From Mangrovivirga cuniculi (GTDB lineage: Bacteria > Bacteroidota > Bacteroidia > Cytophagales > Cyclobacteriaceae), in assembly GCF_005166025.1 (NCBI RefSeq), contig NZ_CP028923.1, positions 4,466,001 to 4,530,000 of the forward strand: 64,000 bases of DNA. The letters run 5' to 3'. A program made the position numbers and the translations under genes. The notes beneath the pieces were generated by a model. The model was given only the letters and a program-made list of their open reading frames with translations, was not told the DNA's origin and searched no databases. This document shows, piece by piece, positions 1 to 64,000 of the stretch (position 1 is its first letter; each line of letters begins with the position of its first letter).

Positions 1-22
1 TAACTGGTTAAAACATATTTAG

Positions 23-937
23 ATGAATATCAAAATAGCAACAAGTCAATTCCCCGTTAGCGCTGACATTTCACAAAACAAAGAACACATAATCAGTCAA
101 ATAAGGGAGGCTTCAGAAAAAGGGTGCGATATAATCCATTTTCCTGAAAACGCGCTTTCAGGATATCCGGGAACTGATTTTGAGAATTTTAAAACCTACA
201 ACTGGATCCTCTTAAAAAATTCAACCCAGGAAATAATAGAAACTACAAAAGAATTGGGAATCTGGGTAATTCTTGGCTCTTCTCACCCTTTAAATTCCAC
301 TGAAAAACCTCATAATAGTCTTTATATTATTAATGATTCCGGGGAAATTGTTGATAGATATGATAAAATGTTTGTTGCAGGCACTAATAAATTTGATGAA
401 GAATTAGCCCACTTTACTCCCGGCGACCATTTCACAACTTTTGAGGTAAATGAAATTAAATGTGGTGTTCTAATTTGCCATGATTATAGATATCCTGAGT
501 TATATCGCAAATTAAAACTGATGGGTGTAGAAATAGTATTTCATTCATTCTATGCAGGAAACTTTTCAAAGGAAAAATTAAAAGAAATTCAAACCCCTAT
601 CGATAAGAACTTATGGCCATTAAATCATGGCACTACCTATCCTGAAATCACTATGCCTGCAACTATGATATCGTATGCCGCAAATAATTATGTTTACATT
701 AGTGCAAGTAACACCTCTGCTCCTGAATCTTGCTGGTCTTCTTTTATGGTGAGACCCGATGGAGTTATTACAGGAAGATTAAATAAGCATGAAAAAAATA
801 TTCTCATTACCGAAATAGATACGTCAAACGAATATTACGACTCTACAAAATATTGGAGAGAAAGATCTATAAATGGTCAATTTCATAGTGGAGACCTGAT
901 AAGCGATCCCAAGTCAAAAGATCGCAAATCTTTGTGA
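23..937 (+). CDS. Carbon-nitrogen hydrolase (nitrilase superfamily)
   Basis: Predicted cytoplasmic amidase/nitrilase-type enzyme that hydrolyses C-N bonds. The family's Glu-Lys-Cys triad is visible: Glu42 in FPENALSGYPG, Lys115 in DRYDKMFVAG and Cys152 in GVLICHDYRYPE. The length of 304 residues covers one complete CN-hydrolase fold, with no signal peptide and no fused domain. It stands alone; the next gene starts 87 bp downstream, so the context does not reveal the substrate. The family assignment is secure; the specific amide or nitrile substrate cannot be read from the sequence. Confidence 0.88.
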   Translation: MNIKIATSQFPVSADISQNKEHIISQIREASEKGCDIIHFPENALSGYPGTDFENFKTYNWILLKNSTQEIIETTKELGIWVILGSSHPLNSTEKPHNSLYIINDSGEIVDRYDKMFVAGTNKFDEELAHFTPGDHFTTFEVNEIKCGVLICHDYRYPELYRKLKLMGVEIVFHSFYAGNFSKEKLKEIQTPIDKNLWPLNHGTTYPEITMPATMISYAANNYVYISASNTSAPESCWSSFMVRPDGVITGRLNKHEKNILITEIDTSNEYYDSTKYWRERSINGQFHSGDLISDPKSKDRKSL

Positions 938-1024
938 TTTACCTTAGGTAGGGATTTTTATTTTAATCCGGTTAGCTGTATTTTTATTTCTTTATTTTCA
1001 GCCAGTTACCATATTTATAATTTC

Positions 1025-1609
1025 ATGGAAAAAGTTAAATACACTTTATTCGATTTTTTTGGTTTCGTTTTACCAGGATCTTTTTTACTGTTTTCAGCTA
1101 CCATAATTCTAAATGGTAACGTTAAAAGCATTCAGGATTTAATCACGCCATTTAATAATATCTCTTTATCGGCATTTACAATTGGATTAATTGCAGCTTA
1201 CCTGGTAGGAAATGGGGTACATAATCTCGGATATTGGGTACATACAAAAATTGGATTAAAGTATTGGCAAATACCCAAATCTTACTTACAACCTAAATTG
1301 GCACCGGCCAAAATGGATGCATTGATCAGGGAGTTCAGCCCGAGAAACGCTGACACACTCGATCTTTGGAATGCTCTAAGAGCTATGTCTCATAATTTAT
1401 CTCTTGGTTTTCTATTTTTTGGATGCACAGGCATTTTGAAATTAATTGAGAATTCTAACTATTGGCTTGAATGGACTGCTATAAGTATAATCTCTTTAAT
1501 ATTTTCTGTTCAATGCCTTAAAAGAGCTTTCTTTTATCATGTTTGGTATCATCGGGACAGAAAAGCTGTATTCGAAGCTTTAAGACTATCGGAAAAAGTA
1601 AACAACTAA
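1025..1609 (+). CDS. Hypothetical integral membrane protein
   Basis: Not a family I recognise. The 194-residue product has hydrophobic segments at about residues 10-30, 47-70, 123-142 and 146-166, separated by a basic, aromatic-rich loop, so it is probably an inner-membrane protein with about four helices. Its stop codon lies 2 bp before a possible TTG start of the glycosyltransferase downstream, which suggests the two are co-transcribed and translationally coupled. A role in envelope glycan handling is inference from that neighbour only. Confidence 0.6.
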   Translation: MEKVKYTLFDFFGFVLPGSFLLFSATIILNGNVKSIQDLITPFNNISLSAFTIGLIAAYLVGNGVHNLGYWVHTKIGLKYWQIPKSYLQPKLAPAKMDALIREFSPRNADTLDLWNALRAMSHNLSLGFLFFGCTGILKLIENSNYWLEWTAISIISLIFSVQCLKRAFFYHVWYHRDRKAVFEALRLSEKVNN

Positions 1610-1611
1610 TT

Positions 1612-2589
1612 TTGGATGATCTGATCTCCATATTAATGCCGGCGAAAAATGCTGGTAAATTCCTGACGGAATCCATTGAAAGCATTATTAGGCAATCTGA
1701 GAAAAAATGGGAACTAATTATTGTAAATGATCACTCAACAGATAATTCCTCCTCGGTTATTGAGAAATATGTAAAGGAAGACTCGAGAATCAAATCCTTT
1801 ATGAATAGGGGAAATGGAATTATTTCAGCCCTTCGAACAGCCTATCAACATTCAACTGGAAATTTAATTCATAGAATGGATGCCGATGATATAATGGCTG
1901 ACAATAAATTATTTGAATTAAAAAGGGAACTTTTAAGATCGGGAAAAGGTCATGTTATAACCTCAATGGTAAAATACTTTTCCGAAAACAAGGTATCGGA
2001 AGGATACAAAGGGTATGAGGAATGGTTAAATAATTTATGTCAAAAGGATGAACATTGGGAACATATTTATGAAGAATGCGTGATTGCCTCCCCTAACTGG
2101 ATGATTTTTCGTGAAGATATTGATCAAGCAGGAGCGTTTGATTTTAATCTTTATCCGGAAGATTATGATTTAATTTTCAGATTTTATGAAAATGATCTTT
2201 CAGTAAAAAGTATCCCAAAGATTCTTCATTACTGGAGAGAACATCCTGACCGCACCAGTCGAACCAGTGATCTTTATCAGCAAAAGGCATTTTTCGAATT
2301 AAAAACATTCCATTGGTTAAGGCTTGAACATAAAAGTGATCATATAGTAATCTTTGGCGGTGGTATAAAAGGAAAGATTATGTCTGAAATACTCCAATCC
2401 AATAATATTGAGCACAACTGGTTAAAAGAGAAACCTGAAAAGATCGACAATAATTTCTTAAAAACCCTCGAACAAGAAAACACAAAAATCATCATAACAG
2501 TTGGCAACCCTATTGAAAAGAAAAAAATCCATCGATTAATGGAGCATCTAAAACTCAGGTTAAATAGAGATTATTATTTCTTCAGATAA
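1612..2589 (+). CDS. Family 2 glycosyltransferase (GT-A fold)
   Basis: Transfers a sugar from a nucleotide-sugar donor onto a glycan or lipid acceptor at the cytoplasmic membrane face. The N-terminal region carries GT2 signatures: SILMPAKNAGKFL, IIVNDHSTDNS and the metal-binding HRMDADD, followed by YPEDYDL. The last ~85 residues form an extra domain beginning HIVIFGGGIKGKIM, which looks like a small nucleotide-binding fold. The start is uncertain: an ATG at 1543 overlaps the previous gene, while TTG at 1612 or ATG at 1636 would begin the protein just before the first strand, as GT2 enzymes usually do. Confidence 0.82.
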   Translation: MDDLISILMPAKNAGKFLTESIESIIRQSEKKWELIIVNDHSTDNSSSVIEKYVKEDSRIKSFMNRGNGIISALRTAYQHSTGNLIHRMDADDIMADNKLFELKRELLRSGKGHVITSMVKYFSENKVSEGYKGYEEWLNNLCQKDEHWEHIYEECVIASPNWMIFREDIDQAGAFDFNLYPEDYDLIFRFYENDLSVKSIPKILHYWREHPDRTSRTSDLYQQKAFFELKTFHWLRLEHKSDHIVIFGGGIKGKIMSEILQSNNIEHNWLKEKPEKIDNNFLKTLEQENTKIIITVGNPIEKKKIHRLMEHLKLRLNRDYYFFR

Positions 2590-2741
2590 GCGAGAATCAT
2601 AGATTAACCATTAAAATTTTTAATATACAGAGTTTAATGCCACAGTTTTTTTTAAAAATCAGATTATTTAATATCTTCATATATTGGACAATTATTCACA
2701 GCAGGCTCAATTTAATTTAGATAAATCCTCAATCAGTATAC

Positions 2742-3152
2742 ATGAGCATCAAAAAATATAAGTTTATTTTACTCGGTCTATTTTTATTTTTTGCCTGCGA
2801 TAAAAATGATCCTGAAGAGGTTATAGATTGTAAAGAAGATTATAAACCTCTTGTCATTAGAAAAGCTGATGCTCCTGCAACAGCCAGAGTAGGGCAAACA
2901 GTCCAGATAAAGCTGGATGTAGTTTTATCAGATTCATGTCAAACTTTTCAGGAAATTACAAATGACCAAAATGGAGATATCACCTACATAAATGCTATGG
3001 GAATTTATGATGTTTGCAATCCATGTGCCCAAGTAGAATCAATAGTCGAGAAAATTTATGAATTCTCACCTCAGACAAAAGGAACCTATAGCTTTATTTT
3101 TAATACCGAAATCAAAGCGGAACAATTCAGCTTTTCTATCACGATTAATTAG
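2742..3152 (+). CDS. Small lipoprotein
   Basis: A 136-residue secreted lipoprotein. The N-terminus has a basic start (MSIKKYK), a hydrophobic core and a lipobox ending in FFAC at residue 19, so it should be cleaved and lipidated. The mature part holds four cysteines (CKED, CQTF, CNPC) that could form disulphides, and its beta-rich pattern suggests an immunoglobulin-like or lipocalin-like fold. I do not recognise a named family. It starts 152 bp after the glycosyltransferase and stands next to two further lipoproteins. Confidence 0.65.
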   Translation: MSIKKYKFILLGLFLFFACDKNDPEEVIDCKEDYKPLVIRKADAPATARVGQTVQIKLDVVLSDSCQTFQEITNDQNGDITYINAMGIYDVCNPCAQVESIVEKIYEFSPQTKGTYSFIFNTEIKAEQFSFSITIN

Positions 3153-3292
3153 ATTAAAGGATAGAATATAACAATCAAAACTTAATCATTTCTTTCTTCA
3201 GAATAGCCATCAAACTAGTAGCCTTAAATTTTAAATATTTATTAAAAACAATGATGGTTTAATTTTTGTGGATTTTAAACTAAAACAACAAT

Positions 3293-3733
3293 ATGAAAAT
3301 TCTTATCAACCTTTTATTGATTACCATTATGATAATTGCCTGTAGTAGTAATGATAATACAATTCAGAGCAAAGATCCTATTGTAGGAAAGTGGGAACTC
3401 GTAAAGATTCAGGCACCACGAATCAGAAATGAAATCACAAACGAAGACATTCCCTATAAAGAATTCTATTTATTCAATTCAGATGGAACATTTACCAAAA
3501 CAAGAATAGAAGACGGAAAAACTCAATCAATTACTGGCACATATACCAAAGAAAACACAAATGACTGGGAACATTTAAAACTCGTTTATGCTGAAGATTC
3601 TCAATTGATTGATAATTGTACAGGAAAACCAGAGGAACATCTGGCTATTAGTCCCGGAGAATTGAAAGGCGGTTCAGCACCATGTGACGGCCCGGCTCTC
3701 TTTTATGCTCCGGTTCAATCTGAAGATCGTTAA
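3293..3733 (+). CDS. Lipocalin-like lipoprotein, tandem copy 1
   Basis: A 146-residue predicted lipoprotein with lipobox MIIAC at residue 17. The mature domain starts with IVGKWELVKI and shows the beta-rich pattern of Bacteroidota lipocalin-like proteins, where GxW marks the first strand. Conserved points shared with the next gene are FNSDGTFTKT, LIDNCTG and KGGSAPCDGP; the two cysteines in these last motifs probably form a disulphide. It is a tandem duplicate of the gene at 3818. Ligand and role are unknown. Confidence 0.68.
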   Translation: MKILINLLLITIMIIACSSNDNTIQSKDPIVGKWELVKIQAPRIRNEITNEDIPYKEFYLFNSDGTFTKTRIEDGKTQSITGTYTKENTNDWEHLKLVYAEDSQLIDNCTGKPEEHLAISPGELKGGSAPCDGPALFYAPVQSEDR

Positions 3734-3817
3734 CAAAATGTACTGAAATATAATCTGCAACTATTAGGAATGGCCCAATTTTTGAGCCTTTCTTTATATT
3801 AATAAACAGCTAGATTA

Positions 3818-4243
3818 ATGAATCGAAATATTCTTTTACTTTCTATGTTCATAGTTTTTTCAGGATGTGTTAAAGAAGAAATAATTTATGAATGCGAGGC
3901 TCCAATTGAAGGAAAATGGATGCTGACTAAGGTATTTATAGGCTGGTCAGAAACTGAATTAACCGGAGAAGATATTGGGTATGAAGAGTACTATATTTTC
4001 AACTCCGATGGTTCCTTTTCAAAAACAAATATATCTGAAGAAGGGTCAAAATCGGTTAATGGAATTTATTCAGAAATTGAAACTACTGATGGAAACCAGT
4101 TAAAGCTTGAATATCCAGAAGATCACGAATTAATAGAAAATTGTACTGGGGATCCGATAGAAGTACTTACGATTTTAACCAATGAATTAAAAGGTGGATC
4201 CGCACCGTGTGACGGTCCTGATCTGTACTATACTCCCGAATGA
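3818..4243 (+). CDS. Lipocalin-like lipoprotein, tandem copy 2
   Basis: Paralogue of the preceding gene: 141 residues with lipobox FSGC at residue 17. It shares GKWMLTKV, the YxxEYYIFNSDGSFSKT block, LIENCTG and KGGSAPCDGP with copy 1, so the duplication is clear although the N-terminal halves have diverged. It lies 84 bp downstream in the same direction. The function is unknown; an outer-membrane or periplasmic binding role is only inference from the fold pattern. Confidence 0.68.
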   Translation: MNRNILLLSMFIVFSGCVKEEIIYECEAPIEGKWMLTKVFIGWSETELTGEDIGYEEYYIFNSDGSFSKTNISEEGSKSVNGIYSEIETTDGNQLKLEYPEDHELIENCTGDPIEVLTILTNELKGGSAPCDGPDLYYTPE

Positions 4244-4270
4244 ATCAATACCACTTAATAATCGATTTAT

Positions 4271-4654
4271 ATGGATCACAGTATTTTAAATATCTGTCTT
4301 TTAGTAAAAGATTATAATGAGGCTATCGATTTTTATGTTCAAAAGCTAAATTTTCAATTAAAAGAAGACACGCCTATTTCCGAATGCAAAAGATGGGTAA
4401 CCGTCACACCCGGGAATAAATCAGAGTGTTCAATAGTTTTGAATAAAGTAGATCTTGATCTTGAACATTTAGTTGGTAAACAAGCAGGAGGTAAAGTTTT
4501 ATTTATTGTTCAAACTTCTGATGTGGAACAAGACTACCAATTATTCTTATCCAAAGGGGTGGTTATTGATCAAAAACCGTTAAATCTTCCACATGGCAAA
4601 GTGATGATTATCAGAGATCTTTATGGTAACAAAATTGATTATATTGAAAAATAA
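4271..4654 (+). CDS. Glyoxalase/bleomycin-resistance (VOC) family protein
   Basis: A 127-residue single VOC domain, built of paired beta-alpha-beta-beta-beta modules. The opening LNICLLVKDYNEAIDFYVQ and the closing KVMIIRDLYGNKIDYIE are typical of the family. The characteristic metal-binding Glu seems to be replaced in the final strand (KIDYIEK), so catalysis is not assured. It starts 27 bp after the second lipocalin-like gene and may belong to that transcription unit. The specific activity cannot be told. Confidence 0.78.
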   Translation: MDHSILNICLLVKDYNEAIDFYVQKLNFQLKEDTPISECKRWVTVTPGNKSECSIVLNKVDLDLEHLVGKQAGGKVLFIVQTSDVEQDYQLFLSKGVVIDQKPLNLPHGKVMIIRDLYGNKIDYIEK

Positions 4655-4656
4655 TA

Positions 4657-6000
4657 TCAGCTTTCAACTTTATCATAATCATAACTTTTCATCATAGCAC
4701 CAGTGATAAGGTCTATTGCATTGTCCCACGCTTTTACAATCTCAGGTTTATAAAAATCTCCCAGTCTTTCTTCAATAGTTTCTAGCAGTGTTTCTTTAAG
4801 GATTGCATAATGTTCTTTTTTCACTCCATACTTGATATGCTGTCTACCTAAAGAAAGCAAACCCATATGTAAATTTTCAGGCCTGCTAAGTCCGTAAATA
4901 ATACCTCCCAGCATGTGAGTTAGCATCCTTCCCTGCTCCAACATATTCCTTTTAAACAACTCCCTTATTGCCGGGGCTCTGGTAAATAATTTATCGTAAA
5001 AATATTCTGCGAAACCTTCATTATCTTTAAGTAAAATTTCCATCGAGGCCTGAATTTCGAGATTCGTATCAAAATGGTTAAACCCGAGTATCTCTACAAG
5101 CTTAAAAGTCTGCTCCTTACCTTTTAGATTCACCTCTTCACGTAAACCAGTCATTAATGTATCCGGAGGCAAATTATTTATAAATTCTTCTGAAACCAGC
5201 AAATTTGTATTTAACACTTTATTCATATCCTGTATTCTGCTTGCTACATTTACAGGATCTCCCAACACAGAAAATTGCTTATGTTTTGGATGCCCAAGAT
5301 TCCCCACGAATGCTCGTCCGTAATGAATTCCAATGCCTACTTCAATTTTTTCATCAAAATCACGAAACTCCAGTCTGTTTAGTCTTTCCAGGGCATACTT
5401 CATTCCAAGAGCAGCCCGGATGGCATCCATGCAAGCTCTTTCCCCGTCCAAAGAGGCAGTGCCGAATAACCCGATAATTTCATCACCCACATATTGGTAA
5501 ATTATTCCGTTATTCATCAAAATAGGATCTCCCAGACATGTAAATAATGTATTTAACATATGTGCCAGGTCATAATTAGGATGGTTTGATGCCAGAACAG
5601 TAAAATTCCGCATATCACAAAAGAGTATTGCAAGAGATCTTTCCTCTCCTATATCAGCTGGAAGAGTTTCGAGTTGTAGCTTACTAACTTCAGCACTAGT
5701 CCATACGATTCGCTGGATAGCTACATTCCCTTTAACTTGTGCCTGGCAAGCTAATCTTATAGATGGGTCCCAGTTTCTTTTTCTTATTAATTCCTTTTCT
5801 AATGGCGTTACCTTAGATAAATTTTCCGACCCTTCAATGATTCTTACCCTACAGGTTGTACAACGACCATTACCTCCACACTCATGCAAATGAGGGATTT
5901 TATTTTCGATTGAAATATCTAATATTGATTTATCAGGATCAATAGTGTAAACCTCCCGGTTAATACTACAATACCTGACCTTATAAGCAGGTCTTTCCAT
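4657..6000 (-). CDS. [2Fe-2S] ferredoxin - class III adenylate cyclase - globin fusion
   Basis: A cytoplasmic nucleotide cyclase with two cofactor domains. Residues 1-98 are an adrenodoxin-type ferredoxin with Cys41, Cys47, Cys50 and Cys85 (CxxxxxCxxC...C). Residues 120-300 are a class III cyclase with metal Asp129 (FCDMRNF) and Asp173 (YVGDE), and transition-state Asn251 and Arg255 (VNVASR). The second specificity position is Ser244, as in adenylyl rather than guanylyl cyclases, but the usual substrate Lys is Gln169. Residues 315-440 resemble a bacterial haemoglobin, with the probable proximal His388 in GRQHIKYGV. The design suggests cAMP output tuned by redox state and by O2 or NO. Divergent from the transporter at 6145. 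Confidence 0.85.
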   Translation of the reverse strand: MERPAYKVRYCSINREVYTIDPDKSILDISIENKIPHLHECGGNGRCTTCRVRIIEGSENLSKVTPLEKELIRKRNWDPSIRLACQAQVKGNVAIQRIVWTSAEVSKLQLETLPADIGEERSLAILFCDMRNFTVLASNHPNYDLAHMLNTLFTCLGDPILMNNGIIYQYVGDEIIGLFGTASLDGERACMDAIRAALGMKYALERLNRLEFRDFDEKIEVGIGIHYGRAFVGNLGHPKHKQFSVLGDPVNVASRIQDMNKVLNTNLLVSEEFINNLPPDTLMTGLREEVNLKGKEQTFKLVEILGFNHFDTNLEIQASMEILLKDNEGFAEYFYDKLFTRAPAIRELFKRNMLEQGRMLTHMLGGIIYGLSRPENLHMGLLSLGRQHIKYGVKKEHYAILKETLLETIEERLGDFYKPEIVKAWDNAIDLITGAMMKSYDYDKVES

Positions 6001-6144
6001 GATGGGGTGGTAATTAATGACTCTATTAAATTTACTCTATTTTTTTGATTCATATCTGTATAATGATATTAAATCACCTTCCAATATGATATCCTTCAAG
6101 TCAGTTAAGTAGCTATTTTTTAATTTAGCTTTAAATCAGCCAGC

Positions 6145-7608
6145 ATGAAGAAATACTTTCGAAACCGTTTAGCTGAAGCTTATGAAATAATCAAATCAAT
6201 AAGCATCATATCCAGCATTAAACCGCCAGTAAAGAAAAAGAATATTAAACTTTTTTCAATCAGTGCTATTGCCGCATTAATTGTATTCTTTCTTATGAAA
6301 GACCAAATACCCCGAGAAGCTGCACTTATGCTGTTTATATTCATCTTTGCTTCTTTGCTATGGGTAACAGAAGCCTTGCCTTTATTTGCTACATCATTAA
6401 TTATTATTGCTTTAGAAGTAGTATTAATTGCTAACCCAGGTGAATGGAAAGGATTGGGATTCGAAAATAATACTCAAATACCATTCGCTGAATTCTTTAG
6501 CCCTCTCGCAGATCCGATTATTTTCTTATTCCTGGGAGGCTTTTTATTAGCCAAAGCTTCTGTAAAAGAAGGAGTAGACATCTCCTTTGCGGGGAAAGTA
6601 ATGAAAATCTTTGGCGGCAAACCACTATTTATCCTTCTGGGACTCCTTACTATTACAGCAACTTTTTCAATGTGGATGAGCAATACAGCTACAACAGCTA
6701 TGATGATAACTATTGTCAGTCCAATTATAAAACAAATTCCTGAAGAAAGAAAATTTCATAAATCACTATACTTGGCGATACCTATAGGTGCCAATATTGG
6801 TGGAATGGGTACACCTATTGCCTCACCACCCAATGCTGTGGCTATCGGATTTCTTAAAAGCCAGGGATTTTCAATTTCATTCATAGACTGGATGATTATT
6901 GCTTTACCAATTGTCATAGTTTTAGGTTTAGTGGCCTGGTTGATTTTATGGAATATAAATAGACCAAAGTCAAAGGAATTGAAAATCCTGCCTATCAAAA
7001 ATGAGATTGATGGTCGTGGATTATATGTCGTTTCAATTTTTAGCCTGACAATTATACTATGGCTATCCGAACCTACCCATGGATTACCTGCTGCTGTGAT
7101 TGCTCTTTTGCCGGCAATTGCATTTACGGCAACCGGATTACTCGGTAGAAAAGATTTTAATTCCCTGGAATGGAATATTTTAATTTTGATCGCAGGTGGA
7201 ATTGCTTTAGGTAAAGGGATGACGATTTCGGGATTAGACGATATTATAATTGATCTTATTCCTAAAGAAAGCATTTATCTGTTTGGAATCTTTATATTAT
7301 TCTCAATTCTGCTAAGTACTTTTATGTCTAATACTGCAGCAGCCAATCTAGTAATACCGATCGGTGTTTCTTTAGCAGCAAGCCTTGGTTCTGAAATTAG
7401 CGAACTGCAAATGGGAATGGGTATTGCGCTAGCTGCCTCATTGGCCATGGCACTTCCGGTAAGTACACCACCAAACACTATCGCATATGCAAGTGGAAAA
7501 TTAAAAACCAAAGACTTTATCTATATCGGCTCAACAATGAGCTTTATCGGTTTTGTCCTGATAACAATTTTCTTTCCGAAGATTATTCAATTATTGGGAT
7601 TTAACTGA
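6145..7608 (+). CDS. DASS/SLC13-family sodium:anion symporter
   Basis: Inner-membrane transporter expected to couple sodium entry to uptake of dicarboxylates, sulfate or a similar anion. The 487-residue product has a basic N-terminus and about a dozen hydrophobic segments. The two inverted halves each carry the family's Ser-Asn-Thr signature in hairpin loops: SNTATTAMM and SNTAAANLVIPIG. The second half ends with PVSTPPNTIAYASG. It is divergent from the cyclase fusion, 144 bp away. The substrate anion cannot be decided from sequence alone. Confidence 0.87.
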   Translation: MKKYFRNRLAEAYEIIKSISIISSIKPPVKKKNIKLFSISAIAALIVFFLMKDQIPREAALMLFIFIFASLLWVTEALPLFATSLIIIALEVVLIANPGEWKGLGFENNTQIPFAEFFSPLADPIIFLFLGGFLLAKASVKEGVDISFAGKVMKIFGGKPLFILLGLLTITATFSMWMSNTATTAMMITIVSPIIKQIPEERKFHKSLYLAIPIGANIGGMGTPIASPPNAVAIGFLKSQGFSISFIDWMIIALPIVIVLGLVAWLILWNINRPKSKELKILPIKNEIDGRGLYVVSIFSLTIILWLSEPTHGLPAAVIALLPAIAFTATGLLGRKDFNSLEWNILILIAGGIALGKGMTISGLDDIIIDLIPKESIYLFGIFILFSILLSTFMSNTAAANLVIPIGVSLAASLGSEISELQMGMGIALAASLAMALPVSTPPNTIAYASGKLKTKDFIYIGSTMSFIGFVLITIFFPKIIQLLGFN

Positions 7609-7609
7609 T

Positions 7610-7669
7610 TTAGAGGTCAAAATTATAGCCTAATGTTAACAGAAAGATTTGGGTTCTTTCTTTCAATGG
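7610..7669 (-). pseudogene. C-terminal remnant of a TonB-type outer-membrane receptor
   Basis: Reading the minus strand gives PLKERTQIFLLTLGYNFDL followed by a stop, with an in-frame stop immediately upstream. This matches the end of the intact receptor at 10517 (KRETQIFLLTVGYNFDFQ) both as protein and as DNA. The piece carries the final beta-strand and is not a gene by itself. It faces the same way as the intact copy and marks the far edge of the accessory island, so the two copies flank that island as a diverged direct repeat. Confidence 0.72.
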
Positions 7670-7716
7670 GATTTATAATTAAATTAAAGAGAAGGGATTA
7701 TTCATGGAACATGCTG

Positions 7717-8013
7717 TTAGGCTACGTTACTATAATTTTTAATGTCCTGTATTTCTTGTTTTGATTTCTCTTTTTGTTCTTCTAGATCAAAATCGTCCTG
7801 TAACCCCATCCAGAATTTAGCTGAGGTCCCAAAAAACTTTGAAAACCTTAGTGCAGTATCGGCAGTGATTCTTCTTCTGCCATGAATAATTTCACTTATT
7901 CTTGTTTGCGGAATAAAAGTCTCCTTTGATAATCTATATGCACTTATGTTTAAAGGCTCTAAAAATTCTTCCTTTAGAACTTCTCCAGGATGTATGTTAG
8001 GTAGTTTTTCCAT
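7717..8013 (-). CDS. higA: HigA-type antitoxin (XRE family)
   Basis: A 98-residue antitoxin of a type II system. It shows the HigA/VapI signature IHPGEVLKEEFLEPLNISAYRL followed by a helix-turn-helix (IPQTRISEIIHGRRRITADTA) and FGTSAKFWMGLQ. It binds the toxin and normally represses its own promoter. It begins 2 bp after the toxin gene, in the toxin-first order typical of hig loci. The stop lies within a few bases of GTAGCCTAAC on the minus strand, a possible cassette boundary. The upstream palindrome at 8362-8379 could be an operator, but that is inference. Confidence 0.9.
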   Translation of the reverse strand: MEKLPNIHPGEVLKEEFLEPLNISAYRLSKETFIPQTRISEIIHGRRRITADTALRFSKFFGTSAKFWMGLQDDFDLEEQKEKSKQEIQDIKNYSNVA

Positions 8014-8015
8014 AA

Positions 8016-8297
8016 TTAATGATAATCAACAATTGATACATAAAAAGCATCGTTATTTTCCCATTTGAAAATTATTCTCCACTGCTTATTTATTCTGATA
8101 CTATGATAATCTTTAAGATCACCTGATAGTTTTTCTAATCTATTAGCAGGAGGAATTTTTAAATCATTTATTGAAAATGAGTTGTTTATCATTCTCAATT
8201 TACGTCTGCCGATTCTTTGAATGTCCTCTGGAAGTTTTTTTGATCTTATTCCATCAAAGACCTTCTCAGTTTCTTTATCTCCAAATGTCTTTATCAA
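8016..8297 (-). CDS. higB: HigB-type toxin (RelE/ParE superfamily)
   Basis: A 93-residue toxin, the first gene of the higBA pair, expected to cleave mRNA on the ribosome. Family features are the N-terminal MIKTFGDKETEKVF, the central IGRRKLRMINN, PPANRLEKLSGDLKDYHSIR and the C-terminal QWRIIFKW...DAFYVSIVDYH. The length is normal for the family and the reading frame is intact. It is the promoter-proximal gene, followed 2 bp later by higA. The pair lies in an accessory block with cassette-like boundaries. Confidence 0.9.
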   Translation of the reverse strand: MIKTFGDKETEKVFDGIRSKKLPEDIQRIGRRKLRMINNSFSINDLKIPPANRLEKLSGDLKDYHSIRINKQWRIIFKWENNDAFYVSIVDYH

Positions 8298-8361
8298 TAC
8301 TTACTCTATTCGTTACTAACGTTAAAGATAAGTAATTGGTTGCAGATGTCAAAACTAATGT

Positions 8362-8434
8362 AGCCTACGTTAAGGCTAAACGGCGAACCCCATCCCTCGG
8401 GGTGGGGTATGACGATTAGCTACTGTTGTGCTTC
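8362..8434. repeat. attC-like palindromic cassette boundary
   Basis: Structured junction between the higBA unit and the outer-membrane gene at 8437. It contains TAGCCT-ACGTTA-AGGCTA (8361-8378), a hairpin ACCCCATCCC-TC-GGGGTGGGGT (about 8387-8408), and ends in GTTGTGCTTC (8425-8434). This last piece is the perfect 10-bp inverted partner of GAAGCACAAC at 9354-9363 on the other side of the 8437 gene. That matches the way integron attC arms are shared within one cassette. No integrase gene is present in the window. Confidence 0.55.
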
Positions 8435-8436
8435 GT

Positions 8437-9333
8437 TTAGTCAATTTTTTGTTTTTTGAATCTGTAAGTAAAATTATATCCAATTCCTAAACTAAACTCT
8501 GTAATAGTTTCTAATTTATAAAATCTTCCGAAAGTTTCTATTCGCTTAAATTGTCTACGTATTTCACCGTTGTATTCAGTAATGTTTTTGTAAATAGATG
8601 CTTTGGCTACCAACGACAAATTGAAAGGTCGTCCAATCCATGTTCCTAACCCAAATATTGGTCCTGTGCTATTTTGACTATTATTTGTTTCAGTTCCATT
8701 ATAGTTAATCATACCATATCCAATAATAAATTTGAATTTTTTGAAATTGAGATTAGGTTCGATAGATATTGATTCTACTTCATTTTCACCTTCCAAAGAG
8801 AATTTTCTATAGTTTGATATAATATCAGCATCAAAATTGCAAGTAACAAATAAGTGATGAATCCCAATCTCTCCATTTAATAAATTATTCCGATCAAAGT
8901 CTGTTTGATATCTTATTCCAGTCCATAAAGTTGTTTGACTAAAAAAAACTGGAAATGAAAATTTGAGTTGTCCACCAACTGGCGTATTTAGTAAACCACT
9001 TACAGCATAAATTTCAAAAGATTGTGCATCAAACCAATCTCTTTCACATTGAGGTTTAAGGATTATTTGGACTTCTGTTTTACCCTCCAATCCTATTTCT
9101 TTGTATTCATATCCAATACTTTGAAATATTAAAGTAGAATTAGTGTCACTAACAATTATTGTGAATTCTCCATCAATGTTAGTTGTGGAACCATTATTTT
9201 GTCCCTTTTCTATGACATTTACTCCAGGTATTGGGTATTTACCGTCAATTACTGAACCCTTTATTTTAACTTGGGACCAAATATTGGATGCACAAAGCAC
9301 AAATAGTATTAATGAATAAAAAATATTATGCAT
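8437..9333 (-). CDS. Outer-membrane protein with carboxypeptidase-regulatory-like domain
   Basis: A 298-residue secreted protein. Residues 1-20 are a signal peptide ending near NIWSQ. Residues 22-95 form a carboxypeptidase D regulatory-like domain (VKIKGSVIDGKYPIPGVNVIEKG, NIDGEFTIIV, LIFQSIGYEYKEI). The rest alternates polar and hydrophobic residues and ends in LGIGYNFTYRF, consistent with a small outer-membrane beta-barrel. It lacks a TonB plug. It is a one-gene unit enclosed by a perfect inverted repeat (8425-8434 and 9354-9363), with the stop codon 2 bp from the repeat, as in a gene cassette. Confidence 0.7.
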   Translation of the reverse strand: MHNIFYSLILFVLCASNIWSQVKIKGSVIDGKYPIPGVNVIEKGQNNGSTTNIDGEFTIIVSDTNSTLIFQSIGYEYKEIGLEGKTEVQIILKPQCERDWFDAQSFEIYAVSGLLNTPVGGQLKFSFPVFFSQTTLWTGIRYQTDFDRNNLLNGEIGIHHLFVTCNFDADIISNYRKFSLEGENEVESISIEPNLNFKKFKFIIGYGMINYNGTETNNSQNSTGPIFGLGTWIGRPFNLSLVAKASIYKNITEYNGEIRRQFKRIETFGRFYKLETITEFSLGIGYNFTYRFKKQKID

Positions 9334-9353
9334 CTATGATAGTTGCTTTTAAT

Positions 9354-9418
9354 GAAGCACAACGGTTTGGGTATGGCGCGTGTCCCGCAGGGCATGCACT
9401 ATACCCGTTGTTGCCGCA
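9354..9418. repeat. attC-like palindromic cassette boundary
   Basis: Junction between the two single-gene units. Its left arm GAAGCACAAC (9354-9363) pairs with 8425-8434 across the 8437 gene. Its right arm GTTGCCGCA (9410-9418) pairs with TGCGGCAAC at 10118-10126 across the 9438 gene. Between the arms lies a long hairpin with GGGTAT and ATACCC stems and an inner CCCGCAGGG. The arms therefore match per gene and not per junction, which is the hallmark of recombined integron attC sites. Confidence 0.6.
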
Positions 9419-9437
9419 TCGTGGTTTTTTATTTATT

Positions 9438-10097
9438 TCAAAATAGTCGTGCTTCTCTGGTCAGTTCGGACTTTCTAACTCCTAAGAAGTTTACAAACCA
9501 ATCTTCGAGTATTTCGTCAAACTCATTCTTGTTCATCGTCTTTGAGTTCCTTCTTGATTTCACGTAATACTCTCTTGTCATCTTCTCAGATAAATCTCTG
9601 ACCGTGTTAACGTCAAGTTCGTTACCTAACTTATTCGAAATCCGAAATCCACCAATTGATAGACCAAGTCCAATAAGTCCATATGGCCAATCAATGAAAA
9701 GCACGATAAATGAAGCTAACAACAAAATCGCTAAAAACCCTGTAACAAAATGAGGTGGTCGCAATATTGACAGCTTAAATCCCAAATTCATTTCAAGGGT
9801 TTTTATCTGATTTTTTCTAGTCTTTTTTGGAAATATTTCCGCAAGTTCTGTAGTCGGAGTGATTTCCTTTTTTTCAGTTTCTGTCGATTTTGTTATTGCT
9901 TCCCTTAGTTTATAAAAAGCTTGTTGAGTGGTGCAGTCTTCTGAATGGTCGAGACTGATTTTGCCTTTTATCGCGTCACAGAATTCACCATAAGTTCTAA
10001 CATGGGCTAATTCATTAGTCTCAAATCGAATGTCGAAGGAGTCTTCGATTTTAAGAAGCATTTGCTCTAAGTCTTCCGAGTCGATTTTTAATTCCAT
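9438..10097 (-). CDS. Hypothetical membrane protein with acyl-carrier-like N-terminus
   Basis: Not a named family. Residues 6-45 (from IDSEDLEQMLLKIEDSFD to VRTYGEFCDAIKG) align without gaps to helices II-IV of acyl carrier proteins, including the Asp-Ser of the phosphopantetheine site at residues 6-7, but helix I is absent. Residues ~115-165 hold two hydrophobic segments (VTGFLAILLLASFIVLFI and LIGLGLSIGG). The C-terminus is charged. It is the sole gene of a unit bounded by the 9-bp inverted repeat 9410-9418/10118-10126. Whether the serine is modified is unknown. Confidence 0.55.
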   Translation of the reverse strand: MELKIDSEDLEQMLLKIEDSFDIRFETNELAHVRTYGEFCDAIKGKISLDHSEDCTTQQAFYKLREAITKSTETEKKEITPTTELAEIFPKKTRKNQIKTLEMNLGFKLSILRPPHFVTGFLAILLLASFIVLFIDWPYGLIGLGLSIGGFRISNKLGNELDVNTVRDLSEKMTREYYVKSRRNSKTMNKNEFDEILEDWFVNFLGVRKSELTREARLF

Positions 10098-10116
10098 GTC
10101 TGTCTTTTTTTTGCAT

Positions 10117-10165
10117 GTGCGGCAACGAAGGAATATGAGGAACTCTATTCCTCTTATCCCATATA
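10117..10165. repeat. attC-like cassette boundary (outer end)
   Basis: Begins with GTGCGGCAAC (10117-10126), the inverted partner of GTTGCCGCA at 9410-9418. It is followed by a hairpin with GAGGAA-CTCTA-TTCCTC arms at about 10137-10153. This is the end of the cassette-like block nearest the intact TonB-type receptor. The element is shorter and less regular than the other two, so the exact outer limit is uncertain. Confidence 0.42.
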
Positions 10166-10516
10166 TGTGTTTTGGTTAAAACCTCTAAACTAATCCATAA
10201 TATAGTTTTTTAAAAAGATTTTTTACGCGAGAATGTCACGCTTAGCATTTTTTAATTGGGTGGTTTCTATCTAAAATGGTATTCTCTTCTAATTCTTAGC
10301 GCTTCTCTTCTTTAAAAAGCTCGATCTCTTCATTCCTGAAAATGAAAACCTCTCTTCTTTGTTCCCTAAAAATAGGCTTAAAGCCCTATTAGAGGATTTA
10401 CTATTCTTTCGATCAATATATAAAATTGGGATTTATTAGTCGTAGATTATACGTATATATATGTTTAGTATGCGTATAATCTACGCTTAATTTATATGCG
10501 GATCTTCCTTTATGTT
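10166..10516. other. Intergenic stretch without a recognisable gene
   Basis: About 350 bp between the cassette block and the receptor gene. No ORF here has coding character or a start context that I would accept. The only clear structure is the palindrome at 10441-10485. The rest is AT-rich, with short CTCTTC runs and an AGGCTTAAAGCCCT micro-palindrome near 10374. Confidence 0.5.
10441..10485. terminator. Long palindrome downstream of the receptor gene
   Basis: Perfect 13-bp inverted repeat CGTAGATTATACG / CGTATAATCTACG (10441-10453 and 10473-10485). The pairing extends inward by several A-T and G-T pairs around a TATA-rich loop. It lies 31 bp beyond the stop codon of the minus-strand receptor gene, so a transcription terminator or mRNA-stabilising 3' hairpin is the simplest reading. 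It is AT-rich and has no good T-tract, so a protein-binding palindrome is an alternative. Confidence 0.42.
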
Positions 10517-12856
10517 TTATTGAAAGTCAAAATTATACCCTACCGTTAACAGAAAGATTTGAGTTTCTCGCTTTCTTTCAAAGCGCTGTTCAAAATCAGG
10601 ACCAATATTCTCTCCGGCAAATTGACGAGTGTCAAAGACATCTCTCATCGTCAGACTAACATTGAAATCACCGAATTTGCGCTGAACGGTCGCATCCATA
10701 TAATACCGGGCTAGATCTCTACCCTGAGCCTCGATTTCCGGAGATTCGTAATTACCGGTTAATTGTATATTAATATCAAGCGGAAGTCTAAAATCACTGG
10801 TAAACTTGGCATACCAGGCTAATCCACTATTTGTAAACCCTTCATCAATGTTGGTACCATCAACCTCTGACTGAAACAATGAGTAACTCATATTTAATGA
10901 CCACCATTCAAGCACATTGGTTGTGTTAATTATCTCAAATCCATAAGTCTGGCTAGATACAAGATTCCTGGGTCCTCGATACGAAATACCATCGACTACC
11001 TCGACAATCCAGTCTACCTGTCCGTCGACATATCGGTAAAAACCATTCGCTGTTACATTAATTTTTCCATTATCAAACATATATCCCAATTCGAACGAAT
11101 TAATATATTCGGGTTGCAAATTCGGATTACCAACCCTTACATTCAGCGAGTCAGAAACATCAGGAAATGGATTTAACCTCCACCCTCCCGGTCTGTCAAT
11201 TCTTCTACTGTAGGTAATTTTAAAAGTATTATTTTTGTTTAAATGGTAAGCTAATCTCGCACTTGGAAATAAATTAAAATACCGCTGACCATTAGTTTCA
11301 CCAGTAGTAAATAACCTGGTATCTACAATCGTACCTTCTCCCCTCACGCCAAATGAGTAATCAACCTTTTTAATACTATTACCATAAATGAAATAAGCAG
11401 CATGGATCTGATCTTCATACAAAAAGCGATTCGTTATATCTTCCTGATTAATCCATTCCTGTTCTGCATTATCATAGATTTCATACCTGTAATCGTTGTC
11501 AAAGCTTCTGAAAGTCGATTTGTAACCGGCTTCAAACTTACCATTCCACAATGATTGCTGATAATCTGCCTGTATCACGGAAGTTCTTCTAAATTCATCA
11601 TTGATTGATCTTTCAAAAGCATTAGGCCCGACTTCCGGATCGGTCGTGCCATTGAATACATCGATATCCTGTTCCTCTAATTGATCCCTGAAGCTACTAC
11701 TAGCTAATGCTCTAAATGACTTTGTACTGTCATCAAAAAGGTATTCATAGATTATAGCATTATCCATCGAGAAATTATCTTCCGATTCATTGTTATCTCG
11801 GGTGTAAGCATTAATCAAAGTCCCATCATCAAGTTCTTCCAGGCGAGTTCTTCTCCTCTCATAATCATTTTCAAATTCTTTATTAAAAGCCCCTTCATAG
11901 CTTAACTTATGCTTGCCACTGAAAACATAGTCTCCTCCAATGTTAAAGGTATGTTCGCGATCTTTTCTTTCATCGGTATTGTCCTGGTATAAATACCTGT
12001 TATCCGAATAGGTTATCCGCTCGGTCCATGAACTTCCCACCCTTGGCCAGCTACGGTAGCTGTATCCACCATAAACTGTGTAATTATCTTTTTTATGACT
12101 AATATTGATATTAGTATTCGTTCGCATTCGTGTCCCGATTGTTCCTTCGATCCTGCCGGTTGTTCCCAGATCTTCTCCCTGCTTGAGTTTGATATTAATT
12201 ACACCACCAGCAGCTGCTGCATCATATTTTGCGTTGGGATTGGTAACAATCTCGATACTTTTAATGGCACTCGCAGGTATCTGCTCAAGATCTGATGTTA
12301 GCGCTGAGTTTCTTCCGTCGAGCAAAATATTAGTACTGCTACTTCCTCTTAAGGATATGCTCCCGTCAGATGAAACTCTTACAGAAGGTGTATTTCTTAA
12401 TACATCCAGTAACGATCCACCCAGATTTGTAAGGGTCTGATCAGGCCTTACCTCGATACCTTCTATTGTTGACTTTATCGGCCTGTTAATTTTCGACCCT
12501 TCAACGACCACAGCATCCATTTCTTTGGTTGTTTGTACTATTGATATTTTCCCAAGATCAAGTCCTTGAGAAGGCACCTCGACGTCTTTTAAAATTTTAT
12601 CATCATATCCAACAAATGAAATTAGGATATCGTAAGAGCCTTCCTCTAGTTTTATATTAAAGCGACCTCTTTCATTGGTTGTAGCTCCAGTAAATGGAGA
12701 TTTTCTAATATCCTTATATATAGCCACCTGTGCAAAGGGTAAAACTTCACCTGAATTTTCTTCAATAATGATACCCTTTAATTCTCCCTCCTGGGAAAAC
12801 AATAAGTGACTCGAAGAAATTATAAGAAATGTAAATACTATTGTGAAGTAACGCAT
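10517..12856 (-). CDS. TonB-dependent-receptor-type outer-membrane beta-barrel protein
   Basis: A 779-residue outer-membrane protein. Residues 1-21 are a signal peptide (ending SHLLFSQ). Residues 24-110 are a carboxypeptidase regulatory-like domain (LKGIIIEENSGEVLPFAQVAI, GRFNIKLEEGSYDILISFVGY). Residues ~125-230 are a plug with PSVRVSSDGSISLRGSSSTNILLDG and IEIVTNPNAKYDAAAAGGVINI. The remainder is a beta-barrel ending LLTVGYNFDFQ. It matches the Bacteroidota family of barrel proteins with a plug but no partner SusD. The substrate is unknown and no SusD-like gene is nearby. A diverged copy of its last ~18 codons lies at 7610-7669. Confidence 0.85.
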   Translation of the reverse strand: MRYFTIVFTFLIISSSHLLFSQEGELKGIIIEENSGEVLPFAQVAIYKDIRKSPFTGATTNERGRFNIKLEEGSYDILISFVGYDDKILKDVEVPSQGLDLGKISIVQTTKEMDAVVVEGSKINRPIKSTIEGIEVRPDQTLTNLGGSLLDVLRNTPSVRVSSDGSISLRGSSSTNILLDGRNSALTSDLEQIPASAIKSIEIVTNPNAKYDAAAAGGVINIKLKQGEDLGTTGRIEGTIGTRMRTNTNINISHKKDNYTVYGGYSYRSWPRVGSSWTERITYSDNRYLYQDNTDERKDREHTFNIGGDYVFSGKHKLSYEGAFNKEFENDYERRRTRLEELDDGTLINAYTRDNNESEDNFSMDNAIIYEYLFDDSTKSFRALASSSFRDQLEEQDIDVFNGTTDPEVGPNAFERSINDEFRRTSVIQADYQQSLWNGKFEAGYKSTFRSFDNDYRYEIYDNAEQEWINQEDITNRFLYEDQIHAAYFIYGNSIKKVDYSFGVRGEGTIVDTRLFTTGETNGQRYFNLFPSARLAYHLNKNNTFKITYSRRIDRPGGWRLNPFPDVSDSLNVRVGNPNLQPEYINSFELGYMFDNGKINVTANGFYRYVDGQVDWIVEVVDGISYRGPRNLVSSQTYGFEIINTTNVLEWWSLNMSYSLFQSEVDGTNIDEGFTNSGLAWYAKFTSDFRLPLDINIQLTGNYESPEIEAQGRDLARYYMDATVQRKFGDFNVSLTMRDVFDTRQFAGENIGPDFEQRFERKRETQIFLLTVGYNFDFQ

Positions 12857-13042
12857 ACTAAAGAAACAGTTTGTTTGTAATAGATGTTTAAGAAAATTTA
12901 AATTTGTTTAAACAGACGTTCAATTTCTGAGGTGTGGTCAATCAGTATTTAATATACATTATGAATCTGAACGAAATTTGAAGTTTTGCTGATTTTCATG
13001 TTTACCTATACTCCCAAAATACATTAACAGGAAAAAATAATC

Positions 13043-13624
13043 ATGAAAACAAAGATTCTCTTTTATTTCTTATTGATGATCTCCGCAACAGGATGTGGTC
13101 TTTTTGAAGATGATCCTGATCCGGCACAGCCTGCTATAACTCCAGCTCTTCAACTGGAAAGTGAATTGAATTTACTTGCTACCAGTGTCAATACCGGACT
13201 AACTATTGAATATGGATATGAATTTGAACCCCTGGTTGAAGGTACCATTAAATCATTTATCGTAAACATGCCGGCAGGAGACACTTACAGGGTTACGCTA
13301 TGGGATTCTGAAAAGCAGGAAATGCTAATTTCATTGAATATTGACGCCAGCCGGGACGTGACCACAAATAGCCAGGAAATCAATTACCGGGTTTATCCAA
13401 ACAGGAATTACACGGTATCTGTATATACTGAACATTGGAAAAGATATAACTATCAAAATAATGAGACTTTTTTTCCGAGGATCATAGGCGATATTAGGAT
13501 GGTTCGCTACGCAGAAAACACAAATGCCGCCAGTTCGTCAATTGATCTTATGCTCTTTCCTAATGAGTATTCAAATTCAATAATGCAAGGAATAGTGGAT
13601 ATAGAATTCATCCCTCAAAATTAA
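13043..13624 (+). CDS. Lipoprotein, DUF4082-like
   Basis: A 193-residue lipoprotein with lipobox SATGC (Cys at residue 19). The mature part (YGYEFEPLVEGTIKSFIVNMPAGDTYRVTLWDSE, NYRVYPNRNYTVSVYTEHW) resembles the DUF4082-type beta-sandwich found in secreted Bacteroidota proteins. That assignment is from recognition of the pattern and is moderate. The gene lies 11 bp before the large VWA lipoprotein and is probably in one operon with it and with the gene at 16729. Confidence 0.65.
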   Translation: MKTKILFYFLLMISATGCGLFEDDPDPAQPAITPALQLESELNLLATSVNTGLTIEYGYEFEPLVEGTIKSFIVNMPAGDTYRVTLWDSEKQEMLISLNIDASRDVTTNSQEINYRVYPNRNYTVSVYTEHWKRYNYQNNETFFPRIIGDIRMVRYAENTNAASSSIDLMLFPNEYSNSIMQGIVDIEFIPQN

Positions 13625-13635
13625 GATAGAGCACT

Positions 13636-16600
13636 ATGAAAAAGCACCGCGAAATAAAGTTACAAAGCAGAAGGAATTTCCTGGTTAAACTAGCCCTATT
13701 AAGTGCTTCCGCTTTAGCACCTCCTGTATTTACCGGGTGTAAAAAGAATGAAATTGCCGGGTTAAATGGTAAGCCCCCGTTCAACGTGTGGCAAGATATG
13801 ATTAATACCCTTTCAACCAGCCCGGATAATTTCCCTGCCCGAAGAAAATCTTTAATAAATAAGAAGGATATTCAGAGTATGCATTCTTTTGTGCAAAAGG
13901 ACATTGCCCTTCTACCATCCGATTACCGATATTTTAGATACCCGGCGAGAAATACTCGATACGGAGAAAAGGCTGCGATCAGATGTGGAATGGCTACTCC
14001 TCGTGAAAAAGCTGAAATCCTTAACAATATGCTTAAGGAAAGTGGTTTTGAGTCTAAGGTTGTCTATGAAAGGGTAAAACTTTCTGAAGAAGAAGTGCTG
14101 AATATTTTATTTCGTAATCACCAGCCCAAATTTGCACCGGAAATAACAGATGATCAAATAGAGAATTGGCTCGAAATCCTTGGAGCAGATAAAGAAAATG
14201 GTCAGTGGGACAACCTGGCTTCAGTATTAGAGCAAAATGAAGATTTCACTGAGAAAATACTGGCTTTATTAGATGAAGAAGAAAAGAATAATGGTCAGGA
14301 GCTTAGATATACTTTTAATAATAATATTCCTGCCGTAGTAGTAGGTGTAGAAGGAAAAGAGCTCTTTTTACATATCTTCGATCCTTCAGTAAAATATGGT
14401 GAATATCACCCTACTAATACCGATAAATATTATTCGGAAGCAGGGGAGCTCTTCAGCAGCGATGAGAATATTTCAATACGCCTGACATATACAAATTCTA
14501 TTGATGGGTCTAAAGAATACGATTTATTAAACGGAGAATGGAAAAGTAGCGAATTGGTTGGCAATCAGGTAAATCTAATGTTTTTAAAAAACATGGGATT
14601 TGAAAAAATGGCAACCAGCTCTGTCAATCAGATCTCTTCTTTTACTCCTTCACTGACTCTACAAGATCTTTATGAGGATAAAAAGTTTATGGAAAAAAGG
14701 TCTTTTATCGGTGACCCGATTACTCTTGAAGGAGAAAAGCTAATTGAAGAAAATAACAAGAAGCTTGAAATTTCTGAAAACAAGAAATCAAATGAATCAC
14801 TAATAAACAAGGTTTCTTCATTAGAGGTAAAAGCCATTCCCGGAACATATCCTAAAGTTCAGCTACAAGTTTTTCCAAAGGATAGTAATGGTAATGTTAT
14901 AGAAGGTCTTCAGCCAGGTGATTTCAACATTTCCGATAACAAAAAAGAAATGATGGCATTTATGAAGCAAAATAAAGTCGCTCCAAAAATATTAGTGATT
15001 TATGACACTTCTCTTAGCATGCCAAAAAAATATAGAGATGAAGGAATTAAAACTTTTGTTGAGGATACCCAACAGGCTATTAAAGATGTCTATCCACTTG
15101 CCAAAGTAACATTACAAAAAACAGGATCCACTATCTATACCTCCCATTATAAAGCCGCCTTATCTGAAAATGATCTGATTATATATGCTACTGACGGACA
15201 CAACAATGATAAATTTGATCCAAGTCTGCAACCGGTATATAAATCGGGCCCACCGACAATTTATTTGAATGTATATGAAAGTAGTAATGATCATTTTGAG
15301 GAACTGGCAACAAGAACGCATGCTTCTGTAATCCCAGCAAATGATCAACAGGAAACCATCAAAAAAATTAAAGAAGAACTAAAAAACATTAAGGTTCCGC
15401 CTTATCTATTTACTTATCATTCTACTGATCCAGATAAGGAACATGTAGCTGAAGTCTCTATCAGAAAAGATTTAAAAGCCCAGGATAAGTTCAAGTTCCT
15501 GCCTATTGCTAATGAGCTACCCGGAAAAAGAATGGTCGGTTTATATATGTATTTATCAATTGGAAATCAAAAGCCGGTAAGACGGGTTTTGGCAGGCTGG
15601 GATACGGAAGTTGAATTCGGAGAGATTCCTGTAAAAAAATATGCTAATAAAGTCCACGAAATGTTAATGGGTAATCTTACCCTTGCATTTGAAAGGGAGG
15701 CTCCACCACTATCTGTCCGGTTAACCGATTATTTAAAGGCTCTGATGAGCAATAAAAACTGGTATGAAAAATACCAGGATAATGAATTGGAAACTGCTAT
15801 TGAAGAGCTTGAAAAAGGAACATTCAGTTACCCTTCTGCCTTGCTGACAATGATGCAACCTTTAAAAGATTCAATAAATGCCGAATCAATCACCTGGCCT
15901 TTAGGATTCAGGATCGGTTGCTTTAAAGTAAAGCCTGCAATCTATAATGTGAAGTCATTGATAACATTCGATTATTTACCAACTTCTGATTATCGCACTT
16001 TAACCAAAAGTAGAAAAAATAGCTTTACTACCAATTTAAAGAAAACATCTCAGCTTGCCCTTCTGGAGAATCACATGTTCGAAACGAGTACTTTCTCTTT
16101 GCTGGAGAATAAAAACCTTGAAATAAATAACAAAATTGAGTCTAAAGAAAAATTCTCCGGAGAAAACCTTGGTAACGATTATTACTACTGGAAGGAATAT
16201 GTGCTAAGGGGAGGGCCTTCTTTTAAAGTCTATGCCGCCGATACTTCCAGTAAAGCATATTGGGAAATCGATAAAAGATATGGAGGAATGTACGGCATAT
16301 TACCAGATCAAACTGGTGGTGGAGGTACAGGACCATTACTTCAACTTAAAGAATTACAAAACCTTGTCGATGAGTATAGTAAACTAGCCGGAGTAATGAA
16401 TATTGGAATGGCTGTTGCCGGAGTAGGAAGCGTTCCTGTTGGGATAGTAGCTTCGTATAGCCTTACGTTAATGAAACTGTACGCAATCGCTACAGAAGCT
16501 GTTATATTGATGGATTCATCTAACCTAAATGACCAGGTTAAAAAAGCGATGGCGGAACTGGCTTGTAACATTTACAAAGAAATTCATTATGGATCACTTG

Positions 16601-16680
16601 GTCATGTGGGAGCAGGTATGAGCGGCATCGAAAACCTCATTGCAGCCATGGGTGGAAATTATTCTTTCACCAAATGTTAA
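13636..16680 (+). CDS. Tat-type lipoprotein with transglutaminase-like and VWA domains
   Basis: A 1014-residue envelope protein. The N-terminus has a twin-arginine motif (SRRNFLVK, Arg12-Arg13) and a lipobox ending FTGC at Cys35, so export by Tat followed by lipidation is likely. Around residues 100-150 the segment IRCGMATPREKAEILNNMLK with Cys117 resembles a transglutaminase-like core. Residues ~450-590 are a von Willebrand A domain with MIDAS residues D457-x-S459-x-S461 (YDTSLS) and T519-D520 (YATDGHNND). The C-terminal ~400 residues are unassigned and include a Gly/Ala-rich hydrophobic stretch near 915-960. It follows a small lipoprotein gene by 11 bp. Confidence 0.68.
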   Translation: MKKHREIKLQSRRNFLVKLALLSASALAPPVFTGCKKNEIAGLNGKPPFNVWQDMINTLSTSPDNFPARRKSLINKKDIQSMHSFVQKDIALLPSDYRYFRYPARNTRYGEKAAIRCGMATPREKAEILNNMLKESGFESKVVYERVKLSEEEVLNILFRNHQPKFAPEITDDQIENWLEILGADKENGQWDNLASVLEQNEDFTEKILALLDEEEKNNGQELRYTFNNNIPAVVVGVEGKELFLHIFDPSVKYGEYHPTNTDKYYSEAGELFSSDENISIRLTYTNSIDGSKEYDLLNGEWKSSELVGNQVNLMFLKNMGFEKMATSSVNQISSFTPSLTLQDLYEDKKFMEKRSFIGDPITLEGEKLIEENNKKLEISENKKSNESLINKVSSLEVKAIPGTYPKVQLQVFPKDSNGNVIEGLQPGDFNISDNKKEMMAFMKQNKVAPKILVIYDTSLSMPKKYRDEGIKTFVEDTQQAIKDVYPLAKVTLQKTGSTIYTSHYKAALSENDLIIYATDGHNNDKFDPSLQPVYKSGPPTIYLNVYESSNDHFEELATRTHASVIPANDQQETIKKIKEELKNIKVPPYLFTYHSTDPDKEHVAEVSIRKDLKAQDKFKFLPIANELPGKRMVGLYMYLSIGNQKPVRRVLAGWDTEVEFGEIPVKKYANKVHEMLMGNLTLAFEREAPPLSVRLTDYLKALMSNKNWYEKYQDNELETAIEELEKGTFSYPSALLTMMQPLKDSINAESITWPLGFRIGCFKVKPAIYNVKSLITFDYLPTSDYRTLTKSRKNSFTTNLKKTSQLALLENHMFETSTFSLLENKNLEINNKIESKEKFSGENLGNDYYYWKEYVLRGGPSFKVYAADTSSKAYWEIDKRYGGMYGILPDQTGGGGTGPLLQLKELQNLVDEYSKLAGVMNIGMAVAGVGSVPVGIVASYSLTLMKLYAIATEAVILMDSSNLNDQVKKAMAELACNIYKEIHYGSLGHVGAGMSGIENLIAAMGGNYSFTKC

Positions 16681-16728
16681 AAGCAGGAAAAAGAAATTAT
16701 CAGTATATTGACTTAAAAGCATTCTGTT

Positions 16729-17238
16729 ATGAAGTTAAAGACACTGATAATTTCTTTATTACTGATCATGAATTTCACAGGATTCACACAAGAAAATAAT
16801 CATGTTAAATCTCTTGATGACATATTAAACACATTATATTCTGTTATTTCCGGAGAACAAGGTGAAGCAAGAGACTGGGATCTTTTTTTAGATCTTTTTC
16901 ACCCTAATGCGAAGCTCATTCCTACTACCCGTCAGCAGGCAGATACCATGGCTATGTACATGACTCCTGAGCAATATGTGGAACGATTTGGGGTCAGGCT
17001 GGTTAGCAATGGCTTTTACGAAAAAGAAATTCACAGGATAACTGAATCTTTTGGTCATATTACCCACGTATTCAGTACATACGAATCCTATCATAGCAGT
17101 AAAGATTCTGAACCATTTTCAAGAGGAATTAATAGCATTCAGCTAATGAATGACGGTCATCGATGGTGGATCATAAATATTTTCTGGCAAAGTGAGAATG
17201 AAGATAACCCTTTACCTGAAAAATATCTACCTGAATAA
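16729..17238 (+). CDS. Secreted NTF2/SnoaL-like protein
   Basis: A 169-residue protein with a signal peptide ending near NFTGFTQ. The mature part has the NTF2-like cone fold pattern: DILNTLYSVISGEQGEARDWDLFLDLFHPNAKLIP at the start and GINSIQLMNDGHRWWIINIFWQ at the end. Proteins of this type bind small ligands or act as simple enzymes; no catalytic residues can be assigned. It starts 49 bp after the VWA lipoprotein gene, whose partner it may be. Confidence 0.7.
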   Translation: MKLKTLIISLLLIMNFTGFTQENNHVKSLDDILNTLYSVISGEQGEARDWDLFLDLFHPNAKLIPTTRQQADTMAMYMTPEQYVERFGVRLVSNGFYEKEIHRITESFGHITHVFSTYESYHSSKDSEPFSRGINSIQLMNDGHRWWIINIFWQSENEDNPLPEKYLPE

Positions 17239-18654
17239 TTAAAACTGGAAATAAATAAACTGTTTACCGGTGGTCTGAACGATAAAAAGTCCAAATATCA
17301 TAATACCCCATATCAGGGTTACAAACCATCGGGGACTTGACTCGATTACTCCGACTAGGGATTTATTTCTCATTGCATAATGGCCAGCAAAAACCAATGT
17401 CATCAACCCGAAAACAAAGACCATACTCGAAGTCCATAAAAGAGGTTTTCCTTCATTAATAAAAAACATCGATCCTAATAAGTTGATTGCCATTTCGAAA
17501 TCCTGTGCCCGGAAAAACACCCAGGTTATGTTTACACATTGAAAAGTCAGGAAAGCCAGAAATACATTTAATAAGATATTCGATGATTTAATCGATACCT
17601 TATCTTTTAGAAGTCTTTCTATAATCAGATAAAACCCATGTAAAAACCCCCAGAAAATAAAAGTCCAGCCTGCTCCATGCCAAAGACCTCCAAGTAACAT
17701 CGTCAACATCAAATTCACATAAGTTCTGCTCAATGTTCCTCGATTTCCTCCTAATGGAATATACAGGTAATCCCTTAACCAACTTGATAAGGTAATATGC
17801 CATCTGCCCCATAGATCAGAAAACCCAATCGCTCCATAGGGATACCTGAAGTTATCAGGCAATTTAAATCCAAGTGTAAGGGCAATACCGATAGCACAAA
17901 GAGAATATCCTGCAAAATCAAAGAATATCTGACCTGAAAATGCAAGTACTCCTGCCCAGGCATCTATTGCCGGTAAATTACCATCGGTGCCAAAAACACG
18001 ATCTGAAACAGGCGCAAATAATGAATCTGCAAAGACGGTCTTTTCAAAAAGCCCGATAGAAAGTAATAACATTCCGAGAACAAACTGATTCTGACTGGCT
18101 TTCTTTGGTTCGTAATATTGTGGAATCAATTCGCCTGACCTGACGATAGGTCCCGCGACGAGCTGCGGAAAAAACGTAACATATAAAGCAAAATCTAAAA
18201 ATGTCTTCGCCGGTTTTATCCTGTCCCGATACATGTCAATGGTATACGACATAGTCTGGAAAGTATAAAAAGATATTCCCATCGGCAGAATAATATCAAA
18301 TTCCGGAGGAACATATTCTATTCCGAACAGGCTAACAAAATCAATGAAATTATTCAAAAGAAACTCGCCATATTTAAAGAATCCCAGAAAGCCCAGGTTC
18401 ACACAAATACTGAGTAGCAGCCACAATTTCTTTCTGGCTTTATCCGATAATTTGTAAAGCTTATTGCCGGCTGTCCAGTCTACCAAAGTTGAAATCCACA
18501 ATAATAAAATTAAAGGAGGGTTCCATAGACCATAAAACACATAGCTGGCAAGTAGCAGCATGATCTTTTTCCCCTTCCATCCAAGTAAAGGAGCGTAATA
18601 CAAGATCAGGATTACGATAAAAAATAATATAAAACCGAGGGTGTTAAAAAGCAT
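17239..18654 (-). CDS. MBOAT family O-acyltransferase (AlgI/DltB-like)
   Basis: A multispanning membrane enzyme that moves acyl groups, usually acetyl, across or onto envelope polysaccharides. The 471-residue length and ~11 hydrophobic segments fit the AlgI type. Family signatures are FFPQLVAGPIVR, FSDLWGRWHITLSSWLRDYLY with His286, and LGGLWHGAGWTFIFWGFLHG with the catalytic-type His326. It begins 4 bp after the SGNH-like gene at 18659, with which it surely forms an operon. This pair is the usual acyl-transfer membrane unit plus secreted transferase. The acceptor glycan is unknown. Confidence 0.9.
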   Translation of the reverse strand: MLFNTLGFILFFIVILILYYAPLLGWKGKKIMLLLASYVFYGLWNPPLILLLWISTLVDWTAGNKLYKLSDKARKKLWLLLSICVNLGFLGFFKYGEFLLNNFIDFVSLFGIEYVPPEFDIILPMGISFYTFQTMSYTIDMYRDRIKPAKTFLDFALYVTFFPQLVAGPIVRSGELIPQYYEPKKASQNQFVLGMLLLSIGLFEKTVFADSLFAPVSDRVFGTDGNLPAIDAWAGVLAFSGQIFFDFAGYSLCAIGIALTLGFKLPDNFRYPYGAIGFSDLWGRWHITLSSWLRDYLYIPLGGNRGTLSRTYVNLMLTMLLGGLWHGAGWTFIFWGFLHGFYLIIERLLKDKVSIKSSNILLNVFLAFLTFQCVNITWVFFRAQDFEMAINLLGSMFFINEGKPLLWTSSMVFVFGLMTLVFAGHYAMRNKSLVGVIESSPRWFVTLIWGIMIFGLFIVQTTGKQFIYFQF

Positions 18655-18658
18655 AACC

Positions 18659-19663
18659 TTAATTTTTTATTAAACCATCTTCCTTAAGCTTCCTCACCAG
18701 AAACAGGGTAAACAATTTTTGATCTTTTTTATTAAAATGTGACCATTCCGGAGGATCAAAGTATTTTATTTCCTCGTAATCCATAAAATGATATCCCTGG
18801 CTATTTGTTCTTTTTAATAACTCATCCCAGTATTTTTCACGGGGAATCATATTCATATTTTCATAATAAATGCCTGTCACTGTTGGCCTGATAAATGCTA
18901 CCTTCCCACCTCTTTTTTTAAAATTTTTGATCTTTTTGACATATTGATCGATAGCTTCTTCCCGGGTAGAATCATAATTATATGGAACCTCACTATCAAA
19001 CAAGCTCCATATATTTTTTTGCATGTTTTGAAGAACTGTATCTACCTCAAACTGATCGGTCATGCTCGAATTTCTATATTCATCTACATCAATCATATGA
19101 GGCCATTCTAAGGGACCCCTGACGGAATCTCTGTTTCCAAATTGAACACTTTCCAATAAAGATCTCAGTGAATAATCTTCATTATTTACATAGGCTAACT
19201 GGTGATCAAACGGTTTGTACAGTATATGATTTAACTTTTGCGCGTATGTTTGCTTATTGTAATAATCCACAGATTTTTCTCTAACCTGTGAAGCCCACGG
19301 ATGATTTTTAGGAAGGAAAAATATTCCAGGCGCCACACCTATAACTAAAAGGCCATTAAATTCACTATTATCGACTATATCTTCTAAAATTGGATAGGGA
19401 GAGGAACCAGGAAGTGCTAGTTGTAAGGGTCTTCTGCCTGTCAAAGAATCCCATAAATGTATATTAATATCCTGATGTGCCCTGGATGAACCGATGATTA
19501 CCACATCATCCTGATCCAGGTTATTCAATTTCCTTCTTTGATCTGCCCACAGATCTTCGTTATCATCATATCTGGGATTATCAACACTTCTAAAATAGAG
19601 TTCATATCCGGTCAGCAAAATAAACCCGATAAGTAAGGCGAATAGTAAGTTGGTGTATTTCAA
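18659..19663 (-). CDS. SGNH-like partner of the MBOAT acyltransferase
   Basis: A 334-residue protein with one N-terminal membrane anchor (residues 4-22) and an extracytoplasmic domain. VVIIGSSRAHQDINI carries the Ser of an SGNH-type block I, and DPPEWSHFN near the C-terminus supplies a possible Asp/His pair. It probably completes acyl transfer to a polysaccharide outside the cytoplasm, using acyl groups handed over by the MBOAT protein encoded 4 bp downstream. Similarity to AlgJ/AlgX-type proteins is by layout and motif only. Confidence 0.7.
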   Translation of the reverse strand: MKYTNLLFALLIGFILLTGYELYFRSVDNPRYDDNEDLWADQRRKLNNLDQDDVVIIGSSRAHQDINIHLWDSLTGRRPLQLALPGSSPYPILEDIVDNSEFNGLLVIGVAPGIFFLPKNHPWASQVREKSVDYYNKQTYAQKLNHILYKPFDHQLAYVNNEDYSLRSLLESVQFGNRDSVRGPLEWPHMIDVDEYRNSSMTDQFEVDTVLQNMQKNIWSLFDSEVPYNYDSTREEAIDQYVKKIKNFKKRGGKVAFIRPTVTGIYYENMNMIPREKYWDELLKRTNSQGYHFMDYEEIKYFDPPEWSHFNKKDQKLFTLFLVRKLKEDGLIKN

Positions 19664-19826
19664 GGCTCAAAAATTTCATTCAATATAGGGAAAAATATAA
19701 ATAATTAAAATATATCTTAAAATAATACACAAATACAGCTGTATATAGCGATTAACCTAATCATAACAATTCCTTTAATCACAGAATAAATTTAATAGTT
19801 ACTTTAGCCGAAAATCATCAACCAAA

Positions 19827-21562
19827 ATGAAAGACAATAAAAAAGAAATCCTCAAAAAACTTAGCCGACGTAAATTTTTAAGAAACACAGTGATGGCAAC
19901 TGCCGGCCTGGCAATCGCTCCATCAGCTATAATAAGTTGCAAGGATGAAAATGATCCTTTCGTGCCAGATGGTGAATATGGTTTTTTTGAAGGCGTTGCA
20001 AGTTTTGACCCTGAAACTGACCGGGTAATTTTATGGTCACGTTATACTCCTGCATCCAATGAAAAGCATCCTAAAATAGTATTAGAGGTCTCAAAAGAAG
20101 AAAACTTCAATAATCTTGTAGCTGCACAGGAAGTATCAATTGATAGCAGCAGTGATAACACACTTTTTGTGGATCTCAAAAACCTTGAATCTAATACGAC
20201 CTATTACTACAGATTTACCAGTGTCAAAACCAGGAAAGTTTCACATACCGGCATCACAAAAACACTACCTAAATCTGGTGAATCAAATCAGGTAAGCCTG
20301 GCTGTAGTATCATGTGCAAATTTTCAGGCTGGTTTATTTAATACATATGGAGCAGTAAATAATTCCGAAGCGGACATCGTTATCCATTTGGGTGACTACA
20401 TTTACGAATACGGCCAGGGCGGATATGGAACATCAGAATTAACATCGGTTTTAGGTCGTCAGCATTCTCCTGAAGGTGAAATCGTTTCTATAGATGATTA
20501 CAGACAACGATACAGACAATACCGAAGAGACCCACAGCTTCAGGAGCTGCATCGAACGAGGCCCTTTATCTGTGTTTGGGATGACCACGAAATAACAAAT
20601 GATGCATATGTAGATGGTGCTGAAAACCACCAGCCTGATGAAGGAGATTATCAAACAAGAAAATTAAATGCGATTCAGGTTTGGCATGAATACCTTCCCG
20701 CCAGGGTAAATGACAATGCCAAGATCTACAGAAATTTTAATATTGCAGGAATCATCAACCTGATCATGCTTGATACCAGAATAGCAGGTCGTGAAAAACA
20801 GCTGGATTATTCAAATTACTTTACTTCAAAAGGATTTGATCAGAACGCTTTTGCAGCTGATTGGCTAAATCCGGAAAGAACTCTATTAGGTCCGGAACAG
20901 CTCAACTGGCTAAGTGGAACACTTGCAAGTAGCAATACCAAATGGCAGGTTCTTGGAAGCCAGGTATTGATGGGGAAATACTATATACCTGCTGAATTAT
21001 TAACCATCACCGCTCAAATTGCAAGTGGCGGAGCTACTCAAGAGACTCTCCAACTTTATAATAAGACAGTTACTGAATTGGTAACTATCAAATCCAGATT
21101 AGCTCAGGGTGATCCTACCGTATCGACTGAAGAAAAAGCTCGTGTTGAAACCGTTTTACCTTATAATCTCGATGCATGGGATGGTTATCCTGTAGAAAGA
21201 GAAAAGGTATATGCTGCAGCAAATGGTAAAAACTTGTATCACTAGCAGGTGACACTCACAATGCCTGGTATTCAAAATTAACCGACCAGGCTAACAACAA
21301 TATAGGAACCGAATTTGCCACTTCTTCAGTTTCATCACCTGGTTTTGAAGGTATTTTTGGAGACGATCCGGAAGTAATTGCTGGTTTTGAACAAGCAAAC
21401 ACAATACTCATTGATGACCTGATCTATACTGATGCATCAAGGAGAGGTTTTCTTTTAGTAAAATTTGATCAATCTTCTGCGTCTGCAGATTGGAGATTTA
21501 TTAATACCTTAGCTACTGAAGACAGCACAGCTTCCTCAGGGAATAATACTGTTATATCATAA
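19827..21562 (+). pseudogene. phoD: Alkaline phosphatase D (PhoD), frameshifted
   Basis: Secreted phosphodiesterase/alkaline phosphatase. The N-terminus has a twin-arginine motif (SRRKFL) and a lipobox ending at Cys38. The catalytic domain shows FEGVASFDPETDRVILWSRY, VIHLGDYIYEYG and VWDDHEITND. The first frame stops at 21245, but the -1 frame continues exactly where needed with LVSLAGDTHNAWYSKL and runs to the stop at 21560-21562. The break lies at a run of five A (21228-21232); a sixth A would restore GKKLVSLAGDTHNAW. This could be a sequencing error or a recent mutation. Restored length is about 578 residues. Confidence 0.85.
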
Positions 21563-21569
21563 TATGTAT

Positions 21570-21605
21570 TTAAAAAAGCCGGCAAAACATGCCGGCTTAG
21601 TTAAC
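21570..21605 (-). terminator. Intrinsic terminator, possibly bidirectional
   Basis: A 9-bp perfect stem AAGCCGGCA / TGCCGGCTT (21576-21584 and 21590-21598). On the minus strand it ends in a T-run, but it lies downstream of the PepSY gene's stop (21619), so it terminates that gene. On the plus strand it follows phoD by 13 bp with a weaker tail. Confidence 0.8.
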
Positions 21606-21618
21606 TAATATCTTAATA

Positions 21619-22371
21619 CTATTTTTTCAATTTCTTAATTGTTCGTGAGGACATCACGTAAAGTACAAATCCACTAGCTACTGTAAATAATCCGAAGACA
21701 GAAAACAACTTCAATAACCAGTTATTAAAATTATCTCTTCCTGCATAATCCATCGTATGAAACATCCAGAGAAAATCGAAGACCCTCCATTGATCATGCC
21801 TGATCGTTTGAAAAGTTCCTAATTCAGGACTAACATATACAGTACAATCCGGATCATCAAAATCTACTGCCCAGACAGGCAATCGTCTCCCTCTATACTC
21901 ATGATGATCGCCTACTGCTGATAATAAAGTAACATTATTAAGTTTCGCCGGGGAAACTAGTTGTTCAGATGCTACTTGTACCGCCATATTTTCTTCCAAT
22001 GGTTTCCTTAACTCTCCGGTATTGGCATTGACAAGCTTAAAGTTGACATTTACTTTAGATTCTGATTCGTTTTTAGAATAATAACCGATCTGGTAAAATT
22101 GTTGATCAATGATTCTTATCAATCTAAAACTAAATATAGAATCAAAAGGATCAACAGAATTTACTTTTTCAAAAGCACTATCCGGAGAAATCATCCCTTG
22201 TTGAAATTTTAGGGCTGGAATTTCTTTTCTCATATGATCGCCGTGTACATCATCGATATTATTCCAGCTAAAATATAATCCACTGATCGTCCATCCGATA
22301 AATTGTATTCCTATAAACAGACCAAGATACCTGTGCAGCTTCCTGGCATAAAATTGTTTGTTTCTTTTCAT
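21619..22371 (-). CDS. PepSY-associated TM helix domain protein
   Basis: An inner-membrane protein of about 250 residues with PepSY-type topology: an N-terminal helix (HRYLGLFIGIQFIGWTISGLYFSW), a periplasmic region containing the PepSY-like segment, and a C-terminal helix (LFSVFGLFTVASGFVLYVM). Such proteins often accompany iron-siderophore uptake or act as ferric reductases, but no such gene adjoins it here. I start it at ATG 22371 (MKRNKQFYARKLHRYLG). A longer frame from a TTG at 22395 has no support and would run into the terminator of the previous gene. Confidence 0.75.
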   Translation of the reverse strand: MKRNKQFYARKLHRYLGLFIGIQFIGWTISGLYFSWNNIDDVHGDHMRKEIPALKFQQGMISPDSAFEKVNSVDPFDSIFSFRLIRIIDQQFYQIGYYSKNESESKVNVNFKLVNANTGELRKPLEENMAVQVASEQLVSPAKLNNVTLLSAVGDHHEYRGRRLPVWAVDFDDPDCTVYVSPELGTFQTIRHDQWRVFDFLWMFHTMDYAGRDNFNNWLLKLFSVFGLFTVASGFVLYVMSSRTIKKLKK

Positions 22372-22400
22372 TGGGCTCAAAAAATAACATGACAAAAATA

Positions 22401-22428
22401 AAAAAAGACGGATGATTAATCCGCCTTT
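22401..22428 (-). terminator. Intrinsic terminator after the giant ATPase gene
   Basis: On the minus strand the hairpin GGCGGAT-TAATC-ATCCGTC (22425-22407) is followed by seven T and further T-rich sequence. It lies about 40 bp after the stop at 22469 and should end the five-gene PspA/flotillin operon. Confidence 0.78.
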
Positions 22429-22468
22429 GTAATATTATCGTTTTTTTTAAACTAAAAGAAAGAAGGAA

Positions 22469-25400
22469 TTATTCAGTATCCTTATTATTACTTAAAACAT
22501 CCCTGATACCAATTAATCCTTTTGTTAACTCTTCAACCTGTCCGAGCATCTGGCCCATCTGGTTACCCGAACCATATCCTTTGATCTTTTGTTGCTTGAC
22601 AAATAATTCCTTGATATGATTCCATCTTTCCAAATCAGAATTTAAGAGTTCATTATTGAGCTCTTTTAATTTTAGCAAATTAGCTTCTGCTCCTACAGTT
22701 AAAGTCTGAGCTTCATTTTCATAATGACTGTCAACCAGCACTTTTAATTCCGAGTCATTCATCACAGAAAATACTTTTTCAGCAATTTTATTCATATCCC
22801 GATATGATCCCTGCAATTTAAATGGAGGCTCAGTACGATATTCATCAGCTTGTCCAGCAGAACGAATATACTCCATATTAACTTTCAGGATTACATCCCT
22901 CACTTCAAATAATTTTTTAAAAACCGATATATATTCCTTTATCTCTGCCTGAGAATGGTTAGTCTCAAACTGAGCTCCTTCTATAGAATCTCTCTCTGCA
23001 GCTGAAACAAGTGTATAAACATCTTCTAAACTTTTCCCGGCAAGTTTATTAAGCACAGGATTAGAGGTTATGCAATTTTCGATGTAGCTCAATTTAAAGG
23101 CTTGATCTGAATCCCCGATAATATCACCCAGATTATAGACGTCAGCCCGGTTGGCTAACATATCTGGTATTTGAAATTTCTCACCACTTTCAGTATAGGG
23201 GTTTCCAGCCATTACAACTGAAACTTTTTTACCCCTAAAGTCATATGTTTTACTTTTACCTTTGTAAACACCCTCGATTTTACGCTGACCATCACAAAGA
23301 GATATAAATTTCTGAAGGAATTCCGGATTACAATGCTGGATATCATCGAGATAAATCATCACATTATCTCCCATTTCAAACGCAAGATTCAGCTTTTTCA
23401 GTTCTTCTCGTGCTGCTGCATTCGTTGCTTCACCCGGATCCACTGATGTTACGGAATGACCAATGGCCGGCCCGTTTATTTTCATAAAAATAACTCCAAG
23501 CCTGTTTGCTATATATTCCATCAAGGTAGTTTTACCATATCCGGGAGGAGAAATCAGAAGTAACATCCCCATTAAATCCGTACGCTTCGATGCACCGGTT
23601 TCACCAATTTGCTTTGCCAGGTTTGCTCCGATCATTGGAAGGTAAACCACATTAATTAATTTATTTCTAACAAACGAAGACATCACCTTTGGCTTAAATT
23701 CCTCAAACCTGAGATCTTCATTAAATTCTTCGATCAGCTGCCGCTTAATTTCATGAAATTGTCTGAACTGAGGGACGACTTCTTCCTCATATTTAGTCAT
23801 TCTATCAATGAACCTATTAAAATTCAATTGATAAACACCATCATTAATTTTCGGATGTGAGCCCTGAAACCCTTCTAAATTTTCAATCAAAGGAACATTT
23901 ATTGTTCTTTCAGATTTTTTACCCGACAAAATGATCAGTGACGCTTCATCAATAAAATCCTCCTGGCTTAAATTATCTGAATTATCCACATATGCTTCAA
24001 TCCATTTTCTAATTAAGGCAAACCTGTCTGAAGTTTTCTTTACGCTATTAACAGATTGCTTAAAACGAGCATCAACCTTTCTCTTTTTTAAATATTTTTT
24101 AAAATCCTCGCATAAGGTAAATGCATCATAAGAAATGATAAACTCATTCTGATCTTTGATTTCATAAAACAAGTATTCTGAAACAGACTTCAGTGGAAAA
24201 TCTTCGAATTCTTCAGGTAGTTTATCAGAAAGAAGCTGTTTTAATTCCTCTATAACCTGTTGATATTCCTTCAGATCAGGAAAAACTTCAATAATGATCC
24301 CAAGCCCTTTTATTCGGGTATCAAGAGTGGATTTTAAATCGTCATCAATTGAATACTCCCAAAAATATCTAGCTGCAGCCCTGGATTTAGAAGAATAGCA
24401 CAGCAATCCACCGGAACGATTAAACTTTAAAATAGAATTCAGGATCAGAGCAGCGTCTGAATCATGTATTCCCTTTACGTAGCCCTCCTCATAGCGAGTG
24501 GCCATGAACTTATTCACTAAGTCATTTAGTTGAGCGATAGTGTATTTCGTCAAATCATCCAGCGATAACTCTTCATCAACATCTCTAAGATTTCCAGCTC
24601 TTCCTTCTTTAAATATTTGATAGGCTAAAAATTCTGCTCTGTAAACCTGTTCGTTTTCGGAGATCAGAGATTGATTCCACACCTGTTTGCTTTCATTTAT
24701 CTTTTCATTGGTAATTTCCTCGTAAAGATTAGTACCTGTCAAATGAAAATATAAGCTATTATCTTTCGGAACAATAGTTATTTCAGGCTTTTGCGTATTG
24801 ACAGAGAACTTGTAATTACCAAACTTAATTATATCTTTTCCCTGCTCGAATAATTCAGTTTTATCTCTCAGTTGCCTGATTGCATCCTCTTTGAGCGATT
24901 TCAGTCTGCTTTGAACATCATCAGATTTTACAGTATCTCCTAATTCAGAAAGCTCAGCAATGATATTCCGAAGCTTTTCGATCATTAAATCTGAAGAAAA
25001 ATACCCATTGATTTCAGAGACCGAATTCATTCTTTCTGCCCTGCTTTTTGCAGCTCCTAAAATTCTGTCAGCCGACTGAACCAAAGAAGTAGTGCGCTTA
25101 TTTTTTGCTTCTACCAACTGTACTTTTCTGGACTCAAAAGCATTGTATATTTCTTCCCTTTTTTCGGATATTTTTTCTATGAATTCATTAAACTCAACAA
25201 ACTTTCCTTCAAGTTCCTCGAGTTGGATCATCAATTTAGCAAGGTATTCATCGCATTTTTTAGGAGTATCAGAAAGATCCAGATAATTGGTTACTCCCTG
25301 CTCTACCAATTTAATTTGAGCAACGAACTCAGCTTTTCCTTCCACGAGCATCATTGCTCTCTTTTTCTTCTTAAAATTCGACCTGATCTTGTTAAGATTT

Positions 25401-27388
25401 GAAAAAAGTGCTGAGATATTTTCAATGATCTGTGTAGTCTTGGTTGGATCAGAGATTTTTAAATTACCAACAATGTCAATAAGCATTTCAAGTCCTTTGG
25501 CAATTCTTTCACTCTCTTTGTCCAGCTCCTCAATATCAATTACCTTTTCTACTTTTTCAAGATCATCCTCAAGCTGATTAACCTTCGATTTATAATCATC
25601 TAATGAATCTTCCCGAAGTAAAAACCTGACACAACTATCTGAATATCTTAAACTTTCTTCCTTAAGCAACTCCTCATACTTTTCGACTTTCTCTACATCA
25701 ACGTACCTGAGTGATTTAAGAGATTCGGTTTCACCTCTTAACTCCCTCAAAGATGTGAGATTTTTGACATACTGATCGAGCGACTTATGGGTAGTAAGAT
25801 TAATTTTCTTTAGCAATTCATCCACCCTTCCGAATACATTATCAAGTTGCTGATTTGTATTTTTTCTAATCTGAACTACCTTATCATACTCATCGATCGC
25901 TGAAGATGCGACTTCTTTGATCTCCAGAAGAAATTTTGCTGCATTGTATGCTTCTTCATGCCCAAGCCAGTGATAGCTATCAATAATATCTGTAGCCATC
26001 TTATTAAGATCATCATAAAGATTTTTATAATTTTCACCTTTCTGAACCAAAGTAATGATCTCGTTACATTCGGCCATGGCTTTAACAATTTCTTTATTCC
26101 CGACTTTGAATAAAAACGAATCACTTTGGGCTGATTCAACCTGGAAATCAGGACCGGTAAAAGGTGTTTGCCAGATCTTAGTTGAGTGGTGTTTTTTTGG
26201 TTCATCATCTGCATTAAAATAACACAGTTCCCCGTTTTGAAAGAGAGCATACCCATGACAAACGATTGGGTTTTCAACTTTTTGCTTTATGATATTATAA
26301 GGTAGCAAAAGATATAGACCACTTTGCCTGTTGTAATAAACATATAGATAATCTTCTCCATTAGGTGATGAAATAGTTTTCTCAAACACCATGTGTTCCA
26401 GGTCATTATCAAATAATTTAAAATCCCCATTTTGAAGATAATATCCATTAGAAAAGATGATTCCCTGGTCATCCGGAAGCAATATACATGACTCTGAAAT
26501 TGCATTTATACGACGTGCTTCCTGTAATTTGCTATTGTAGACTATATATCGATGTTGATTTTCCTGGTAAGGCCTTATTTTTAGCAAAATCAAATTACCT
26601 AAAATAGCATAATTGACATCTGCATCATCGAGAGTTTGATCAGGATTATCAACCTCCTCGCTGTATATCCCACGGCCCGTATCAGTATTATCCTCCACTT
26701 TGATTGTGAGATCTCCTCCTGTTGTTTCGATAAAAATTTTATCTTCTACTGAAATATGAGGAAACTCCCCTTTCCTGTGATCGTCACGAGTCGTTCTTTT
26801 CCATTCAAAATCATGTTGAGGTGGGAATTCAAATTCGTGATCACTTCGATTATCGACATATTTCAATTCAGAACCATCGATTAACCATTTAAAAGTTTTT
26901 ATATCTGAAGAAAGCTTGCCGATTTTGAAAACCATGAATAAATACGGCCCAATGATCGCAAACTTTACAAAGCGGGTTTCTTTGTAATACTTATAGAGCT
27001 TATGAAAATCATCTTTGAATTGTTGATCTTCTATAATTGCTAAATCAGAAACAGGGAATGAATGGTCTACGTACTGATGCACACTAAATACATCGGATAA
27101 CTCGACTTGATTTTTTAATCCTAAGTGAACGTTATATCCAAAAATGAATTTATTCCCAACGGGAACCATATCCCATGGAATACAATTATGTTCTGTGGTA
27201 ATTCGATCTGTTCCAATTAACGATGTTTCAATGGATCCAAATACACTTTTCCTCTGACCATCAAGTTTTTTCTGCGTATCTATTAAATCCCGGGTACTCG
27301 ACTGAAGCCTGTTTTTTAAAACTTCATAAGTTCCGTTTTCCAGAGTTTCTGATTGATCGATATTTGAAGCTGTCTTTTCTTCAGACAT
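22469..27388 (-). CDS. Giant AAA+ ATPase, DUF3686-type (annotated elsewhere as 'DNA repair ATPase')
   Basis: A 1639-residue cytoplasmic protein. Residues ~1-450 form a beta-rich region. Residues ~450-900 are long coiled coils. Residues ~1270-1420 are an AAA+ module with Walker A LLISPPGYGKTTLM (around residue 1282), Walker B NVMIYLDDIQH, and VSVVMAGNPYTESGEKFQIPDML-type sensor residues. The family is often labelled a DNA repair ATPase, without mechanistic proof that I know of. Its place as last gene after YbjN/YjfI-like, PspA, YqiJ-like and flotillin genes points to envelope maintenance instead. It starts 87 bp after the flotillin gene and is followed by a clear terminator. Confidence 0.82.
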   Translation of the reverse strand: MSEEKTASNIDQSETLENGTYEVLKNRLQSSTRDLIDTQKKLDGQRKSVFGSIETSLIGTDRITTEHNCIPWDMVPVGNKFIFGYNVHLGLKNQVELSDVFSVHQYVDHSFPVSDLAIIEDQQFKDDFHKLYKYYKETRFVKFAIIGPYLFMVFKIGKLSSDIKTFKWLIDGSELKYVDNRSDHEFEFPPQHDFEWKRTTRDDHRKGEFPHISVEDKIFIETTGGDLTIKVEDNTDTGRGIYSEEVDNPDQTLDDADVNYAILGNLILLKIRPYQENQHRYIVYNSKLQEARRINAISESCILLPDDQGIIFSNGYYLQNGDFKLFDNDLEHMVFEKTISSPNGEDYLYVYYNRQSGLYLLLPYNIIKQKVENPIVCHGYALFQNGELCYFNADDEPKKHHSTKIWQTPFTGPDFQVESAQSDSFLFKVGNKEIVKAMAECNEIITLVQKGENYKNLYDDLNKMATDIIDSYHWLGHEEAYNAAKFLLEIKEVASSAIDEYDKVVQIRKNTNQQLDNVFGRVDELLKKINLTTHKSLDQYVKNLTSLRELRGETESLKSLRYVDVEKVEKYEELLKEESLRYSDSCVRFLLREDSLDDYKSKVNQLEDDLEKVEKVIDIEELDKESERIAKGLEMLIDIVGNLKISDPTKTTQIIENISALFSNLNKIRSNFKKKKRAMMLVEGKAEFVAQIKLVEQGVTNYLDLSDTPKKCDEYLAKLMIQLEELEGKFVEFNEFIEKISEKREEIYNAFESRKVQLVEAKNKRTTSLVQSADRILGAAKSRAERMNSVSEINGYFSSDLMIEKLRNIIAELSELGDTVKSDDVQSRLKSLKEDAIRQLRDKTELFEQGKDIIKFGNYKFSVNTQKPEITIVPKDNSLYFHLTGTNLYEEITNEKINESKQVWNQSLISENEQVYRAEFLAYQIFKEGRAGNLRDVDEELSLDDLTKYTIAQLNDLVNKFMATRYEEGYVKGIHDSDAALILNSILKFNRSGGLLCYSSKSRAAARYFWEYSIDDDLKSTLDTRIKGLGIIIEVFPDLKEYQQVIEELKQLLSDKLPEEFEDFPLKSVSEYLFYEIKDQNEFIISYDAFTLCEDFKKYLKKRKVDARFKQSVNSVKKTSDRFALIRKWIEAYVDNSDNLSQEDFIDEASLIILSGKKSERTINVPLIENLEGFQGSHPKINDGVYQLNFNRFIDRMTKYEEEVVPQFRQFHEIKRQLIEEFNEDLRFEEFKPKVMSSFVRNKLINVVYLPMIGANLAKQIGETGASKRTDLMGMLLLISPPGYGKTTLMEYIANRLGVIFMKINGPAIGHSVTSVDPGEATNAAAREELKKLNLAFEMGDNVMIYLDDIQHCNPEFLQKFISLCDGQRKIEGVYKGKSKTYDFRGKKVSVVMAGNPYTESGEKFQIPDMLANRADVYNLGDIIGDSDQAFKLSYIENCITSNPVLNKLAGKSLEDVYTLVSAAERDSIEGAQFETNHSQAEIKEYISVFKKLFEVRDVILKVNMEYIRSAGQADEYRTEPPFKLQGSYRDMNKIAEKVFSVMNDSELKVLVDSHYENEAQTLTVGAEANLLKLKELNNELLNSDLERWNHIKELFVKQQKIKGYGSGNQMGQMLGQVEELTKGLIGIRDVLSNNKDTE

Positions 27389-27475
27389 AGGTAGTCAGTT
27401 AAGTTATTAGTTGAGGAGAATTGCAACCCGGAAATTCCCGGGTTGCAAAAAATTATTGTTGATTCAATAAGGCCT

Positions 27476-29644
27476 TTAAGCCAATCCTAATTTTCTCGGA
27501 GATTCATTATCCAGCCCTGCTGATTTGGCGATTCCCATCAGCTGACGGATATTATCTTTCATGTCATCATCCTGAGCATTTTGCATCATTTTAAATAACA
27601 ATGCAGATATGGAAAGATTCTTTAAGTCCTCAGATGAAATATTCAGCGTACTCATTATTTCTCCAATGTTATTTCGGAATGAGGATCCACCGTCAGATTT
27701 CAAAAAAGCATCCTTCACATCAGTTATCACATCACTGCTTTTCATAAATCCATCGATGGCTTTACCTTTGGCCATCGAACCGACTATTTGATTGAAGAAG
27801 GTTGATTCCCCACCAATAATATCAATATTTGCAGTTTTCATAGCTTCAGCCATTACCTCTGCTTGTGCTTCGGCGATCTGTCTGTTCACATCTAATTGTG
27901 CAAGCTCGACAGCTCTGTCTTTATCTAATCTCATCTTAAATTCTTCATGCTCCATACCGGCACCATCAAGAATCTTCATCGCTTCAGCCTTCTCTTTTAT
28001 ACCATCAGCATCTGCTTTAGCTTTTGCTGCCATTACACTAGCTTCTGCCAAGCCTTCTTTTTCCTTAGCAGTTGCCATTACTTCGGTAACTTCAGAATCA
28101 GCTTTTCCTTTTTCACGTGCTACTTTTGCAGCCACAAATCCAAGCCTCTCATCAGCTTCAGCCTGAGCATTCGATTTCATTTTAATACCCTTCGCTTCTG
28201 CATCTGCCTTCATTTCGATTACTGATGCTTCAGATTCCCCTTCTTTCTCTTTCGCTTCAGCTTTAGCAGACATCACCTGTGCTTCAGACATACCGATGGC
28301 AGCTTTTTGAGCAGCTTCAGCATCGGCTAATGTTTTCATTGCTTCTGCTTTGTGAATTGCTGCTGATTGTTCTGCCTCAGCATCAATCAGAGCCTTTTTA
28401 GCTAATGACTCCGACGCCTGGCGTGCAGCCTCGGCAGCTTTGATCTCCTGAACAAGTGCTTCCTGCGCTTTTTGTTCTGCAACTGTTATCGCAACTTGCT
28501 TATTACGTTCTGCTTCCGCATTTGCCCTGGTATCTTTGATCTTTTCCTCTTCTTCAACAGTAGCTTTCTCCACAGTAACGCGCTCGCGAATAACTTCCTG
28601 GATATTTCTTCTTTCTACTTCAAGAGATTTTTCCTTTTCTATCTGTGCCAACTCTACTACACGTTCCCTTTCGGTAGCTTCCAGAGCTCTCGCCTGCTCA
28701 ACTCTTTCGCTCTCTATCGCATCCGCTTTTTCCTTATTCTTTTGAGCTACTAATATCTGACGTAATTTATTTTCCTCAGCTACTCCGATCTCTTCCTCAG
28801 TCGCTATTCGGGCATTTTGCGCCTTCTTATCATTTTCTGCCTGAACACGCTCTATTTCAGCAGACTCCCTGGCTTTAATTGACTCGACCTCTCGTCTTTG
28901 CTGCTCCTCTTTTTCAATTTGCTGACGTTCTAACTGGAGAATTGTTTCCCTGGCTTCAACATCTTGCTTCTTGATCGTTTTTTCCTTTTCTCTCTCGATC
29001 AGGTTAGCTTTGATCTTTTCTTCAGAAGTTAATTCTATGATCTTTTTTATACCCTGTGAATCAAGAATATTATCCTGGTTAAGATCGTGTATAGATGTTT
29101 GTTCAACATAATCAATAGCACAGTCATCTAAGACATATCCATTTAGGTCAGTACCAATTTCCTGAAGGATTTTCTCTTTAAAACTCGCCCTGGAATTATA
29201 TAATTCAACAAAATCAAAATGTTTACCTACAGTTTTTAATGCCTCGGAAAATTTCGCATCAAAAAGGCGTTCTAACTCACTAATCTCTGATGCTCTGTGA
29301 CATCCGATTGATTGAGCTACATGAATTACATCCTCAGTAGTTTTATTTACCCTGATAAAGAAACTCACCTTGATATCTGCCCGCATGTTATCTTTACAGA
29401 TCAGACCATCTTTAGCCATTCTGGAGATGTTCAAAGTCTTCAAAGTGATATCCATCACTTCCAGCTTGTGCAATACAGGTACAACAAATATACCTGAGAA
29501 AGAAACTTTGGCGTCTCCCAATCCGGTCCGGATTAGCGCTTCACCCTGTACCGCTTTTCGGTACATTTTTATGAACATTGAGATAATTCCGATCACCAGA
29601 ATTACTCCAACGATCAATGTAATCATTAGAATTTTATCTGTCAT
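27476..29644 (-). CDS. Flotillin family protein (YqiK-like)
   Basis: A 722-residue membrane-anchored SPFH protein. One N-terminal helix (residues 4-25) is followed by a SPFH/band-7 domain to about residue 205, then a very long Ala/Glu/Lys-rich coiled coil (about 215-570) typical of flotillins. The C-terminal ~120 residues are globular. Flotillins scaffold ordered membrane microdomains. It begins 7 bp after the YqiJ-like gene, a pairing conserved in many bacteria. Codon bias in the coiled coil creates long open frames on the other strand, which are not genes. Confidence 0.9.
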   Translation of the reverse strand: MTDKILMITLIVGVILVIGIISMFIKMYRKAVQGEALIRTGLGDAKVSFSGIFVVPVLHKLEVMDITLKTLNISRMAKDGLICKDNMRADIKVSFFIRVNKTTEDVIHVAQSIGCHRASEISELERLFDAKFSEALKTVGKHFDFVELYNSRASFKEKILQEIGTDLNGYVLDDCAIDYVEQTSIHDLNQDNILDSQGIKKIIELTSEEKIKANLIEREKEKTIKKQDVEARETILQLERQQIEKEEQQRREVESIKARESAEIERVQAENDKKAQNARIATEEEIGVAEENKLRQILVAQKNKEKADAIESERVEQARALEATERERVVELAQIEKEKSLEVERRNIQEVIRERVTVEKATVEEEEKIKDTRANAEAERNKQVAITVAEQKAQEALVQEIKAAEAARQASESLAKKALIDAEAEQSAAIHKAEAMKTLADAEAAQKAAIGMSEAQVMSAKAEAKEKEGESEASVIEMKADAEAKGIKMKSNAQAEADERLGFVAAKVAREKGKADSEVTEVMATAKEKEGLAEASVMAAKAKADADGIKEKAEAMKILDGAGMEHEEFKMRLDKDRAVELAQLDVNRQIAEAQAEVMAEAMKTANIDIIGGESTFFNQIVGSMAKGKAIDGFMKSSDVITDVKDAFLKSDGGSSFRNNIGEIMSTLNISSEDLKNLSISALLFKMMQNAQDDDMKDNIRQLMGIAKSAGLDNESPRKLGLA

Positions 29645-29651
29645 TTTAGTT

Positions 29652-30275
29652 TTAGTTGTATGGTTCTATTAAATAAATGTTTTGATCTTTTCTGTATTCC
29701 AACACCAGGCCGGTCTCTCCATTACTCATCTTTGAATCAGTCGTTGTTCTGACATTTAAAATATGAGGCGCTCCTTTTGTTGATACTTTGGCCTGTCCTG
29801 TCTTGATTTTGCTTGCCGGAATAGTGATTGTGCATACTTTGCCTATTAAAACATCTCCCGCATCACCACTGGAATTTAATTTCCCAAAAATCTTAACAAA
29901 TGGCATGGTCATGAACTTGGCAATGAACAATCCTAATATCAAAGATCCCAGAAGAACCGGAATTCCAAGAATAATTGAAGAATTCCCTATCAAGTCATTG
30001 ATAATCATTGAGATTGTCCATGAGGGTATGATCAGGAATGTAAAAAATATCATTACCGGCACCTGACCAAGATTAAAAAATGCAAGTACATTATTTAGCC
30101 ACATTACTGAGGCCCCGTCAATCTCGGCATCTGCATCCAAATCAACATCAATATCGAAAAGATCCATGTCCAGCAAACCAATTATAACGGTTATCCAATA
30201 AACAACAACGAATATCGCCAGCGCAGTTATAATAATGTTTGCCGGCGATACTGAAGCCGCTAGCACTTCATTCAT
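29652..30275 (-). CDS. YqiJ-like/NfeD-type membrane protein with OB fold
   Basis: A 207-residue inner-membrane protein. Three hydrophobic segments (about residues 12-35, 65-90 and 95-130) precede a C-terminal OB-fold-like domain (GDVLIGKVCTITIPASKIKTGQAKVSTKG). Proteins of this YqiJ/NfeD type are obligate neighbours of flotillins and are thought to work with them in the membrane. It lies 7 bp before the flotillin gene and 7 bp after the PspA gene. Confidence 0.83.
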   Translation of the reverse strand: MNEVLAASVSPANIIITALAIFVVVYWITVIIGLLDMDLFDIDVDLDADAEIDGASVMWLNNVLAFFNLGQVPVMIFFTFLIIPSWTISMIINDLIGNSSIILGIPVLLGSLILGLFIAKFMTMPFVKIFGKLNSSGDAGDVLIGKVCTITIPASKIKTGQAKVSTKGAPHILNVRTTTDSKMSNGETGLVLEYRKDQNIYLIEPYN

Positions 30276-30282
30276 ATAATAT

Positions 30283-30996
30283 TTATTTGTCGTTGTTAAT
30301 ACCTAATTTTTCTTTTAATCTGGCTAGTTCCTCAGCTTTATCGCTGGTTTCTGCCTGCGCAAGAGTTTTATCTATCTCTTCATCGATACTTCTTGACTCC
30401 TCTGCCATTTCACCATAACTTTCCGCAAGAGCTTCTTCCTGATCAACTTTTTCTCTCATTCGCTCCAGCATGCTAATTGTATCTGAAGAATCGATCTGAG
30501 CCATTTGCTTATTTATATTTTTAGTGGCATTACTCACTTTTACCCTTGCTTTAAGAGTTTTAAGTTCATTTTCCCACTTTGCGATCTTTGACTTTAATCT
30601 CTTGATATTGCCTTCAAGCTGCTCTACAGAAGATTCGAATTGTTGTTTTTGACCCTGAGCCCTGGCAGCATGTTTCATGTTTTCTTCTTTTTGAATAAGC
30701 GCCTCAGTAGCTAAACGATCTGCCTCTTCGTTTGAAACAGAACCAGTTTGCGCACTTTTAAGAAGTTTTACAGCCTTTTGCTCATAATCTTCTGATTTGG
30801 AGGTATAATTTTCATACTCTCTCCTGGCTTTGATAGCCATCGCTTTTACTTCGGCAAGGGATTTCAAACTTTTATCGAGATCTTCTTTCATATCTCTGAT
30901 TCCCTGCTCAGTTAATTTTATAGGATCTTCTAATTTATCCACAGCTGCATGAGCTTCAGATTGACCAATTTTAAATAATCTTCTAAATATGTTCAT
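30283..30996 (-). CDS. pspA: PspA/IM30 (ESCRT-III-like) family protein
   Basis: A 237-residue, almost wholly helical peripheral membrane protein. The N-terminus MNIFRRLFKIGQSEAHAAVDKLEDPIK matches the amphipathic helix and start of PspA/IM30. The rest is heptad-rich coiled coil. Family members assemble into rods on stressed inner membranes and preserve the proton-motive force. It is the second gene of the five-gene operon, 14 bp after the YbjN/YjfI-like gene. No PspF/PspBC homologues are present, so control must differ from the enterobacterial system. Confidence 0.9.
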   Translation of the reverse strand: MNIFRRLFKIGQSEAHAAVDKLEDPIKLTEQGIRDMKEDLDKSLKSLAEVKAMAIKARREYENYTSKSEDYEQKAVKLLKSAQTGSVSNEEADRLATEALIQKEENMKHAARAQGQKQQFESSVEQLEGNIKRLKSKIAKWENELKTLKARVKVSNATKNINKQMAQIDSSDTISMLERMREKVDQEEALAESYGEMAEESRSIDEEIDKTLAQAETSDKAEELARLKEKLGINNDK

Positions 30997-31010
30997 GGTT
31001 TTATGTTTTT

Positions 31011-31403
31011 CTACTTTGAAAATGTGATTAAATCATTACTGTATTCACTAAGCAAAAGGCCAAGAGAGTTAAATGAAGCTTCAAGTTCATTTAAATCAAG
31101 ATTCTCCAGTTCTAAAGTATTTCTAAAAATCACCTTTCTTCCTGTCTCATCTAAAACAAATGCTCCGTGTATAATGTCTCTGTTTTTTTGCAGCAACTTC
31201 TTCAGCGTTCCATTTGAATCATCCTGCAATTCCAATATGAATTGCTCCATAATTAGGATCGGATCGGCACAACCCAGAACCAGGTTTGATATACCTGAAG
31301 AAGGATCATTAACTACGAGTACCCCGTTTGATTCATCTTCGTGGCTAATATCGTAATCGAGGTCAATTACATAGTCTCTAACTTTTTGATAGTTTTTGGT
31401 CAT
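31011..31403 (-). CDS. YbjN/YjfI-like small acidic protein
   Basis: A 130-residue soluble protein and first gene of the PspA/flotillin operon. Its sequence (VRDYVIDLDYDISHEDESNGVLVVNDPSSGISNLVLGCADPILIMEQFI) has the look of YbjN/type III-chaperone-like folds, and small proteins of this kind (YjfI, DUF2170) commonly accompany PspA. The exact family is uncertain. A function as a partner or chaperone of PspA is inferred from position only. Confidence 0.65.
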   Translation of the reverse strand: MTKNYQKVRDYVIDLDYDISHEDESNGVLVVNDPSSGISNLVLGCADPILIMEQFILELQDDSNGTLKKLLQKNRDIIHGAFVLDETGRKVIFRNTLELENLDLNELEASFNSLGLLLSEYSNDLITFSK

Positions 31404-31538
31404 AAAGGATAAGGTTTTATTGAATAAACAAATATTGGTAATTGATCATCTGACAATCTCTCGTCGGATAACTATAGATGGTAATTTGGTAATTTCATAA
31501 CAGTAATATTCTTAGTTGATAAATCTATTTTTATTAGA

Positions 31539-31559
31539 GTTGCTCATAAAATTAGCAAC
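31539..31559. promoter_or_regulatory. Inverted repeat in the divergent promoter region
   Basis: GTTGCT (31539-31544) and AGCAAC (31554-31559) form a perfect inverted repeat with a 9-bp spacer, between the PspA operon and the XRE regulator gene. A dimeric repressor such as that XRE protein could bind here. The spacing and location fit an operator, but there is no direct proof. Confidence 0.35.
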
Positions 31560-31636
31560 ATTATATTAATATATACGCTCTTTTATCAAAAAAAGTTTTA
31601 GTTTTACCTAAATTAATTACACTAAAGACAAATAAT

Positions 31637-32413
31637 ATGTCATATATCGGCAAAAACATCAAAAAAATACGCGTTGTCAAAAAAATGAGCCAAGCTGATT
31701 TTGCTCAAATCTTTGACATCGCAAGACCTAGTGTAGGTGCCTACGAAGAAGGACGTTCCGAGCCGAAAATAGAAACTATTATACAAATTGCAAAATACTT
31801 TAAGCTCTCTATAGATACATTGTTGACAAAAGAACTCACCATTAATGAGCTCTATAAGTTTGACTTGTTTAAAAAAGAATTCAAAGGTTCTTTAGATAAA
31901 AAAGTAGACAAGCCTCACAAAGATTCTATACAGAAATCCACCCCATTGGTAACCATTGGTGATCACTTAAATTACATAGTAAACTATGATCATGCGGATT
32001 TCATTAACAATTTACCGGAAATACAATTCCCCTTAAACAAATCTAAAAAAACAAGGGCTTTTCAAATTTCCGGTAGCGAAATGGAATATGAAGGCTGTGG
32101 ATTAAATCACAAAGACATCATACTCTGTACTCCAATTGATAAGAACTCAAAGCTCAACACTGACACTCTTTATATTGTAGTAACCAATGATGAGATTATT
32201 TCTAGGTCTTTAAAAACTATAACGAAATCAACTATGGTATTCAAACCATACAATCCTGCCTATGACAATTCTTCTATTAAAAAAGAAGATATCATTGAAT
32301 TATGGAAAGCAGAAGCTGTTTTTAGCCTTACATTACGATCTCCCAGCAGACTTGAGGAAAGAGTCGAAAAACTAGAACAACAATTAGACAAACTTCTTAA
32401 GGATAAAATTTAA
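31637..32413 (+). CDS. XRE-family regulator with degenerate S24-like C-terminal domain
   Basis: A 258-residue DNA-binding protein. Residues 5-60 are an XRE helix-turn-helix (IRVVKKMSQADFAQIFDIARPSVGAYEEGR). Residues ~130-235 follow the LexA/CI S24 fold, but the GDSMEP catalytic-Ser block reads GSEMEYEG and the Lys block reads IISRSLKTI, so both catalytic residues appear lost and self-cleavage is unlikely. A short coiled coil (LEERVEKLEQQLDKLLKD) ends the protein. It is divergent from the PspA operon with 233 bp between, so it is the best candidate for that operon's regulator. Confidence 0.8.
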   Translation: MSYIGKNIKKIRVVKKMSQADFAQIFDIARPSVGAYEEGRSEPKIETIIQIAKYFKLSIDTLLTKELTINELYKFDLFKKEFKGSLDKKVDKPHKDSIQKSTPLVTIGDHLNYIVNYDHADFINNLPEIQFPLNKSKKTRAFQISGSEMEYEGCGLNHKDIILCTPIDKNSKLNTDTLYIVVTNDEIISRSLKTITKSTMVFKPYNPAYDNSSIKKEDIIELWKAEAVFSLTLRSPSRLEERVEKLEQQLDKLLKDKI

Positions 32414-32462
32414 AAATTTATCTTCTATATTTTTTTATCAGGAAAAGCTTCTGGCATTAAAA

Positions 32463-32515
32463 AAGGTGTGATTGCTCACACCTTAAAGCTCTTGAAACTC
32501 ATAGAGTTTTTTTAC
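32463..32515 (+). terminator. Double-hairpin terminator after the XRE gene
   Basis: Two hairpins in series: AAGGTGTGA-TTGC-TCACACCTT (32463-32484), then AAACTC-ATA-GAGTTT followed by a T-run (32495-32513). They start 50 bp after the XRE stop codon. The second has the canonical tail of an intrinsic terminator. Confidence 0.75.
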
Positions 32516-32647
32516 CCTTTATAAATCAGGGCTCTATTTTTTTCATATTTAATTCAAAAATATATTTCTTGGGATTGGTAGTCAATTACCATAAATGGGT
32601 ATATTAAAAATTTTATATATTAACGAAGTATCTATAAACACGACAAA

Positions 32648-33430
32648 ATGAATCAGGAAGGAAAATCCATTTATGAACAATATCTGGAAATCGTATCAGC
32701 GACACCTGAAGTAGATTCTTCGTTACTTCAAAAACATGTCAGGAATTTAAGGGAATCTGAGAAATATTTACCTATTGGCATGACCTTTTTATTCATAACC
32801 AATTCTTCTAAACAGAAATATGAATTTATTACTAAAAATGTTGAATACTGCACTGGTTTAAAGCTCCAGGACCTTTATGAAGAAGGAGTAAATTACATTA
32901 TGTCGAGAATTCACCCGGAAGAAATTAAAAAATGGCATGCCATTGTAGGAGAGATTATTAATGAATTGCTAAAACTACCTGAAGACCAACGGTTAAAAGC
33001 TAATTTTCAGCTCCAATACAGGCTCAAAAACGGCTCCGGAAAGTATATTAATATTTCTGACGGTCATATACCTATAGCATTAAATGATGATGGAATACCA
33101 TATTTATTTCTGAGCCAGGTGACTGTACTTGGAAGTGGTGAGAAGGCCGAGCCAAAAGGAATTTTAATGTGTTTAAATAACAACAATGAATATGATGTAA
33201 TTTTCAAAACTCCTGATAAGGCTGGCAATATAGAAATATTTCTTACTGATCGGGAAATTGAAGTTTTGAATTATGTTGGCAAGGGGATGACCAGTAAAGA
33301 TATTGCAGACAAAATACACGTGAGTAAAGAAACCGTTGATAAACACCGAAAAAATATTATCAAAAAAATGAATGTCAATAATGTGGTTGAAGCCTACAGT
33401 AAAGCTAAAAGGGCTGATCTTATTGAATGA
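32648..33430 (+). CDS. PAS domain LuxR-type transcriptional regulator
   Basis: A 260-residue transcription factor. Residues ~35-165 look like a PAS fold (FLFITNSSKQKYEFITKNVEYCTGL, then RIHPEEIKKWHAIV and YRLKNGSGKYINISDGHIPI). Residues ~195-255 are a LuxR helix-turn-helix (LTDREIEVLNYVGKGMTSKDIADKI, VSKETVDKHRKNIIKKMNV). There is no receiver domain and no nearby kinase, so the PAS module itself is probably the sensor. This architecture is common in Bacteroidota. Its target genes cannot be told. Confidence 0.83.
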   Translation: MNQEGKSIYEQYLEIVSATPEVDSSLLQKHVRNLRESEKYLPIGMTFLFITNSSKQKYEFITKNVEYCTGLKLQDLYEEGVNYIMSRIHPEEIKKWHAIVGEIINELLKLPEDQRLKANFQLQYRLKNGSGKYINISDGHIPIALNDDGIPYLFLSQVTVLGSGEKAEPKGILMCLNNNNEYDVIFKTPDKAGNIEIFLTDREIEVLNYVGKGMTSKDIADKIHVSKETVDKHRKNIIKKMNVNNVVEAYSKAKRADLIE

Positions 33431-33459
33431 TATTTTTTCATAATAATTAATTAAAAACA

Positions 33460-36400
33460 TTATAACTGATTACCGATCTTTAATATATCTGTATAAACAC
33501 CTCTCGCAGTTACTTCTGCTCCGGCTCCGGCACCCTGAATAATCAATGGGTGATCACCATATCCTGATGTATATATTTCAAAAATTGAATCAGCATTTTT
33601 TATCCCTCCAAGGGGTGAATTTTTATCTACCTTGATCAATTTCACATTCAACTGGTGCTTTTCAACATCAAGGTCTCCGATATACCTTAGCACTTCATTT
33701 TCTTTTAAACTTGATTTTAGCTTTTTATAGTGAATATCTAATTCCTCTTTATGCTGTAGAAAAGAATCAAAATCGTCTTCATTCTGAAGAGCTTCCGGAA
33801 TTAAGTTTTGTATCTCAACGTCATCCATTTCTGATTCCAGTCCGATCTCTCTCGCCAAAATCAATAACTTCCTTGCCACATCCATTCCATCAAGATCTTC
33901 ACGAGGATCTGGCTCTGTATAGCCCAGCTCTCTTGCTTTTAATAAAACTTCGGAAAAGAGCGATTGATTTTCTGAAAAATTATTAAATAAATAACTCAAT
34001 GAGCCACTAAAAATCCCCTAATTCTTGTGACACTGTCTGAAGATTGTTTCAGGTATTTTAATGTATCAATCAACGGTAAACCAGCTCCAACATTTGCTTC
34101 GTAATAAAACAATTTAGATCTCCTTCTAAGCAATCTCCTTAGCTCAACATAAAAAGCATAATCGCCGGAATTTGCTTTTTTATTAGATGCAACGATATCA
34201 AATCCATGCTTAACTATTGTAGGATAAGCTTCAGTTATTTCTTCTGATGAGGTATTGTCAGCTATTACTATATTCTCCAGTCCCGTTTCAAATAGTTCTT
34301 TTAGTATCGAAGGCAGATAATTGTTTTTATCTGAATCAGCTAATTTCTCCCTCCAGTCTTTACCCAGCCCTTTAGTGTCTACTATATATTTCTTAGAATC
34401 GGCTACTCCAATTACATTTATTTTCATACCTCTCTCAGTGACAAGATCTTCTCCGGTATTTACTACCTGGTCGATTAGTGTTCCTCCCACTACTCCTTTA
34501 CCCAGGGCGAACAAATTAATTGTTTTAATTGCACCAAAGACCTGGGCATGAACAACATTCATTGCCTTTTTTATATTTTTATTACTGATCACCAGTGATA
34601 TGTGCTCACCACTAATGCTATTGCTGATCAGATACATCCAGATTTTATTTTTCCGAAGCCCCTGGATTGCCCTTTCCAGTGCAAAATTATGTCTGCCTAC
34701 TATGGCAATTATCGCCATATCATGATTAACTCTGATTGATGAAATATCCCCTGATTCTAATTCATTCTGAAATTCTCTTGTCAAAATCAGCTCTGCCTCA
34801 TTTGCCTGTTCACTATCGACAACAAATCCAATACCTCTTTCTGATGATGCCTGTGAAATCAATCTTACGCTTATATCCTTTTTACTTAACGAATGAAATA
34901 TTCTTGCATCGATACCCACTTTTCCCAGCATACCTTTCCCATCTAAGCTTACCAGTGATACCCCTTCGATCGATGAAACTGCTTTAACACCCTTTTCAGC
35001 ACCGGTTTTATCAATTAAAGTACCTGTTTCCTGAGGCTTCCAGGTACTTTTGATCCTTAATGGAATATTATTGAAAAGAAGTGGCTGGATTGTTTTTGGA
35101 TGAAGTACATTGGCACCAAAATTTGCAAGTTCATTGGCTTCCCGGTAGCTTATGTGTTCCAGCTTCATGGCATGTGGAACATATTTCGGACTTGCGCTGA
35201 AAACCCCTTCAACATCTGTCCAGTTTTGTACCTCGACAGCATTGATAAAACTGGCAATCAATGTTGCAGTATAATTACTGCCGTTTCTGCCCAGGGTAAC
35301 CGTTTCACCGTTAACATCTCTGGCTATAAATCCTGTAATCACAGGAATAGTCTCAATATCCAGCCTTCCGAAAAACTCTTGTACATTTGACCGTGAATTA
35401 TGAAAGTCAACATTTACTGCTGCTTCCTGACGTCCGGCTATCAGTAATTGCCTCGCATCAACCGGGATTGCTTTCAATCCATTTTTATTCAAGTAATTAG
35501 CAATAACTTTGGCGCTGATCAGTTCTCCCACTGCTAAAATTTTGTCCTCTACTGGTGTTGCTTTATACCTCAACACTTTCAGGGCTGCCAGCAAATTTGC
35601 CAGTTCATCTGTTTCATGTGAGAGATCAAGTTCGTATCCCGGAATTTGCTGGTTCTCCACAAAATCATTAAATAATTTATCATAAGAATCACCATTAATT
35701 GCAGCCTGGTAAAGTTTGCATAACCTGTTTGTACTGTCACCCCGTGCTGAAACCACTAAAGCAACCGGATACAGATCAAAAGCGTGGTTAGTTATATCGA
35801 TGACATTTTTCAGAACAGGCCCGTTTTGCAATGACTTCCCTCCGAACTTCAACACAATACGCTGATCTTTCCTCACAGGCTCATGCTGTTTATAAAAAGA
35901 TTCAATTCTGTCTGTTATCTGGTCTATCTCTATTAAAAACCCATCATGACCGTAATCAGACTTAATTTCCCTGTAGATGGCATCCGGAATATGCTCAGCT
36001 ATAAATTGCTGAAATCTGGTAGGGATAAGTGAATCAGAATCAATTCCAATTACCAAAGTAGGTATTTTTATTTCTGAAAGAGCCTTTATTTCTCCTCCAC
36101 GGTTCCTGCCTATATTATGAGTATCCAGGCATTTGGTGAGATAGAAATAACTTAAGGCATTAAAGCGATTAATAAATTTCTCCCCCTGATATTGTAAATA
36201 GCTGGAAGATTTAAAATTGTCTACTTTCTCTTCGGTGTCTGTTTGTTTTTCAATAAAAGCATCAGAGGTTCGGTATGTCAATAAGGCCATCGAGCGGGCT
36301 GCTTTCATACCTGCTTTACCACCATCTTTGGCACCAAATGTTGGATCAGATTGCATGGCCATTCTTTGAGATTCATGAACAGCAATACCCCATGCTGATT

Positions 36401-36863
36401 CTTTCGAACAAGAGGCGATTAATACCATATGACTGATATCACCTTTAAACCCATAACCAAATTCCAGAGCCTGGTTTCCTCCAAACGACCCACCGATTAT
36501 GGTATGTATTTTATCAATCTTTAATTCTTCAGCGAGTTTAAAATAAGAGTTTACCAAATCTCGAATGCTAAACTGCGGGAAATCAAGACTTTCGGGACGG
36601 GTAGACCCATATGGTGAGCCAATAGAATTGACACAGATGATAAAATATTCTTCCGGATCGTAAAAGTTTCCTTTACCAAATAGCTTAGGCCACCATTCTT
36701 CTACATCTGAGCTTCCCGAAATAGCATGAAATACCCAGATAATATTCGACTGATCTTCATCGATCTTGCCATAAGTATGATATGCTAATTGAAGATCATG
36801 GATATATTCACCGTTTTCTAAAAGAAATGGCTCTTTAAAGGTCACTGTCTTTTTATCGCTCAT
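33460..36863 (-). pseudogene. Homoserine O-acetyltransferase - aspartokinase - homoserine dehydrogenase fusion, frameshifted
   Basis: One polypeptide for three steps of methionine/threonine synthesis. The MetX domain has the nucleophile in IIGGSFGGNQALEFG, Asp in GIDSDSLIP and His in YGHDGF. Aspartokinase begins at VLKFGGKSL. Homoserine dehydrogenase begins at LFALGKGVVGGTL and continues with TEPDPREDLDGMDVARKLLIL. I start it at ATG 36863 (MSDKKTVTF), since upstream codons lie in the riboswitch. The frame breaks near 34008-34018: the first stops after RIRGFLVAH, the other resumes with SGSLSYLFNNFS. One extra G in a G4 run would restore RGIFSGSLSYLF and ~1130 residues. Sequencing error is quite possible. 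Confidence 0.85.
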
Positions 36864-36915
36864 AAATCTGTTTCTGCTTCTTTTATAACCGGGCTTATCA
36901 GGAATGCAGAGCGCT

Positions 36916-36958
36916 AAAAAAGAAAAACCTCTTTCAACTGACGTCAAAAGAGGTTTAA
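36916..36958 (-). terminator. Terminator of the SAM riboswitch expression platform
   Basis: On the minus strand AAACCTCTTT (36956-36947) pairs with AAAGAGGTTT (36934-36925), followed by T-rich sequence (TTTTTCTTTTTT). It lies between the SAM-I aptamer and the start codon at 36863. It should form when SAM is bound, and cut off the MetX fusion when methionine supply is good. Confidence 0.85.
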
Positions 36959-36972
36959 ATATCTTCTTTTGA

Positions 36973-37070
36973 CTTATCTCCCCCGGCAAACCGGGATGGA
37001 ATTAGCACCTTCTTGTAAACAAGGGTTGCTAAGGTTTCAACGGGCCTTTCCCTCCACCTTTCTTGATAAG
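36973..37070 (-). promoter_or_regulatory. SAM-I (S-box) riboswitch
   Basis: On the minus strand the sequence opens CTTATCAAGAAAGGTGGAGG, continues through GGCCC and TGAAACCTTAGCAACC, then AAGGTGCTAATTCC, and closes with GATAAG, which pairs with the opening CTTATC to form P1 (37070-37065 with 36978-36973). These are the conserved landmarks of the S-box aptamer. It sits directly upstream of the MetX-aspartokinase-homoserine dehydrogenase gene, a classical S-box target. Recognised from consensus; a covariance-model search would confirm it. Confidence 0.93.
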
Positions 37071-37104
37071 CTATGTAAATGAACTTATTTCTAAATAACT
37101 CTTG

Positions 37105-37133
37105 CAAATATAGGCTTTATTTTTAAAATCCAA
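37105..37133 (-). promoter_or_regulatory. Bacteroidota-type promoter of the riboswitch transcript
   Basis: A -7 box TATATTTG (37112-37105) matches TAnnTTTG exactly. A TTGG at 37133-37130 stands roughly where the -33 TTTG is expected. Transcription would start about 30 bases before the S-box P1 stem. Confidence 0.55.
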
Positions 37134-37181
37134 TGAAAACGTATCTTTCTATTATATAAAGCCCTATTTCTTTACACCAAT

Positions 37182-38273
37182 TTATTTAACAACGTTATTA
37201 CCGGCTTTATTCATCACGATATTCTGATGATCAATAGATTCCTGGTGAATAATTTTCAAATATGCTTTCATGAATTTCTCTGAAAGGCCGTGAATCCCTC
37301 CTTTCACTAATGATTTCTCAATAATTTCCTCCCATCTGTTTGGTTGCAGGATCGTTATTCCCTCATCATTTTTCACATGGCCGATCTCTTCAGAAGTTTT
37401 CATTCGGTCACCTAAAAGCTTCATGATATCTTCATCAATCATATCTATGCGGCTACGCAATACATCTAATTTTTCTCTGAATGAAGCATCTTCAACAGAA
37501 GTACTCCTCACTACAAGATCTGATAGTAACTGATCTAAAACCGATGGTGTAACCTGCTGATCCTTGTCACTTAAAGCCACTTCAGGGTTAATATGTGATT
37601 CAATCATCAAACCATCCATATTCAAATCAAGAGCCTTTTGAGAAACAGCTTGAAGCAAATCGCGGTTTCCACAAATATGGCTCGGATCACAGACCATTGG
37701 CATATCCGGAAATCTGCGTTTCATTTCAACTGCCAATTGCCATTTAGGTTCGTTTCGGTATTTCACCTTTTGATGCTGGGCGAATCCACGATGGATCAAA
37801 CCGATTTTTGTAATTCCGGCTCCCTGTAAACGTTCGATTGCTCCGGTCCACAATTGGATATCAGGATTAAGCGGGTTTTTCACAAATACAGTCGCGTCGG
37901 TTCCTCTTAAAGCATCCGCGATTTCCTGCACAGAAAATGGATTCACAGTAGTTCGAGCACCGATCCACATTACATCTACATCGTGTTTTAATGCATCAAA
38001 TACATGACTGAATTTGGCTACCTCTGCAGAGATGGGAAGACCGGTTTCTTCTTTAGCTTTTTTCATCCATCCTAGAGCTTCTACACCTACACCTTCAAAG
38101 CTTCCTGGTCTTGTTCGTGGTTTCCATATTCCAGCGCGTAGAATATCCACCTTACCAGTATCTGCAAGTTCCTTTGCCGTGGATAATAATTGTTCTTCGC
38201 TCTCAGCACTACATGGCCCTGAAATTACTACCGGCCTTTTCTGTTTAAATAATTCAATTACGTTCGTTTTCAT
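37182..38273 (-). CDS. DAHP synthase fused to type II chorismate mutase
   Basis: Bifunctional entry enzyme of aromatic amino-acid synthesis. Residues 1-~260 form the KDO8P-type DAHP synthase (VVISGPCSAES, LRAGIWKPRTRPGSFEG, VMWIGARTTVNPF, MVCDPSHICGNRDLL), which condenses phosphoenolpyruvate with erythrose 4-phosphate. Residues ~265-350 are an AroQ-type chorismate mutase (LRSRIDMIDEDIMKLLGDRMKTSEEIGHVK), which converts chorismate to prephenate. This fusion is common in Bacteroidota and allows feedback by prephenate. The gene has a long leader containing a terminator, so attenuation is likely. Confidence 0.92.
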   Translation of the reverse strand: MKTNVIELFKQKRPVVISGPCSAESEEQLLSTAKELADTGKVDILRAGIWKPRTRPGSFEGVGVEALGWMKKAKEETGLPISAEVAKFSHVFDALKHDVDVMWIGARTTVNPFSVQEIADALRGTDATVFVKNPLNPDIQLWTGAIERLQGAGITKIGLIHRGFAQHQKVKYRNEPKWQLAVEMKRRFPDMPMVCDPSHICGNRDLLQAVSQKALDLNMDGLMIESHINPEVALSDKDQQVTPSVLDQLLSDLVVRSTSVEDASFREKLDVLRSRIDMIDEDIMKLLGDRMKTSEEIGHVKNDEGITILQPNRWEEIIEKSLVKGGIHGLSEKFMKAYLKIIHQESIDHQNIVMNKAGNNVVK

Positions 38274-38307
38274 TGGAATGACTTTTTTATTAAAAATTTT
38301 GAGACAT

Positions 38308-38376
38308 AAAAAAAGCCTCCCGGAATTGGGAGGCTCTGTTAATACATTTATAAACTAAAACATACTATGGCCTCCC
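38308..38376 (-). promoter_or_regulatory. Candidate attenuator in the DAHP synthase leader
   Basis: On the minus strand the leader carries GGGAGGC (38376-38370), GCCTCCC (38334-38328) and GGGAGGC (38321-38315), then seven T. Segments 2 and 3 form a terminator with a 7-bp GC-rich stem. Segments 1 and 2 can form the competing antiterminator with equal strength. Between segments 1 and 2 lies a minimal reading frame ATG TTT TAG (38363-38355), Met-Phe-stop, which could sense phenylalanine charging. The geometry is clear; the sensing mechanism is inference. Confidence 0.65.
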
Positions 38377-38442
38377 TTTTATTCTATAATAAAAGAAAAA
38401 GAAGTAACCAATATATGCTGCTCTGTTCGTAATCATTTGACA

Positions 38443-38475
38443 CTAAGATAAAGTAAAATATTATTAACCATCAAA
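38443..38475 (-). promoter_or_regulatory. Probable promoter of the DAHP synthase leader
   Basis: TTTG (38475-38472), a 21-bp spacer and TATCTTAG (38450-38443) approximate the Bacteroidota -33/-7 pattern, with one mismatch in the -7 box. The leader would begin about 60 bases before the first attenuator segment. Confidence 0.42.
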
Positions 38476-38573
38476 CAATTTCTAATATTTTTATCAAAAT
38501 TTTAAATTACAAGGCAAAACACTATGTTTTTGATTACTAAACACCCTTATTTTTAAACGAACGGTTGTTTGGA

Positions 38574-39186
38574 TTACTCTAAAATCACCTCATCGGTGGT
38601 GGAGCTCAAAGTTTTTGAGCTGGTTTCAATTTCAATCGTAAATACATGTTTCGAAGCCTCTCCAGGAGCCTTTGTAATATATAATGTAAGTGGATCCTTT
38701 TGAAAATTATCTAAGAAATAGGCATTGTTAAGATTATCAGCTGAAAATGGAATTCTTTCAGAACCGATATCCAACATATTAAATAAACCCACAAGATTAG
38801 TCCCCGCCGGATACTCGCTATTAAAATCATTATCTGAAGTAATGACAACACTTTTTACAGAATCCATCAAAGAATAACTTACTAATGGGGAGCAAGCATA
38901 AGCAGTGGTTGAAAATAAGCCATAAGAAGTAGCCTCTGATAAAAAATTCACATTTAAGTCCAGGCTTTGCATAAGAACAAATTCATATACTGCATCTAAT
39001 GTATCGGTATCCTGATATTGCTCAAATCCAGCTCCTGTTGCCTTCTGAATAGAAGAATTAGAAATCATTAATGCTTACCTGCAAAGTACCTCCTTCATCA
39101 CCTTTACACTCATCACAAGAAGGAATACCAAAAATAAAAAATGACATTACGGAAATTTTAAGGATTATAGTTTTAAAATGTCTCAT
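38574..39186 (-). pseudogene. Lipoprotein, frameshifted
   Basis: A lipoprotein of about 204 residues if restored. The N-terminal frame from ATG 39186 gives MRHFKTIILK, a hydrophobic core and a lipobox-like IPSC, then ends at the stop 39060-39058 after TLQVSINDF. The second frame picks up at 39068 with ISNSSIQKATGAGFEQY and runs to 38574 through ACSPLVSYSLMDSVKSVVITSDNDF. Each frame is closed by a stop close to the junction, so the indel must lie within about 39058-39080. I do not recognise the family with confidence. Confidence 0.65.
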
Positions 39187-39327
39187 TCTAGTTGATAGTT
39201 TAATTAAAATTCCTTTAAAAGTAATTCAATTAAATTTAATGTTAAGATAAAACAAAGGTATTCCGTTTTCTGTATCCAGACCCTGTCAAAGTCAAAATTA
39301 TGGCTTAAATAAGCTATTTTCGCAGAT

Positions 39328-39390
39328 ATGACACCAAGGTGACATCTATATGTCGTCTAAAAGACTGATGTAACAGACTACTTTTACATC
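39328..39390. promoter_or_regulatory. Cluster of inverted repeats upstream of the HTH-beta-lactamase fusion gene
   Basis: Three dyads lie just before the start at 39398: ATGACACC-AA-GGTGACAT (39328-39345, one mismatch), GACAT-CTAT-ATGTC (39341-39354), and GATGTAA / TTACATC (39367-39373 and 39384-39390, 10-bp spacer). GACAT/ATGT half-sites recur. They could be operators for the XRE domain encoded by the gene itself. Confidence 0.4.
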
Positions 39391-39397
39391 AAACAAA

Positions 39398-41194
39398 ATG
39401 ATAAAAAAAATGACTAATTCATTATCCAAAAATTTAATCTACCAACGAAAACTTAAAGGGCTTACACAAAAAGAATTGTCTGACCGAACTAATATAACTG
39501 TAAGAACTATTCAGCGAATTGAAAAAGGAGAAACTGAACCTCATCTTCAAACTGTAAAATTACTAGCTGTTGCAATGGATATTGATGTGGACACTCTTTT
39601 GCCTCTTAATAACCCACGCGAAGAAGACATACAAAAAAAATGGCTACTCCTTCTTCATGCTACCCCTTTTTTAGGCTCCGTCATTCCACTATTTAACATC
39701 CTGGCTCCGGTATTTATCTGGATTCATAAAAGAGAAGACAACAAAATATATGATATTCATGGCCGTAAGGTATTAAACTTTCAATTGACAATGACACTGG
39801 TTTTTCTTTTCGCCCTTTCAGGAATGATGTTCATTGGACATTTAATTATGCAAGGCACTCCATTAATGATCTTTCTGTTTTTTGGCGTTTTAATTTATAC
39901 CTTCATAGTAATGTGTGTAAACATATACCTGGTCATCAAAGACAGAAAATGCTATTACCCCCTTTCAATCCCGTTTCTTTCTATTAAAAGAAAAGCGAAA
40001 AACAAAATGGCAACAATTGTCCTCATCGTTTCTTCATTCTTTTTTTCCTGTTCTTCGCACGCCCAAACTGTTAGCAGGCTTGATGGATCGCAAATTACTG
40101 TAGATTCTTTAGATCGAAAGATTAAACAATTGATGACTGATGCAAAAGTCACAGGAATGGCAATAACCATTTTTAATGATGGGAAATCAGTTTATAGCAA
40201 AGCCCATGGTTATCGAAATAAAAAGGAAAGCCTGATTTTAACTGATTCTTCTAATATCTATGGAGCCTCTTTAAGTAAAGCTGTTTTCTCTGTTATCGCT
40301 ATGAAGCTAGTGGAAGAAGGTTTTATTGATCTGGACACACCCTTAGAAAGCTATTTAGATAAAAAGATTTACGAATATGTCCCTCAAACCAGGTGGCACG
40401 ATGATTATTCAAACCTTAAAAATGACACTCTTTATCATAAAATCACTGCCAGAATGTGTTTAGCTCATACGAGCGGATTTCCCAATTGGCGCTTTTTCCT
40501 TCCTGATCAAAAACTAAAAGTTACCCAGGAGCCTGGTGAGGGTTATTTATACTCAGGTGAGGGGATGGTCTATCTTCAGGTTGTGTTGGAAAAACTAACA
40601 GGCAAAGGATTTGAAGAATTAGCTAGTGAAATAATATTCGAACCTCTTCAAATGACCAATAGTAGCTATGAATTTAAACCCTCTTTTGAAAAAAGCATGG
40701 CTTATGGACATAACAAAGATGAACAGCCTTATCAGAAAGATAAAGACAATGAGCCTCGTGCTCCAAGCACCCTTGAAACAACACTTGAAGATTACACCAA
40801 ATTCATGACGGCAGTTTTTCAACGTAAATTGATATCTGAAAATTCATGGCAGGAAATATTTAAACCGCAAGTAAGAATCAGAACTTTGAAACAGTTTGGC
40901 CCGCTTTCTAAACAAACTGGCTCATACAATGATGACATCAAATTGAGTTATGGACTTGGCTGGGGTATATTTTTTACTCCTTATGGTAAAGCTGCTTTCA
41001 AGGAAGGGCACGGTAGTGGGTTTATACACCATTCGGTGATATTTCCAGAAGCCGGTAAAGGAATACTGATAATGACCAATAGCGAAAATGGAAATAGTAT
41101 TTTCAAAGAACTGCTTGAGGCAACTTTAAAAGACACGTATACTCCCTGGGAATGGGAGAACTATATTCCTTTTGAACAAAAGGCAAGCAATTAA
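39398..41194 (+). CDS. XRE HTH - DUF4870-like membrane region - serine beta-lactamase-like fusion
   Basis: A 598-residue continuous frame. Residues 8-65 are an XRE helix-turn-helix (LKGLTQKELSDRTNITVRTIQRIEKGETEPHL). Residues 80-180 are a DUF4870-type membrane region (LHATPFLGSVIPLFNILAPVFIWIHK, HGRKVLNFQLT). Residues 206-222 are a further hydrophobic segment ending in FFFSCSSHAQ. From about 230 on is a class C beta-lactamase/DD-peptidase-like domain with S291-x-x-K294 (ASLSKAV), YSGEGMVYLQ and EGHGSGF in place of the KTG box. An internal ATG at 40007 could start a separate secreted protein. It could be a membrane-tethered regulator sensing beta-lactams or muropeptides, or two genes fused by an indel. 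Confidence 0.72.
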   Translation: MIKKMTNSLSKNLIYQRKLKGLTQKELSDRTNITVRTIQRIEKGETEPHLQTVKLLAVAMDIDVDTLLPLNNPREEDIQKKWLLLLHATPFLGSVIPLFNILAPVFIWIHKREDNKIYDIHGRKVLNFQLTMTLVFLFALSGMMFIGHLIMQGTPLMIFLFFGVLIYTFIVMCVNIYLVIKDRKCYYPLSIPFLSIKRKAKNKMATIVLIVSSFFFSCSSHAQTVSRLDGSQITVDSLDRKIKQLMTDAKVTGMAITIFNDGKSVYSKAHGYRNKKESLILTDSSNIYGASLSKAVFSVIAMKLVEEGFIDLDTPLESYLDKKIYEYVPQTRWHDDYSNLKNDTLYHKITARMCLAHTSGFPNWRFFLPDQKLKVTQEPGEGYLYSGEGMVYLQVVLEKLTGKGFEELASEIIFEPLQMTNSSYEFKPSFEKSMAYGHNKDEQPYQKDKDNEPRAPSTLETTLEDYTKFMTAVFQRKLISENSWQEIFKPQVRIRTLKQFGPLSKQTGSYNDDIKLSYGLGWGIFFTPYGKAAFKEGHGSGFIHHSVIFPEAGKGILIMTNSENGNSIFKELLEATLKDTYTPWEWENYIPFEQKASN

Positions 41195-41285
41195 TCGCAA
41201 GGTTGTGAATGCGTTTTTTTATATTGCCCCGATTATTGACATAATTAATTTTTAAGCTAATTGACAAGGGCATTGGCTGATAATA

Positions 41286-42752
41286 ATGAAAAGCGATAAA
41301 GCTCAAATACAGACTTTTTGGTTTACAATAATAAATTACCTCGGCACTGTAATCGGGATATTTTCTACCATTTTTATATATCCCTATTATAAAGATTTAT
41401 ACGGGAAGGTAGGGTTTATTGACAGTGCTGCTCAAATATTAATACCCATTCTGGTATTTGGAGGTAGCCATGCTATAATTCATTTTTACCCGACCCTTAC
41501 AAAAGACAATAAATCAAAACTTTTTAGCTTTAGCCTAAAAAATATACTCATCATCTCCCTTGGAATAGGTATTCTTATTCTTTTGGGAGATTTATTCATT
41601 GATAGTGGAAAATATAAATATATCTATTACTCTTTCCCAATTGCAATAGCTCTGGCTGCTCTGGAAGTATTTAAAAAGCAGGCTGCAACAATTCAAAAAA
41701 TTGCTATCCCAACTCTTTTTGAGAAAATCATCCCTAAAATCAGTCTTCTATTAATATTTATCCTGGTTATCATCGAGGTTTTCAATGAAACATCAGGTTT
41801 GATCTTTTTTATTATATCCTATTTATTGGTCTTCACTTTAAGTTCTTTATATGTATATAAAAAGTCTGACCTATCGATCAGATTTAATACTAAAGGGCTC
41901 TTTGAGCAAGTCGAAAGAAGGGAGTATTTTGTTTATGTATTTTATTCATTCCTTGTAAGCTGGGGATCTTTTCTTGCTTTCAGACTTGATGGATTGATGA
42001 TCCCGCTTTTTCTGGATTTTCAGGATAACGGTTCATATAAAATTGCAGTAAACCTGTCATCAGCGATTAGTGTTCCTGCAATTGGAATATTCACGATATA
42101 TGCTCCTAAAATTTCAGCATTAGTGAAGAACAATGATATTGATACATTAAATGTCAAATATACTGAAACGGCTAAGATTCTTTTTTTTATAGGTTTCATT
42201 ATGGTAGGCTGTATCATTATTGGGATCAAGCTCTTTTTTCAATTACTACCAAGTGGTAAAGAACTTATGGATTCAGCTTCGGTGATTTACATATTATCGA
42301 TTAATATGTTGATCAACATGGGGACTGGGTTGAATACCGAAATAATTACCTATTCAAAGTATTACAGATTCAATATTGTATCAGTTTTAAGTCTTGTAGT
42401 AGTAAATATAGCTTTAAATCTATATGTTTTGACACAAACAAGCTATGGTATCGTAGGAGTTGCTATTGCTTCACTGATTGCTGTAACATTATTTAATGCT
42501 GTAAAACTTATATTTATTTATAAGAAATTTAAAATTCTACCTTTTGATATCGGGTATCTAAAGCTCTTCTTATCATTAAACCTTATTTACCTGGTAGTAT
42601 ATCTAATTCCGGAATTCAATAATTTATGGATCACTCTGATTTTTAAAATTGGACTGGCAATTGGATTGTCACTTTTCGTTGTTTATCAGTTAAAATTAGT
42701 TCATGCCTATAATCAATGGGTCAATAAACTAATCAGCCGATTCTCTCAATAA
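41286..42752 (+). CDS. Oligosaccharide flippase (Wzx/MOP-type)
   Basis: A 488-residue polytopic membrane protein with about 12-14 hydrophobic segments. It opens TFWFTIINYLGTVIGIFSTIFIYPYYKDLYGKVGFIDSA-like, as in polysaccharide exporters of the MOP superfamily, and includes a central GGSHAIIHFYPTL-type block. It is expected to flip lipid-linked sugar units across the inner membrane. No glycosyltransferase cluster adjoins it, which is unusual for a Wzx. It lies upstream of the repeat cluster carrying the IS element. Confidence 0.78.
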   Translation: MKSDKAQIQTFWFTIINYLGTVIGIFSTIFIYPYYKDLYGKVGFIDSAAQILIPILVFGGSHAIIHFYPTLTKDNKSKLFSFSLKNILIISLGIGILILLGDLFIDSGKYKYIYYSFPIAIALAALEVFKKQAATIQKIAIPTLFEKIIPKISLLLIFILVIIEVFNETSGLIFFIISYLLVFTLSSLYVYKKSDLSIRFNTKGLFEQVERREYFVYVFYSFLVSWGSFLAFRLDGLMIPLFLDFQDNGSYKIAVNLSSAISVPAIGIFTIYAPKISALVKNNDIDTLNVKYTETAKILFFIGFIMVGCIIIGIKLFFQLLPSGKELMDSASVIYILSINMLINMGTGLNTEIITYSKYYRFNIVSVLSLVVVNIALNLYVLTQTSYGIVGVAIASLIAVTLFNAVKLIFIYKKFKILPFDIGYLKLFLSLNLIYLVVYLIPEFNNLWITLIFKIGLAIGLSLFVVYQLKLVHAYNQWVNKLISRFSQ

Positions 42753-42817
42753 ATAGCTCTGATTTATTCACATTTTAAGACCGTACCTTGGGCCTTGTAA
42801 ATCCGATGCCCTGGTTC

Positions 42818-42827
42818 GTGTCTCCAC
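42818..42827. repeat. Left target-site duplication of the IS element
   Basis: GTGTCTCCAC, repeated exactly at 44347-44356. The uninterrupted target survives in the related repeat at 44704 (CTGGTTCGTGTCTCCACGAA), which confirms a 10-bp duplication. Confidence 0.8.
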
Positions 42828-44346
42828 CATAGCCGTCAACCTAAGAGTAATTTCAGCCTGATTCATAGCCATGTAGTCATGGCTAAATTTTATTTTCCAT
42901 GATTTTTTTATTGCCATTATTACGGAATGGCTGACCGTTTTTGTTATTAACAATATCGCAATTAAACACTTGAATAGCAAGCAGTTAAATTAGTATTTCA
43001 GCTATTAATTTACTTCCTTTTTTATATTCTTTTTCGTGGTGTTTACGCGTTATTTTATTCAACTTCATCAGCCATTTATAAAAGGATTCCGGATCTTGAA
43101 GTAAGCTCAAATTTAAAGTGGTTGATCTATCTACCATAGTTCGTGTAAACTTATGAAGGCTAATCTCTTTTCGACTAGTTTCTTCGAATAACTTCAAAAT
43201 AGACCAGTTGAGCATTACCCATATAAACTTAATTAGAATTACGCACTCTAACCTGACTGCATTCATAGCATGGATCTTGTGTAATTGGAGAATACTTTTC
43301 CAGGTCTTGAAAATAAGTTCTATTTGCCAGCGAAGAGTATATAACTCATAAACACTTTTTGCTGAACATTTGTCTTTTTCGATGTTGGTTACAAATAGGT
43401 TTAATCCACTGCTTTCCTCTGCTAACTTACTTAAAGCTCCTCTTTTGGATCGTTTCTTCTTTATTCGAACTTGCCTTTGCTCTTCAGTAAGTAGATTGGC
43501 TATTAGTCTGACAGGCATTAAGATCTTACTCCCTAGAAAAATTTCAAGATCAAGATATTTTTCTTTTTGAGAAGTAAGTTTATTTCTGATGTCCTGAATG
43601 GTAAGTTTTTTTAATTCACCATCATGTTTGATAAACATTGACCATTGAGCTTTTGCTCTACTTACAAAGTATATATCTCGTTGACTTATCTCTTCTAAAA
43701 CCTTTGGAGAGTTGTATCCTAAGTCACGAAGTAGCAATGCATTGGGAGGTATTTGGTCTAGTTGTTTTCTACCAGCTGTCACATCAGAGTCTAAAGCAGA
43801 TCCTAAAGACAATTCTGTTACTTTTCCTCTTAGTAATTCATATTCGAGTTGTACCTGGGCTACCGCATCAGTTCCAGAACCACCATATCCAGGGAAAGAA
43901 TCAGCTAAGTTTTTAGTCACTCTAAACTCAGAACTATCCATTATTCGAATCTCACTAAATAAAGAACGAGAATAGATACTTTTCCGACTGATTTGTGAAG
44001 CAATCACTTCTTGTAGTAATTGAAGCAACATGGCTTTGGTCCTGTTGTTAAAACGCTTATCAAAGGCTTGCTTGGAAATACTCTTTGAAGTGTTGTATTC
44101 CATAGAAATACTGTAGTCACTGAGCGTTGGGCAACTTCTGGAGTTTGAGAAAAATACAGTGTTTAAAAAGGACTCTGGAGTTATCGTAGATGTCCGCTGC
44201 TTAAAACCTGTTTTTTTTTGCTATCGCTTCAAGTTGTTCGCTGGATACAAGCTTGTGAACATAATTAGAAAAATCCTTGATTCTTCTTGTTAAAAGTGTT
44301 TTTCGTTTGTTTTCCCATGCTTTTTTTGCTTAGGTTGACGGCTATG
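42828..44346. mobile_element. IS4-family insertion sequence (1519 bp)
   Basis: The element begins CATAGCCGTCAACCTAAG (42828-42845) and ends with its exact reverse complement (44329-44346), giving 18-bp perfect terminal inverted repeats. Ten-bp direct repeats GTGTCTCCAC flank it. It carries one DDE transposase gene on the minus strand, with the YREK signature of the IS4 family. The transposase frame is broken near its N-terminus, so the copy is probably immobile unless the indels are sequencing errors. Confidence 0.88.
42985..44318 (-). pseudogene. IS4-family transposase, N-terminus frameshifted
   Basis: The main frame (42985-44103, 372 residues from an internal ATG) holds the DDE core: Asp in IRIMDSSEF, Asp in LLRDLGYN and the YREK motif in YELYTLRWQIELIFKTWK. 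The N-terminus lies upstream in other frames: MGKQTKNTFNKK from ATG 44318, then IKDFSNYVHKLVSSEQLEAI, then GFKQRTSTITPESFLNTVFF, which joins the main frame. One break falls in a run of nine A (plus-strand T 44211-44219); eight A would restore AKKTGFKQR. Restored length is about 444 residues. Confidence 0.85.
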
Positions 44347-44356
44347 GTGTCTCCAC
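44347..44356. repeat. Right target-site duplication of the IS element
   Basis: GTGTCTCCAC, identical to 42818-42827. It is followed by GAAACAGATTAAAC as in the intact repeat copy near 44717. Confidence 0.8.
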
Positions 44357-44385
44357 GAAACAGATTAAACATTCAATTAAATTAA

Positions 44386-44494
44386 GGCAGGATTACCTAA
44401 CGGTGATCCTGGTCTGGGGCGGTGCTAATGAAAACCCACCCCCTATCGGGGGCTAGTTTTGTTGTTTATGCCAGTCAAGATCAAGCAAGCTTGG
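44386..44494. repeat. Long repeat copy A
   Basis: Direct-repeat copy shared with 44573-44683: GGCAGGATTACCTAACGGTG, GGGGCGGTGCTAATGAAAAC, the hairpin CCCCC-TATC-GGGGG, GTTTTGTTGTTTAT and CCAGTCAAGATCAAGCAAGC. It differs from copy B at only a few positions. Confidence 0.75.
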
Positions 44495-44572
44495 TATCAT
44501 ATAATATTGATCCATCATAATCTACTGCCCCTGGTTCAAGCGTCGCGCTTGGACCATTTATAATGATAAATT

Positions 44573-44683
44573 GGCAGGATTACCTAACGGTGATCCTGAG
44601 TTTTGGGGCGGTGCTAATGAAAACCCACCCCCTATCGGGGGCTAGTTTTGTTGTTTATACCAGTCAAGATCAAGCAAGCTTGG
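44573..44683. repeat. Long repeat copy B
   Basis: Nearly identical to copy A, with a small difference (CTGAGTTTTGGGG instead of CTGGTCTGGGG) and GTTTATACC instead of GTTTATGCC. It is followed by a TATTACTCCAATGATGCCCT spacer and an intact copy of the palindrome that the IS interrupted elsewhere. Confidence 0.75.
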
Positions 44684-45006
44684 CTTATTACTCCAATGAT
44701 GCCCTGGTTCGTGTCTCCACGAAACAGATTAAACAGCTTTTTTATTTATGGCAGGATTACCTAGCGGTGATCTTTAAGATAAAAGTAGCTTCAGTTTAAT
44801 AAAGCAATCCTATCATCCTTCCATCCTATTAATCCTAGCACTGACGATGCTAACGCATATCAGTATTTTCAATTCAGACATCTAGGATTACCTAACGGTG
44901 ACCAAAAAAACAGTAAAGAGAACGAAGAGCGAGTGTGGAGTCGATTTCGATGGATCATCTGTATTCTGGTTCAAGCGTCGCGCTTGGACCGTTTAGATGA
45001 TTATTT

Positions 45007-45120
45007 GGCAGGATTACCTAACGGTGATCCTGGTCTGGGGTCGGTGCTAATGAAAACCCATCCCGCTATCGCGGAATTGTTTTGTTGTTTATAACCTCCT
45101 AGCTCAAGCGAGCTTGGCTA
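45007..45120. repeat. Long repeat copy C, diverged with compensated hairpins
   Basis: Shares GGCAGGATTACCTAACGGTG, GGTGCTAATGAAAACCCA and TTTTGTTGTTTATA with copies A and B. The central hairpin is TCCCGC-TAT-GCGGAA instead of CCCCC/GGGGG, and the distal one is CTAGCTCAAGC/GAGCTTGGCTAG. The arms changed together while the flanks stayed, so the pairing seems to be maintained. Confidence 0.65.
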
Positions 45121-45136
45121 GTCTGCTATAAACAAC

Positions 45137-45164
45137 AAAACCCAGCACAAAAGTGCTGGGTTTT
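45137..45164 (-). terminator. Terminator of tRNA-Pro
   Basis: A 12-bp perfect stem AAAACCCAGCAC / GTGCTGGGTTTT with an AAAA loop, starting 7 bp after the tRNA 3' end on the minus strand. Its flanks (ATGAAAACCC and GTTTTGTTGTTTATA) are the same words that surround the hairpins of the neighbouring repeats. Confidence 0.82.
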
Positions 45165-45170
45165 CATTGT

Positions 45171-45244
45171 CGGGGTGGCAGGATTCGAACCTGCGACCTC
45201 CTCGTCCCAAACGAGGCGCGATAACCGGGCTACGCTACACCCCG
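45171..45244 (-). tRNA. tRNA-Pro (anticodon TGG)
   Basis: A 74-nt cloverleaf read on the minus strand. The acceptor arms CGGGGTG and CACCCCG pair perfectly. The anticodon stem CCTCG/CGAGG holds the loop TTTGGGA, giving anticodon TGG. The T arm has GCAGG-TTCGAAT-CCTGC. The CCA end is not encoded. A -7-type box TATATTTG lies 42 bp upstream (45293-45286) and a strong terminator follows. Confidence 0.96.
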
Positions 45245-45285
45245 AAAATTTTTTAATCTACCCTTTTGGTATCTTTAACGGGGTG

Positions 45286-45293
45286 CAAATATA
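45286..45293 (-). promoter_or_regulatory. -7 box of the tRNA-Pro promoter
   Basis: TATATTTG on the minus strand is an exact match to TAnnTTTG and identical to the box before the SAM riboswitch. No clear -33 TTTG is visible upstream. Confidence 0.45.
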
Positions 45294-45326
45294 GGATGTT
45301 TATTTTTTTTCGCACGCCTTATTTAA

Positions 45327-45809
45327 TTATTTTTTCAGATTTTTATTCACACCACCTTTAGTTTTAATTTTCCCCTCTTTACTCATCGCCATACTTTTCC
45401 TTCTGGTCATCTTTTTGACATACTCTACCTTCCTGAACCTCAACGCACTCCAGTCTTCATCTATAGCTACCATCCGTACAGGCTCCAATCCGGCATCACC
45501 TAAAACCTGCCAGCCATTGTCCCGATTAAAATCGCATTTATATTTCTTACTGCTTCCTTTAGGATAGCAATACCACACTAAAGCATCTCCCGCTAAACGA
45601 CTTTTTATCTGTGAAAAAGAAGCATCAATCTGCTCTTTCAGAGTTACAAAAATGACAATGAATTCTATTTCTTCTGCATTATCTATATTCCTATAGACTT
45701 TAATCTTAGATGGAAGTCTTTGAATATTTGCATTGAAACTTTCCGGGGCATCAATTACAAAGACCTCATTGTGATCTTTTAAATTCATTTTCTTAAATAC
45801 AGAATCCAT
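45327..45809 (-). CDS. DUF3052-like conserved protein
   Basis: A 160-residue cytoplasmic protein. The segment ALVWYCYPKGSSKKYKCDFN, GWQVLGDAGLEPVRMVAID and DEDWSALRFRKVEYVKK resembles the DUF3052 family, whose function is unknown to me. The C-terminal ~30 residues are lysine-rich and probably disordered. It is preceded by the membrane-protein gene at 45849 with 39 bp between, so the two may be co-transcribed. Confidence 0.65.
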   Translation of the reverse strand: MDSVFKKMNLKDHNEVFVIDAPESFNANIQRLPSKIKVYRNIDNAEEIEFIVIFVTLKEQIDASFSQIKSRLAGDALVWYCYPKGSSKKYKCDFNRDNGWQVLGDAGLEPVRMVAIDEDWSALRFRKVEYVKKMTRRKSMAMSKEGKIKTKGGVNKNLKK

Positions 45810-45848
45810 AGATTTGAATATTTTTAATCAATCTTTCTCTTAAATAAA

Positions 45849-46451
45849 TTACAATTCGAGATACCTCCTCAATAAATTAGATATCAATGTTAAATTTTTG
45901 GAAAGGAAATAAGGATCATTCAACTTTCTCTCATCCAGCGGCAACGTTACTGCAAGAATATTTCCGTTTTCAATTATTTTAAACTCCTTCTTTAATCGCT
46001 GAAAAACAAAAGTCTCTCTTACGTCTTGTTGAAAGGGTACTATTGGAATAATTAAAATCTTATTTTTTTTGTCATCATCAAGATCAAAATGTATATCCAC
46101 TTTAAAGTGCATATTTTGATATTCACCGCTTAAACTTGGAGATAGATCCTGAACAAGACTTCCCTGACCCTCCAATTGAAATTCAAACCCTAATTGTGAA
46201 AAAGCCGGTGTTGAAAAGTATTTTAATCTCGCTCTTAAATTTGACCAATTATGAGCAACAGCGGCACTAACCAGAAATAAGGAAAACAATACCGAGTATA
46301 ATAAAGAGGATGGAATTCTTTGGATCAACATATTAAATAAATCTCCATCCTTAAAAATTACAGGTAAAAAAGTAAATGGAAATATTATCAAGGTAACGAG
46401 AATAAATCCCCTGATCAGGGTCTTATATTCCATTTTTATCAATCTGAACAT
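45849..46451 (-). CDS. Hypothetical membrane protein
   Basis: A 200-residue protein with two hydrophobic segments (about residues 14-34 and 45-65) and a charged, beta-rich C-terminal domain of about 130 residues (FELEGQGS-type start, then DIHFDLDDDKKNKILIIPIVPF). No family recognised. An ATG six codons downstream (MEYKTLIRG) is an equally good start. It shares direction with 45327 and 46472. Confidence 0.55.
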   Translation of the reverse strand: MFRLIKMEYKTLIRGFILVTLIIFPFTFLPVIFKDGDLFNMLIQRIPSSLLYSVLFSLFLVSAAVAHNWSNLRARLKYFSTPAFSQLGFEFQLEGQGSLVQDLSPSLSGEYQNMHFKVDIHFDLDDDKKNKILIIPIVPFQQDVRETFVFQRLKKEFKIIENGNILAVTLPLDERKLNDPYFLSKNLTLISNLLRRYLEL

Positions 46452-46471
46452 CTATTAGATATAAAACTAAA

Positions 46472-46858
46472 TTAAAACATGCCATTATCATTTTTGGCTG
46501 TATCAGGAATTACTTGTAGCACATCCCAATGTTCAACAATTTTCCCTTCTTCATCGAATCTAAATATATCAATCCCAGCATAATCTTTATCTCCGGGCCA
46601 ATGCTGATAACAATGCAATACAACCAAATTTCCTTCAGCAATAGCTCTTTTAAATTCTACCCTCTTTCCGGGATATTCCATAGCCATCTTTTCAAAGTAT
46701 TCGATAAAAGCATTTTTACCGTCACCAACATCCGGGTTATGCTGAATATACTCACTCCCGACAAAATTACTTACTGCTACTGCAGGCAGACATTGATTAA
46801 ACATCATATCATAGAATGAAATGGCATTTTGTTTATTGATTTCGGCAGAAGATTTCAT
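46472..46858 (-). CDS. SnoaL-like/NTF2-fold protein (predicted ester cyclase type)
   Basis: A 129-residue single-domain protein: [37 protein letters not shown] and [20 protein letters not shown] are typical of SnoaL-like proteins in the polyketide-cyclase group. His in IQHNP and Asp/His in VEHWD are the usual pocket residues. I start at ATG 46858 ([10 protein letters not shown]), because the longer frame to 46939 would run through the terminator of the upstream gene. Confidence 0.78.
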
Positions 46859-46889
46859 TATTGACTGATTTGAATTGTTGTTAAATATA

Positions 46890-46920
46890 TAAAAAAAGCC
46901 TGCAAGTATCCTTGCAGGCT
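46890..46920 (-). terminator. Intrinsic terminator after the 46948 lipoprotein gene
   Basis: A 10-bp perfect stem AGCCTGCAAG-GATA-CTTGCAGGCT on the minus strand, followed by seven T. It starts 28 bp after the lipoprotein stop codon. Confidence 0.88.
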
Positions 46921-46947
46921 CTAACAATTTAAATCGCAAAATTTAAA

Positions 46948-47481
46948 TTACATTGTATCTTCAGTAAAGGTGATATTCATATCAATTGATACAAACGGAT
47001 CATCAACTCCAAATAATGAACCAGGAAGTTGAAGAGCAACATCACCATTGATATTTCCACCAGTTTCATCAAGATTGTTCAAAGTTACAGGAACGTTAGT
47101 ACCGCCTATGTTTAAAGTAAGCAAAAGCTGCGAACGGCTGTCGTTTACCGACCAGGTACCCTGTTGTGATGGATCCCCACCTTCGCCTTTACATAGGTAA
47201 TTAACAATTCCACCACTAGTAAGCTGTACTCGAACATTTGCCGCATCAGTACAGCTTACGTCAGATAGTAATGCACCAGCGATTTGAGCAGTAATATCTG
47301 CACCAGCAGGAGCAATTACATTATCTTGAGAATCAACAATTGCTTGATTTGTTGTCGCATCAGATAAGATATATAATCCCACCAATGGATCTTGTGGATC
47401 ATCATCATCATCGCATGAAACATTGATAAAAAGTGCTAAAAATAATAGCGGTAACGCAAGTAAAATTCGGTTCTTTTTCAT
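46948..47481 (-). CDS. Lipoprotein
   Basis: A 177-residue lipoprotein with a basic N-terminus (MKKNR), a hydrophobic core and lipobox NVSC at residue 23, followed by an acidic run of five Asp. The mature part is beta-rich (IVNYLCKGEGGDPSQQGTWSVNDSRSQLLLTLNIGG) and could be lipocalin-like. It is divergent from the TonB receptor gene with only 50 bp between starts, so the two may share regulation. Confidence 0.68.
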   Translation of the reverse strand: MKKNRILLALPLLFLALFINVSCDDDDDPQDPLVGLYILSDATTNQAIVDSQDNVIAPAGADITAQIAGALLSDVSCTDAANVRVQLTSGGIVNYLCKGEGGDPSQQGTWSVNDSRSQLLLTLNIGGTNVPVTLNNLDETGGNINGDVALQLPGSLFGVDDPFVSIDMNITFTEDTM

Positions 47482-47527
47482 GATTGTCGTTATTGTTTTA
47501 ATTATATTGACTACGATTATACAAATA

Positions 47528-47540
47528 GATAATGATAATT
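47528..47540. promoter_or_regulatory. Fur-box-like hexamers at the TonB receptor start
   Basis: GATAATGATAATT contains two tandem GATAAT hexamers, as in the classical Fur box, but the third (ATTATC) is missing. It overlaps the proposed start codon at 47532. Iron control of this receptor is plausible but weakly supported. Confidence 0.25.
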
Positions 47541-50359
47541 AAAAGTAAATATTGCATTTCCGCCCCCTATTTTTGGACTTATTTATTAGTCTTTTTACTC
47601 TCCTTTAATAGCCAGGCACAGTCTATAATTGTGAAAGGAAAAGTATCAGATCAGGATGGGAAACCACTGCAGGGGGTAAATGTGTATTTTCAGGGAACGT
47701 TTAAAGGCAATAGTACTTTAGAGGATGGGACTTTCACTCTTAAATCAGACCTTCCAACACCTCAAACACTTGTTTTTAGTATGATCGGTTATGAAACCGT
47801 TACAGATACGATCCTTCTTCCAGGTACATATACAAAAATATTATTCTTGCAGAAAAAAACCTACTGGGAGAAGAAATTGTTGTTTCAGCCTCCCGGGTTG
47901 AAGAAAGCATTCTAGTCTCTCCAGTAACAATCGAAAAGCTAGACATCGTCGATCTAAGACTGATGCCCCAGGCCAATTTCTATGATGGTTTATATAAGTT
48001 AAAGGGGGTAGACATGAATGTTCAGAGTATAACATTGAGAAATGTCAACACAAGGGGGTTTAATGGAAATACAAATTTCCGCTTCAATCAGATAATCGAC
48101 GGAGTTAACAACCAGGCTCCGGGGCTGAGCTTTAGCGCCGGGAATTTATTGGGACTACCTCCGGTAGACGTTGAAAGTGTTGAACTGGTAACCGGAGCCT
48201 CCTCTGTGATCTATGGACCAGGCGGACTTAACGGAACTCTTGTCATGACAAGCAAGGATCCTTTTGAATTTCAAGGACTCTCAGGAAGCGTTCAGACTGG
48301 CTTAATGCGATTTGGCATCGATGAAGCTTCAAGCCCTACACCTTATTATGACATCAACATTAGATACAGCAAGGTCTTAAGTGAAAAACTCGCATTTAAA
48401 TTCGCCGGAAATTACCTGCAGGCAAAAGACTGGATAGCTAGTGATTACAGGGACAAAAATAATTTAGACGACCCAACAAGAAACAGGTATAATACAACTA
48501 ATTATGATGGAGTAAATATTTATGGTGATGAAATAGCCATAGATATCGGGGCACAAGCACCGGGGATCGCTGATCAGGCAGCAAGGGCACAGGGAGCTAC
48601 TCCGGGCTCAGATGAGTATAATCAGATTTATAATACAGTTTTTAATGCATTTACAGAAGATGGCCCTTTTAAGGTTACCAGGAGTGGATGGGCGGAAAAA
48701 GATCTGGTGAATTATGACGCTTATAATGCAAAGGGAATACTCTCAGCACATTATAAATTTAATGAAAACACTACAGCCATTTTACAAGGCGGCATGGCTG
48801 AAGGGCAAGCGGTCTATTCCGCACAAAATAGGTTTTCAATTAATGACTTCAGACTTTATAATGTTAAGGCAGAAATAAAAAACCCCGATTATGAAATTCG
48901 ATACTGGTGGGTAAAAGAAGATGCAGGGTATACCTACGATGCAGGTGCGACAGCCGCATTGATCAATGAAGCATGGAAGCCCAGTGAAGTATGGTTTCAG
49001 GATTATATTCAGGGATACCTTACCGGGAAGCTCGGGTTTAATTTAGACAGGGAAAGTGCTCATCGGTTTGCCCTGTTAAATGCAGACAATAGAGATATTA
49101 ATGGCAATATTCAGGATCCTGAAAAACCCGCTAAACCCCTGGGAGGAACAAACCAATTTAATCAATATAAAAATCAGATTTCAGAACAACCAATTGGTCA
49201 GGGTGGATCCAGAGTTTTGGACTTTAGTGCTCTGAGTCAGTTTGAAGGAATTTATAATTTTTCCCGTCTGGTAAAAAAATTCGAATTAATAGCCGGTTTT
49301 CAGTACAGGTTATTTAACATCGATAGTGATGGAACTGTATTTTATGACACCCCGGGAAATCCGATAACCACCTATCAATATGGAGGATTCATTCAGTTCA
49401 TCGACTCCTATTTTGATGATAAATTACGAATCAATTTATCATCAAGATACGATAAAGACGAAAATTTTAAAGGCAGGTTCACTCCTCGAGCATCAGCAGT
49501 TATTTCTCTTGGTAAAAACAAAGAACACAATATTAGATCTTCCGTCCAGTCTGCGTTCAGATTTCCTGCTATAGCAGATCAATGGCTTGACATTCAAGTC
49601 GGTCCTGTCCAGACTATAGGCGGCCAGGATGAAATACTTGACAAATACGGCCTTTTTACCCAACCAACCTACCCGTTAAATGGTTCTGACCCGATAACCT
49701 CTCAACCCGATACGACAGCAATTTACGATGAAAAACCATCTTTCAGAGCCGAAACATTGGTTTCTTATGAACTGGGATACAAAGGCCTGCTTCTTCAGAA
49801 AAGTCTGATGATCGATGCCGAAATTTTTGTTAATCAATATGATGGGTTTCAGGGAAACCTCCTGGTTGTTCAGGATCCTTATACTCCCGAAGAGCAAAGA
49901 TATCAAACTGTTATTAGTCAGGATCAAAAAGTAATTAACTGGGGATGGGCAATGGGTATTGACTGGATGCTACCGGGAAGCTTCATTCTTGGAGGAAATG
50001 TATCGTATAGCACGCTAGGTGAAAACCAGGAATTCCAACAAGGCTTCCAAACCAGGTTTAACACTCCTGAATACCGATACAACCTTTACTTAAATAAGTA
50101 TCGTTTATGGAAGCAATTCGGTTTTGGAATTAACTGGCATTGGCAGGAAGCATTTATCTGGGAATCTTCTTTTGGAACAGGTGAAATACCATCATACGGC
50201 AGCCTGGATGTCCAGGTAACATGGCGTCTGCCTAAAATTAGATCTGCAGTAAAAATCGGAGGTTCTAATATCCTTAATGACTACTATGTTACCAGCTTTG
50301 GCAGTTCACAAATCGGAGGTTTATATTATGTGAAATTCATCTATGATCAAAACCTTTAA
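47532..50359 (+). pseudogene. TonB-dependent receptor, frameshifted
   Basis: Outer-membrane active-transport receptor, about 942 residues if restored. The first frame has a signal peptide (LLSFNSQAQS), then a carboxypeptidase regulatory-like domain (KVSDQDGKPLQGVNVYFQGT), and runs to 47915. The -1 frame takes over at about 47882 with LLGEEIVVSASRVEESILVS, a TonB-box-like/plug entry. It continues with RNVNTRGFNGN, PPVDVESVELVTGASSVIYGP and the barrel, ending YYVKFIYDQNL. The break is at a run of seven A (47853-47859); eight A would give QKKNLLGEEIVVSASR. The ligand is unknown. Confidence 0.85.
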
Positions 50360-50883
50360 ACGCGTTCACAATACACTATATAATGTCGGGGTGTAAATCT
50401 TCTCAAAATAGGCCTGAAACCAAGTTTCGAATCATAACTCATCCACTTTTCAGAATCAACAATCTTCCAGCCGGTTTTTTCAAGTAAAAAATCAAATTGC
50501 TTGGGCTCAAACTCATGATAATGCTTATCCCAGTCATCCTTCTCATTCCAGTAAGCATCGGAAAACCATAATTTTAAGGGTACAGAAGCAAAAAGTTTTG
50601 TTGCAGTAGTATTTTTCAGAAAATTATAAGGAGCAAACAAGTGTTCAAAAATCTCGAAGGCAGTTACCACATCAACATCCAGGTCAGTGTATTTATCATA
50701 TTCATCATCCAGATTTTCACCTTTGGTATTAATTACCTGGTATCCCTCCTCAGCCATAATCTCTGAAAAGGGATTTTGAATCCCCAGATCAAGAATCTTA
50801 GCTCCTTCCCCAAGGTGCTTTTTTATAAAGCCAATAGTCTTTTGATACCTTTTATCATGCCTCTTCCTATCTATTTTTTCCAT
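50356..50883 (-). CDS. Class I SAM-dependent methyltransferase
   Basis: A 175-residue compact methyltransferase. Motif I appears as AKILDLGIQNPFSEIMAEEG, shorter in glycines than usual, and motif IV as DVDVVTAFEIFEHLFAPYNFL. It ends KLGFRPILRRFTPRHYIVYCERV. The substrate is unknown. Its stop overlaps the 3' end of the TonB receptor gene by a few bases in a convergent arrangement. A 191-bp gap to the next gene shows no clear signals. Confidence 0.76.
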   Translation of the reverse strand: MEKIDRKRHDKRYQKTIGFIKKHLGEGAKILDLGIQNPFSEIMAEEGYQVINTKGENLDDEYDKYTDLDVDVVTAFEIFEHLFAPYNFLKNTTATKLFASVPLKLWFSDAYWNEKDDWDKHYHEFEPKQFDFLLEKTGWKIVDSEKWMSYDSKLGFRPILRRFTPRHYIVYCERV

Positions 50884-51074
50884 AACACTCTGTAAAGTGA
50901 TTAAATCAATCTATTTAATTGGTAAAAATCAAAAATAGATCATCCTGACTGAGTAACAAAATTCGATTAATAAGAAACGGATATATCACTAACAGATCGA
51001 TAAAAATCTTCCTTATATAAAAGTTCAATTTAACCAAAGCAGTTTGATTCTAGATTATGTTATTTATCAACACA

Positions 51075-51614
51075 CTACACCATTTCTAATAATTTCTCTA
51101 TAGTATTTTGATTTCGAGTGGTTCCGGTAATTTTAAGTTTATTTTCAAATAAATTAGTATTAAGCTTTCCTGGACTTATATGATCCGGAATCGAATAATA
51201 GACCACATCATCAAGTATTTCAAAACGTTCAGGTTCGTAGGAAAAATCCTCTATTAACGTTTTTATGCGATCTGAATCAGGAGTATCATCAAGTAGCATA
51301 AAATAGATTTTCTTAGATGACCTGCCTTCAGAAATTTTTGACGGGAGGCTTCTTAAGATACCCTCCAATTTTTCAGGCTGAATCACCAGGCAGGAAACAT
51401 CATATGAATATTTATCTAAAATCAACTTCTTAATATTAGTTGCAATTCTGATACAGTCTTCCTCTTGATAGTCGAAAACCATGTTTCCACTTTGTATATA
51501 AGTCGATACATTTCGAAAACCGGAGGACTCGAGAAGCTCTCTAAATTCCTTCATCTTGATTTTGTTCTTACCTCCGACATTAACACCTCTCAAAAGGCAA
51601 ATCTTTCTTTTCAT
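51075..51614 (-). CDS. DUF1697 family protein
   Basis: A 179-residue cytoplasmic protein matching DUF1697 over its whole length: ICLLRGVNVGGKNKIKMKEFRELLESSGF, NVSTYIQSGNMVFDYQ, then NTLFENKLKITGTTRNQNTIEKLLEM-like at the end. The family is widespread and its function is not established. It stands alone, with no operon partner, 130 bp from the divergent RND efflux operon. Confidence 0.88.
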   Translation of the reverse strand: MKRKICLLRGVNVGGKNKIKMKEFRELLESSGFRNVSTYIQSGNMVFDYQEEDCIRIATNIKKLILDKYSYDVSCLVIQPEKLEGILRSLPSKISEGRSSKKIYFMLLDDTPDSDRIKTLIEDFSYEPERFEILDDVVYYSIPDHISPGKLNTNLFENKLKITGTTRNQNTIEKLLEMV

Positions 51615-51744
51615 ATGGTTATATGTATAATAAACAAATAATAAGCAAAATCACTTTGTTTTAAAATAAGAATATTATAATTTAATATCAGTATAATACA
51701 CTCTCACCTCGCTGTATTAAACAGCTTTTTAAAGGAATATAAAG

Positions 51745-52872
51745 ATGAGATTTTTACTTTTAATATCCATTATCTTTTTAACCTCATGTGCCAAAAAGGA
51801 AGTCCGGAACGATTCTCCAGTTGAAATACCGGTGGTTGAAATTAAATCAGATAGCGTTTTTCTTGAACAGGAGTTTGTTGGCCAGGTTTATGGCAGGCAG
51901 GATATTCCAATTAGAGCAAGGGTTGCGGGATTTCTGGAGGGCATCCATTTCAAAGAAGGTTTGCCGGTAAAAAAAGGGCAATTGTTATATACCATAGATC
52001 CCCAACCCTTCAAAGAATCAGTAGTAGCAGCCGAAAGTGAATTAGCAGCAGCAAATACCAGGCTGGTTAAAGCAGAAAACGACCTGGAGAGAATCAAACC
52101 ATTAGCAGAAATGAATGCTGTGAGTAAAAAAGATCTCGATGCGGCAATTGCATCAAGGGATGCAGCCGAAGCGAATCTTCAAGCTGCAAGGGCCAATGTT
52201 AACATGAAGGAGATCAATCTAGGTTATACTAATGTGAAATCACCCATAGATGGCATAATTGGTAAAACGAATGTAAAGGAGGGAGAATATATTGGCAACT
52301 CTCCGGGCTCTGTTAACCTGAATACAGTATCAAAAATTGATACTATTCATGTCGAATTTTTTCTTACTGAAAATGATTATTTAAAAATCATGGATCATAT
52401 TGAAAAGAACAAGGACACCAATGCTGGTCAAAGAAGACAGGTGCCTCTCAAACTAGTTTTGGCTGATGGATCGGTATTTCCATACCGGGGTAAGGTAAAT
52501 TTTATTAACAGGCAGGTAGATGCCTCAACAGGAGCAATACTCATACAGGCAGCTTTCCCCAATCCCGGAAGGATAGTCCGTCCCGGCCAATTTGCAAAAG
52601 TCAGAGCTACAGTATCATCTCTGGACGATGCTCTGTTAGTTCCCCAGCGAGCAGTATCTGAAATTCAAGGACGTTTTTCCGTATGGAAAGTAAATACTGA
52701 CAACCAAATAGAACAACAACAAATTGAAATACTATCTCCTTATAACGATTACTACATTGTTAAATCCGGATTAAATAAGGGAGATAAGATTGTATTTGAG
52801 GGTATACAAAAAGTATCTAATGGAATGACTATCAACCCAAAGATTACCGATTTCAAGTCTCAGGTTAAGTAA
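51745..52872 (+). CDS. RND efflux periplasmic adaptor (membrane fusion protein)
   Basis: First gene of a three-gene tripartite efflux operon. The 375-residue product has a lipobox (FLTSC, Cys15), so it is a periplasmic lipoprotein. It then shows the biotinyl-lipoyl halves (RARVAGFLEGIHFKEGLPVKKGQLLYTID and TNVKSPIDGIIGKTNVKEG), a helical hairpin between them, and a C-terminal beta-barrel and membrane-proximal domain. It bridges the inner-membrane pump and the outer-membrane channel. The next gene starts 13 bp downstream. There is no regulator gene beside the operon. Confidence 0.92.
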   Translation: MRFLLLISIIFLTSCAKKEVRNDSPVEIPVVEIKSDSVFLEQEFVGQVYGRQDIPIRARVAGFLEGIHFKEGLPVKKGQLLYTIDPQPFKESVVAAESELAAANTRLVKAENDLERIKPLAEMNAVSKKDLDAAIASRDAAEANLQAARANVNMKEINLGYTNVKSPIDGIIGKTNVKEGEYIGNSPGSVNLNTVSKIDTIHVEFFLTENDYLKIMDHIEKNKDTNAGQRRQVPLKLVLADGSVFPYRGKVNFINRQVDASTGAILIQAAFPNPGRIVRPGQFAKVRATVSSLDDALLVPQRAVSEIQGRFSVWKVNTDNQIEQQQIEILSPYNDYYIVKSGLNKGDKIVFEGIQKVSNGMTINPKITDFKSQVK

Positions 52873-52885
52873 AACTGATCAAAAT

Positions 52886-55800
52886 ATGGACAACCTCGAT
52901 GAAAAGCACATTTTTTTTGTTAGAAGACCTATAGTAGCGATCGTTATCGCAATATTTTTAGTGATCATAGGGGGAGTTTCTCTTTTAGATTTACCAATCG
53001 AGCAATATCCTAACATCACACCTCCTGTAGTAAGAGTATCAACATCTTTCACCGGGGCAAATGCCATAAGCGTTGAACAATCAGTAGCTGCTCCCCTGGA
53101 GCAACAAATAAATGGTGTGGAAAACATGCTATATATGAAATCCACCAATGCTAATGATGGAACAATGAGCCTCGAAATAACATTCGATCTGGGAACAGAC
53201 CCGGATATGAATACTGTTTTTACTCAAACAAGGACCTCTGCAGCAACTCCCAAACTTCCGGAAGAGGTTAAAAGACTGGGTGTAAAAACAGAAAAATCAA
53301 TGCCCAACATCCTGATGCTTATCACTCTTTCCTCACCGGATGGCAGGTATGACCAGGAGTTTTTGGGCAATTACGGAATTATAAATGTTCAGGATCAACT
53401 GGCAAGAATTAAAGGTATTGGAAGGGTCCAGGTAATGGGAGCCAGTGATTATTCTATGAGAATATGGGTAAAACCGGATATCCTGGCGAAAAGAGGTATT
53501 ACTATTCCTGAAATAACTAATGCGATCAGACAGCAAAATGTTATTGTTCCCGGTGGAAAATTTGGAGCAGAACCGGCTCCTCCGGGTACTGAATTTACTT
53601 ATACTGTAAGGCTACCGGATAGATTGGTCACGAAAGAAGAGTTTGAAAAAGTAGTGGTCAGATCTCATCCCGATGGAAGCAAGGTATTAATTAGAGACAT
53701 TGCCCGTGTCGAATTGGGAACTGAGACCTACAATGCCATTACCAGATTAAATGGAAAAGAATGTGCAATGCTTGCCTTGTATCAGGCTCCGGGTTCTAAT
53801 GCCGTTGATTTGGCAGCGAGGGTAACCCAAACTATGGAAGAACTATCAGAGAATTTTCCTGAAGGAATTAAATACTCAGTATCACTGGATGCTACAGAAC
53901 CGATTGTAGCAGGAATAGACGAGATCATTGAGACTTTGATCATTGCCCTACTTTTGGTAATTCTGGTTGTATTTATTTTTATCCAGGATTGGAGAGCGAC
54001 CCTGATTCCGACTTTAGCAATACCTGTATCATTGGTTGCTGCATTCATGTTGTTTCCATTACTGGGATTTACGATTAACACTCTTTCCTTACTCGGATTG
54101 GTTCTTGCCATTGGTATAGTAGTAGATGATGCCATTGTAGTTGTTGAGGCTGTTCAGGTAAACATGGACAATGGCATGAATCCCAAGGAAGCTACCAGTG
54201 CAGCTATGCGTGAAGTAACAGCCCCGGTAATTGCCACAACCCTGGTAATGGTAGCAGTATTTATTCCCGTAGCCGCAATGGCGGGAATTACAGGAAGTCT
54301 TTACCAGCAGTTTGCTATAACAATTGCCGTTTCTGTCGTTTTCTCATCAATCAATGCCTTATCATTGAGTCCGGCATTATGTTCCTTATTACTAAAACCA
54401 AAAACTGAAGGCAAAGGATTTTTAAGTAAAGGATTTGATAAATTCAACAATTGGTTTGACCGAAGTACCAATTCCTACACTTCTTATGCCAGTGTAATAA
54501 CCGGAAAATTCAAACGAGGAATAATTTATGTATTAATCACAGGTCTGGCTGCATGGCTAGTGGGGGCGAATATTCCCTCGGGATTTCTTCCAGAAGAAGA
54601 CCAGGGTTATTTCTTTGTAAATATCCAATTACCGAATGCAGCCTCATTACAACGTTCTGACCAGGTAGCTCAAAAGGTTGAGAAAATGTTAATGCAAAAT
54701 GAAAATGTTGAATACGTCACTACTGTCTCCGGATTCAGTATGCTTGCTGGTTCTTTCATTCCAAACTCGGGCTTTATTTTCGTAAAGCTTAAAAACTGGG
54801 ACGACAGGGAGATTACAGTAAATACAATGCTCAGGCAATTAAATGGTCAATTTGCACAAGCAATTAAGGAAGCCCAGGTATTTGCATTTGGACCTCCGGC
54901 TATTCCCGGCTTAGGTAACGGATCAGGATTCAGCATTATGATCCAGGATAAAGAAGGGAAGGACCCCGCTTATTTGGCCAAGAATAGTTATGCCTTTATT
55001 CAGGCTGCCCAGCAAAGGCCGGAAATCGCATCTGCATTTACTACTTTTCAAGCGGGTGTACCACAGCGTTCAATGGCATTAAACACAGAAAAAATCCTCA
55101 AATCCGGAGTTAGCTTAAATGATATTTACAGCACCTTTGGAGCTTTTCTCGGTGGTGCTTACGTGAATGATTTTAATAGATTTGGCCGTTTATATAAGGC
55201 TTACGTACAGGCCGAGCCTGAATATCGTCAAAATGAAGACGGATTAAATCTCTTCTATGTGAAAAATAACCGGGGAGAAAGTGTTCCGGTTTCTACCTTT
55301 GTTGATGTTAATAAAACATCAGGGCCTGATTATACAAACAGATTCAATCTATACAGGGCTGTTGAAGTTACCGGTGCTCCGGCACAGGGATATAGTTCTA
55401 TGGATGCGTTAAACGCACTTGAAGAAGTAGCTGCAGAAACTCTTCCCGAAAATATGTCTTTTGCATTTAATGCGATGAGTTACCAGGAAAAAAAATCTTC
55501 CGGTCAATTGGGCATTATTTTCAGTTTCTCGTTATTCTTTGTGTTTCTTATTCTGGCAGCTCAATACGAAAGCTGGTCAATGCCTTTTGCTATCTTGCTA
55601 GGAACTCCTTTTGCTGTTTTTGGAGCTTTATTATTTCTCTATGTTGCCAGGCTTTTTAATGAGTCTTTTCTTGTAAATATTTTTGCTCAGATCTCATTAG
55701 TAATGCTGATCGCCATGGCTGCGAAAAACGCAATTCTCATCGTCGAATTCGCAAAAATAAAATTTGACGAAGGAATGTCTCTTTTTGATGCAGCAGTTGA

Positions 55801-56062
55801 GTCTGCAAAATTAAGATTCAGACCAATTTTAATGACCGCTTTTTCCTTTATACTGGGTATTTTCCCTCTTCTACTAGCCAGTGGCTCCGGGGCCGAAGCA
55901 AGGAAGGTAATGGGAATGGCATTGCTTGGTGGTATGACACTAGCAACACTACTGGGAGTTTTCTTATACCCTATGCTATTCGTATTAGTCGGAAAAGTAG
56001 CTGGCTATGAAAAGAAAAGAGACCTTATTTCGAAATCAGTAAACAGAACAGATAATGAATAA
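52886..56062 (+). CDS. RND (HAE1/AcrB-type) multidrug efflux permease
   Basis: A 1058-residue inner-membrane proton antiporter. The N-terminus (FFVRRPIVAIVIAIFLVIIGG, LPIEQYPNITPPVVRVS) and the segment GIVVDDAIVVVEAVQVNMDNG with paired Asp in TM4 are diagnostic of hydrophobe/amphiphile efflux RND pumps. The second half repeats the pattern, with MAAKNAILIVEFAK. The full length and motif order indicate an intact pump. It overlaps the outer-membrane factor gene by 8 bp, which indicates translational coupling. Confidence 0.95.
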   Translation: MDNLDEKHIFFVRRPIVAIVIAIFLVIIGGVSLLDLPIEQYPNITPPVVRVSTSFTGANAISVEQSVAAPLEQQINGVENMLYMKSTNANDGTMSLEITFDLGTDPDMNTVFTQTRTSAATPKLPEEVKRLGVKTEKSMPNILMLITLSSPDGRYDQEFLGNYGIINVQDQLARIKGIGRVQVMGASDYSMRIWVKPDILAKRGITIPEITNAIRQQNVIVPGGKFGAEPAPPGTEFTYTVRLPDRLVTKEEFEKVVVRSHPDGSKVLIRDIARVELGTETYNAITRLNGKECAMLALYQAPGSNAVDLAARVTQTMEELSENFPEGIKYSVSLDATEPIVAGIDEIIETLIIALLLVILVVFIFIQDWRATLIPTLAIPVSLVAAFMLFPLLGFTINTLSLLGLVLAIGIVVDDAIVVVEAVQVNMDNGMNPKEATSAAMREVTAPVIATTLVMVAVFIPVAAMAGITGSLYQQFAITIAVSVVFSSINALSLSPALCSLLLKPKTEGKGFLSKGFDKFNNWFDRSTNSYTSYASVITGKFKRGIIYVLITGLAAWLVGANIPSGFLPEEDQGYFFVNIQLPNAASLQRSDQVAQKVEKMLMQNENVEYVTTVSGFSMLAGSFIPNSGFIFVKLKNWDDREITVNTMLRQLNGQFAQAIKEAQVFAFGPPAIPGLGNGSGFSIMIQDKEGKDPAYLAKNSYAFIQAAQQRPEIASAFTTFQAGVPQRSMALNTEKILKSGVSLNDIYSTFGAFLGGAYVNDFNRFGRLYKAYVQAEPEYRQNEDGLNLFYVKNNRGESVPVSTFVDVNKTSGPDYTNRFNLYRAVEVTGAPAQGYSSMDALNALEEVAAETLPENMSFAFNAMSYQEKKSSGQLGIIFSFSLFFVFLILAAQYESWSMPFAILLGTPFAVFGALLFLYVARLFNESFLVNIFAQISLVMLIAMAAKNAILIVEFAKIKFDEGMSLFDAAVESAKLRFRPILMTAFSFILGIFPLLLASGSGAEARKVMGMALLGGMTLATLLGVFLYPMLFVLVGKVAGYEKKRDLISKSVNRTDNE

Positions 56063-57473
56063 ATCTATTCAATACATTTTTTGTCTGTTAATAATACTTT
56101 CTTCATGTAAAGTAGGGCAAAATTATAAAGGCCTGGAGGTAGAAGTGCCTGATGAATTCAGGGCTAATGATCTGGAATTATCAAACGAAAACCTAATAGT
56201 CAATACAGATACACTCTTTGCTGACTCCCTGATAGATATTAACTGGTTTGCAATATTTAATGATCCGGTGCTCGATTCGCTAGTTTATGCTGCTTTGGAT
56301 AATAATCAGGATCTGAAAATTGCCGCAGAAAATATTGCTCAGGCACAATTCAATTTAATAATTCAGCGATCAAATCTTCTACCCTATTTCGGTTATGAAG
56401 CCAATATGACCCGTGGAAATTTCTTAAATGGAAATGTTGGTAGTACCAGAAATTTCGCCTACGGTGCTGGGTTCATGAATTGGGAAATAGATTTCTGGGG
56501 AAAATACCGTCGATTAAATGAAGCAGCAAAAGCTCAGATCCTGGCTACTGAATATGGATACAGATCTATCCAGATCAGTTTGCTGGCAACCCTGGCTGAT
56601 GCATATTTTCAACTTCTCGAGCTAAGGAAAAGATTGGATATCTCCGAACAAACGCTCACGCTGAGGGACAGCATGCTCTATATAATTGAAGCGCGTTTTG
56701 ACAGGGGTATTATTCCAGCCATTGATCTCAACCAGGCTCAGATTCAAAGAGCCATTGCAGCGAGTTCTATACCCGTTTTTAAAAGAGAGATTATAAAAAC
56801 TGAAAATCTAATTAGTGTTCTTACAGGAACAAACCCCAAATCGATCCCAACTGGCATTGACATTTATAAACATGACACATCGATCTATATTCCGGATGTC
56901 TTGCCCATCGATTTACTTACCAGAAGACCCGATGTGGTTGTAGCAGAGCAGGAAGTAATCATTCAAAATGCCCTGGTAGGGGTTGCCCAGGCTAACAGGC
57001 TGCCTGCGATAAGTTTTAATGGATCCATAGGCTATGCAATGACAGACCCTTTAAGTTTTAGCAATGGCACAATGATCTGGAGCATTAGTGGCTCAATTTT
57101 AGGTCCGTTATTTAATTGGAACAGGTTAAAAAGAATTGCTGACACTGAAAAAAGCATTAGAGAACAATCTGTTTTCAGCTATGAAAGGACTTTATTGAAT
57201 GCATTTCGGGATGTTGAAGACACTTATATTGAAATATCCACACTCAAAGAAGAGTTAATTGCAAGAAGACAACATGTGGAGGCAGCAGCCAGTGCTCAAA
57301 TGCTGTCGCAAAACAGGTATGACCAGGGACAAACCAGCTATCTGGAATACCTGGAATCTCAAAGACAATATTTTGAATCTCAACAAAACCTCGCCGGAAC
57401 CCTGCGACAACTACTTTCTTCCTATGCAAGTCTGTATAAAGCGCTTGGCGGAGGATGGGTTATAGATGAATAA
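56055..57473 (+). CDS. Outer-membrane efflux channel (TolC/NodT family)
   Basis: A 472-residue outer-membrane lipoprotein with lipobox ILSSC (Cys18). It has the duplicated TolC architecture: two helical hairpin regions and the conserved DPVLDSLVYAALDNNQDLKIA and LLTRRPDVVVAEQEVIIQNALVGVAQANRLP blocks. It completes the tripartite RND system encoded upstream. It starts inside the last codons of the permease gene. No terminator is obvious in the 175-bp gap that follows. Confidence 0.93.
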   Translation: MNKSIQYIFCLLIILSSCKVGQNYKGLEVEVPDEFRANDLELSNENLIVNTDTLFADSLIDINWFAIFNDPVLDSLVYAALDNNQDLKIAAENIAQAQFNLIIQRSNLLPYFGYEANMTRGNFLNGNVGSTRNFAYGAGFMNWEIDFWGKYRRLNEAAKAQILATEYGYRSIQISLLATLADAYFQLLELRKRLDISEQTLTLRDSMLYIIEARFDRGIIPAIDLNQAQIQRAIAASSIPVFKREIIKTENLISVLTGTNPKSIPTGIDIYKHDTSIYIPDVLPIDLLTRRPDVVVAEQEVIIQNALVGVAQANRLPAISFNGSIGYAMTDPLSFSNGTMIWSISGSILGPLFNWNRLKRIADTEKSIREQSVFSYERTLLNAFRDVEDTYIEISTLKEELIARRQHVEAAASAQMLSQNRYDQGQTSYLEYLESQRQYFESQQNLAGTLRQLLSSYASLYKALGGGWVIDE

Positions 57474-57498
57474 ATTACCTAAATAGCATTTTCATTTA

Positions 57499-57576
57499 AC
57501 AAAAGTCCACCTATCTCTATAGTATATTTAACCATTTAAACAGAACTTAACCCCTCAACAGACACAAAAGTCCACC
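57499..57576. promoter_or_regulatory. Direct repeats of ACAAAAGTCCACC upstream of the fabG operon
   Basis: The 13-mer ACAAAAGTCCACC occurs exactly at 57499-57511 and 57564-57576, spaced 65 bp start to start, in the non-coding stretch before the FabG-like gene. A one-mismatch copy (ACAAAAGTCAACC) lies at 63910-63922 after the last gene of the window. Repeated, oriented sites in promoter regions suggest binding sites for a shared regulator. The regulator is unknown. Confidence 0.4.
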
Positions 57577-57648
57577 CCTTCAATTTCATAAGAAGTTAGA
57601 TTAAAAATTTATCACAAAGCATATTTGAAATCTAACCGAATAAAAAAT

Positions 57649-58389
57649 ATGAAATTAAAAAATAAAGTAGCAATCATAACCGGGGGTGCATCCGGAATAG
57701 GATACGCAACCGTTGAAAAGTTCATTAATGAAGGTGCGAATGTAGCGATCTGGGATGTCCAGGAAGAAAAAGGAAAAAAAGCTGCATCGCAATTCGCCGG
57801 TGGTGACATAAAGGTAAAATTTTATAAAGTTGACACAACAGATTTAAAGGCTGTTGAAGATGCAGCTGAAGCAGTAAAACAGGATTTCGGTAAAATAGAT
57901 ATTCTGGTCAATAATGCCGGCATCACCAAAGATGCAACTCTGGCAAAGATCACTGAGGAGCAATGGCAGAATGTAATTGATGTTAATCTGAGTGGCGTTT
58001 TTTATTGTACTAAGGCAGTTAGCAAATACATGATCGAACAAGGTTCAGGTAGAATTATTAATGCTTCGTCTGTCGTAGGACTCTATGGTAATTTCGGCCA
58101 GACTAATTACGTAGCTACTAAAGCCGGTGTGATCGGCATGACTAAAACATGGGCGAAAGAACTGGGGAGAAAGGGCATTACTGTCAATGCGGTAGCTCCA
58201 GGATTTATTGCTACGGAAATGATCGAGACAATACCACAAAAAGTCATCGATATGATCAATGGTAAAACCCCTCTCGGCAGATTTGGAAAACCAGAAGAAA
58301 TAGCAAATGTATATGCTTTTCTATCCTCTGACGAAGCCTCTTTTATCAGCGGAACAACCATCAGTGTCGATGGAGCTGTAACCCTTTAA
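57649..58389 (+). CDS. 3-oxoacyl-ACP reductase-like SDR (FabG type)
   Basis: A classical short-chain dehydrogenase of 246 residues that reduces a beta-keto thioester with NAD(P)H. The cofactor motif TGGASGIG, NNAG, the catalytic Ser in NASSVVG and Tyr-x-x-x-Lys in NYVATKAG are all present, with the FabG-like ending ASFISGTTISVDGAV. I start at ATG 57649 (MKLKNKVAIITGG) rather than a TTG eight codons upstream. It leads an operon with a KASIII-like protein (12 bp), a symporter and an acyl-CoA ligase, so it probably acts in that pathway and not in bulk fatty-acid synthesis. Confidence 0.88.
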   Translation: MKLKNKVAIITGGASGIGYATVEKFINEGANVAIWDVQEEKGKKAASQFAGGDIKVKFYKVDTTDLKAVEDAAEAVKQDFGKIDILVNNAGITKDATLAKITEEQWQNVIDVNLSGVFYCTKAVSKYMIEQGSGRIINASSVVGLYGNFGQTNYVATKAGVIGMTKTWAKELGRKGITVNAVAPGFIATEMIETIPQKVIDMINGKTPLGRFGKPEEIANVYAFLSSDEASFISGTTISVDGAVTL

Positions 58390-58401
58390 ACTGAATTAAC
58401 C

Positions 58402-59391
58402 ATGAGAAATGCCATTATAGCCGGCACAGGATCTTATGTTCCTGAGCTTATTCTTACCAATAAACATTTTAATGAACAGCTGGGAGAAGATGTGGATACC
58501 TGGCTGGTGGAAAATCTAACCATCCGTGAAAGACACTGGTGCAAAGAAGATGAAAGTACAGCTGACTTATGTGAAAATGCGGCTATTGAAGCACTAAAAT
58601 CAGCAGGAGTTAATGCTTCTGATCTGGATATGATCATTGTATCAACAGATACCCCTGAGTTTATTTCACCTTCAACAGCATCAGTTGTCCAGCATAGGAT
58701 TGGTGCGAAAAGAGCAGGCACTTTTGACCTCAACACGGCTTGTGCAGGTTTTGTAACCGCACTAGATACAGCCTCAAAATATATCAAAGCTGATTCCCAA
58801 TACAAAAATATTCTAGTTATCGGTGCTTATGCAATGAGTAAACACCTGAACAAGGAAGATAAAAAAACGGTCACTTTGTTTGCTGATGGTGCAGGTGCTG
58901 TTATTCTAAAATCCACAGAAGAAGCTGATAGAGGGTTCATGAGTGCTCACCAGTTTACCTGTGGAGAATATCACGACTGGATGGGCATCTATTCAGGAGG
59001 TGCTAAGCAACCTGTCACTACTGATGTTCTGACAGACCGAACCCATCAACTCCAATTCGTTAAAAAATTCCCTAAAGAGCTCAACCCGACCAATTGGACG
59101 GAAATGGCTCAGCGGTTAATGGAAGAGAATAATCTTAAAGCTGAAGATGTAAAAATGTTTTTCATGACTCAGATCAACATCAGTAGCATCCATCAAATGC
59201 TTGACAATCTTGGCCTGCCGCATGATAAAGCTCATTATATAATGGATCGATATGGATACACTGGTTCAGCAGCAATTCCGATGGCTCTTGACGAAGCTGT
59301 TAAAGAAGGAAAAGTAGGCAGTGGAGATATCGTATTTTTTATTGGATCAGGTGGTGGATTAGCTTTCGCAGCCGCTGCATTTAAGCTTTAA
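58402..59391 (+). CDS. KASIII/FabH-like ketosynthase lacking the catalytic His and Asn
   Basis: A thiolase-fold protein of 329 residues. The acyl-accepting Cys114 is intact in LNTACAGFVTALD, and the C-terminus IVFFIGSGGGLAFAAAAF is typical. However, the HQAN box reads TQIN (Thr256-Asn259), and the NTSAAS box reads YGYTGSAAIP with Tyr286 in place of Asn. Normal decarboxylative condensation should therefore be lost or altered. Acyl transfer or a different condensation is possible, as in divergent KASIII enzymes. It is co-transcribed with fabG-like, symporter and ligase genes. Confidence 0.82.
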   Translation: MRNAIIAGTGSYVPELILTNKHFNEQLGEDVDTWLVENLTIRERHWCKEDESTADLCENAAIEALKSAGVNASDLDMIIVSTDTPEFISPSTASVVQHRIGAKRAGTFDLNTACAGFVTALDTASKYIKADSQYKNILVIGAYAMSKHLNKEDKKTVTLFADGAGAVILKSTEEADRGFMSAHQFTCGEYHDWMGIYSGGAKQPVTTDVLTDRTHQLQFVKKFPKELNPTNWTEMAQRLMEENNLKAEDVKMFFMTQINISSIHQMLDNLGLPHDKAHYIMDRYGYTGSAAIPMALDEAVKEGKVGSGDIVFFIGSGGGLAFAAAAFKL

Positions 59392-59395
59392 TATT

Positions 59396-60927
59396 ATGGA
59401 AATTTCATCATTAACCATCCTGTTATTGATTGGCTATGGCCTTTTTGTAGCATTCCTTATTTACAGGGGATCCGGAAAGACTCAGAACATCAATGACTAC
59501 GCCCTGGGAAATCTGAGATTTTCACCGGCTTTTGTCGGGCTTTCGCTGGCTGCGTCAACCACCAGTGCTGCCACGTTTATTATAAATCCCGGATTGATTG
59601 GAAAATATGGCATCAGCGGTTTCATATCTTATGGGCTTGTACTTCCGGCTGCAGCTATAATCTCACTGATTATTCTTTCTAAAAAATTCAGAAAATTCGG
59701 TGCCAAGGTATCAGCGATTAGTCTTGCTCAATGGATTGGCAAAAGATATAAAAGCGAAAACTTTAATTTGTTCTTTGCATTCTTATCACTTCTGCTGATC
59801 ACTTTTATTGTACTTATCTGTGTCGGAATTACCCAGGTATTATCCGCAGCTCTCAATACAGATCCTGTTTGGGTTCTTGCAGGAGTTGTGATCGTTGTTT
59901 TTAGTTATATGATGATCGGGGGAGCCAATGCAATGGTGTATACCAATACTTTACAGGCGTTTTCAATGCTCATAGTTGCGGTAATTCTGATTTCATCAGG
60001 TTTCGATTATTTTGGAGGGGGGATCGATGAATTTCTGGGCAGGCTTGAACATATAAATCCAATATTAGCAAAGCCTTTAAATCCGGACAGCTATTTATTC
60101 AGAGACTATTTTGAGATCATTTTCTGTCAGATCATGGTCGGTATAGCGGTGATTTGCCAGCCTCATATCCTCACAAAATCCCTGCTATTAAAAAGTGATA
60201 AAGAGGTAAATAAGTATCTGATAGCTGGAACGATTGTACAAGCTATATTCTTTCTTGTGATTGTAGTTGGATTATATGCAAGGATCACATTTCCGGATAT
60301 GACTTATCAGGGCGAAGCTATTGCACCAGATTCATTGGTATCGACCTACGTGATAAGTCAGTTTCCGAAATACATTGTTCTGCTACTTATATTTGGCTTG
60401 ATCTCTGCGGGTATGTCAACATTAGAAGGCCTGATCCAGGCTCTTTCTACGACTATAACTGCAGATCTGATCGGAGGCATCAAAGCTAAATCTTCGGGTA
60501 AAAAAGCTTCTCAGACAAACAGAGCATCAGAATTAATAAAGTTGTAATTGTAGCCCTGGCTGTTTTATCCTTCTTTTTTAGCTATCGACAACTCGTTGAT
60601 CCTGATTTAAGTGTTGCAATTTTTGCTCAAAATGGAGTTTACGCTTATTTTTCAGCAGCGTTTGTTCCAGTGATATTCGGCATGTTTTTCAAAAACGTCC
60701 CAAAGATTGCACCTGTTGCAGCAGCAATTACAGCGGTAGTTGTGCACTTCTCGATTTATTATCTCGAACTTACGCCATATATGGATGCCCCGGTTAAAAA
60801 CCCGGCAATTCCATCTGCGATAGCAATTTTATCATCTGTCATAACAGGTGGACTATTTTTCATCATTTACAGAAAAAAGGAACATGACAACAGACTGGTT
60901 TCAAAAATGGAGCGGGTATCAGCCTGA
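59396..60927 (+). pseudogene. Sodium:solute symporter (SSS family), frameshifted
   Basis: Inner-membrane transporter, about 510 residues if restored. The first frame (to 60547) carries the first ten or so helices, with SPAFVGLSLAASTTSAATFIINPG and FGLISAGMSTLEGLIQALSTT, both typical of SSS proteins. The frame then fails, and another resumes as IRINKVVIVALAVLSFFFS and continues to ERVSA at 60927. The indel lies at about 60524-60530 (a base missing after GC would read RAIRINKV); no homopolymer is involved here. The end overlaps the ligase start by 44 bp. Substrate probably a carboxylate, by context only. Confidence 0.82.
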
Positions 60928-62377
60928 AAAAACAGCTGTAAAGTTAGCAGATGAAAGTATTTCTTATACCTATAGAGAAATTAATAATTCATCATGTGAA
61001 CTATCCAGACATTTCGTTGTCGATCTAAATATCAGAAAAGGAGATCGAGTCTTAATTTTATCCAGCTTTAATCCGGAATACATCACTCTTTTTAGTGCAG
61101 CTCAAAAGACTGGGATCATCCTGGTGCCAGTCAACTACAGACTTTCAGCAGCAGAAATAACTTTTCTAATTAAAAACTCAGAACCTTCTCTGATCATTTA
61201 TGAAGATCAGTTTTCTGAACTTTTAGATGATCAAGTTAAAGATTCTCAAAAAAGATTAATGAGCTGGGAAGAGTTGAGGTCCTTTGTCAATAATAACAAA
61301 GACAGAGAAAGTGATTTTAACAATATACCAGTAGAAAAAGATCACCCATGCCTGATTTTATATACATCAGGGACAACCGGCTTTCCAAAAGGAGCCATTT
61401 ACACTCACGGCATGATGCTTTGGAATAGCCTTAATACGGCAATTCGATTAAAGCTTACCGGTGAAGACATTACTTTGATGGTCATGCCACCTTTTCATAC
61501 AGGTGGCTGGAATGTTCTCACCACCCCTATACTGCATTTTGGTGGTACAGTAATTCTTATGCCTAAATTTGATGCTGGCCAATCTTTGGAATTACTGGAA
61601 AAAGAAAAAATATCTATTTTCATGGCTGTTCCGACTATGGTCAGAATGATGATGGAAGAGAATGAGTTTACCTCTACTGATTTTTCTTCAATGAGGTACA
61701 TGATAGTTGGAGGTGAAGCATTACCTGTAAACACTATTGAAAAGTGGGCTGAATGTGGTGTCCCAATACGTCAGGGGTATGGATTAACAGAAGCAGGGCC
61801 AAACATCACCTCACTGGAAGCTGAAGATGCTATCAGAAAAAGAGGAAGCATCGGGTTTCCCAATTTCTATGTCAATACCAGACTGGTTAAGGAAGATGGA
61901 ACCGATGCAGGCCCTGAAGAAAGTGGTGAATTATGGATCAGCGGCCCTGTAGTTACTCCTGGCTACTGGAAAAATAAAGAAGCAACAAGAAAAGCTTTCT
62001 CTGAGTATTGGTTTAAAACCGGAGACATCTTAAAAAAGGATAGTGAAGGATTCATGTATGTCGTTGACAGAATTAAAAACATGTTTATTTCCGGGGGTGA
62101 AAATGTATATCCTGCAGAAGTAGAAAGAAGAATTCTTGAACATGAACGGGTAAGTGAGGCAGCAGTAATCGGTGTGGCTGATGAAAAATGGGGAGAAGTA
62201 GGGAAGGCTTATATAGTAGTCAGGGAAAACAGCAGCTTATCTGCACATGAACTTGAAGAATTTTGCAAAGCAGGTCTGGCAAAATTTAAGGTCCCTAAAC
62301 ACTTTGTCTTCCTTCATGAATTGCCAAAAAATGACACTGGAAAAATAGACAGGAAACAATTATCTCATAACGAATAA
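60884..62377 (+). CDS. Acyl-CoA synthetase/AMP-dependent ligase
   Basis: An adenylate-forming enzyme of 497 residues that activates a carboxylic acid with ATP and CoA. The motifs are complete: LILYTSGTTGFPKGAIYTH, GYGLTEAGPN, WFKTGDILKKDSEGFMYVVDR and IKNMFISGGENVYPAEVE, and the C-terminal catalytic Lys in LPKNDTGKIDRKQL. I use ATG 60884 (MTTDWFQKW, preceded by AAGGA) rather than the ATG at 60848. It follows the symporter and belongs with the FabG-like and KASIII-like genes, so it may activate the imported acid. The substrate class is unknown. Confidence 0.9.
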   Translation: MTTDWFQKWSGYQPEKTAVKLADESISYTYREINNSSCELSRHFVVDLNIRKGDRVLILSSFNPEYITLFSAAQKTGIILVPVNYRLSAAEITFLIKNSEPSLIIYEDQFSELLDDQVKDSQKRLMSWEELRSFVNNNKDRESDFNNIPVEKDHPCLILYTSGTTGFPKGAIYTHGMMLWNSLNTAIRLKLTGEDITLMVMPPFHTGGWNVLTTPILHFGGTVILMPKFDAGQSLELLEKEKISIFMAVPTMVRMMMEENEFTSTDFSSMRYMIVGGEALPVNTIEKWAECGVPIRQGYGLTEAGPNITSLEAEDAIRKRGSIGFPNFYVNTRLVKEDGTDAGPEESGELWISGPVVTPGYWKNKEATRKAFSEYWFKTGDILKKDSEGFMYVVDRIKNMFISGGENVYPAEVERRILEHERVSEAAVIGVADEKWGEVGKAYIVVRENSSLSAHELEEFCKAGLAKFKVPKHFVFLHELPKNDTGKIDRKQLSHNE

Positions 62378-62436
62378 TTATTATTTGATCTTTCTATTAT
62401 TTTCAGGATTGTGTTATTTTGAGCGGAGAGCCTGAT

Positions 62437-63840
62437 ATGAAGAAGCAGAAATTAAAAAAATTTATCGAGTTTGCCTCGGGATTACTTCCCCATGAAGTAA
62501 AATACCTGTTGGATATTCAACAATTTGAAGATTCCGACAACCTTACCATTTTAAATCAAACAAACGAGTACGTAAATAAAAATGCTGATAACAATATTTT
62601 CAGTACTCACATCGATAAAAGAAAATTTTCAAGAATTATGCGCTGGATGCAGGAAAAGCTCCGTGCAGCAGATGTAGATGCAGAGTTTAGTCTACTTATA
62701 GAACTTGAAAACAACCTGATGAATGATAACTTATCTCAGGGTCAGGAAAAGCAACTCTTGAAAATAATCAACAATACCGAGCAGGATGAATATTATTTCA
62801 TGAAGCGATATGAGCTCGGGTTGCACTTTCTGAATTTCCTTCTTGTAAGGATGAGGCATAAGGAATATCATATCATTGAAGACTTTATCAATAAGTATAA
62901 ATCTCAGTACGACCATTGCCGGATGGTTTATATGCGTATTCAAAAAGCTACTAATGATATTATTCAGCAATACACTTATAATGATATAGAATCGAGACAG
63001 TGGGAAAGCTGGCTCCTCACAATATTTCGCGATCCATTGATGGATGGAATGAATAGATATTACGCATTGGTCAGGCTAGTATTTTTATATTTCAACTACA
63101 ACCTTCAAGATAAAATGGAGGCTCTTTTTGAAGAAATTGATCCGGTACTTGCCTCAGGTAAATTTTACAGTCGAAGGATTCTGATCAATTATTACGGAAA
63201 CAGATTATTGTATCACTCAAAAGCAAACAGGCTAGACCTTGCCGAAAAATACGGTTGGCTTTCTATCAGTGAAAAAAACAGCGACTACCTACACTATGCC
63301 AACAACCTTTGTGCTGTTCTCTTAAAAAAAGGCGCTTTAAATGATGCTTTGAAATTAATGCAGGATGTTTTCCCCGATGTAAAAACTACATCAAATTTTC
63401 ACCATAAAACGAGTTTCACTGCTCAATATATTACTGCACTCACCCAAAACGGACAGTATAAAGAAGCTGCTCAGCATGCAGAAATATTCCTCATGGCCAA
63501 TAAAAATGAGATATTAAGACATCGCTGGCATTTATTTTTCAGTGTATTTTTCAGATCGCTATTTTTAAAAGGTGATTACAAAAAAATAATTCAATACTCT
63601 CAAAAATTGAATCTCATTGAAAAAGAGAGAAAATATCTGAAGAGAATCAATTCTTTGCCAGCCATCCAATGGTATTTCGAAGCAGCCAGATATCAGTCAG
63701 AAATAATTGAGATCAATGAATTAAATAATTCTCTAAGATCTATTCTTAATGGAGGGGAACATCCTGATAAACAAAAACAAATAATTGAAGAGCTAAAAAT
63801 TGAAATAAGAAAAAAAATTCCAGAGGTCAAAATAAAATAG
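62437..63840 (+). CDS. Helical repeat (TPR-like) hypothetical protein
   Basis: A 467-residue, almost entirely helical cytoplasmic protein. Paired-helix segments such as KRYELGLHFLNFLLVRMRHKE, NRLDLAEKYGWLSISEKNSDY, NALKLMQDVFPDV-like and GQYKEAAQHAEIFLMANKNE indicate divergent tetratricopeptide-type repeats. No enzyme motif or membrane segment is visible. A role as scaffold or adaptor is inference. I start at ATG 62437; an upstream TTG at 62419 is not needed. It follows the acyl-CoA ligase by 59 bp in the same direction. Confidence 0.65.
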   Translation: MKKQKLKKFIEFASGLLPHEVKYLLDIQQFEDSDNLTILNQTNEYVNKNADNNIFSTHIDKRKFSRIMRWMQEKLRAADVDAEFSLLIELENNLMNDNLSQGQEKQLLKIINNTEQDEYYFMKRYELGLHFLNFLLVRMRHKEYHIIEDFINKYKSQYDHCRMVYMRIQKATNDIIQQYTYNDIESRQWESWLLTIFRDPLMDGMNRYYALVRLVFLYFNYNLQDKMEALFEEIDPVLASGKFYSRRILINYYGNRLLYHSKANRLDLAEKYGWLSISEKNSDYLHYANNLCAVLLKKGALNDALKLMQDVFPDVKTTSNFHHKTSFTAQYITALTQNGQYKEAAQHAEIFLMANKNEILRHRWHLFFSVFFRSLFLKGDYKKIIQYSQKLNLIEKERKYLKRINSLPAIQWYFEAARYQSEIIEINELNNSLRSILNGGEHPDKQKQIIEELKIEIRKKIPEVKIK

Positions 63841-64000
63841 TCGAGCCTAAAATTTCACAAAACAAACAACTCTATCTCTATTTAAGAGAACTTTTTTACA
63901 TATAAAAACACAAAAGTCAACCCTAATAGAATTTTTATTGGCATTTACTAAAGACCACACACTATTACATTAGTAAAACGATTAAATATAAAATTTTTAA
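63841..64000. other. Non-coding end of the window
   Basis: No gene begins in these 160 bp. The stretch contains ACAAAAGTCAACC at 63910-63922, one mismatch from the repeated motif before the fabG-like gene. The following gene, outside the window, may therefore share that control. Confidence 0.35.

What the first reader, a model, noticed from the sequence alone, without database searches (positions are those of the whole stretch)
22469..31403. PspA-flotillin-giant ATPase operon as a possible membrane-repair system
Five tightly spaced genes encode a YbjN/YjfI-like protein, PspA, a YqiJ-like OB-fold membrane protein, a flotillin and a 1639-residue coiled-coil AAA+ protein. The spacing (14, 7, 7 and 87 bp) and one terminator show a single unit. 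PspA is an ESCRT-III-like polymer, and ESCRT-III needs an AAA+ remodeller (Vps4) in eukaryotes. The giant ATPase, usually called a DNA repair ATPase, could fill that role here. This is inference from gene context.
Basis: partly seen in the sequence, partly recalled or inferred. Interest (0 to 1): 0.62.

Follow-up and report, generated by a model that had tools for sequence, protein, structure and literature searches.

The report
Flotillin–ATPase operon with optional PspA
The gene cluster is real and its type is already described in print; its giant ATPase is nearly always found beside a flotillin and only sometimes beside the membrane-repair protein PspA, so it is more likely a motor of flotillin membrane patches than a bacterial stand-in for Vps4.

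Summary
The five-gene minus-strand operon is confirmed. Ravi et al. 2024 (PMC11237479, section 19) already describe this combination: CesT/Tir–PspA + YqiJ + band-7/flotillin + coiled-coil/propeller AAA+.

What I add:
(1) The ATPase's steady partner is flotillin: linked in 72 of 74 loci with room and 23 of 23 genomes of a planctomycete sample. PspA is linked in 44 of 74 and 2 of 23. Of 30 genomes without linked PspA, 14 have none over cut-off, including all 8 Pontibacter among them.
(2) The AAA+ module's best predicted-fold matches are MoxR-type ATPases (NorQ, CbbQ), closely followed by dynein; Pfam shows no MIT domain.
(3) A sixth gene: a divergent XRE–S24-like regulator (31637–32413), in 43 of 43 CesT–PspA loci with room and 0 of 28 loci without them. 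It seems to lack the autoprotease residues. A candidate operator lies in the gap.

Best reading: flotillin/YqiJ scaffold with a MoxR-like motor, joined in Bacteroidota by a regulated CesT–PspA module. Function is inferred.

The parts
22469..27388 (-). giant ATPase (1639 aa): beta-propeller (about residues 56-407), long helices, AAA+ core about 1240-1580 with Walker A PPGYGKTT at 1281-1288, DD at 1348-1349, Asn1396 and Arg1414
27476..29644 (-). flotillin / SPFH protein (722 aa), YqiK-like
29652..30275 (-). YqiJ-like membrane protein (207 aa)
   Evidence: YuaF match only E 0.95
30283..30996 (-). PspA (237 aa), the only PspA_IM30 match in this one-contig genome
31011..31403 (-). CesT/Tir-superfamily protein (130 aa)
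   Evidence: PF22550 4e-55
31637..32413 (+). divergent XRE-HTH + S24-like regulator (258 aa), proposed sixth member; autoprotease residues apparently lost
31542..31556 (.). candidate operator GCTAATTTTATGAGC (degenerate copy of GCTCAANNNTTGAGC, 3 mismatches), next to a promoter-like match at 31589-31560 (-)
22404..22428 (-). intrinsic-terminator-like hairpin after the ATPase gene

Best explanation
Two modules sit in one transcription unit. The core is YqiJ + flotillin + giant ATPase: the flotillin, with YqiJ, forms a membrane-bound scaffold, and the ATPase, probably a ring with a MoxR/dynein-like AAA+ core and a propeller plus coiled-coil arm, remodels or assembles protein complexes at that scaffold. 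In Bacteroidota a second module, CesT/Tir protein + PspA, is often joined to it. It brings an ESCRT-III-like membrane-stabilising polymer and is switched by the divergent XRE/S24-like repressor, which seems unable to cleave itself and so would sense its signal by binding. Shown here: gene content, linkage counts, predicted fold, residue substitutions, enrichment of the palindrome. Inferred: ring assembly, flotillin as docking partner, repression, and any role in membrane stress.
For: Flotillin is linked to the ATPase in 72 of 74 loci with at least 5 kb upstream. In the phylum of a Planctomycetaceae MAG it is next to the ATPase, same contig and strand, in 23 of 23 ATPase genomes (coordinates compared by eye), and in 11 of 11 plasmid-collection records examined. 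PspA is linked in 44 of 74 loci, in 2 of those 23 genomes within 10 kb and in 2 of 11 records. Of 30 genomes without linked PspA, 14 have none over cut-off; 9 have a clear CesT-PspA pair elsewhere. AAA+ fold: the first 10 rows are NorQ/CbbQ (Z 13.1-14.6), then dynein and midasin (13.0-12.1), then ClpA/ClpB (11.9 and below). The regulator is divergent within 600 bp in 43 of 43 CesT-PspA loci with room and in 0 of 28 YqiJ-flotillin-ATPase loci. The palindrome, at 3 or fewer mismatches, is in 29 of 43 intergenic gaps against 1.8 in shuffles; a relaxed form is in 30 of 43 gaps (7,956 bases) against one per 17,655 bases over all these loci. Precedents: the SPFH protein YdjI brings PspA to the membrane in B. 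subtilis (PMC8581546, abstract); SPFH proteins HflK/C associate with the AAA protease FtsH (PMC12048511, start of abstract).
Against: No physical contact between ATPase and flotillin was tested. The flotillin-ATPase gap is often long (median 537 bp over 78 loci), so co-transcription is not general. E. coli keeps YqiJ-YqiK without the ATPase, so the scaffold exists without it. MoxR ATPases usually have a VWA partner (recalled; also PMC7159879, passages) and none was found in the five operon genes or three neighbours. The lower MoxR rows and the first dynein row are tied (13.1 and 13.0), and Pfam also scores RuvB_N over its cut-off. The loci are the best 80 of 488 and clumped by genus. The operator pattern was derived from the same gaps; its 11 exact copies are all Hymenobacter, and 14 of 43 gaps have no copy within 3 mismatches, among them that of the nearest relative L038 (L038 has a 4-mismatch copy).
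Confidence: 0.5

Rival explanations
1. One reading: the ATPase is the Vps4 counterpart that pulls apart PspA polymers in membrane repair.
For: PspA and ATPase are linked in 8 of 8 ATPase genomes of the Bacteroidota sample, the window's own included, and in 44 of 74 loci. Where unlinked, 16 of 30 genomes have PspA elsewhere, 9 of them as a clear CesT-PspA pair. Ravi et al. propose ESCRT-like analogues for PspA-AAA+ pairs (passages).
Against: ATPase kept without PspA over cut-off in 14 of 30 genomes and 7 of 23 planctomycete-sample genomes. MoxR-like core; no MIT or Vps4_C listed by Pfam. 109 of 117 genomes of the sample with PspA over cut-off lack the ATPase.
Confidence: 0.17
2. Conflict/defence system: a MoxR-like motor with propeller and scaffold acting against phage, spread between strains on plasmids.
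For: Patchy: 8 of 296 Bacteroidota genomes. A whole six-gene set on a 169-kb Hymenobacter plasmid and a related set on pQBR103. MoxR-vWA conflict systems with propellers exist (PMC7159879, passages).
Against: PADLOC gives only a 17-bit match to mad8 for the ATPase, 13-bit coiled-coil matches (JetC, LmuB) for PspA, and HTH-region matches for the regulator, the best HTH_VI and RmrA at 40 and 37 bits. Pfam names no nuclease or toxin in the unit. Membrane-stress partners are conserved.
Confidence: 0.08
3. DNA-repair ATPase, as Pfam and NCBI name the family.
For: Family names. Pfam RuvB_N over its cut-off for residues 1264-1311, the Walker A region, and RuvB as Foldseek's first match for the C-terminal model.
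Against: NCBIfam's RuvB models are far below their cut-offs (27.7 of 282 bits). No repair gene in the unit; flotillin linkage in nearly all loci. VIA-align ranks MoxR first, with no RuvB in the 50 rows shown. No paper in the library holds 'DUF3686'.
Confidence: 0.04

Closest known systems
CesT/Tir-PspA + YqiJ + band-7/flotillin + coiled-coil/propeller AAA+ operons (Ravi et al. 2024, PMC11237479, section 19 read whole)
   Same: Same five gene kinds; the same shortened forms without PspA are noted; an ESCRT-like analogy is made in its conclusion (passage).
   Different: The held main text has no 'MoxR', 'S24', 'XRE' or 'LexA'. The linked regulator, the MoxR-like fold and the linkage counts are added here. 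Its supplements could not be looked at.
B. subtilis PspA with YdjG, YdjH and the SPFH protein YdjI
   Same: A PspA with an SPFH protein that localises it (PMC8581546, abstract).
   Different: No AAA+ gene in the operon as Ravi et al. describe it; different membrane proteins.
HflK/C-FtsH
   Same: SPFH proteins with an AAA+ motor (PMC12048511, start of abstract).
   Different: FtsH is a membrane protease of the classical AAA kind (recalled); here Pfam names no protease domain in the ATPase.
MoxR-type AAA+ such as NorQ and CbbQ
   Same: Best structural matches of the AAA+ core.
   Different: The solved chains have 231-267 residues and NorQ is seen with a VWA protein; this one has a propeller and coiled-coil arm and no VWA match in the unit.
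Vps4-ESCRT-III
   Same: PspA is of the ESCRT-III superfamily (Liu 2021, Junglas 2021, seen only as references); an AAA+ gene is near.
   Different: No MIT domain or Vps4_C listed by Pfam; a hairpin before sensor 1 in the model; PspA is dispensable to the ATPase.

Membership tests
CesT/Tir-PspA-flotillin-AAA+ operon class (Ravi et al. 2024) | CesT/Tir, PspA, YqiJ, flotillin and propeller/coiled-coil AAA+ genes together | tested here: met
PspA/IM30 | PF04012 over its gathering score | tested here: met
   153.7 bits against 33.9
SPFH/flotillin | Band_7 match of the protein itself | tested here: not met
   No Pfam match at E 0.1 for the window protein, no Band_7 in any of 14 members; Pfam may be insensitive to this subgroup
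SPFH/flotillin | Homology to recognised flotillins | tested here: met
   Family profile hits E. coli YqiK at 5e-67; 38% identity to a Band_7 protein
Vps4 | N-terminal MIT domain and Vps4_C | tested here: not met
   Neither is among the 7 Pfam families listed at E 0.1; the modelled N-terminus is helix, then propeller
Vps4 | Classical AAA core without a pre-sensor-1 beta-hairpin (definition recalled) | tested here: not met
   Model has a hairpin at protein residues 1370-1375/1378-1383, pLDDT 85-88, before the sensor strand
Vps4 | Structural match to solved Vps4 | tested here: inconclusive
   Not in the 50 rows shown, which excludes nothing
MoxR AAA+ | AAA+ core nearest to MoxR members | tested here: met
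   Rows 1-10 are NorQ/CbbQ, Z 13.1-14.6, rmsd 3.8-4.8, 225-251 aligned; dynein at 13.0 is tied with the lower of them
MoxR AAA+ | VWA partner encoded alongside | tested here: not met
   No VWA match in the five operon genes, the regulator or two further neighbours; so it is not filed as a MoxR member
Autocleaving S24 repressors (LexA/UmuD/CI) | Ser-Lys dyad | tested here: not met
   Lys aligns to Arg190 (R in 36, K in 1 of 43 rows); the Ser column is Glu or Asp in 37, Ser in 1, Ala in 1, gap in 4 of 43. In the LexA/UmuD alignment the Ser column depends on a two-residue gap
DNA-repair ATPase | A role in DNA repair | not testable with these tools
   The name comes from family descriptions

The most novel reading that the evidence does not exclude
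A widespread bacterial machine in which a flotillin/YqiJ membrane scaffold is worked by a giant MoxR/dynein-like motor with a propeller arm. In Bacteroidota it was merged with a PspA (ESCRT-III-like) module under a non-cleaving LexA-like repressor: an ATP-driven membrane-remodelling system whose motor belongs to another AAA+ clade than Vps4.
Probability: 0.35. Interest if true: 0.65.

Novelty: new member of a known kind. Interest (0 to 1): 0.4.

Why it matters
Bacterial PspA and flotillins are studied largely without a motor (my impression, not searched). This operon class offers one, and the counts here say which partner to test first: flotillin, with PspA-free Pontibacter strains as natural controls. 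The divergent regulator and its candidate operator give an experimental handle to induce the system and find its stress signal.

Tried and rejected
Vps4 as a homologue of the ATPase: rejected on domain content and fold; Vps4 was simply not in the rows shown, which by itself proves nothing.

Sequence search of solved structures: the best matches cover little beyond Walker A (p97, RuvB, NSF, best 60 rows shown of 98 and 118), so no clade could be read from them.

Foldseek on the C-terminal model ranks RuvB first, with ClpB, MCM and NorQ also in the top 50. This was not taken as DNA repair, because VIA-align on the same pool puts NorQ/CbbQ first. The tool warns that an 810-residue model can weaken single-domain matches; the AAA+ core was not folded alone.

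Regulon: the strict pattern GCTMANNNNNTGAGC has 7 strand-hits at 5 sites in the genome against 3 for the reversed control, so no regulon is claimed. Search for the palindrome in front of separate YqiJ-flotillin-ATPase operons: 2 of 31 loci, both Aureivirga and AT-rich; not convincing. In 6 of 44 linked loci it occurs within 400 bp before the flotillin gene; left open.

PspA tail as an ATPase docking motif: the same tail occurs in two PspA not linked to the ATPase.

Rows dropped before counts: 14 of 88 loci with under 5 kb upstream. For structure alignments I kept 48 rows under 80% identical, leaving out L063, L089, L091 and L096 beforehand. A3 used all 48; of the 44 and 47 rows printed for the two C-terminal stretches I left out 5 and 8 with long inserts, mostly planctomycetes (39 rows each in A2 and A4). 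Of 12 plasmid hits I fetched 11 (not H3, which looked like a twin of H2 in the table).

Full report
OBSERVATION. The window holds five same-strand genes at the stated places and spacings. Pfam names the CesT/Tir protein (PF22550, 4e-55), PspA (PF04012) and the ATPase (PF12458 DUF3686, PF25472, AAA; RuvB_N also just over its cut-off). The flotillin and YqiJ are not named by Pfam in the window copy, but are supported by homology: the flotillin profile hits E. coli YqiK at 5e-67 and the YqiJ profile hits E. coli YqiJ at 2e-11, and YqiJ_N matches 9 of 14 members. A terminator-like hairpin follows the ATPase. The genome (4.66 Mb, one contig) has one DUF3686, one PspA and one such flotillin match. 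The closest relative of the ATPase among the loci fetched is in Marinigracilibium pacificum, 83% identical.

ALREADY IN PRINT. Ravi et al. 2024 (PMC11237479; section 19 read whole; other passages) describe the same combination. They also note shorter operons with flotillin, YqiJ and 'in some cases' the AAA+ gene. Their conclusion proposes ESCRT-like analogues. In the eight searches I made I met no functional study of the ATPase, and no paper in the library holds 'DUF3686'; these cover open-licence papers only, and mostly listings were seen.

WHO IS THE ATPASE'S PARTNER? In a sample of 296 Bacteroidota genomes, the window's own included, 8 have the ATPase. All 8 have PspA within 4 kb of it (matches compared by eye), and 109 others have PspA over cut-off without the ATPase. 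In a second set (80 loci, the best of 488 relatives, plus 7 from the sample and the window), 74 loci have at least 5 kb upstream: 43 are CesT-PspA-YqiJ-flotillin-ATPase, 1 lacks a recognised CesT gene, 28 are YqiJ-flotillin-ATPase, and 2 have neither. So flotillin is linked in 72 and PspA in 44 of 74. Of the 30 genomes without linked PspA, 16 have PspA over cut-off somewhere and 14 do not (13 no match, 1 below cut-off); the 8 Pontibacter genomes in the set are all among the 14, while a ninth Pontibacter, L028, has linked PspA. Completeness of these genomes is not told and some are MAGs, so single absences are weak. Nine of the 16 carry a clear CesT-PspA pair elsewhere (profile E under 1e-40), 4 of them with the regulator beside it, within flanks of about 1.5 kb. 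In the phylum of G311 (the genome of L072, a Planctomycetaceae MAG) 23 of 149 genomes, the centre included, have the ATPase. Flotillin lies next to it in 23 of 23; PspA is over cut-off anywhere in 16 of 23 and within 10 kb in 2 (G352, G467). In 11 records from the plasmid collection flotillin is adjacent in 11, YqiJ in 10 and PspA within the 8-9 kb flanks in 2; several of these records are chromosome-sized. On a FastTree tree of the ATPase the PspA-linked label needs 7 changes over 74 rows (shuffles 23.4; at least 6 by starred branches): PspA linkage was gained or lost several times on a continuous flotillin-ATPase background. Long branches and skewed composition were flagged there.

WHAT KIND OF ATPASE? 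Models: residues 1-700 (48 rows, pLDDT 86) and 830-1639 (39 rows, pLDDT 84). The first shows a beta-rich part from 56 to 407, whose best Foldseek matches are mostly beta-propeller proteins (TM-scores low), then long helices; this agrees with Ravi et al. The second contains the AAA+ core. Walker A Lys1286, the DD at 1348-1349, Asn1396 and Arg1414 are invariant in 39 of 39 rows. VIA-align puts ten MoxR-type chains first (NorQ, CbbQ; Z 14.6-13.1), then dynein and midasin (13.0-12.1), then ClpA/ClpB (11.9 and below); the lower MoxR and first dynein rows are tied. A beta-hairpin precedes the sensor-1 strand. Neither MIT nor Vps4_C is listed by Pfam. This argues against Vps4 kinship, not against a Vps4-like action.

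A SIXTH GENE. 31637-32413 (+) encodes an HTH (1.8e-11) plus S24-like (3.7e-8) protein. A homologue stands divergent, under 600 bp from the CesT gene, in 43 of 43 CesT-PspA loci with room (the 44th contig, L017, ends) and in 0 of 28 YqiJ-flotillin-ATPase loci; the one locus with PspA but no recognised CesT gene, L059, also lacks it. Four of the 43, L013-L016, are shorter proteins without the S24 motif region. The LexA catalytic lysine aligns with Arg190 (R in 36, K in 1 of 43 rows), and the column I take for the catalytic serine is Glu or Asp in 37 of 43 (1 Ser, 1 Ala, 4 gaps). With E. coli LexA and UmuD the lysine column is clean; the serine column depends on a two-residue gap. So the protein looks unable to cleave itself; this does not point to an SOS-type switch. 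In the gaps between regulator and CesT gene, GCTCAANNNTTGAGC at up to 3 mismatches occurs in 29 of 43 loci against 1.8 in mononucleotide shuffles. The pattern came from the same data, the 11 exact copies are all Hymenobacter, and 14 gaps have none at that threshold. The window copy, 31542-31556, lies 3 bp from the best promoter-like match (31589-31560, 11 of 12), but that scan finds no more promoters than shuffles do (26 against 29.6), and Bacteroidota promoters differ from sigma-70 (recalled).

MECHANISM. Inference: the flotillin, with YqiJ, makes a scaffold on the membrane; the MoxR-like ring with its long arm works on it or its clients; CesT-PspA adds a membrane-stabilising polymer under separate control. 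The known SPFH-AAA+ pair HflK/C-FtsH and the SPFH-PspA pair YdjI-PspA (abstracts) make both contacts plausible.

CONTEXT. The whole six-gene set is on a 169-kb Hymenobacter plasmid, so it can probably move as one block. pQBR103 joins a DUF2170 YjfI-type gene, PspA and polyamine-linked genes to YqiJ-flotillin-ATPase, merging two of the published operon groups.

Noticed in passing
L128 (NZ_CP010056.1 124137-145035): All six genes, regulator included, on a 169-kb Hymenobacter plasmid.
   Followed up: partly
L123:1025-14229 (pQBR103): YjfI/DUF2170, PspA, rhomboid, DUF2491, DUF350, DUF1190 and a glutathionylspermidine synthase-type gene directly before YqiJ-flotillin-ATPase on a Pseudomonas plasmid.
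   Followed up: partly
L055 and L104 (genome G324): The ATPase stands without flotillin beside it, while regulator-CesT-PspA-YqiJ-flotillin lie together elsewhere in the same genome.
   Followed up: partly
L021, L024, L057 between flotillin and ATPase: Different-looking short frames between flotillin and ATPase in Pontibacter species.
   Followed up: no
L042:6977-7474, L058:6987-7538: An extra short flotillin-like frame between YqiJ and the full flotillin.
   Followed up: no
G000:C1:3412312-3413055: A second protein 29% identical to the regulator over most of its length, elsewhere in the genome.
   Followed up: no
L094: A contig labelled Thalassovita (Pseudomonadota MAG) carries an ATPase that branches with Flexithrix: transfer or misbinning.
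   Followed up: no
NZ_LT559118.1, NZ_OL790812.1: Plasmid-collection records of 11.9 and 4.1 Mb that look like chromosomes by size.
   Followed up: no
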